DNA from: Polynucleobacter sp.
Lineage (GTDB): Bacteria; Pseudomonadota; Gammaproteobacteria; Burkholderiales; Burkholderiaceae_D
Assembly: GCA_021737945.1 (NCBI GenBank)
Contig: JAIPCX010000025.1
Span: 1-35,237 of the forward strand
Direction of reading: 5' to 3'
DNA: 35,237 nt
The position numbers and the translations under genes are program-made. The notes beneath the pieces were generated by a model. That model did no database searches. It saw only the letters and a list, made by a program, of their open reading frames with translations, and was not told where the DNA came from. This document shows positions 1 to 35,237 of the stretch, one piece after another; positions within the stretch are counted from its first letter, which is position 1; every line of letters begins with the position of its first letter.

Positions 1-35
1 TTGTTCTGTCCGGGAAGGTGCGAAGAGGAGACAAG

Positions 36-1760
36 ATGAAACTTAAACTTAGTGCTATTGCGATTGCAGCAATGCTAGCCTCAGGCGCGTCCTGGGCTGA
101 CATGAAAGCCGCAGAGAAATGGGTGGACAAAGAGTTCCAGCCATCGACGTTGAGCCGCAAACAGCAACTCGATGAAATGAAATGGTTTATCGATGCGGCT
201 GAAAAGCTCAAAGCCAAAGGCGTAAAAGAAATTAACGTTGTGTCAGAGACTATCGACACCCACGTTTACGAGTCCAAGGTGATGGCGAAGGCTTTTGAAG
301 AGATCACCGGCATTAAAGTCAAACATGACTTGATCCAAGAAGGTGACGTAGTCGAGAAGCTGCAGACATCGATGCAATCCGGTAAGAGCATCTATGACGG
401 CTGGATTTCGGATTCCGATTTGATCGGTACCCACTTCCGTTATGGCGCTGTGATTCCTTTGTCCGATTTCATGGCCGGTGCTGGTAAAGAATTTACTAAC
501 CCTGGTTTGGATTTGAAGGATTTCATTGGTATTAGCTTCGTTACCGGTCCTGACAAGAAAATTTATCAATTGCCTGACCAACAGTTCGCTAACCTTTACT
601 GGTTCCGCGCTGACTGGTTTGCTCGCAAAGACTTGCAAGACAAGTTTAAAGCGAAATATGGCTACGACCTGGGCGTGCCACAAAACTGGTCCGCGTATGA
701 AGACATCGCTAACTTCTTTACGAACGACGTGAAAGAACTCGATGGCAAAAAAGTCTTTGGTCACATGGACTACGGCAAAAAGGATCCATCACTAGGCTGG
801 CGCTTCACTGATGCTTGGTTGTCGATGGCTGGTACCGCCGACAAAGGTATTCCTAATGGTCTGCCTGTCGATGAATGGGGTATTCGTGTTGCCGCTGACA
901 AGTGCACACCCGTAGGTGCGTCCGTGTCACGTGGTGGTGCGACGAACTCGCCAGCTGCGGTTTACGCTCTGACGAAGTACATCGACTGGATGAAGCTGTA
1001 CTCACCTAAAGAAGCGATGGGCATGACGTTCTCTGAAGCGGGTCCTGTACCTGGCCAAGGTCAGATCGCTCAGCAGATCTTCTGGTACACCGCATTTACA
1101 GCGGGCATGAGCAAAGCACCGGCCGTTAACAACGCGGATGGCTCACCCAAATGGCGTATGGCTCCTGGCCCACACGGTCCTTACTGGAAAGACGGTATGC
1201 AGAATGGTTATCAGGACGTGGGTTCCTGGACGTTCTTCAAATCGACACCGGATGAGCGCAAATCAGCTGCTTGGTTGTACGCTCAGTTCGTGAACGCGAA
1301 ATCGACTTCGCTGAAAAAATCGATCGAAGGTCTGACGTTCGTTCGTGACTCCGACATCCGTCATGAGTACTTCACGAAGAATGCTGCTAAATACGGCGGC
1401 CTGATCGAGTTCTATCGCAGCCCAGCACGTGTTGCGTGGACTCCAACCGGTACCAACGTTCCAGACTATCCTAAGTTGGCTCAGCTCTGGTGGAAAAACG
1501 TTGCGACCGCTGTCACTGGCGAGAAGACTCCACAAGCAGCTATGGACAATCTGGCTGATGAGATGGACAAAGTGATGGAGCGTCTGCAGCGCGCAGGTAT
1601 GCAGAATTGCGCACCTAAGCTGAACGAAAAAGGCGATCCAAACAAGTATCTGTCGGATACGTCTGCACCATGGAAGAAACTGGCGAACGAGAAGCCAAAG
1701 GGTGAAACAATCGCCTATGACAAACTTCTCCAAGCTTGGAAAGAAGGTCGCGTAAAATAA
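36..1760 (+). CDS. Glycerol-type ABC transporter substrate-binding protein
   Basis: This is a periplasmic solute-binding protein of an ABC importer, most like the large (about 570-580 residue) binding proteins of the glycerol GlpSTPQV-type transporters. The start at 36 is chosen because GAGGAG at 25-30 is correctly spaced and the resulting N-terminus (MKLKLSAIAIAAMLASG..SWA) is a classic Sec signal peptide cleaved after about residue 21. A GTG at 18 would put extra charged residues before it. The mature protein has 550 or so residues, longer than ordinary sugar-binding proteins of the CUT1 type (400-450). The glycerol assignment rests on size, general resemblance and glpK immediately downstream. 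Permease and ATPase genes are not in the window and would be expected upstream. A different polyol or sugar as substrate cannot be excluded. Confidence 0.8.
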   Translation: MKLKLSAIAIAAMLASGASWADMKAAEKWVDKEFQPSTLSRKQQLDEMKWFIDAAEKLKAKGVKEINVVSETIDTHVYESKVMAKAFEEITGIKVKHDLIQEGDVVEKLQTSMQSGKSIYDGWISDSDLIGTHFRYGAVIPLSDFMAGAGKEFTNPGLDLKDFIGISFVTGPDKKIYQLPDQQFANLYWFRADWFARKDLQDKFKAKYGYDLGVPQNWSAYEDIANFFTNDVKELDGKKVFGHMDYGKKDPSLGWRFTDAWLSMAGTADKGIPNGLPVDEWGIRVAADKCTPVGASVSRGGATNSPAAVYALTKYIDWMKLYSPKEAMGMTFSEAGPVPGQGQIAQQIFWYTAFTAGMSKAPAVNNADGSPKWRMAPGPHGPYWKDGMQNGYQDVGSWTFFKSTPDERKSAAWLYAQFVNAKSTSLKKSIEGLTFVRDSDIRHEYFTKNAAKYGGLIEFYRSPARVAWTPTGTNVPDYPKLAQLWWKNVATAVTGEKTPQAAMDNLADEMDKVMERLQRAGMQNCAPKLNEKGDPNKYLSDTSAPWKKLANEKPKGETIAYDKLLQAWKEGRVK

Positions 1761-1770
1761 TTTTGCGCGC

Positions 1771-1805
1771 GAACGAATCTCAGCTCACAAGGTTGGGATT
1801 CGTTC
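1771..1805 (+). repeat. Inverted repeat, first of three tandem hairpins
   Basis: GAACGAATC at 1771-1779 is the exact reverse complement of GATTCGTTC at 1797-1805, and G-U pairs extend the stem inward. It begins 10 bases after the stop of the binding-protein gene. No T-run follows, so it is not a canonical terminator. It may protect the 3' end of the upstream message. Confidence 0.6.
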
Positions 1806-1818
1806 AAACAGATTGGTT

Positions 1819-1844
1819 GCGTGAGGTTTTAGTTAACTTCACGC
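1819..1844 (+). repeat. Inverted repeat, second of three tandem hairpins
   Basis: GCGTGAGGTT (1819-1828) pairs with AACTTCACGC (1835-1844) through ten pairs, one of them G-U, with a six-base loop. It sits between the first hairpin and the terminator, in the leader of glpK or the trailer of the binding-protein gene. Confidence 0.55.
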
Positions 1845-1851
1845 TTCACTG

Positions 1852-1878
1852 AAAAGCGCGGCTCTCCGCGCTTTTTTT
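1852..1878 (+). terminator. Intrinsic terminator before glpK
   Basis: AGCGCGG (1855-1861) pairs with CCGCGCT (1866-1872) around a four-base loop and is followed directly by an uninterrupted T-run to 1878. It lies only 16 bases before the glpK start codon. It therefore either ends the transporter message, leaving glpK with its own promoter, or acts as a partial terminator setting the glpK:transporter ratio. Confidence 0.85.
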
Positions 1879-1894
1879 CATCCTCGAGGTTCGC

Positions 1895-3394
1895 ATGGCT
1901 GACCAGTACATACTCGCAATCGATCAGGGCACAACGAGCTCACGTGCCATCTTGTTTAATCGTAGCGGCCGGATTCACGGCATGGCACAACAAGAGTTCA
2001 CACAATTTTTTCCACACCCCGGATGGGTTGAGCATGATGCCAATGAAATTTGGACATCGCAGCTAGCGGTGACTCAACAGGTCTTGCGTGAGCATCACCT
2101 CACGGCCAAAGATATTGCTGCGATTGGTATTACGAACCAACGAGAAACATCGGTACTGTGGGATAGAAAAACCGGCGAACCGGTAGCGCATGCGATTGTT
2201 TGGCAAGATCGTCGCGCTGCGAGTTTGTGCGACACGCTACGCGATGAAGGCAAGAGTGAATTGTTTCAAAAGAAAACGGGCTTGGTGATTGATGCCTATT
2301 TTTCAGGGACTAAATTGCGCTGGCTGCTCGACAATGTGCCGAATGCGCGATCGCGCGCTGAAAAAGGTGAGCTAGCTTTTGGTACGGTTGATTCATGGCT
2401 TATCTATAAATTATCCGGCGCTCATCTGACCGACACGAGTAATGCATCACGTACGCTGATGTTTAATATTCATACCTTAGATTGGGATGATGAATTACTC
2501 TCCATACTAAAAATTCCACGCGCTATTTTGCCTAAGGTTGTTCCGAGTAGCGGTATCGCTGCGACGACTGATGCAAAATTTTTTGGAGCGCCTTTACCGA
2601 TTGCTGGCATCGCCGGTGATCAACAAGCAGCGACGTATGGACAAGCCTGCTTTAAACCCGGCATGGTGAAAAGCACGTATGGCACGGGTTGTTTTATTTT
2701 AATGAATACGGGTGCAGCGGTTGATTCACAGAATCGTTTACTCACTACTGTAGGCTGGACCACGGGTCATACAACACCTCACAAAACGGATTACATGTTT
2801 GAAGGTGGTGTGTTTATGGGTGGCGCTACGGTACAGTGGCTGCGCGATGGTTTAGGGATTATTAAGCAATCAAGCGATGTTGAAACTTTAGCTAAAACTG
2901 TTCCTGATAGCGATGGCTTAACCTTTGTTCCAGCTTTCTCTGGCCTAGGAGCGCCGCACTGGGATGCGTATGCTCGCGGTACATTACTTGGTATTACACG
3001 CGGCACCCAAGCGGGGCATATCGCACGCGCCGCACTGGAAGGTATCGCTTTTCAAACGGCGGATGTTTTACAAGCCATGGAAAAAGATGCGGGTACGGGC
3101 ATTAAAGAACTACGCGTTGATGGTGGTGCCGCGAGTAATAATTTGTTGATGCAGTTTCAAGCGGATATTTTAAATGTACCTGTGGTGCGGCCAGAAGTGA
3201 CGGAAACGACAGCACTAGGTGCAGGTTACCTGGCCGGACTGGGCGTAGGATTTTGGGCTACGCAAGAAGAGATTGCGGAACAGTGGCATGTTGAACGACG
3301 CTTTGAGCCGAATATGTCAGCCGACAAACGCACCCATCATTTGGGGGTGTGGGATGAAGCGATACAACGATCGATGAAATGGTCTGCAGCGTGA
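1895..3394 (+). CDS. glpK: Glycerol kinase
   Basis: This cytoplasmic FGGY-family kinase phosphorylates glycerol with ATP to sn-glycerol 3-phosphate, committing imported glycerol to metabolism. The N-terminus reads [17 protein letters not shown], the phosphate-1 loop of the ASKHA fold and diagnostic for GlpK. ITNQRET, the IVWQDRR segment, [12 protein letters not shown] and [18 protein letters not shown] are all in the expected order. The length (499 residues) matches the family. GAGG at 1886-1889 serves the ATG at 1895. It follows a glycerol-type binding protein on the same strand, which suggests a glycerol-uptake locus. The gene ends at a bidirectional terminator facing the ATP synthase operon. 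Confidence 0.97.
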
Positions 3395-3462
3395 GTTTTA
3401 ATTAGGCTCGATTTTTGATTGCGATATTCAAATCTCGTTGGCTACACAACCTTCTTACTAAT

Positions 3463-3490
3463 AAAAAAGGCAGCCTTAGCTGCCTTTTTT
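3463..3490. terminator. Bidirectional terminator between glpK and atpC
   Basis: GGCAGC (3469-3474), loop CTTA, GCTGCC (3479-3484), flanked by six A on the left and six T on the right. The hairpin is followed by a T-run on either strand, so it can end both glpK (rightward) and the ATP synthase operon (leftward), which converge here. Confidence 0.92.
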
Positions 3491-3505
3491 ACTGAGCATT
3501 TATTT

Positions 3506-3928
3506 TTAACGCTTATGACGCAAACGTTGAATCGCTGCTAGCTGTGCGAGTGCAATCGTTAGCTCAGTTTGAGCAACTGCGTAATCGATATCTGATTCAC
3601 GATTAACCATCGCTTCTTCTGCCATTTTTTTGACTTGATTCGCCTTGGCTTCGTCGAGGTCTTTGCCACGTATTGCGGTGTCGGCCATAACGGTTACACC
3701 ATGTGGTTGTACTTCGAGTATGCCGCCTGCGACGAACACAAATTCTTCTTCTGCCGCGCCAGGCACTTTGATACGAACTGCGCCGGGCTTGATACGTGTG
3801 ATGAGTGGTGTATGTCTTGGATAAATTCCCAATTCACCGACTTCACCGGGCAGTGTGACAAATTCAGCCGGACCAGAATAAATCTGCTCTTCTGCTGAAA
3901 CCACATCAACCTGAATGGTGTTGGACAT
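3506..3928 (-). CDS. atpC: ATP synthase F1 epsilon subunit
   Basis: This central-stalk subunit couples the rotor to the F1 head and can inhibit ATP hydrolysis. The 140 residues begin with an N-terminal beta-sandwich domain ([36 protein letters not shown]). A C-terminal two-helix region follows, rich in Ala, Glu and Arg. Length and order are normal. It is the last gene of the atp operon, 70 bases after atpD, with a perfect hairpin in that spacer and the shared terminator just downstream. Confidence 0.97.
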
Positions 3929-3964
3929 AAAAACCCTTTTTGATTAAGCGAGAAATACAAAGTA

Positions 3965-3986
3965 AGCGGCATGTCACCATGCCGCT
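3965..3986 (-). repeat. Hairpin in the atpD-atpC spacer
   Basis: AGCGGCATG (3965-3973) and CATGCCGCT (3978-3986) form a perfect nine-pair stem with a four-base loop. It lies just after the atpD stop and has no following T-run on the transcribed strand. It is probably an mRNA-stability or processing element rather than a terminator. Confidence 0.7.
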
Positions 3987-3998
3987 ACGCTTTATCGC

Positions 3999-6307
<2,309 letters not shown>

Positions 6308-6328
6308 TGCTATGCTCCCGGTTTGAGA

Positions 6329-7864
6329 TCAGAACGATTTCTTGAAGTTTTCGATTGCCGATGTCAACACGGCCTCGTCTTCCTTCGAGAGTTGTTTCGT
6401 ATCTTCGATACGCTTGAGTAATTCAGCGTTGCTGGTCTGCAGGAATTTATGCAGATCATGTTCAAAGCCGAGCACTTCGCGAACTTCGATATCGTCGAGG
6501 TAGCCTTTGTTTACGGCAAACAAACTCACTGCCATCAACGAAACTGTCAATGGTGCGTACTGAGCTTGCTTGAGCAATTCAGTTACACGTGCACCGCGAT
6601 CGAGCTGCTTACGGGTTGCTTCGTCCAGATCGGAAGCGAACTGCGCAAACGCTGCCAATTCACGATACTGCGCCAAGTCGGTACGAATACCACCAGACAA
6701 GCCTTTGATGACTTTAGTTTGAGCAGCGCCACCCACACGCGACACCGAAATGCCGGCGTTAATCGCAGGACGAATACCGGCATTAAACAGTGAGGTCTCC
6801 AAAAAGATCTGGCCATCAGTAATCGAAATCACGTTGGTCGGAACGAACGCCGAAACGTCACCCGCTTGGGTTTCGATAATTGGCAATGCGGTCAATGAAC
6901 CGGTCTTGCCTTTGACTTCGCCTTTGGTGAACGCTTCAACGTAATCAGGATTGACGCGTGCTGCACGCTCGAGCAAACGCGAGTGGAGATAGAACACGTC
7001 GCCAGGGAACGCTTCACGGCCCGGTGGACGACGCAGCAGCAAGGACACCTGACGATAGGCAACCGCTTGTTTCGACAAATCGTCATAAATGATCAAGGCA
7101 TCTTCGCCGCGATCACGGAAATATTCACCCATCGCACAACCCGAATAGGCTGACACGAATTGCATCGCTGCCGACTCAGAAGCCGACGCTGCAACGATGA
7201 TGGTGTAGTCGAGTGCGCCATGCTCATCGAGCGCGCGCACAACGTTTTTGATCGATGACGCTTTTTGGCCGATCGCAACGTAGATACACGTTACGCCCTG
7301 ACCTTTTTGATTAATGATGGTGTCGATCGCAACGGCTGTTTTACCTGTTTGACGATCACCAATGATCAACTCACGCTGACCACGGCCGATAGGCACCATG
7401 GAGTCAATCGCTTTCAGACCGGTTTGCAGTGGCTGCGAAACGGACTGACGAGCAATAACGCCGGGCGCAATCTTTTCGATCGGCGCTTGCAGTTTTGCAT
7501 TGACTGGGCCTTTGCCATCGATAGGCTGACCGAGTGCATTAACAACACGACCGCGTAGCTCTGGGCCGATAGGCACTTCAAGAATACGACCGGTACATTT
7601 AACGGTGTCGCCTTCAGAGATGTGCTCGTACGCGCCCAAAATAACGGCGCCAACTGAATCACGCTCTAAGTTCAGCGCCAAGCCAAAGGTGTTACCGGGG
7701 AATTCAAGCATCTCGCCCTGCATCGCGTCGGACAGACCGTGGATGCGGCAGATACCGTCAGTGACGGAGATCACAGTACCTTGATTACGAAGCTCGGCAC
7801 CCGCGCCGAGGCCCTGTATCCGGCTCTTGATCAGCTCGCTGATTTCAGACGGGTTGAGTTGCAT
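6329..7864 (-). CDS. atpA: ATP synthase F1 alpha subunit
   Basis: This subunit forms the non-catalytic nucleotide sites in the F1 hexamer. The 511 residues show Walker [14 protein letters not shown] at about 169-181, the [16 protein letters not shown] Walker B region, the ATP-synthase alpha/beta signature region [13 protein letters not shown] and the arginine-finger segment within it. The N-terminus [16 protein letters not shown] is the helix that binds delta. A 71-base spacer separates it from atpH. No truncation or frameshift is seen. Confidence 0.99.
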
Positions 7865-7935
7865 GTTAGCTCCTGATTGGTTGAGTCAGAGCTGTTGCCC
7901 CGACTCGCAATGTCAAAATTTTTTGTCGCCGCGTA

Positions 7936-8469
7936 TCACGCCACCAAGGCGGTATGCATGCGCTCTAGTCGAGCGCTTACAGAGAAATCCAAAACTTCAT
8001 CGCCGACGGTTACGCGCACACCACCGATCAACGCCTGATCGACGGTAACGGTTGCGTTCAGCTTGCGGCCGAACTTCTTTTCGAGAGCACTTACCAAATC
8101 GCTGATTTGTCCGCCATCCATAGTGAAGGCACTGACTATCTGTGCGTCGGCTGTGCTTTCATACGCATTTTTCAGCTCGCAAAATTGATGCTCGATTTCT
8201 GCCAAGACTGACAAACGGCCGTTGTCGACTAATTCACCGACGAAGTTTTTAATCTGCTCGTCAATGGTGACTTTCAGCGCAGACAAAAACGTTGCTGCGA
8301 CATCGGCGTGTGCAATGCGTGGGTCATGCGCCATGGCCTGAAATTCCGGAACGGCAGCAACTTGCGCCATCTCAGAAAGTGTTTCAGCCCAAGCATTCAG
8401 CTTGGCCGGCACCGCGACACGAAATACAGCCTCAGCGTAAGGGCGAGCGATCGTTGCGAATTCAGCCAT
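7936..8469 (-). CDS. atpH: ATP synthase F1 delta subunit
   Basis: This peripheral-stalk protein ties the b dimer to the top of F1 (the OSCP homologue). The 177 residues begin ATIARPYAEAVFRVA, typical for the N-terminal helical bundle. They end with TVTVDQALIGGVRVTVGDEVLDFSV, the conserved C-terminal strand region. It is two bases from atpF, indicating translational coupling. Confidence 0.97.
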   Translation of the reverse strand: MAEFATIARPYAEAVFRVAVPAKLNAWAETLSEMAQVAAVPEFQAMAHDPRIAHADVAATFLSALKVTIDEQIKNFVGELVDNGRLSVLAEIEHQFCELKNAYESTADAQIVSAFTMDGGQISDLVSALEKKFGRKLNATVTVDQALIGGVRVTVGDEVLDFSVSARLERMHTALVA

Positions 8470-8471
8470 GA

Positions 8472-8942
8472 TTACAGCTCTGCTTTCAGTTGAGTCAACA
8501 GATCAGCATGAGCGGCAGCATTGACTTCGCGCTTAAGAATCTGTTCAGCGCCTTTAACAGCGAGGCCTGCGACATCATTACGCAATAGATCGCGCAAACG
8601 AATTGCTTCTGAAGCTGCCTCATGACGCGCTGCTTCAACGATTCCTGCCGCTTCTACTAACGCATGCTTTTTAGCTTCTTCGATGATTTCAGCGGCACGA
8701 CGTTCAGCATCAACCACACGCTTTTGTGTTTCTTCGTGTGCTTGGGCGAGTTCGACCTGCACGCGCTTTTCGGCCACTGCCAGCTCGTGCTTGCCACGAT
8801 CGGCAGCTGCGAGGCCTTCCGATATACGTTTCGCACGATCGTCGAGTGTCTTCATCAGCGGCGGCCACACGAACTTCATCGTGAACAACGCAAGGATAAA
8901 GAAGACGACGAACTGCGCAAACAGAGTTGCGTTCAAGTTCAC
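8472..8942 (-). CDS. atpF: ATP synthase Fo b subunit
   Basis: This membrane-anchored peripheral-stalk subunit has a single N-terminal transmembrane helix (about residues 5-27, [21 protein letters not shown]). A long charged, Ala-rich helix follows that forms the dimeric coiled coil (about 30-150). Its 156 residues are the usual length. A hairpin lies in the 64-base spacer that follows atpE. Confidence 0.97.
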
Positions 8943-8970
8943 GGTTATTTCCTTCTCAAATAAACAGGCT

Positions 8971-8987
8971 CCGGGGCAAAACCCCGG
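8971..8987 (-). repeat. GC-rich hairpin in the atpE-atpF spacer
   Basis: CCGGGG (8971-8976) and CCCCGG (8982-8987) form six G-C pairs around CAAAA. It lies between atpE and atpF on the operon transcript. The c subunit is needed in about tenfold molar excess, so a hairpin just after atpE could stabilise that part of the message. This role is inferred from position only. Confidence 0.65.
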
Positions 8988-9006
8988 CAGGTTGAGAATT
9001 CAGGAA

Positions 9007-9258
<252 letters not shown>

Positions 9259-9305
9259 TTAGATAATCAAAAGTCAAAAACAAAACCCGAATACAGCAAA
9301 AACGA

Positions 9306-10482
<1,177 letters not shown>

Positions 10483-10577
10483 GATGACTTTTTGGTCTGG
10501 CCGGAGAACTCTGATGTGCCTTCGTAAATCACGTTTGCGAAAGACAGGGAGCGGGACTTGCTCTGCAAAACCCAGCG

Positions 10578-10607
10578 ATTATAAGGGAAGTTGATGCAGA
10601 GCGTCAA
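10578..10607 (-). promoter_or_regulatory. Sigma70-type promoter of the atp operon
   Basis: On the minus strand, TTGACG (complement of 10602-10607) and a perfect TATAAT (complement of 10578-10583) are separated by 18 bases. Transcription would start near 10571, giving a leader of about 90 bases before atpI. This is close to consensus and fits a highly expressed housekeeping operon. Confidence 0.8.
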
Positions 10608-10663
10608 ATTCTTGCCCGCCCGGAATACGGCCCAGGGCCTTGTTTTTTTAGCATTTTTGGCAT

Positions 10664-11557
10664 TCACTTTCCGCGCAGCCGCGCGATGATGCCATCTAGC
10701 TGATCTAGACCGGAAAATGCAATCACCACCTCGCCCTTGTTACGCGCGCCAACCTTGATGCTGACGGTAGTTGCCAGTGCATCGGACAGTTCTTCTTCTA
10801 AGCGCTCGAGATCGCGTGATTTTTCTTTGGTTTTGCCGCCCTTGGATGCGTCTTGGCCCGTGGTGTTTCGTACCACCAACTTTTCGGCTTCGCGCACGGA
10901 TAAACGGCGACCGACGATTTGATTAGCCAAGGTAATCTGGGTCGCGGAATCCACCGCTAGCAAGGCGCGGGCATGACCCATATCTATATCACCCGCCATC
11001 AGCATGCCTTGTACGGGCTTGGCGAGATTTAACAGTCTTAGCAAGTTTGAAACGGCACTTCGTGAGCGCCCCACCGAACCAGCGGCTTGTTCGTGGGTGA
11101 AATTAAACTCGTTGATCAAACGCTGTATGCCCTGAGCCTCTTCGAGAGGGTTCAGGTCTTCTCGCTGCATGTTTTCAATCAACGCCATCGCTGCCGCAGC
11201 TTTGTCGTCGACTTCTTTAATTAAGACAGGGACTTCGGTCAGCCCTACTAATTGCGCCGCACGAAACCTCCGCTCGCCGGCGATGATTTCATGCGTTACA
11301 CCCGACTTACCATCGCTAATTGGTCGCACTAAGATCGCTTGTAATAAACCTTGCTCGCGTATCGAATCGGCCAATTCATTTAATGGGCCTTCATCCATGC
11401 GTGTTCGCGGTTGATACTTACCGGCTTGAAGTGCTTTGACGGGCAGCGTTGCGGTGGCGTTGGTTACTCGCGTTGCCTCGGTACCGAAGTCGGTCGTGGT
11501 ATCTCCCAACAGCGCTTCGAGGCCGCGTCCCAGGCCTTTGGGTTTTTTGGTGATCAT
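10664..11557 (-). CDS. parB: Chromosome-partitioning protein ParB
   Basis: This centromere-binding protein recognises parS and spreads over neighbouring DNA as a CTP-dependent sliding clamp. The 297 residues begin with KKPKGLGRGLEALLG, the N-terminal motif that stimulates ParA. The ParB/Spo0J domain follows (YQPRTRMDEGPLNELADSI, then GERRFRAAQ, the CTP-binding box). A helix-turn-helix is seen at FTHEQAAGSVGRSRSAVSNL, and the C-terminus is a dimerisation domain. Two parS sites lie about 3.6 kb upstream, past mnmG, so the system is complete in this window. Confidence 0.97.
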   Translation of the reverse strand: MITKKPKGLGRGLEALLGDTTTDFGTEATRVTNATATLPVKALQAGKYQPRTRMDEGPLNELADSIREQGLLQAILVRPISDGKSGVTHEIIAGERRFRAAQLVGLTEVPVLIKEVDDKAAAAMALIENMQREDLNPLEEAQGIQRLINEFNFTHEQAAGSVGRSRSAVSNLLRLLNLAKPVQGMLMAGDIDMGHARALLAVDSATQITLANQIVGRRLSVREAEKLVVRNTTGQDASKGGKTKEKSRDLERLEEELSDALATTVSIKVGARNKGEVVIAFSGLDQLDGIIARLRGK

Positions 11558-11622
11558 GCGCTTAAAATCTTTCTTGAATAAATTCGGTGTTGTGCTCGTT
11601 ACGTTTTTTCGTAGCGACGTTT

Positions 11623-12393
11623 TTACTGCTTTTCTAATCGCGCTACCAACTCTTCGCCGAACGCGACATACGCTTGTGCGCCCTTTGCGCCGGCATCAAA
11701 AATCACGCCGGGTACGCCATACGATGGCGCTTCTGCCAGTCGTACATTTCTGGGGATGATGGTTTTAAATACTTTGTCGCCAAAATGTTTTTCGAGTTGG
11801 CTTGACACCTGCTGCGACAACATCATGCGCGGATCAAACATCACGCGTAATAGTCCAATGACTTGCAGGTCAGGATTCATTTTTGCGTGAACAATTTTGA
11901 TGGTGTTCACCAGATCAGACAAGCCCTCGAGTGCGTAGTATTCGCACTGCATAGGAATGATTACTCCGTGCGCTGCACATAAACCATTTAAGGTGAGCAT
12001 GGAGAGCGCTGGAGGGCAATCAATCAAGATGAAGTCGTACTCGTCTTTAACGCTGCTTAATGCGATTTTGAGACGCTGCTCGCGCTGATCAAGTTGGACC
12101 ATTTCTACTTCGGCGCCAGCTAATTCGCGGTTCGATGGCAAGACATCAAAATGACCAGTCTCAGAATGAGTACGAGCATTTTTTAAATCGCCCATGCCAA
12201 GTAGCACTTCGTAGACCGAACTTTTTAATTCGCCTTTGTTAATGCCCGCGCCCATGGTGGCATTCCCTTGAGGATCAAGGTCAACTAACAAAACACGTTT
12301 TTTTAAATTGGCTAAGCCAGCCGCGAGATTAACCGCCGTCGTGGTTTTACCAACGCCACCTTTCTGGTTTGCTATGCAGAAGATCTTTGCCAT
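11623..12393 (-). CDS. parA: Chromosome-partitioning ATPase ParA
   Basis: This ParA/Soj-family ATPase binds DNA non-specifically and moves ParB-parS complexes. The deviant Walker A motif KGGVGKTT with its signature lysine is at about residues 10-17. The Walker B region FILIDCPPAL is near residue 118. The 256-residue length, with no N-terminal DNA-binding extension, is typical of chromosomal rather than plasmid type Ia ParA. It is 65 bases before parB and 87 bases after rsmG, the usual gid-par arrangement near an origin. Confidence 0.97.
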   Translation of the reverse strand: MAKIFCIANQKGGVGKTTTAVNLAAGLANLKKRVLLVDLDPQGNATMGAGINKGELKSSVYEVLLGMGDLKNARTHSETGHFDVLPSNRELAGAEVEMVQLDQREQRLKIALSSVKDEYDFILIDCPPALSMLTLNGLCAAHGVIIPMQCEYYALEGLSDLVNTIKIVHAKMNPDLQVIGLLRVMFDPRMMLSQQVSSQLEKHFGDKVFKTIIPRNVRLAEAPSYGVPGVIFDAGAKGAQAYVAFGEELVARLEKQ

Positions 12394-12480
12394 GTGCTTG
12401 TCTCGTCAGATGAACTAGTGTTGTATTGAAGATGATTGGTCTTCAGTTTGCGTGTGCTAAATGTCATTAATAAACACGTA

Positions 12481-13143
12481 CTACGTAATCGTGGTTTTTG
12501 CTATGTGCACCAAATGCCGCTCGGCTACCAATCCAGGCACATGTATACGTTCCAGTTTTGTGATTTCCCAACCTGCTGGCAAACCACGTAATTCATTCGC
12601 TTGGGCTTGCCCTTTAAGCGCGATCATTTTGCCGCCGTCACTTAATAAATGGCCTGACCATTCGACAAAATCTTTTAGCTCGGCGAATGCGCGCGAAGTA
12701 ATGACATCGAATTTTTTTTCATCTTTGAACTGCTCTACCCGACCCGTGTGCACCACCATATTGGTCAATCCCAACTCGGCTTTCACTTGAGTTAGAAACG
12801 CCGTTTTTTTATTCACGGTATCAATCATGTTTACCTGCATCTGCGGCAGTGCATGCTGCGCCCATATCGCCAACACCACGCCAGGCAAACCACCGCCCGA
12901 GCCCACATCTAATACGCGCGAAGCATTGTGGAAAGCAGGTAATGCGGTCAAACAATCCAACAAATGCTGCGTCAACATCTGCGCCGGATCACGCACGGCG
13001 GTGAGGTTGTAAACCGAATTCCACTTTGCAAGCAGGCTCAGGTAGTCGAGTAAATTCGTGATCTGCCGCTCAGGTAAATCTATCGCTAACTCTTGCGCAC
13101 CCTGAACTAACTGCTCACGCAGCACGAGACGATCGGATGACAT
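12481..13143 (-). CDS. rsmG: 16S rRNA (guanine527-N7)-methyltransferase
   Basis: This enzyme uses S-adenosylmethionine to methylate N7 of G527 in 16S rRNA. The SAM-binding loop VLDVGSGGGLPGVVLA is at about residues 69-84. TSRAFAELKDFVEW and the GKMIALKGQ segment are family-typical. Its 220 residues are normal. The start codon directly abuts the mnmG stop codon, indicating co-transcription and probable translational coupling (the classic gidA-gidB pair). Confidence 0.96.
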   Translation of the reverse strand: MSSDRLVLREQLVQGAQELAIDLPERQITNLLDYLSLLAKWNSVYNLTAVRDPAQMLTQHLLDCLTALPAFHNASRVLDVGSGGGLPGVVLAIWAQHALPQMQVNMIDTVNKKTAFLTQVKAELGLTNMVVHTGRVEQFKDEKKFDVITSRAFAELKDFVEWSGHLLSDGGKMIALKGQAQANELRGLPAGWEITKLERIHVPGLVAERHLVHIAKTTIT

Positions 13144-15075
13144 TCAAGCAGCGTCCGAACTATCGTTGGTGGCCGCTAATTGTTTGAGTCCGCCCTTCTT
13201 TAAATGCACCAGCAACAAAGAAATCGCAGCCGGTGTCACACCCGCAATGCGTGATGCCTGACCCAAGGTTTCTGGGCGATGGCGCGTCAGTTTCTGGCGA
13301 ACCTCCATCGACAAGGCGCGCACGCTCATGTAGTCAATGTCGTCTGGCAACGCTAGATTTTCGTAATGCTCATGGCGCTCAACTTCTTTGGCCTGGCGAT
13401 CTATATAGCCGGCGTACTTGACTTGAATCTCAACCTGATCAGCGACAGCAACCTCTAGCTCCGGTTGATCAAAGCGGCGACCATCTAGACTGGTTAAAGT
13501 CATCAGCTGTTTATAGCTAACGTTGGGGCGGCGCAGAAGATCAGTGAGTGCATACTCTCGCTCTATGGGTTTGCCTAAAACACGCTCTGCTTCGGCCTCC
13601 GAAACCATGCGCGGATTCACCCAGGTGGATTTGAGTCTTTCCAGCTCACGGGCGATGGCTTCGCGCCGACGCTCGAATTGTTCCCACTGGGCATCCGAGA
13701 CACAGCCCAGTTTGCGACCCACTTCTGTCAGCCTGAGATCAGCATTGTCTTCGCGCAAACTCAAGCGAAACTCTGCGCGACTGGTAAACATACGATAGGG
13801 CTCTTGCACACCTTGCGTCACCAAATCATCGACCAACACACCAAGATAGGCTTCATCTCGACGAGGAACCCATGGTGCTTTTTCTTGGGTTTGCAGAGCC
13901 GCATTTAAGCCAGCCAACATGCCTTGTGCAGCGGCTTCTTCATAGCCGGTCGTGCCATTAATTTGGCCGGCAAAATACAAGCCCTTGATAGCACGAGTTT
14001 CGAGTGAAGCTTTGAGGCCGCGCGGATCAAAGTAGTCATACTCAATGGCATAGCCGGGGCGCAAGACATGGGCGTTTTCTAATCCACGCATAGTTCGCAC
14101 CAGGGCTAATTGCGCATCAAACGGTAGGCTGGTTGAGATACCGTTCGGATAGAACTCATGGGTGGTGAGACCTTCGGGCTCGAGGAAGATCTGGTGAGAG
14201 TCTTTGTCGGCAAAGCGGTGAATTTTGTCTTCTATCGACGGGCAATAGCGTGGCCCCACGCCCTCGATTACCCCGGTAAACATGGGGCTTCTATCTAAGG
14301 CGTTCCGAATAATGTCGTGTGTTTGCTGGTTTGTATGGGTAATCCAACATGACAATTGCCGTGGATGCATGTCCGCACGGCCCATCACTGAAAAAACCGG
14401 AACCGGATCACTGTCGCCAGGTTGCTCAGTCATTACAGACAAATCCATACTGCGGCCATCGATACGAGGCGGCGTTCCGGTTTTTAATCGGCCTTGCGGC
14501 AACTTGAGTTCTTTCAGTCGCGCCGACAAGCTAATTGATGGCGGATCCCCTGCTCTTCCGGCGGAATAATTATTCAGGCCGACATGGATTTTGCCGTCCA
14601 GAAAAGTCCCGGCCGTTAGCACCACGGCGCGCGCGTGAAAACGGATGCCGATTTGGGTCACGGCGCCGACAACCCGATCGCCGGAAATGATTAAATCATC
14701 GACTGCCTGCTGAAAAAGCCAGAGATTTGGCTGATTTTCAAGGCGTGAACGTATGGCCTGCTTGTATAAAAGGCGATCCGCCTGAGCTCGCGTCGCCCTA
14801 ACCGCCGGGCCCTTAGAGGAGTTCAGTATACGAAACTGTATGCCGGCCTCATCGGTAGCGATAGCCATTGCGCCACCCATGGCGTCTAGCTCACGAACCA
14901 AATGGCCCTTCCCTATGCCGCCAATCGAGGGATTGCACGACATTTGACCAAGGGTTTCTATGTTGTGAGTCAGCAAAAGCGTCTTTTGACCCATGCGAGC
15001 AGCCGCTAGCGCAGCTTCGGTGCCAGCATGGCCGCCGCCAACAACAATAACGTCAAATTCTGAAGGGAAATCCAT
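13144..15075 (-). CDS. mnmG: tRNA uridine-5-carboxymethylaminomethyl modification enzyme MnmG
   Basis: This FAD-dependent protein works with MnmE (encoded at 28.4-29.7 kb) to modify the wobble uridine of certain tRNAs. The start at 15075 gives [18 protein letters not shown], the standard N-terminus with its dinucleotide-binding motif. A GTG at 15108 would sit on top of the predicted promoter. The family signatures [15 protein letters not shown] and [16 protein letters not shown] are present. The C-terminal helical domain ends with the MnmE-binding part. The length (643 residues) is usual. Confidence 0.97.
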
Positions 15076-15110
15076 GAAAATTAGCTGCTCAAGAAGCGTG
15101 AGAGGCACGA

Positions 15111-15116
15111 ATTATA
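15111..15116 (-). promoter_or_regulatory. Candidate -10 element for mnmG
   Basis: The minus strand reads a perfect TATAAT here, about 35 bases before the chosen mnmG start. No convincing -35 hexamer is seen at the right distance; the first parS site begins only about 24 bases upstream. ParB bound there could influence this promoter. Confidence 0.5.
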
Positions 15117-15139
15117 AAGGGTTTGATGGGACGTCGGAC

Positions 15140-15155
15140 TGTTTCACGTGAAACC
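15140..15155. promoter_or_regulatory. parS site 1 (ParB-binding centromere)
   Basis: TGTTTCACGTGAAACC differs from the consensus bacterial parS palindrome TGTTTCACGTGAAACA at only the last base. It lies upstream of mnmG, 45 bases from a second site, and its cognate parAB genes are encoded nearby. Confidence 0.95.
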
Positions 15156-15184
15156 TTCGCATAAATCTTTAGGTCATTCGATAC

Positions 15185-15200
15185 TGTTTCACGTGAAACA
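15185..15200. promoter_or_regulatory. parS site 2 (ParB-binding centromere)
   Basis: TGTTTCACGTGAAACA is a perfect 16-base match to the parS consensus. The symmetry extends two bases further on each side, giving a 20-base perfect palindrome at 15183-15202. The centre-to-centre distance to site 1 is 45 bases. Confidence 0.97.
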
Positions 15201-15208
15201 GTCAGCGA

Positions 15209-15982
15209 TCAAAACGCGTTGACCCCTGTCTTGATGATTAATAGACCAACCACCACCAGAAAAAGTTTACGGACAAAACCGGTTCCGCCCCACATAGCCA
15301 GTCGCGTGCCAACAAGGGCGCCGCCTATATTGCAGACGGCCATAATCAACCCTAACTGCCAGATCACATAGCCTGCGGCACCAAACCACGCCAAAGCCGC
15401 CAGATTACAAGCCACATTAACGACCTTCGCTACGGCTGATGCCTGAAGGAAGTCTAGATAAAACACGCGAACAAACAAAAAGATTAGAAAGCTACCTGTG
15501 CCTGGACCAAAAAAGCCGTCGTAGAATCCAATGGTGGTGCCGATTAACAATGCCAGTACCCTCTTCCGCCTTAGAGTCATATCGGGATGCGCATCTGTCC
15601 TGGCACCAAAGTCCTTGCGCTTAAAAACATAGGCAGCAACCGCCAACAAAATGAACGGCAAAGCTTTGCGCAATAGATCGGGGGGAAATGCTGAGACTAC
15701 TCGTGCACCCAGAAATGCAAACACCAGTGCGGCAAGCGCGGCGGGAATGGCGATGCTCCAATCAAGACGTATCCGCATGGCATAACTGAGAGCAGCAAAT
15801 GTCGTTCCCCAGACGGAAGCGAGTTTATTCGTGCCAAACAAGGTGGCCGGCATACTTTGAGGGAAGACGCTGAATAGTGCAGGAACCTGTATGAGCCCAC
15901 CGCCACCGACAACGGCATCGATCAAGCCGGCAAGAACAGCGGCCAATCCCAACAGCAAGTAGTCAGTAAATAGTATGTCCAA
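15209..15982 (-). CDS. TSUP-family (TauE/SafE) membrane exporter
   Basis: This integral membrane protein of 257 residues belongs to the sulfite/organosulfonate exporter family TauE/SafE (TSUP). It has about seven or eight hydrophobic segments, an N-terminal GLIDAVVGGGGLIQVPAL motif and an internal duplicate GFYDGFFGPGTGSFLIFL, the two pseudo-repeat motifs of this family. The start is a TTG at 15982: an in-frame stop lies shortly upstream and no in-frame ATG was seen there. The substrate cannot be told from sequence. The 3' end comes within 9 bases of the second parS site. Confidence 0.85.
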   Translation of the reverse strand: MDILFTDYLLLGLAAVLAGLIDAVVGGGGLIQVPALFSVFPQSMPATLFGTNKLASVWGTTFAALSYAMRIRLDWSIAIPAALAALVFAFLGARVVSAFPPDLLRKALPFILLAVAAYVFKRKDFGARTDAHPDMTLRRKRVLALLIGTTIGFYDGFFGPGTGSFLIFLFVRVFYLDFLQASAVAKVVNVACNLAALAWFGAAGYVIWQLGLIMAVCNIGGALVGTRLAMWGGTGFVRKLFLVVVGLLIIKTGVNAF

Positions 15983-16058
15983 AACCAGCGCAGGCCTCGA
16001 TGCAAATTACTCACATGTTAGTAATCACTACCAACAAACGCTATGCTTATAAGGGCAA

Positions 16059-17699
16059 TTAACGCTGGCCGCGTATCAGCGACGCAGCGCGTTCCGCGAT
16101 CATGATAATGGGTGAGTTGGGGTTGCCAGACGTGATCTGCGGCATAACCGAGCCATCAACCACGCGCAAGCCACCAATACCCTTGACGCGCAACTCGGAA
16201 TCGACCACCGCCATAGGGTCGGTCGCCCGCCCCATCTTGCACGTGCCGACGGGATGGAAAATCGTCGTGCCTATATTGCCGGCCGCGAAAGCGAGTTCTT
16301 CATCAGTCTGAAAGCTTGTGCCGGGTAAAAATTCCTCAGGACCATATTTCTGTAATGCGGGGGCAGATACAATGCGGCGCGTTAGCGCTAATGAGTCAGC
16401 GGCCACCTTACGGTCTTCGGGCGTACTTAAATAGTTAGGCGCAATTTTTGGTGCATCGGTCGACTTTGCAGAGGCAATCCGAACATGGCCACGCGAGCTC
16501 GGTCGTAAATTACAAACGCTAGCGGTAAACGCCGGGAATGGATGCAGGGGTTCGCCAAATTTATTCAGCGATAAGGGTTGCACGTGATATTGAATATTGG
16601 CTGACTTTTGCGAAGGATCGGAACGTGTGAACAAGCCGAGTTGTGATGGCGCCATCGACATTGGGCCACTGCGATTCAATGCGTATTCCAAACCAATCTT
16701 TAATTTACCCAACCAACTATTCGCCATGGTATTGAGCGTTTTTACGCCACTCACCTTGAATGCCATACGCAACTGCAAGTGGTCTTGTAAATTTTCACCC
16801 ACGCCTGGTAATTCGGCGACGACAGGTAGTTGATGTTCTTGCAGCAGCTTAGGCTGACCCATACCTGATAACTGCAATAGTTGAGGCGAACCAATCGCAC
16901 CAGCACTTAGCAAGGTTTCGCGCGTAGCATGCGCAACCCACGATTGCCCCCCACCGGTAAACTCAATGCCACGACACACCTTGCCCTGGGGAGTGGTCTC
17001 TATCAATAATTTCTGAACATGACAGCCAGTCATGATCTCTAAATTGCCATGACGATTTTTTACTGATTTAAGAAATGCTTTCGATGTATTCCAACGTATG
17101 CCATTGCGTTGATTAACGTCGAAATAACCACAGCCCTCGTTATCACCGCGATTGAAATCATCCGTTTTAGGAATGCCCGTTTGTTCTGCTGCATTTCTAA
17201 ATGCATCAAGAATTTCCCAACTCAGTCGCTGCTTTTCAACACGCCACTCACCGCCGGAACCGTGAAAATTATTCGCTCCTGCATGATGATCTTCACTTTG
17301 ACGAAACACAGGAAGCACTTGCTGCCAGCGCCAACGATCATCGCCAGTTTCATTGGCCCAAGTCTCGTAATCGCCCTCTTGGCCGCGCATGTAAATCATG
17401 CCGTTGATTGAGGAGCAACCGCCCAAAACTTTTCCGCGCGGGTAAATTAAACTACGATCATTGAGTCCCGCTTCTTTCTCAGTACGAAAACGCCAATCGG
17501 TTCGAGGATTGTCTATGCAATACAAATATCCAACAGGGATATGTATCCACATATAGTCATCTTTACCGCCCGCCTCTATTAAAAGCACAGACACATTACG
17601 ATCTTGGGTCAAGCGATTGGCAAGCACGCATCCTGCAGTGCCTGCACCAATGATGATGTAATCGTAGCTACCCGCAGATTCTCTTGTTGAAGCCAACAT
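16059..17699 (-). CDS. GMC-family FAD-dependent alcohol/choline-type dehydrogenase
   Basis: This flavoprotein oxidises an alcohol to an aldehyde. The start at 17699 is chosen because GGAG (complement of 17706-17709) precedes this ATG; an upstream TTG at 17711 overlaps that ribosome-binding site. The FAD-binding motif IIIGAGTAGCVLANRL lies near the N-terminus. GMC signature 1 (GKVLGGCSSINGMIYMRG), signature 2 (GAIGSPQLLQLSGMG), the catalytic His in FHPVGTCKMG and the second catalytic position in SGNPNSPIIMIAERA are all present. The 546-residue length fits choline, PEG and aliphatic alcohol dehydrogenases. It lies 18 bases after an aldehyde dehydrogenase gene, so the two probably act in sequence. 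The substrate is unknown. Confidence 0.88.
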   Translation of the reverse strand: MLASTRESAGSYDYIIIGAGTAGCVLANRLTQDRNVSVLLIEAGGKDDYMWIHIPVGYLYCIDNPRTDWRFRTEKEAGLNDRSLIYPRGKVLGGCSSINGMIYMRGQEGDYETWANETGDDRWRWQQVLPVFRQSEDHHAGANNFHGSGGEWRVEKQRLSWEILDAFRNAAEQTGIPKTDDFNRGDNEGCGYFDVNQRNGIRWNTSKAFLKSVKNRHGNLEIMTGCHVQKLLIETTPQGKVCRGIEFTGGGQSWVAHATRETLLSAGAIGSPQLLQLSGMGQPKLLQEHQLPVVAELPGVGENLQDHLQLRMAFKVSGVKTLNTMANSWLGKLKIGLEYALNRSGPMSMAPSQLGLFTRSDPSQKSANIQYHVQPLSLNKFGEPLHPFPAFTASVCNLRPSSRGHVRIASAKSTDAPKIAPNYLSTPEDRKVAADSLALTRRIVSAPALQKYGPEEFLPGTSFQTDEELAFAAGNIGTTIFHPVGTCKMGRATDPMAVVDSELRVKGIGGLRVVDGSVMPQITSGNPNSPIIMIAERAASLIRGQR

Positions 17700-17717
17700 G
17701 CTTGTCTCCAACGCGAT

Positions 17718-19235
17718 TTATTTGGCGACAGGCATGGTGAACTCCGCGCCCTTAGAAATAGATTCAGGCCAACGCTGCATGATGGATTTGTAGCGAGTGT
17801 AAAAACGTATCCCCTCCTCACCATAAATATGCGTGTCGCCAAACAAGGATCGTTTCCAACCACCGAATGAATGCCAGGCCATAGGTACTGGGATAGGCAC
17901 ATTCACACCAACCATACCGACTTCTATGCGGCGAGAAAATTCACGCGCAGTGTTGCCATCCGATGTAAACAGCGAGACACCATTACCAAATTCGTGAGCA
18001 TTAATTAATTCGATAGCAGCGGCCATATCCGGCACTCGAACCACACACAACACCGGTCCAAAAATTTCTTCTTTATAGATCGTCATATCGGGGGTGGTGT
18101 GATCAAACAAAGATCCACCCAAGAAGAAACCTTTTTCGTGGCCTGCGACAGACAAGCCGCGGCCATCAACTAACAAACGAGCGCCGGCTTTAACGCCTTG
18201 GTCGATATACGACTCAATTTTTTCTTTGTGCGCCGCTGTTACGACTGGACCCATTTCTGCATCGGCTTCCATGCCGTTTTTAATTTTTAGTGCTCTTACT
18301 CGCGGGATAAGTGCCTCAACTAATTTGTCCGCCACACTACCGACCGCAACCGCAACCGAAATAGCCATACAGCGCTCGCCTGCCGAGCCGTAAGCTGCAC
18401 CAATTAAGGCATCCACCGCTTGATCAAGATGCGCATCAGGCATTACCACTAAATGATTCTTCGCACCGCCTAAGGCTTGTACGCGTAATGGGTAAGGACC
18501 TTTGCGACTATTTCCTTCTGAATAAATGTACTCAGCAATCGGAGTAGAGCCAACAAAAGAAAGCGCTTTAATGTCGGGATGCTGTATCAGCGCATCAACC
18601 GCAACTTTGTCGCCTTGCACGACATTAAACACACCATCCGGCAAGCCGGCTTGCTTAAACAAGTCCGCCAACATCAACGAAGGAGATGGATCACGCTCCG
18701 ACGGTTTTAAAATAAAACTGTTACCGCAAGCAATGGCCATCGGCGCCATCCACAATGGCACCATCACTGGGAAATTAAACGGCGTAATACCGGCCGTAAC
18801 ACCCAAGGGCTGACGCAACTGCCAGTTATCGATACCACCACCAATGTTGTCGGTGAACTCAGTTTTGAGCAGCTGGGGAATCCCGCACGCAAACTCAACA
18901 ATCTCTAATCCGCGCACTACTTCACCTTTGGCATCACTGAAAACTTTTCCGTGTTCTCTAGTAATGGTTGCAGCTAGATCATCATGATGCTTTTCGATGA
19001 GCTCTTTGAATTTAAATAAAACACGCGCACGTTTTAATGGAGCTGTATCAGCCCATGCTGGCGCGGCTAACTTGGCCGAAGCAACTGCAGCATTCACTTC
19101 CTCAACACCACCCAAACCGACTTCTGCTATCGCTGTGCCGGTCGAGGGATTAAACACCGCCTGACTACGGCCGCTAGTGACTGGTACTGTTTTACCATGA
19201 ACAAAATGTCCTAATGCAGGAAGTTTGGCAGACAT
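17718..19235 (-). CDS. mmsA: CoA-acylating methylmalonate-semialdehyde dehydrogenase type
   Basis: This aldehyde dehydrogenase superfamily enzyme is of the MmsA/IolA branch, which oxidises (methyl)malonate semialdehyde with NAD+ and CoA to propionyl- or acetyl-CoA. The catalytic Cys is in [27 protein letters not shown] replaces the usual general-base Glu segment, a hallmark of the CoA-acylating branch. [12 protein letters not shown] and [11 protein letters not shown] are also typical. 505 residues is the usual size. A good ribosome-binding site (AAAAGGA on the minus strand) precedes it. It is first in a two-gene unit with the GMC dehydrogenase; upstream lies the candidate origin. Valine, inositol, beta-alanine or diol catabolism are all possible contexts. 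Confidence 0.85.
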
Positions 19236-19528
19236 GTTTTTTCCTTTTGTAATTGTTATGCCGTTGTGGAGAAAAAAAAATCTAAAAATATGAATTACTG
19301 GTTTTTTTCACTACAACATTTAAGCAAGTACGTAAGAATACCTGCAATTTACCTACTCACGTTATGGCAACTGTGCATAAGCCTCTGGATAAGCCTCTGA
19401 GAGAAGCTGAATAACAGGCAAATTTTTCATACAACTGTTTTTTATACAAAAACAATCCTCACAAAAGTGCAGTCCTATTTAGAACTTATCTTCTTTTCAA
19501 TCCTTTGAACTTAAACAGTCTTTTCTTG

Positions 19529-19537
19529 TTATCCACA
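19529..19537 (+). promoter_or_regulatory. DnaA box, perfect consensus
   Basis: TTATCCACA. It is followed after an 18-base linker by a CTA-TTA-CTA-CTA tract and then the AT-rich region, the order described for the basal unwinding system of Bacillus oriC. Confidence 0.85.
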
Positions 19538-19555
19538 GAAAAGGGTCATCCTTAT

Positions 19556-19567
19556 CTATTACTACTA
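19556..19567 (-). promoter_or_regulatory. DnaA-trio-like tract
   Basis: The top strand reads CTA TTA CTA CTA, so the bottom strand carries four consecutive 3'-GAT/AAT-5' trios, the element on which DnaA assembles on single-stranded DNA. A second shorter set (CTA CTA TTA) is at 19582-19590. Polarity and position relative to the perfect DnaA box at 19529 match the published arrangement. Confidence 0.6.
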
Positions 19568-19633
19568 TCTTTAAATACAAACTACTATTAAACAACGTAT
19601 ATAAATATTTTTGAATTTTTTTACTTTATATCG

Positions 19634-19642
19634 TGTGGATAA
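19634..19642 (-). promoter_or_regulatory. DnaA box, perfect consensus (reverse orientation)
   Basis: TGTGGATAA, the reverse complement of TTATCCACA, sits at the right edge of the AT-rich tract. A second reverse box, TGTGAATAA, follows at 19668-19676. Confidence 0.8.
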
Positions 19643-19698
19643 AGCTCTTAATAACTACTACGTAAATTGTGAATAAGTTAGAAGGACTGAAACAAAAA

Positions 19699-20637
19699 CT
19701 ATGGGGTCATGGGATTAAACGCACCAGAAGTTCGTAATTGTTCTCTTAGCCATTGATGTCCTGGACTGCGCTCATCGCGGTCATGCCAGAGCATATCTAC
19801 TTGGGGCTCTGGCATGGGAAAAGGCAATTCTTTAACAACCAAAGCTTTGGTCATACCGGTGGCTTCGATTAAATGCCTTGGTAAAACCATTAAAAGGTCA
19901 GATGCAGCAACAACTTTACCAGCGGTGAAGAATTGATTAACTGTAAGTAAAATTCTCCGTTCTCGATTTAATGTGAGCAACGCGTCATCCACTAAACCTC
20001 GCGCACGACCAGAAAAACTAACGAGTAAATGGTTCGCGATACAGTAATTATCCAGAGTTAATGTTTTTGTAGAGAGTGGATGTTCTTTGCGCATGACGCA
20101 GACATACTCACCCGCAAACAAACGTTCGTGACGTATTGGGGTTTCGGTAGCACCTTGCAATTGAGCGACAACCCCAGGGAAAAATCCCACCGCTAAATCT
20201 ATATCGGCGCGCAATAGCATAGGTCTTGGTTCGCGTGTAGTTAATGGAACCATGCGGATATCAATGCCCGGCGCTTGATTTTCAATAACTCTAACTAAGG
20301 ATGGCATTAATAATCCTGCGGTCGCATCAGCCATAGCCATTCGAAAAGTTGCGTGAGCGCTGGCCAATTCAAAATTACGTGGGGCGACCGCTTCTTCTAA
20401 TTCAGTCAATGCTCGTCTGACTGCTGGCCAAAGGGAATCTGCTCTAGCGGTTGGTTTAACCCCATGAGCGGTTCGTATGAGTAATTCATCACCCAAGGCA
20501 TCACGTAAACGTTTAACCGCATTAGAAACGGCTGGCTGCGTCATAGCAAGACGACTAGCTGCTCGGGTGAGGTTTTGTTCCGTCATAACTGCATCGAAAA
20601 CGCGCAGAAGATTTAAATCTAATGTTAAAAAGCTCAT
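19699..20637 (-). CDS. LysR-family transcriptional regulator
   Basis: This DNA-binding regulator has 312 residues. The N-terminal winged helix-turn-helix is typical: LNLLRVFDAVMTEQNLTRAASRL, then MTQPAVSNAVKRLRDALGDELLIRT (about residues 7-55). The rest is a periplasmic-binding-protein-like effector domain (about 90-300). The pattern around LTRAASRLAMTQPAVS resembles the NodD/PcpR-like branch of LysR proteins. The target is unclear: downstream on the same strand is the gene-free interval and the mmsA-GMC pair, and divergently there is a small protein gene. A 15-base palindrome 17 bases upstream of its start may be an autoregulatory site. Confidence 0.92.
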   Translation of the reverse strand: MSFLTLDLNLLRVFDAVMTEQNLTRAASRLAMTQPAVSNAVKRLRDALGDELLIRTAHGVKPTARADSLWPAVRRALTELEEAVAPRNFELASAHATFRMAMADATAGLLMPSLVRVIENQAPGIDIRMVPLTTREPRPMLLRADIDLAVGFFPGVVAQLQGATETPIRHERLFAGEYVCVMRKEHPLSTKTLTLDNYCIANHLLVSFSGRARGLVDDALLTLNRERRILLTVNQFFTAGKVVAASDLLMVLPRHLIEATGMTKALVVKELPFPMPEPQVDMLWHDRDERSPGHQWLREQLRTSGAFNPMTP

Positions 20638-20653
20638 TTTATTAATTCCGCGG

Positions 20654-20668
20654 AAATAGCCGCTATTT
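20654..20668. promoter_or_regulatory. Palindrome upstream of the LysR gene, possible operator
   Basis: AAATAGC-C-GCTATTT is a perfect inverted repeat. It contains the T-N11-A spacing expected of LysR-type sites and lies in the divergent region between the regulator and the small gene at 20811. The operator role is inferred from position and symmetry only. Confidence 0.45.
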
Positions 20669-20810
20669 ACGAGAACTTAAACAAACTTATCGTAATTAAG
20701 ACTGATTATTCATGAAAAGTATTACGGATATTCTAATATAAAATTTTATTTATATCAGATAGTTAATTATACTGCGGCGCAACAAGTCGTTTATATAAAA
20801 AGGAAATTTT

Positions 20811-21026
20811 ATGCATAACTTTGACGCCGCATCACAAAATAACGTAACTATTTCATTGGTTTTGGGCCAATGGGTAACAAAAATGCTCACACCGCAGCGC
20901 ACAACACAAGATCAGACAACTAATCGAGTAAGTAATGCTCGACAATTAATAAATTTGGCTAAAGACGTAGAACAATCACAGCCCAATTTAGCAGCCGAAT
21001 TCAGAAATTTTGCATCACGGTCGTAA
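20811..21026 (+). CDS. Small hypothetical protein, 71 residues
   Basis: I do not recognise this protein. AAAAAGGAAATTTT gives a clear ribosome-binding site just before the ATG, which supports translation. A TATACT hexamer about 45 bases upstream of the start could be its -10 element. The product is polar, with no signal peptide or membrane segment. Its C-terminal half (SNARQLINLAKDVEQSQPNL, then AAEFRNFASRS) looks like one amphipathic helix or two. It is divergent from the LysR gene, so it may be that regulator's target. It could also be a chance frame, but the good start site and isolated position favour a real gene. Confidence 0.5.
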   Translation: MHNFDAASQNNVTISLVLGQWVTKMLTPQRTTQDQTTNRVSNARQLINLAKDVEQSQPNLAAEFRNFASRS

Positions 21027-21120
21027 AATACAGTTATTGACCGCTTTTAGCAGTTAAAAGTCTTTAACTTGAGCCTTACGTCATTTCGCCTGCGATTGGC
21101 AAGCGGTTTAAGCGGCGGTA

Positions 21121-22344
21121 TTAGAGAAACAGGGATTGGTGTTTGCGTAGAATCGCAAAGCGGAGCCCAACAAGTAGAAGCATCAATCCAGCAAAAGTTA
21201 AAATTAAGGGTGTACCCACAGTTGTAAGAGTTGCTCCAGAAATTGCTACCCCTGAGGATTGACCTAAAAAGAAACAAGATGCAAACGCAGCGACTGCTGC
21301 GCCGCGCCGCTCTGGTGCCATTTGAGTTGCGTTGATCTGTAGGGTGTTATGCATCATATAAAACCCTAGCCCAAACAAAAAACACGCTGGCATAGTAAGC
21401 CACCACAAAGGCAACCAACCTAAGCAAATTAAAGATACACACATAATCAGCGCACCAGTTTGTATCAGTCTTACTTCTCCAAATACGCCAATCCACCGAC
21501 GCGATTGGAATGCAAAACCTAAACCTCCTAATCCAAAAAGCATAACCAATGCTCCAGAGGATGACAAGGACAAGCCATGCGTTGTATGTAAATGAGCCGG
21601 CACAAACGCTAACGCGCCAAATACTGCTGCACCTTCTAAACCGACCGTAAGCAAAACTTGGCGAGCCCAAGGAATGGTCAACACTTTTTGAAATTCACCT
21701 ACCAAACGCGCAATACCTGAGCCCTCACCTAACTGAACTACATGAGTGTGGTCTGGTAATCGCTTGCTATGCATACCTAAATACAAGCCAATCAAACCAA
21801 ACCATATAGCGATGATAAAAAAAGGTATGCGCCAATTCAAAAAATCAGCACAAAAACCACCAACAAGAACTCCAGCAGACAAACCCAAAATTTGACCAAT
21901 AAGAAATTTTGCCAATATTGCTTGGCGTTTTTCATATGCAACGACATCACCTATCCATGCCATAGCTAATGGAATGATGGAGGCGGCGGTAGCACCACCC
22001 AAAACTCGGCCAATTAATAGCCATGAAAAATCTTGCGCACACGCACAAAAAAGGGCGGCAAGACTGCACGCCCCACTACCAAAAGCGACGACTTTCACTT
22101 TGCCGTAACGGTCACCTAAAGGACCAAACAGTAATTGCGAAAATCCGTAGGCCACTCCAAAGACGGTAACACTCCACGAAGCCATTCCAATAGGAATAGC
22201 AAAATCAGAAGCAAGCCGCACTAGCATGGGATCCATAACTCGCATCGACATACCACTGCCAAATGCCGCGACGGACAATGCGACGATGGCACGGTTAATT
22301 AACTGCGACGATAAGGTGTCGTCAAATGACTTATTAACTGACAT
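21121..22344 (-). CDS. Major facilitator superfamily transporter
   Basis: This inner-membrane secondary transporter has 407 residues and about twelve hydrophobic segments. MFS motif A is between helices 2 and 3 (LLFGPLGDRYGKVKV, about residues 72-86), and the first half contains LIGRVLGGATAASIIPLAMAWIGD. It resembles drug/proton antiporter or sugar-efflux-type MFS proteins such as the AraJ/YdhP group, but the substrate cannot be assigned. The start at 22344 is the first ATG of a frame beginning MSVNKSFDD. It converges on the small gene at 20811 and follows the pseudouridine synthase on the same strand with a 36-base gap. Confidence 0.9.
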   Translation of the reverse strand: MSVNKSFDDTLSSQLINRAIVALSVAAFGSGMSMRVMDPMLVRLASDFAIPIGMASWSVTVFGVAYGFSQLLFGPLGDRYGKVKVVAFGSGACSLAALFCACAQDFSWLLIGRVLGGATAASIIPLAMAWIGDVVAYEKRQAILAKFLIGQILGLSAGVLVGGFCADFLNWRIPFFIIAIWFGLIGLYLGMHSKRLPDHTHVVQLGEGSGIARLVGEFQKVLTIPWARQVLLTVGLEGAAVFGALAFVPAHLHTTHGLSLSSSGALVMLFGLGGLGFAFQSRRWIGVFGEVRLIQTGALIMCVSLICLGWLPLWWLTMPACFLFGLGFYMMHNTLQINATQMAPERRGAAVAAFASCFFLGQSSGVAISGATLTTVGTPLILTFAGLMLLLVGLRFAILRKHQSLFL

Positions 22345-22380
22345 TAAGTAGGGAGTGAGCTTGTATAGGATGAAACCAAT

Positions 22381-23271
22381 TTATAAAGATTGCGTAGTTT
22401 CAAACGACCTGGATTCATTAGTGATTGGATCGGTGAATGCAATATGCTTGGCGAGCAGTTTAAGAGGTTTCGAAAAATCATCCGTTCCTGCTGGTTGTGC
22501 AATCGGATAAAACGCGTCATTCAGAATGGGAATATCAAGTGCATTCATGTGCACGCGTAGCTGATGCATCTTGCCAGTAATAGGCGTTAAACCATACAAG
22601 GCACAGTTCTCACGTATTTCGATCAAGTCGATAAGCGTATGGGTATTGGGCTCACCGTCAATTTCCTTCATACGAAAAAAAGCATCATCACGCTCAACGC
22701 GGCTTTGCCGCTCTAAAGGAAAAGATAAGTCGCTTCTAAAAGCTGCAAGTGCTTCGTAGTACTTGGTCACTAGTTTTTTCCGAAACAAGGATTGCCAAAG
22801 ACTGCGAGTGGCCGGGTTAACCGACAACATCATTACACCTGCGGTTTCTCTGTCTAAACGATGGATTGGCGATAAAGTTTCTAGGCCTGTGCGAAGCTTT
22901 AATCTAACGAGCAAAGTCTCTCTCAGAAAACGGCCGCCCGGAGTCACTGGTAGAAAATGAGGTTTATCAACGACGAGTAATTCATCGTTTTGAAAAAGAA
23001 TAATTTCTTGGTATGGGATCGGTGGCTCAATAGCCCGCTCACGATAATAGTAAATACAAGCACCGCAACGATAGTCATGTTCAAGCCTTACGGCGCCACC
23101 GTTTTCATCGACAAGCTCACCGCGGTTTATTCGTCGAAGCCAGCTGTCACGCGCCACTTGGGGAAAACGAACAACAAAATAATCACCGATGGTTTTCCAT
23201 GGCCCGTTAGGCAGCCAAACACGACTGGCAGATACGCCTTCGCGCATGGGTAATGGAGAGACCGGTGACAT
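22381..23271 (-). CDS. RluA-family pseudouridine synthase
   Basis: This enzyme isomerises uridine to pseudouridine in rRNA or tRNA. The catalytic signature HRLDRETAGVMML with its Asp is at about residues 138-150. FLPVTPGGRF and the LTPITGKMHQLRVHMNAL segment are conserved in the family. The N-terminal part lacks an obvious well-matched S4 domain but has RINRGELVDENGGAV, which may be a diverged one. The length (296 residues) suits the RluA/TruC group; which nucleotide it modifies cannot be told. An alternative start eight codons in is possible, as no strong ribosome-binding site marks either. Confidence 0.9.
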   Translation of the reverse strand: MSPVSPLPMREGVSASRVWLPNGPWKTIGDYFVVRFPQVARDSWLRRINRGELVDENGGAVRLEHDYRCGACIYYYRERAIEPPIPYQEIILFQNDELLVVDKPHFLPVTPGGRFLRETLLVRLKLRTGLETLSPIHRLDRETAGVMMLSVNPATRSLWQSLFRKKLVTKYYEALAAFRSDLSFPLERQSRVERDDAFFRMKEIDGEPNTHTLIDLIEIRENCALYGLTPITGKMHQLRVHMNALDIPILNDAFYPIAQPAGTDDFSKPLKLLAKHIAFTDPITNESRSFETTQSL

Positions 23272-23673
23272 AACTAATGCAGCAAAGAGAAAGAAGCCAT
23301 CAAAAACAGCTCATGAGCTTGGACGAGGCCGACACTGATGCGAGCGAAGATCATGCCGCAGCTGACAACACTTACGCTGTAAAAAAACTTGGGCAGATAA
23401 AGTTTGCAGCAAACGACGACGAGTTTGATCAAGTTGAACCAGAGTACTGCCTCAGCGTCTTGATTAGAATTATGTAAAAAAATTATGGAAAGATTGTACT
23501 CTTCTAGGCTATTAGCGAGCATAGTTTTGGCGTAAGCACGTCATCGATCAGAGCAGCAAAAGTCAATAATTTCTAGCAATTGGCGTTTAACTGCGCCTAA
23601 ATATCAACAAATTCATTTAACGCGTAAATAACCAATGTCCCCCGTCTGATTCTTAAAAGGCGCAATACTTCCA
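23272..23673. other. Gene-free interval of about 400 bases
   Basis: It lies between the divergent pseudouridine synthase and 2-hydroxyacid dehydrogenase genes. It must hold the promoters of both. Short open frames occur on both strands (66 and 82 codons), but neither has a good ribosome-binding site or recognisable product. I see no hairpin terminator, repeat or RNA gene. Confidence 0.5.
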
Positions 23674-24654
23674 ATGAAAATCGCCATCCTCGATGACTAC
23701 CAGGACGCCGTTCGCAAACTGTCGTGTTTTGAGCTTTTAAAAGGGCTGGATGTAAAGATTTTTCAGCATGGTGCCAAGGGCCAAGGACAGCTGGCAATTC
23801 GGCTAGCCGATTTTGATGTGTTGGTCTTGATTCGTGAGCGCACGACTTTAAACCGCGCCTTGATTTCTAGATTGCCAAAGTTAAAACTGATTTGCCAGAC
23901 GGGTCGTATTGGCACGCACGTTGATCTTAAAGCAGCGCGCGAAAGGGAAATTGCGGTGGTTGATGGTGCAGGAGATCCGATTGCGGCTGCTGAATTGACT
24001 TGGGCGTTGATACTCGCGGCCAACAGAAAAGTGCTTACCTACGCCAATCTCATGCAGCAAGGTATATGGCAATCTAGTTCGATTAACCCAGAGCGAAACA
24101 CGATAGGGCGTGGTTTACACGGGCGAACACTCGGTATCTGGGGTTATGGACGCATTGGTCAGCAAGTTGCGCGTTATGCCAATGCGTTTGGTATGCAGGT
24201 GCTGGTCTGGGGCAGCGAGGCAAGTCGATCGCTGGCGAGTGAGCATGGTTTGACGACGGCTCAGTCAAAAGAAGAATTATTTATGCAATCCGATGTGCTG
24301 TGCTTGCACTTACGCTTAAGTGAAACAACGCGTCATATAGTTAGCGCGCATGAGCTTGGACTAATGAAGACCGATGCGCTAGTTGTAAATACGAGTCGCG
24401 CAGAACTTATCGCACCGAACGCATTAGAACAGGCATTGAAAGCAGGCCGTCCAGGGGCTGCAGCGGTCGATGTTTATGAGTCTGAGCCAGTGTTACCTAC
24501 CCTTGCGTTGCTGCGTTTAGAAAATGTATTGGCGACACCGCACATAGGGTTTGTAGAACAGAATAGTTATGAGCGATATTTTCGACCAGCGTTTGAAGCA
24601 ATCCAACATTTTGTTCATGGGCGACCTGTAAACAACATCGCAACGAAAGCGTAA
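23674..24654 (+). CDS. D-isomer-specific 2-hydroxyacid dehydrogenase
   Basis: This NAD(P)-dependent oxidoreductase interconverts a 2-keto acid and a D-2-hydroxyacid. The 326 residues show the Rossmann motif GIWGYGRIGQQ near residues 153-163. The catalytic triad is complete: Arg in NTSRAELI (about 242), Glu in VYESEPV (about 270) and His in TPHIGF (about 290). It resembles the 3-phosphoglycerate dehydrogenase/glyoxylate reductase branch but has no C-terminal ACT domain, so a biosynthetic serine role is not implied. A MOSC-domain gene follows after four bases, likely co-transcribed. Confidence 0.92.
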   Translation: MKIAILDDYQDAVRKLSCFELLKGLDVKIFQHGAKGQGQLAIRLADFDVLVLIRERTTLNRALISRLPKLKLICQTGRIGTHVDLKAAREREIAVVDGAGDPIAAAELTWALILAANRKVLTYANLMQQGIWQSSSINPERNTIGRGLHGRTLGIWGYGRIGQQVARYANAFGMQVLVWGSEASRSLASEHGLTTAQSKEELFMQSDVLCLHLRLSETTRHIVSAHELGLMKTDALVVNTSRAELIAPNALEQALKAGRPGAAAVDVYESEPVLPTLALLRLENVLATPHIGFVEQNSYERYFRPAFEAIQHFVHGRPVNNIATKA

Positions 24655-24658
24655 GCGC

Positions 24659-25252
24659 ATGCATATTCTTAGCGTTAATCGAGGCAAGGTTGCGCCCTTG
24701 TTTGTGAGTGAAAACGGAGTATCGCAATCCGTTATTTCGGGCATACGCAAGCAGACCGTAGAGGGCCCCGTGCACATAGGCAAACTGGGTGTTGAAGGCG
24801 ATGAGCAGGCGGATTTAACGGTTCATGGGGGCTTAGAAAAAGCGGTGTATTTATATCCGTATGAGCACTATGAGTTTTGGGAAAATACTCTACTCAATGT
24901 ACTGAAAAAACCTACCCAGCTAACGCCCGGTGCGATGGGTGAAAATCTCACGACTTTAGGAATTACAGAGAACGATCTGTGGGTGGGTGATCGAATAGAA
25001 ATGGGTGAGGTTTTGTTGGAAGTCACCGAGCCGCGCGCGCCCTGTTATAAGTTTGCAGCGCGAATGGGATTTCGGCATGCAGTAAAACACATGCTTCAAT
25101 CAGGATTTACTGGGGTATATTTAAAAGTGGTGACGCAAGGTAGCGTGCAAGCTAAGGTGAATATCACATTACTACCGGGCCCGCGTGAAGTGAAAATTGC
25201 GGATATCAACGGTCGGCGTCTGAAGGGACGTCAGCGCGATTTGTTCCCGTAA
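24659..25252 (+). CDS. MOSC-domain protein (YiiM-like)
   Basis: MOSC domains bind the molybdenum cofactor and carry sulfur; free-standing YiiM-type proteins help reduce N-hydroxylated compounds. This 197-residue protein has the family pattern VEGDEQADLTVHGGLEKAVY, GAMGENLTTLGI, the VGDRIEMGEVLLEVTEPRAPCYKF segment with the conserved Cys, and the C-terminal helix region (GFTGVYLKV). It starts four bases after the dehydrogenase stop. Its last 47 bases overlap the end of a convergent gene on the other strand. Confidence 0.9.
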   Translation: MHILSVNRGKVAPLFVSENGVSQSVISGIRKQTVEGPVHIGKLGVEGDEQADLTVHGGLEKAVYLYPYEHYEFWENTLLNVLKKPTQLTPGAMGENLTTLGITENDLWVGDRIEMGEVLLEVTEPRAPCYKFAARMGFRHAVKHMLQSGFTGVYLKVVTQGSVQAKVNITLLPGPREVKIADINGRRLKGRQRDLFP

Positions 25253-25970
25253 TTCGGGTTGCTGGCGTTACTCTGGGAACGCTGCTCCACAAGCGACCCC
25301 AACCGGGTGGCCATGGAAGTGGTGGGCCGGTGTAGGGTTTGACATTGCTGCGCAAAGGAATCACAGGTAAATGATCAGGCTGTGGGCCTGCATGTTGATC
25401 CCAACCGAGTGAAAAAGTGTAATTAGGTAGTAAGGCATTACACACCTCGGCAAACCATTGCGTATGGTCCTCATCTCTACCCAATGCGCGCGCTAAGCCA
25501 TGGGGATCAAATCGCGCTAGCGCGGATACCAGATCATGTTCAGAGGCGCCGGGGTTGTCGCCCCAACCAATGACTGGATTCAGATTGTATTCAGCCCCTG
25601 AGCCATACCAACCCTCGCGCCAACTACGCTGCATCCAATGGCGCGGCCCGGTAAATAAATGCCAGCGCCAGTGCAAACCTGATGGTTTAGGCCAGCTATA
25701 AAGATAGAGCCTTTGATAACCCGCTTTGTGCAATTCGCGCACCATCGCCATTAATCTGCCATGCGGCATACGATCGGGAGAGGCACTGCGAAAGTGAATA
25801 GCTTCGCCGTCGGCGTGTTGTACATGATCGCAGGATAGATTCAGATCTAATGTGCGGCCCTCATTAGAAAAACGCGCCGATATCCATCCCGTCATCAGAT
25901 TGACGGACGTCACCACGCCATAGCCACGATAGCGATGAAAGATGACAGTGCCTGGTGCGACAGGTTTCAT
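25206..25970 (-). CDS. Unrecognised Trp-rich protein, 254 residues
   Basis: I do not recognise this family. The first 50 or so residues (GTVIFHRYRGYGVVTSVNLMTGWISARF) look like a small SH3/Tudor-like barrel, as at the start of CarD/TRCF domains; this is a weak visual resemblance. The middle is rich in Trp, His, Pro and Gly, with WSWRE-like aromatic clusters (KPSGLHWRWHLFTGPRHWM, then SWREGWYGSGAEY). There is no signal peptide or membrane segment. The length without stops, the sensible composition and the ATG at 25970 favour a real cytoplasmic protein. The 3' end overlaps the MOSC gene tail-to-tail by 47 bases, so its last 15 residues are antisense to that gene. Confidence 0.7.
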   Translation of the reverse strand: MKPVAPGTVIFHRYRGYGVVTSVNLMTGWISARFSNEGRTLDLNLSCDHVQHADGEAIHFRSASPDRMPHGRLMAMVRELHKAGYQRLYLYSWPKPSGLHWRWHLFTGPRHWMQRSWREGWYGSGAEYNLNPVIGWGDNPGASEHDLVSALARFDPHGLARALGRDEDHTQWFAEVCNALLPNYTFSLGWDQHAGPQPDHLPVIPLRSNVKPYTGPPLPWPPGWGRLWSSVPRVTPATRITGTNRADVPSDADR

Positions 25971-26407
25971 TTAAGCGTGCGAGAGCAAACAATAAGCAAT
26001 AGTTTAGCCGTTTAACGCCCTCGTATGAAAGTGCACCTATCCATGAGATGTATAAAATTTTAGAAAACGACGCAGATTCTTAACTTTTTTATTACGCTTA
26101 CATCATTAGCGCAGCCGCATAAAACCATTCCAACATAGCATTGGATTGAGCCCGTCAGCTCTCCTACCATGGGGGTCCATCTTGTCTCGGATGGCGGGCA
26201 CTCAAGTCGTTCCTCGCCTTGCTTGCCTCGCATTTCAGGAGTGGACTCCACGAGTCCACTCTTTTTTTTCATCGCATTCCGTCTTTCGCGCGGAATTGCA
26301 GCGTGAAAAAATCGTCAGCACACCCAACATATCTTCTGAACGAACAATTCGTGCTTCAGGATATGATCTTAGTTTTCCAATTATTCATCCAAAATCTACC
26401 GACCGTT
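25971..26407. other. Gene-free interval of about 440 bases with a terminator
   Basis: This interval lies between the unrecognised gene (leftward) and the asparaginase (rightward). Its left part is AT-rich and presumably promoter-bearing. From about 26150 it turns GC-rich, with a local hairpin (CCATC 26177-26181 with GATGG 26190-26194) and a strong rightward terminator at 26239-26269. No protein gene ends there, so a short non-coding transcript is possible. Confidence 0.5.
26239..26269 (+). terminator. Strong orphan intrinsic terminator
   Basis: GAGTGGACT (26239-26247), loop CCACG, AGTCCACTC (26253-26261), then eight T (26262-26269). It is a nine-pair perfect stem. The nearest rightward gene upstream is the MOSC gene, which ends almost 1 kb away, with an opposing gene between them. 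The terminator is 138 bases upstream of the asparaginase start, so it either ends a small RNA or attenuates the asparaginase message. Confidence 0.9.
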
Positions 26408-26893
26408 ATGACACTGCGCATCATTGCTACTGGAGGTACATTTGACAAGCACTACGACGAGCTTACAGGCCAACTCGTCTTTAGCCAAAGCGTATTGCCT
26501 GCGGTTTTAGCGCGTGCGCGTTTAACACTCGAGGTGGTGTTCGAGCCGTTGCTTGCGCTCGACTCTCTCGAAATGCAAGCATCGCATCGCCAGCAAATCA
26601 AACAAGCTTGTAGCGATTCAACAGAAGATAGAATTGTCATCGTGCATGGCACCGATACGTTAAGCGACACCGCCGAGGTGTTGGGTACTTCACCATTGGA
26701 TAAAACCATCGTGTTAGTCGGAGCAATGATTCCTTATGAAGTGACCAATTCAGATGCTTTATTTAATTTGGGTTTTGCGATGGCTGCAGCGCAGCTATGT
26801 ACTCCGGGTGTGTATGTCGCCATGAACGGTCAGATTTTTTCATGGGATAAAGTTAAAAAAAATCGTGAGGCCGGCGTATTCGAGCGGCGCTAA
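26408..26893 (+). CDS. Short single-domain asparaginase
   Basis: This resembles the N-terminal catalytic domain of bacterial L-asparaginases, which hydrolyse asparagine to aspartate and ammonia. The start at 26408 (MTLRIIATGGTFDKHYDE) is chosen by family resemblance; the open frame extends upstream to 26219 but that part reads through the terminator. ATGGTFD carries the nucleophile Thr. HGTDTLSDTAEVL (about residues 80-92) carries the second Thr and Asp, and DKVKKNREAGVFE carries the expected Lys. With 161 residues it lacks the C-terminal domain of the usual 330-residue enzyme. Comparable short proteins are known in proteobacteria, so this is probably natural rather than truncated. No good ribosome-binding site was seen. 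Confidence 0.75.
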   Translation: MTLRIIATGGTFDKHYDELTGQLVFSQSVLPAVLARARLTLEVVFEPLLALDSLEMQASHRQQIKQACSDSTEDRIVIVHGTDTLSDTAEVLGTSPLDKTIVLVGAMIPYEVTNSDALFNLGFAMAAAQLCTPGVYVAMNGQIFSWDKVKKNREAGVFERR

Positions 26894-26962
26894 TCGCTGA
26901 CGTGCAAGTTGATTCCAGTACAAATTTTTTATGCAGTTTTAGCAAATGGATTTATCGAGACA

Positions 26963-28207
26963 ATGAAAATCAAAAATTATATTTTCTGCTTTTCTCTTTT
27001 GACGGCGAGCTTGTCAGCGGTAGCGGCATCGCCTTACAAAATGCCTTTACAGCCCTTGGCCGATAAGCCGGGCCTGTTAAAGATTAAAGGCTTCGGGGGC
27101 AGGGTGTTTTATGTGCCATCTTCGCTCTCCACTATCAAATGGGGTTACTTGCCAAATGCGAGTGATATACCGGTATTGACCGTTCCTTCTGGTGCGACAG
27201 TTGTATTTGATACGGTGTCGCATGAAGGCATAATCGAAGATCAAGGTAGAAATCCTGTTCAGTATTTTGGCTCGCATGGCGTGCCCTCACGCATGGTGTT
27301 AAACGACGCGATTGCAATTACTCAATCTAATTTGCCGCATGACTTTGCCAAAGACGGCCCACACATTGTGACCGGCCCAGTTGCCATACAAGGAGCAGAA
27401 CCTGGCGATGTGTTGAAGATAGATATATTGGCAGTCACGCCGCGTGTGCCGTATGGCGTGATTTCTAATCGTCATGGCAAGGGAGCGCTACCTGGAGAAT
27501 TTCCTGAAGGTGCAAAACCTGAGTCTGATGCTAGTTCAGCTGATCCTACAAAATTTCATAACGTGTCGGTATTTACACCGATACGTAGAACAGCACGCGG
27601 TCAATGGGAAGGCGTACTTAAAAATCAGCATGGCGCTGAAGTGACTTTTCCAACCGCACCATTTATGGGTGTAATGGGCGTTGCGGCAGATACAAATGAA
27701 TTGGTGCACTCTGTTCCGCCCGGCGTATTTGGCGGCAACATGGATGTGAAAGATTTGGGGGCAGGCACTACTGTTTATTTGCCGGTGTTTGTCAGCGGCG
27801 CTAATTTTTATACCGGCGATCCCCATATGTCGCAAGGCAACGGCGAAGTCGCATTAACCGCACTTGAACACTCGATGCGCGCGACGTTTCGCCTTACGCT
27901 GTTAAAGAAAGGTGATGCACGTATCCCCTCATCGTCAGGCACTTTGGTAAAGCCTTTCGGTGAAACAAAAGAGTATTGGATTGCGATTGGTTTGCATCCC
28001 GATTTGAATGAAGCGATGAAAGACGCTGTACGCGAGTCGGTACGCTTTCTTTCTGAAGTATTGGGAATGGATAGAGCGGTGGCGTATGCCTATTTATCCG
28101 CAGCGACGGATTTCAATGTGTCGCAAGTGGTGGATAGAACCAAAGGTATACACAGTTTGATTCGTAAATCAGATTTTAAAAAGGTGCGCGCCTCGGCACG
28201 CCACTAA
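26963..28207 (+). CDS. Secreted acetamidase/formamidase-family protein
   Basis: This FmdA/AmdA-family amidohydrolase releases ammonia from short amides in characterised members. The start at 26963 gives a clear signal peptide (MKIKNYIFCFSLLTASLSAVAAS), so the 414-residue product is probably periplasmic, unlike the classical cytoplasmic enzymes. Family landmarks are GPVAIQGAEPGDVLKIDIL, the VPPGVFGGNMDVKDL segment (metal-site region) and FYTGDPHMSQGNGEVALTALE. It is 69 bases after the asparaginase on the same strand; both could act on amide nitrogen. The exact substrate is not predictable. Confidence 0.85.
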   Translation: MKIKNYIFCFSLLTASLSAVAASPYKMPLQPLADKPGLLKIKGFGGRVFYVPSSLSTIKWGYLPNASDIPVLTVPSGATVVFDTVSHEGIIEDQGRNPVQYFGSHGVPSRMVLNDAIAITQSNLPHDFAKDGPHIVTGPVAIQGAEPGDVLKIDILAVTPRVPYGVISNRHGKGALPGEFPEGAKPESDASSADPTKFHNVSVFTPIRRTARGQWEGVLKNQHGAEVTFPTAPFMGVMGVAADTNELVHSVPPGVFGGNMDVKDLGAGTTVYLPVFVSGANFYTGDPHMSQGNGEVALTALEHSMRATFRLTLLKKGDARIPSSSGTLVKPFGETKEYWIAIGLHPDLNEAMKDAVRESVRFLSEVLGMDRAVAYAYLSAATDFNVSQVVDRTKGIHSLIRKSDFKKVRASARH

Positions 28208-28262
28208 CGCAGTGTTGGCGGTGCCGCAGCGCATCAGGCTAGAAATTTTTCGTGTGATGACG

Positions 28263-28286
28263 TTCTCTGATCAAAAAATCAGAGAA
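28263..28286. repeat. Inverted repeat between convergent genes
   Basis: TTCTCTGAT (28263-28271) and ATCAGAGAA (28278-28286) form a perfect nine-pair stem with an A-rich loop. It lies between the amidase gene and mnmE, which converge. Neither strand has a proper T-run after it, so it may be a weak or factor-assisted terminator. Confidence 0.55.
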
Positions 28287-28355
28287 AAGTTATGAACGCT
28301 TGATAAGTGACTAATAAATGTCAACGTGGTTAGAACACTGCGGGATTGTAAGAGC

Positions 28356-29744
28356 TTACTTGCCTATGCAAAAGCGACTGAAAATCACACCCAGCAAATC
28401 GTCTGAAGTAAATGCACCTGTAATGCTGCTCAGGCGATCTTGCGCTAAGCGCAGCTCTTCGGCAAACAAATCAAGTGCACTATCGTTTTGCGCCGCTAAT
28501 TCGCTGGCAACCATCAAATGCGACTGAGCACTTTTTAGTGCGAGCAGATGACGTTCACGAGCAAGATAAATCGACTCGCCTGTTTGCTGCCAGCCCGCGA
28601 TTCGGAGTAATTCTCTTCTCAGTAAATCCATACCCAGACGTTCTGAGGCCGACAAATAAATATGCGTCGCATCAGATTCGATATTGATCGATGCTTGGTG
28701 ACCCGACAGATCAATTTTATTCCAGATGCGCAGTAATGGAATATGCTCAGGAAGGCGTGCGACTATCTCTTCATCGGCGCGTGTTGGCCCGCGGCTGGCA
28801 TCCAAGATATGCAGAATAACGTCGGCACTCTCAACGGCTGCCCACGTGCGAGCGATACCTATGCGTTCGACTTCACCATCAGCTTGCGCATCATCGCGGA
28901 TACCTGCGGTGTCAATGATGTTGATGGGTATACCTTCAACGTGTATCGTTTCAGTGATTTTGTCGCGCGTCGTACCTGCAATAGCGGTCACGATGGCAAC
29001 GTCTGAACCGGCGAGTGCATTAAGTAATGAACTTTTCCCAACATTCGGCTGACCTGCTAGCACGACATTTAATCCATCGCGTAATAGTGCTCCTTGTGAT
29101 GCTTGATCTAGTACAGCATTCAATGCAGCGAGCACCGCGCTTAACTTGCCGCGCGCATTCGATTTTTCTAGAAATTCAATTTCTTCTTCAGGGAAATCAA
29201 GTGTCGCTTCTACCAGCATGCGCAAGTTAATCACTTGCTCAACCAGTTGATGAATCGCTTGCGAGAATGCGCCAGAAAGTGACTGCGTAGCGAGTTTTGC
29301 AGCCGCCTCGGTCGAGGCTTCAATTAAATCGGAAACGGCTTCGGCTTGAGCCAGATCCATTTTTTCATTTTGAAAAGCGCGAAAGGTAAATTCGCCCGGA
29401 TTAGCGAGACGTAGTCCCATCGCCTGACCTGCTTCCAGGCAGCGACTGAGCAGCATCTGCAGCACGACCGGACCTCCATGTCCTTGCAGCTCTAAGACGT
29501 CTTCACCGGTATAGGAATTCGGCGCAGGAAAATAAATCGCCAGTCCTGAATCAATTACGCTGCCATCGTCACGAATGAAATCTAGGTAACTTGCATAGCG
29601 CGGCTTGAGTTCAGCCGATTCATCTAATTGACAGATAGCGCGGGCTAGAGACCGTAGATCTTTACCCGAAATGCGCACAACACCAATACCTCCACGACCC
29701 GGAGCGGTGGCAATAGCAGCGATAGGTGATGCGTCGGAAAGCAT
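28356..29744 (-). CDS. mnmE: tRNA modification GTPase MnmE
   Basis: This dimeric GTPase forms a complex with MnmG (encoded at 13.1-15.1 kb) to modify the wobble uridine in tRNA. The 462 residues have the N-terminal formyl-tetrahydrofolate-binding domain ([20 protein letters not shown]), a helical domain and an inserted G domain. The G domain contains [14 protein letters not shown] (G1), TTRDKI (G2), DTAG (G3) and NKID (G4). The C-terminus ends in the invariant CIGK with the essential Cys. Length and layout are normal; it follows yidC in the rpmH-mnmE cluster. Confidence 0.98.
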
Positions 29745-29761
29745 GATGAGATTTTATCTGT

Positions 29762-29797
29762 AAATAAAAAAGTCCGCGGCCAATGGCGGCGGACTTT
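29762..29797 (-). terminator. Terminator between yidC and mnmE
   Basis: Read on the minus strand, AAAGTCCGC (complement of 29789-29797) pairs with GCGGACTTT (complement of 29769-29777), followed by a T-rich run interrupted by one A. It lies 40 bases after the yidC stop and only 18 bases before mnmE, suggesting that mnmE is either read through or has its own promoter within yidC. Confidence 0.75.
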
Positions 29798-29836
29798 GAA
29801 AGCCACTACTGCGCGCTTCGCGCAGCGTCAAGAAAT

Positions 29837-31483
29837 TTATTTTCCCTTTTCTGCGTTTTGAGTAATCACCCATTGCTGGGCAATCGAGAGCAGATTGTTG
29901 ACGACCCAGTAAAGCACTAAGCCTGAAGGGAAAAAGAAAAACATCACCGAAAACGCGATCGGCATAAACATCATTACTTTGGCTTGAATTGGATCTGGTG
30001 GTGTCGGATTGAGTTTGGTTTGCACAAACATCGATGCCGCCATGATCACTGGCAGGATGTACCAAGGATCGGGTGCGGCCAAATCTTGAATCCAACCTAA
30101 CCATGGCGCATGGCGCATTTCTACACTCGCCAGCAACACCCAATACAGCGCAATGAATACGGGAATCTGAACAACGACAGGAAGACAGCCGCCGAGCGGA
30201 TTAATTTTTTCGGTTTTGTAGAGCTCCATCATGGCCGCATTCATTTGCTGTGCATCGCCTTTGTGGCGTTCACGAATTGCCGTCATTTTGGGTGTGACTA
30301 ATTTCATCTTCGCCATGCTGCGATAGCTTGCTGCAGACAGAGGGAAAAATGCCAACTTGATCATGATCGTCAGAACGATAATGGTCCAACCCCAGTTGCC
30401 TAGCAGCTTTTGAATTTGCTCCATCAACCAGAAAATAGGTTTGGCAATCAAGGTTAACCAACCATAGTCTTTGACTAAATCAAAATCGGGTGCAAATTTT
30501 TCTAAGTTGGCAGATTCTTGTGGGCCCGTGTAGAGCTTGCCCTTTGATATAGCTTTTGCGCCGGGTGCAATGCTTTCCATTTTCATGATCGCCCCGACGG
30601 CATACAGCTTGTTGTCGATTTTGCGCGTGAATAGTTCGACAGTGCCTTTGTCTAATGGCTCGAAAGCGGAGACAAAATAATGCTGAACTATCGCAATCCA
30701 ACCTTTGTCGGTTTGTGCAGCAGGCGGTTGTTTACCTTTGTCGATGTCTTCGAAGGTAACCTTGCGAAATTTTTCTGCATCGGTATAAATCGCTGGGCCA
30801 GTGAAGGTGCTGTAAAAACTTGAGTCACCTTCAAGCTTGCTATCGTCCCGAACGAGTTGCACATAGACCGACGGCGTAATCGCAGCCGCACTTCCATTCG
30901 TCACTTCGTGCGACAGCTCAATTTCATATTCGCCGCGTTTGAAGGTATAGGTTTTGGTGAGCTTTACACCGTCTTGTTCAGCATCAAGAATCAATTGCAC
31001 GCTATCCGCGTTTTCCAGCGTGCGCATGCCTGGACGAACAGTAAACAATGAGCGGTGATTTGGAGCGCTGGTACCAATCAGTCCACTTTGACCGACATAG
31101 GTGCGACCCGAACCCGATTCCATTAAGACGACATTCTTGCTTTCGTTCGCGCTGTCTTTGTGTTGTAGCAGTTCAATGCGAGTGAGTTCGCCACCGGCGC
31201 TATTTATTTCTGCTTTCAACAGATCAGTCGTAATAGTGATTTTTTCGCCGGCTTGGGCGCTCACAGCACCTGCGGGCACATCGGCACCGCTTGCCACCGG
31301 AGTGCTAACACTGGCTTGGGGCACTGAGGAATCGGATTTGGTATTGGTCGTTGCGTTGTTCGAAGTGGATGCAACTTCAGGCGCAAACATCGAGGCGCCA
31401 CCGTTGTAGATAGTCCAGTTCTCCCACAGCATTAGCAGTGAGAGCGAGAAAATCACCAACAGCACAGTACGTTTGATATCCAT
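29837..31483 (-). CDS. yidC: Membrane protein insertase YidC
   Basis: This inner-membrane insertase folds and inserts membrane proteins alone or with SecYEG; the ATP synthase c subunit is a known client. The 548 residues begin with an N-terminal transmembrane helix (about residues 6-22). A low-complexity Ala/Ser/Thr linker follows, then a large periplasmic domain (to about 340). The conserved five-helix core includes FFPLSAASYRSMAKMKLVTP, GGCLPVVVQIPVFIALYW and the final VLYWVVNNLLSIAQQW. The length fits Gram-negative YidC. It lies in rpmH-rnpA-yidD-yidC order, 34 bases after yidD. Confidence 0.98.
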   Translation of the reverse strand: MDIKRTVLLVIFSLSLLMLWENWTIYNGGASMFAPEVASTSNNATTNTKSDSSVPQASVSTPVASGADVPAGAVSAQAGEKITITTDLLKAEINSAGGELTRIELLQHKDSANESKNVVLMESGSGRTYVGQSGLIGTSAPNHRSLFTVRPGMRTLENADSVQLILDAEQDGVKLTKTYTFKRGEYEIELSHEVTNGSAAAITPSVYVQLVRDDSKLEGDSSFYSTFTGPAIYTDAEKFRKVTFEDIDKGKQPPAAQTDKGWIAIVQHYFVSAFEPLDKGTVELFTRKIDNKLYAVGAIMKMESIAPGAKAISKGKLYTGPQESANLEKFAPDFDLVKDYGWLTLIAKPIFWLMEQIQKLLGNWGWTIIVLTIMIKLAFFPLSAASYRSMAKMKLVTPKMTAIRERHKGDAQQMNAAMMELYKTEKINPLGGCLPVVVQIPVFIALYWVLLASVEMRHAPWLGWIQDLAAPDPWYILPVIMAASMFVQTKLNPTPPDPIQAKVMMFMPIAFSVMFFFFPSGLVLYWVVNNLLSIAQQWVITQNAEKGK

Positions 31484-31517
31484 AAGAGTCGCGAAAAGGA
31501 ATAATGGTTCAGGGGTG

Positions 31518-31778
31518 TTAGCGCGTTACGTGGTCAGCCACAGTGGCGACCTCATTAGAGAGCTTACGTTTTGGTACAAGATCGACGCCTCCGGCATGCC
31601 ATGGATGACATTTGCATAAACGTTGACAGGCTAGCGCACTGCCGCGCAACGCACCATGCTCAACGATGGCTTGCTGTGCATACTCCGAACAACTCGGATA
31701 AAAGCGGCAATGCTGACCTAAAAGCGGACTGATCGCTAATTTGTAAATACGCAGTAGGATCAGCAGCAAGGATTTCAT
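31518..31778 (-). CDS. yidD: Membrane protein insertion efficiency factor YidD
   Basis: This small membrane-associated protein promotes insertion of proteins by YidC. The 86 residues have an N-terminal amphipathic/hydrophobic helix ([18 protein letters not shown]) and the family core [16 protein letters not shown] with its cysteines, followed by the basic [12 protein letters not shown] segment. It overlaps the end of rnpA by four bases, implying coupled translation. Confidence 0.96.
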
Positions 31779-32179
31779 TGGTTGTGGTGGCGAGTTTGAC
31801 TATTGACGGAGCTAAGTAGAGTTCTAAGCTCAGCCGTTAGTGCAATTTTGCACGATTTTGAAGAAGCACTTTGCTTGCGACTCATCAGTGGATTGGTCAG
31901 GCGAATAATACAGTCCATTGATGTCGATTCGGAGCGGCGGAAAATTTCTCTTGCAATGCGCTTGATCATATTTCGAGTCACCGCTCGTTGAGCTAATCTT
32001 TTCGCTACGACGATGCCTAGTCTGGCATGGCCAAGAGCATTCGATTGCTGGTAAAGCGCAAAGTGCTCAGTGCGCTTTACGGGGCGTAAACGAAAAACGG
32101 ATGAAAACTCATCCGTTTTTAAAATACGTCGATGTCTGCCGAAATCTTCCAGACGATCGCCGGATGGAGTCTCGGGCAA
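31775..32179 (-). CDS. rnpA: Ribonuclease P protein component
   Basis: This protein cofactor of RNase P helps cleave 5' leaders from pre-tRNAs. The 134 residues contain [22 protein letters not shown] and the RNA-binding signature [34 protein letters not shown] fits the RNR motif, although the second position reads RNM rather than the common RNR. The C-terminal tail is longer and less conserved. It is 16 bases after rpmH and overlaps yidD. Confidence 0.95.
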
Positions 32180-32195
32180 GGTCGTGCTACCAGCC

Positions 32196-32330
32196 TTAAA
32201 CGGCTAGACGCTTGCGACCTTTGGCGCGACGCGCATTAAGTACAGCGCGTCCTGAGCGGGTGGCCATGCGTGCGCGGAAGCCATGTGTGCGCTTGCGGCG
32301 GACGACTGAGGGTTGAAAGGTACGTTTCAT
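32196..32330 (-). CDS. rpmH: Ribosomal protein L34
   Basis: This 44-residue, very basic 50S protein begins [20 protein letters not shown] and continues with [20 protein letters not shown], essentially the family consensus. The start at 32330 is set by this N-terminus; the frame stays open upstream but that part is the leader. It is the first gene of the leftward rpmH-rnpA-yidD-yidC cluster and faces away from dnaA. Confidence 0.98.
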
Positions 32331-32446
32331 GTTGGGTCTCGCTGATCGATATAGACTGAGCAAAAACCGGCGTAAATGCCCGGCCAAAAACTTGAGTTAC
32401 GGCGCCAAGAAGCCTTCACGGCAACGCGCAACGCAGATAACCGTGG

Positions 32447-32476
32447 ATTAGACAGCATTTTGTCTATTTCTGTCAA
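32447..32476 (-). promoter_or_regulatory. Sigma70-type promoter of rpmH
   Basis: On the minus strand, a perfect TTGACA (complement of 32471-32476) and TCTAAT (complement of 32447-32452, one mismatch to consensus) are 18 bases apart. Transcription would begin near 32440, giving a leader of about 110 bases ahead of rpmH. Confidence 0.75.
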
Positions 32477-32641
32477 TCACTTACCGCCTATAAACATAGG
32501 TTTATGGGGCCCAGCGGGTCGATTGGCGGCCGATTGCGCCATCTCCGGCCATGGATTCAAGGACTTTCACTAGAGTTAATTAATTAGCAAAAAAATTGGC
32601 TAAGGAAGACAGTTGGCGATTCATCATTTTTGGGTCCTTCC

Positions 32642-32650
32642 TGTGGATAA
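32642..32650 (-). promoter_or_regulatory. DnaA box upstream of dnaA
   Basis: TGTGGATAA, the perfect reverse-complement consensus, lies about 120 bases upstream of the dnaA start. A single strong box here is the classic arrangement for autorepression of dnaA by its product. Confidence 0.75.
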
Positions 32651-32769
32651 CTTGGCCCGGCAAGAGTAGAATAGCGACTGTTCCGGCTAGCCTTCGCGCT
32701 GTGGCCGTCAGACCAACCTAGAACTTCGGGGCGTACCTTCTCCCGTTGCTCCCAAAACCGAATCAACGC

Positions 32770-34143
32770 ATGGAAGAATTCTGGCAGACCTGTGCATTGC
32801 GGCTGCAGCAGGAGCTAACGCCTCAGCAATTTAGCGCTTGGATCAAGCCACTGGCAATGCTCGACTTTGAGGACGGTCGTCTGCGCATCGCTGCGCCGAA
32901 TCGTTTCAAACTCGATTGGGTCAAAACCCAATTTGCCGATCGCATCACTACGATTGCCGCAGAATTTTGGCAGTCCCCGGTCGACGTACAGTTTGTGCTT
33001 GACCCACGTAACGGGCAGCTTAAAAAAACAGCAGGTCCGAGCGCGCCGACAACCTCTGTGATGTCGTCTGACGCCCCGACCGAGCGCGCAGCGCAGCCTG
33101 AGGAAACGCATTTACGGCGCGATCAGAGCCGCATTAATCCGGCGCTGACTTTCGATAGCTTTGTAACCGGTAAAGCCAATCAGCTGGCTCGGGCTGCCGC
33201 CATACAGGTGGCAAGTAACCCGGGAATTTCCTACAACCCGCTGTTTTTATATGGCGGTGTTGGATTGGGTAAAACCCACTTGATTCATGCGATTGGTAAT
33301 CAGGTACTGGCAGACAATCCCTCTGTAAAGATTCGTTACATCCATGCAGAGCAGTATGTGCGCGATGTCGTTACGGCTTATCAGCGTAAAGGCTTTGATG
33401 ATTTCAAGCGTTATTACCATTCGCTGGATTTGCTGTTGATTGATGACATTCAGTTCTTCGGCGGCAAAAACCGTACGCAAGAAGAATTCTTTTACGCTTT
33501 CGAAGCGCTAATCGCTGCTAAGAAGCAGATCATTATCACCAGCGATACCTATCCCAAAGAAATTACGGGTATGGATGATCGTTTGATTTCTCGTTTTGAT
33601 TCAGGTCTGACCGTGGCTGTTGAGCCGCCCGAGCTAGAAATGCGCGTGGCGATCTTGTTGAAAAAAGCCGCGCTTGAAGGTGCGGCATTTTCGGATGACG
33701 TGGCGTTTTTTGTGGCCAAACATTTACGCTCGAATGTGCGCGAGCTTGAAGGTGCGCTGCGTAAAATTCTTGCCTACTCACGCTTTCACGGTAAAGACAT
33801 CACGATTGATGTCGTTAAAGATGCATTGAAAGATTTGCTGTCAGTGCAGAATCGACAGATCTCGGTAGAGAACATACAAAAAACGGTCGCTGACTTTTTT
33901 AATATTAAGGTCGCGGACATGTATTCAAAAAAGCGGCCTGCGAATATTGCGCGGCCACGGCAGATAGCGATGTATTTGGCTAAAGAGTTGACACAAAAAA
34001 GTCTTCCTGAGATTGGTGAATTGTTTGGCGGGCGTGATCACACGACCGTGCTACATGCTGTACGAAAGATTGCTGCAGATCGAAGTAAAAATCCCGAATG
34101 CAATCACGAGCTTCACGTGTTGGAGCAAACCTTAAAGGGCTGA
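32770..34143 (+). CDS. dnaA: Chromosomal replication initiator protein DnaA
   Basis: This AAA+ ATPase binds DnaA boxes and melts the origin. The start at 32770 ([20 protein letters not shown]) matches the family N-terminus; a TTG further upstream is less likely. Domain I covers about residues 1-90 and is followed by a variable linker. The AAA+ domain has Walker [17 protein letters not shown] at about 162-177 and Walker [11 protein letters not shown] near 220. The C-terminal helix-turn-helix carries the DnaA signature [14 protein letters not shown] near 421. The 457-residue length is typical. It is co-directional with dnaN after 79 bases. The absence of a clear ribosome-binding site is noted. 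Confidence 0.98.
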
Positions 34144-34222
34144 GCTGGGGTTAAACCAGAGCAGCAAATAAAAAAGAACCAAAAATGCTGATACAGAAAG
34201 CGACTCGCGAAAGGAACGCACG

Positions 34223-35237
34223 ATGCTACTGGTAAAAATTCACAGGGACGCGTTGTTGCGGCCACTGCAAATCGTGAGCGGTATTGTCGAGCGTCGGCAC
34301 ACATTGCCGATTCTCGCCAATATTCTCATCCGAAAAGATGGAGAGAACGTGTCCATGTTATCAACGGACATTGAGGTGCAGATCAGCACTCACGCCGCTA
34401 TCGGATCGGGAAAAGAGGTGGTTGCGACCACGGTTGCGGCGCGTAAGCTGTTGGATATTTTGCGCGCGCTTCCAGAGGCGGAAGTCTCGCTGTCCCAGAC
34501 TAACAAACGTATGACGGTGCAAAGTGGCAAATCACGCTTTGCTTTGCAGACGCAGTCAGCAGAAGAGTTCCCAACCGTCGCTCAAGCTGAGCATTTTTCT
34601 GCCAAGGTTGAATTGCCGCAGAAAGCGCTTAAGCATCTATTCAACATGGTCCATTTTTCTATGGCCCAGCAAGACATTCGTTATTACTTGAATGGTTTGT
34701 TATTGGTGGTCGATGGCAAGAATGTTATTGCGGTGGCTACCGATGGCCATCGATTGGCATTTTCGCAGATCGTTACCGAGCAAGAGTTCGTGCGTCAGGA
34801 AGTGATTATTCCACGCAAAACGATTTTGGAATTGCAGCGTCTGTTAGAAGAAACGGATGATCCCGTTACTCTGCAAATCGCAACGAATCAGGTGAAGCTC
34901 GATTTCTCTGACATCGAACTGATATCCAAATTAGTCGAGGGTAAATTCCCGGATTACACCCGCGTGATTCCTAAGGCATACAAAAATAATTTTTCGATTG
35001 GCCGCGATGTTTTGCTGCGCTCACTACAGCGCACAGCCATCATGACCTCGGATAAATTCAAGGGCGTGCGTTGTGTGATTGCTCCGGGCAGCTTGAAAAT
35101 CAGCTCCACGAATGCCGATCAGGAAGAGGCGGTTGAAGAACTCGAAATCGATTACAGCGGCGACAGTGTCGACATTGGTTTTAATGTGACGTATTTGTTA
35201 GATGTCTTGAACAATTTGAAATGCGATCAAGTTAGCA
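34223..35237 (+). CDS. dnaN: DNA polymerase III beta sliding clamp (3' end beyond window)
   Basis: This clamp encircles DNA and tethers polymerase III. The start at 34223 is preceded by AAAGGA at good distance and gives MLLVKIHRDALLRPLQIVSG. The visible 338 residues cover the first two clamp domains and most of the third: RRHTLPILANILI, EEFPTVAQAE, ATDGHRLAFSQ, LVEGKFPDYTRVIP and the start of domain III (FKGVRCVIAPGSLKISSTNADQEEA). The frame is open to the last base, so the remaining 30 or so residues lie outside. It follows dnaA as is nearly universal. Confidence 0.97.
   Translation, partial: MLLVKIHRDALLRPLQIVSGIVERRHTLPILANILIRKDGENVSMLSTDIEVQISTHAAIGSGKEVVATTVAARKLLDILRALPEAEVSLSQTNKRMTVQSGKSRFALQTQSAEEFPTVAQAEHFSAKVELPQKALKHLFNMVHFSMAQQDIRYYLNGLLLVVDGKNVIAVATDGHRLAFSQIVTEQEFVRQEVIIPRKTILELQRLLEETDDPVTLQIATNQVKLDFSDIELISKLVEGKFPDYTRVIPKAYKNNFSIGRDVLLRSLQRTAIMTSDKFKGVRCVIAPGSLKISSTNADQEEAVEELEIDYSGDSVDIGFNVTYLLDVLNNLKCDQVS

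Follow-up and report, generated by a model that had tools for sequence, protein, structure and literature searches.

The chromosomal origin of replication (oriC) of this Polynucleobacter lies, in our reading, at positions 19236-19698 of the window (the whole stretch of 35,237 nucleotides analysed here), on the mnmG-parAB side and away from dnaA, with a probability of roughly 90%. A first-pass annotation of the same DNA had already inferred an oriC at this place, and the inference is supported by the anatomy of the interval, its uniqueness in the genome, its conservation in relatives and its position, with mnmG-rsmG-parAB and a parS-like site in the vicinity. An origin on the mnmG side is an already known arrangement and is not surprising. 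What appears to be new is the presence of the hexamer GTWWAC at the junction between a DnaA box and the DnaA-trios across genera, together with the joint absence of the hexamer and its methyltransferase from the window's own genus, neither of which is stated in the portions of the GTWWAC literature consulted; a function for this arrangement is presumed.

The interval is 463 bp long with a G+C content of 29.8%, and is flanked by an mmsA-like gene (- strand) and lysR (- strand), so that it is upstream of the former and downstream of the latter. It contains no open reading frame of at least 100 amino acids, as expected from the earlier description of a region with no gene, and it matches same-genus relatives at the DNA level. 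A box scan finds exact matches to the DnaA box consensus TTATNCACA at 19372..19380 (TTATGCACA, - strand), 19529..19537 (TTATCCACA, + strand), 19634..19642 (TTATCCACA, - strand) and 19668..19676 (TTATTCACA, - strand), the very set of four, two of them perfect, that had been claimed. The near matches that accompany them were put at two, and there are in fact three with one mismatch: TTCTCCACA at 19265..19273 (- strand), TTATCCAGA at 19384..19392 (- strand) and TTATACAAA at 19442..19450 (+ strand). The AT-rich tract, annotated as 65 bases of about 14% G+C, is recovered at 19566..19630 as the 65-mer with the lowest G+C content of the window (13.8%), and is probably the first DNA to melt. In terms of stability it is the second least stable 60-mer of the window, just behind one at 20712. 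This other region (20705-20770, between lysR and an MFS gene) is very AT-rich (15% G+C) and as unstable as the origin tract, and has no cluster of exact boxes.

The whole assembly contains 77 exact matches to TTATNCACA in 2,966,930 bases, or 0.012 expected per 463 bp, close to the value of about 0.01 first estimated. Four of these 77 sites fall within 305 bp of each other in the interval and form the densest cluster in the genome. At the genome-wide rate the Poisson probability of at least four matches per 463 bp is about 9e-10, to be compared with about 6,400 windows of this size in the genome. The runner-up is a group of three exact boxes in 527 bp (C2:8246-8772), and nowhere else in the assembly are there four exact boxes within 600 bases. 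Over the entire 35-kb window, with one-mismatch sites included, the number of boxes is not above chance (27 versus 29.5 expected). The special feature of the window is the clustering of the boxes, not their total number.

Within the cluster there is a module that resembles a known unwinding element. The main box TTATCCACA (19529) is followed by an 18-nt spacer, the tract CTA-TTA-CTA-CTA at 19556..19567 (+ strand; complement 3'-GAT-AAT-GAT-GAT-5') and the AT-rich tract, in this order. DnaA-trios in the sense of PMC8287927 (cited here from excerpts), 3'-GAT-5' triplets beside a DnaA box, are thus found at 19556-19567. The published search for DnaA-trios used a box-to-trio gap of at most 16 bp (PMC8287927, in excerpt), and the gap from the perfect box is 18 nt, therefore we claim for the module only a likeness to the DnaA-trio unwinding system. 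It shares with the BUS of Bacillus subtilis, as described in the excerpted text of PMC8287927, a high-affinity box, a spacer and CTA-type trios that run into an AT-rich tract, and differs from it in the 18-nt spacer, in the poor quality of the second box-like word (TTATCTATT, 19552) and in the inverted box at 157 bp. The inverted box lies upstream, and the distance between its start (19372) and that of the main box (19529) is exactly 157 bp, about 15 helical turns. DnaA probably acts at 19236-19698, and we can sketch how. It would bind the box cluster, including the inverted pair with its distance of 157 bp; a DnaA oligomer starting from the 19529 box would cross the 18-nt spacer onto the trios at 19556-19567; the AT-rich tract would then be melted to about 19632, and the helicase would be loaded there.

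The module is widespread among relatives. When the interval itself is used as a query, matches at E<=1 are found in 31 of 56 genomes (own included), many of them weak. Among 20 same-genus genomes 15 are matched at this threshold and five are not; 13 of the 15 matches were used as origin loci, and the weak ones in G004 and G011 were left out. The pattern TTATNCACA-N(18-26)-TACTACTA reaches further, with 89 modules in 66 of the 116 family genomes and 28 of the 44 genera (own genome and genus included); the reversed pattern, used as a control, matches once in the same 116 genomes, and the exact module is absent from 50 of them. The inverted box is also kept. The count covers exact modules that have 175 or more upstream bases, 36 in all. 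In 34 of them a box with at most one mismatch is found at 156-160 bp, namely in 9/9 from the window's own genus (all at 157 bp) and 25/27 from other genera, while an equally good box anywhere in a 40-base span was found in 12 of 1,000 shuffled controls. The absence of the boxes from close relatives with the same gene order had been proposed as evidence against an origin. This is not so in G013 and G019, which keep the gene order and have the site flanked by lysR and the mmsA-like gene; G019 retains just one exact box there. Two or three exact copies of the module, mostly 360-620 bp apart, are found in 21 of the 66 module-bearing genomes, possibly origins with several possible melting sites.

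The neighbourhood of the interval is also that of a typical origin of this family. The gene mnmG (gidA), which judging by positions in relatives is usually found close to the origin in this family, is at 13144..15108 (- strand), and a palindrome just upstream of it, TGTTTCACGTGAAACA at 15185..15200, matches what we take to be the parS consensus, with a partial one near 15143. In the window three genes separate mnmG from the origin and dnaA is about 13 kb away. Across 19 of the 66 genomes, chosen for large contigs (G069, G071 and G142 were taken as circular), the module is 1.3-20.6 kb from mnmG and 7-364 kb from dnaA. Origins on the mnmG/gidA side are also found in E. coli and Vibrio. The genes around origins vary in place (PMC2099444, in excerpt), and parABS is marked at the origins of Burkholderia cenocepacia in an origin figure legend (PMC7364216, in excerpt). 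The origin in the window resembles the mnmG/gidA-side Burkholderia origins (described partly in PMC7364216, in excerpt) in having mnmG-rsmG-parAB and a parS-like site in its neighbourhood and in being separate from dnaA; it is unlike them in its three genes between mnmG and the origin and in a dnaA just 13 kb off. Two findings limit this picture. The named loci around mnmG (80, with flanks of at most 10 kb, many of which end short of the expected place of the module, which in many family genomes is more distant) include seven with at least three exact boxes within 600 bases (L007, L009, L011, L018, L025, L076 and L079) and one with the exact module (L007). In G035, from another family, a matching five-box cluster with no exact trio run is about 118 kb from mnmG.

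One alternative places the true origin in the rpmH-dnaA spacer and gives the cluster at 19.5 kb another role. We consider this very improbable. In its favour, dnaA is only 13 kb away and the spacer hosts one exact box (32642..32650, - strand), which probably serves dnaA autoregulation. Nevertheless, this box is the only exact one and the spacer contains no TACTACTA run, so it lacks the make-up of a dnaA-promoter origin. The same holds for relatives: in 20 family genomes we find 1-3 boxes in the 1.5 kb upstream of dnaA and no TACTACTA in any of the 20, so that an origin of the box-trio type is not located in the rpmH-dnaA spacer. In addition, dnaA can be as far as 364 kb from the conserved module.

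GC skew, for which a minimum at dnaA had been named as a possible refutation, gives a divided picture. We fitted strand-corrected change points to the window and to sampled stretches of relatives (the window's own assembly consists of 50 contigs). The fitted change in the window is at 19.8-27.0 kb and is weak (drop 5.7), with dnaA a worse fit than the box cluster. In G073 the change (276-324 kb) is at the module (278 kb), not at dnaA (559 kb), and these two cases, the window weakly and G073 clearly, favour the module. In three others the change lies between: in G013 (58-62 kb; module 86, dnaA 49) both are about equally bad fits, in G019 (34-41 kb; module 18, dnaA 48) dnaA fits better than the module, and in G090 the change is at 250-258 kb (module 364; dnaA, at 0, is on the sample edge and was not scored). 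The signal of G112 is weak; a narrow scan puts the change at dnaA, and in a wide scan the best cut is far off (5.52 Mb, a coordinate past the record end), with dnaA still inside the fitted range and the module outside. G019 and G112 therefore favour dnaA over the module. Taken together the skew is compatible with an origin in this neighbourhood, but it is not proof of the exact site and is not decisive. We also observe that an asparaginase-like and an FmdA-like gene are separated in G013 (C41, about 58-76.5 kb) and G019 (C81, about 25-41 kb) by an extra block, roughly 15.7-18.6 kb long. The block is missing from the window (26219-28207), and the skew changes of these two genomes are in it or at its edge.

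The first-pass annotation had also worried that, with an origin at 19.5 kb, rpmH-rnpA-yidC-mnmE would be transcribed head-on to the fork. This objection carries little weight, as dnaA can point toward or away from the module in different members of the family. In 10 of 11 genomes with dnaA at most 75 kb from the module, the gene is transcribed away from it, and where the distance is at least 157 kb it is transcribed toward the module in 7/7 (G142, at about 137 kb if circular, was not counted). This distance-linked orientation suggests an old inversion.

Two other roles for the cluster, which is directly upstream of the mmsA-like start codon, are likewise very improbable: a datA/DARS-like site for DnaA titration or reactivation, or a promoter of the mmsA-like gene under DnaA control. 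Trios and an AT-rich melting tract are not known to be needed at such sites, the module with both recurs in many genera and is near mnmG in the 19 genomes with the distances given above, and no equal group of exact boxes is found elsewhere in the genome. With the interval read as oriC, the signature of box, spacer, GTWWAC, trios and inverted box at about 157 bp can be used for finding likely origins in many genera of a large family. Draft genomes are included, for which dnaA is a poor guide.

The spacer of the module has a conserved end. It is GTTAAC, GTTTAC or GTAAAC (GTWWAC) in 83 of the 89 modules and 62 of the 66 genomes, compared with 5.6% of shuffled spacers, and GTWWAC is found at this place in 25 of the 27 other genera that bear the module. 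Judging from module distances, in 81 of 83 cases the last base of the hexamer is in register with the trios and opens a triplet. The hexamer is also enriched in the origin cores of 20 enzyme-bearing genomes, picked from the 66 to spread over genera, with 81 sites observed and 19.0 expected; among seven control palindromes of the same form in this set one was enriched, GAWWTC (36 versus 19.0). As a separate observation, the 1.5 kb upstream of dnaA hosts 3, 6 and 3 GTWWAC sites in three genomes of genus g38 (L312, L313 and L314), and 0-2 in the other 17 genomes.

An enzyme for this motif has been described. The orphan methyltransferase BCAM0992 of B. cenocepacia, encoded between trpB and trpA, methylates GTWWAC on both strands at the fifth position (PMC7364216, in excerpt). 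The family enzyme was found with a PF01555 search, and at a threshold of E<=1e-20 it is present in 92 of the 116 family genomes. The B. cenocepacia ortholog (69% identity over 239 residues) is located between trpB and trpA, as described for BCAM0992, which identifies the family enzyme as the BCAM0992 type. The genomic context can differ: in L210 and L213 the methyltransferase follows a hisD-like gene, presumably histidinol dehydrogenase, recognised from its protein sequence. Cupriavidus necator H16 is also reported to have an orphan methyltransferase of this kind (PMC12645576). The closest solved structure is 8urk (406.7 bits), labelled just Methyltransferase, and our search for literature relevant to it found none. 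In relatives, an N6-methyladenine would thus sit at the spacer-trio junction, the methylated adenine of GTWWAC presumably being written there by the orphan methyltransferase.

The origins of B. cenocepacia contain at least two GTWWAC sites between two methylated DnaA boxes, and its plasmid just one such box; the position of GTWWAC relative to trios is not stated in the excerpts of the paper used here (PMC7364216). The window is like these methylation-rich origins (PMC7364216, in excerpt) in that its boxes are followed by G, giving CACAG at 19534, and the relatives of its genus are like them in having GTWWAC near the boxes. It is unlike them in that there is no GTWWAC in the window's origin and no GTWWAC methyltransferase in its genus.

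The interval 19236-19698 has zero GTWWAC sites, so it does not share the hallmark of a GTWWAC-methylated origin. At the spacer end, where other genera have GTWWAC, the window has CTTATC (19551..19556, + strand), and all 12 readable modules of the window's genus have CTTAT followed by C or T; the 12 come from 14 own-genus loci, of which L102 and L103 have no readable module even with mismatches. The BCAM0992-type enzyme is absent at E<=1e-20 from all 21 genomes of the genus, including the window's own (rated 100% complete); seven of the 21 assemblies are less than 90% complete. Weak partial matches to other methyltransferases are found in three of the 21 (best E 6e-14). The PF01555 matches of the window's own genome score far lower, and one that was scanned is a fusion with a ParB domain. 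This protein, in locus L222 (G000:C22, about 119-122 kb and 186 kb), joins a ParB domain to an adenine methyltransferase domain; two further PF01555 matches are found on the same contig, and these may be phage-derived. From sequence comparison, the window's genus appears to have lost both the enzyme and the GTWWAC site. We infer that the two losses are linked and that the methylation may matter for initiation.

The chief competitor of a linked loss is unrelated drift in one clade, with the hexamer and the methyltransferase disappearing independently. We judge this a substantial possibility, though well short of an even chance. The paired loss is confined to one clade and is effectively one event. 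Furthermore, we predicted that G062 and G074, the modules of which have no GTWWAC, would be without the methyltransferase, and this failed, as both have the enzyme; they keep GTWWAC elsewhere in the origin, at one and three sites, respectively. The sum over the 14 own-genus origin loci is four GTWWAC sites versus 11.1 expected, but TCWWGA is scarcer still (2 versus 11.0), therefore the depletion of GTWWAC alone is modest evidence. Against drift, every one of the 12 readable modules has the hexamer replaced, with hardly any change in the box and trios around it, and GTWWAC falls from 81 sites versus 19.0 expected in the enzyme-bearing genomes to four versus 11.1 here.

A stronger version of a linked loss is that of a family-wide methylation switch. 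Origins are known to be controlled by Dam/SeqA through GATC and by CcrM through GANTC, and GTWWAC methylation could form a third such system, either gating the loading of DnaA or blocking re-initiation when hemimethylated, with the window's genus having shed enzyme and sites together. We regard this as doubtful. Like the two known systems, which are discussed in PMC5390034 (in excerpt), the relatives combine an orphan adenine methyltransferase with an enrichment of its sites at the origin; unlike them, the motif and the enzyme are different. Neither GATC nor GANTC is found in 19236-19698 (zero sites each), so the interval is not of the Dam/SeqA type. The odds of a switch are lowered because the exponential growth of enzyme mutants is unchanged, from which the authors suggest a limited impact on replication (PMC7364216, in excerpt). 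The same source reports that the relative nucleoid size of the BCAM0992 mutant is up from 33.8% to 48.7% (PMC7364216, in excerpt), and a Dam/CcrM-like mechanism has been thought unlikely for GTWWAC near the repA of a Ralstonia megaplasmid (PMC5390034, in excerpt). A causal methylation link would help to account for the family-wide retention of an orphan methyltransferase, and the enzyme-less genus would then be a ready comparison for the bearing of methylation on chromosome replication. If there is a switch, the window's genus would provide a natural methylation-free origin.

We also searched for a second, independent loss. The 116 family genomes include 24 without the enzyme, of which three are from the window's own genus and two, G087 and G150, were set aside because their assemblies are incomplete. 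G150, at 82% completeness, has GTWWAC modules and no enzyme that we could find. For the 19 others we scanned stretches upstream of mnmG, some of which end at contig ends (the shortest has 186 bases), and for G025 a dnaA-side stretch was added. The exact box is absent from 12 of these 19 stretches and no clear module is found in the other seven. Around the densest boxes of these seven, GTWWAC is absent in six (G084, G072, G152, G091, G135 and G025; 0.43-0.66 sites expected in each) and found once in G078. Among five enzyme-less small genomes of genus g6, one has no DnaA box near the mnmG match, another has a box at about 320 bp, and the remaining three (L294, L299 and L300) have one or two boxes about 130-180 bp upstream of it. 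In these three the origin is likely to be directly at mnmG.
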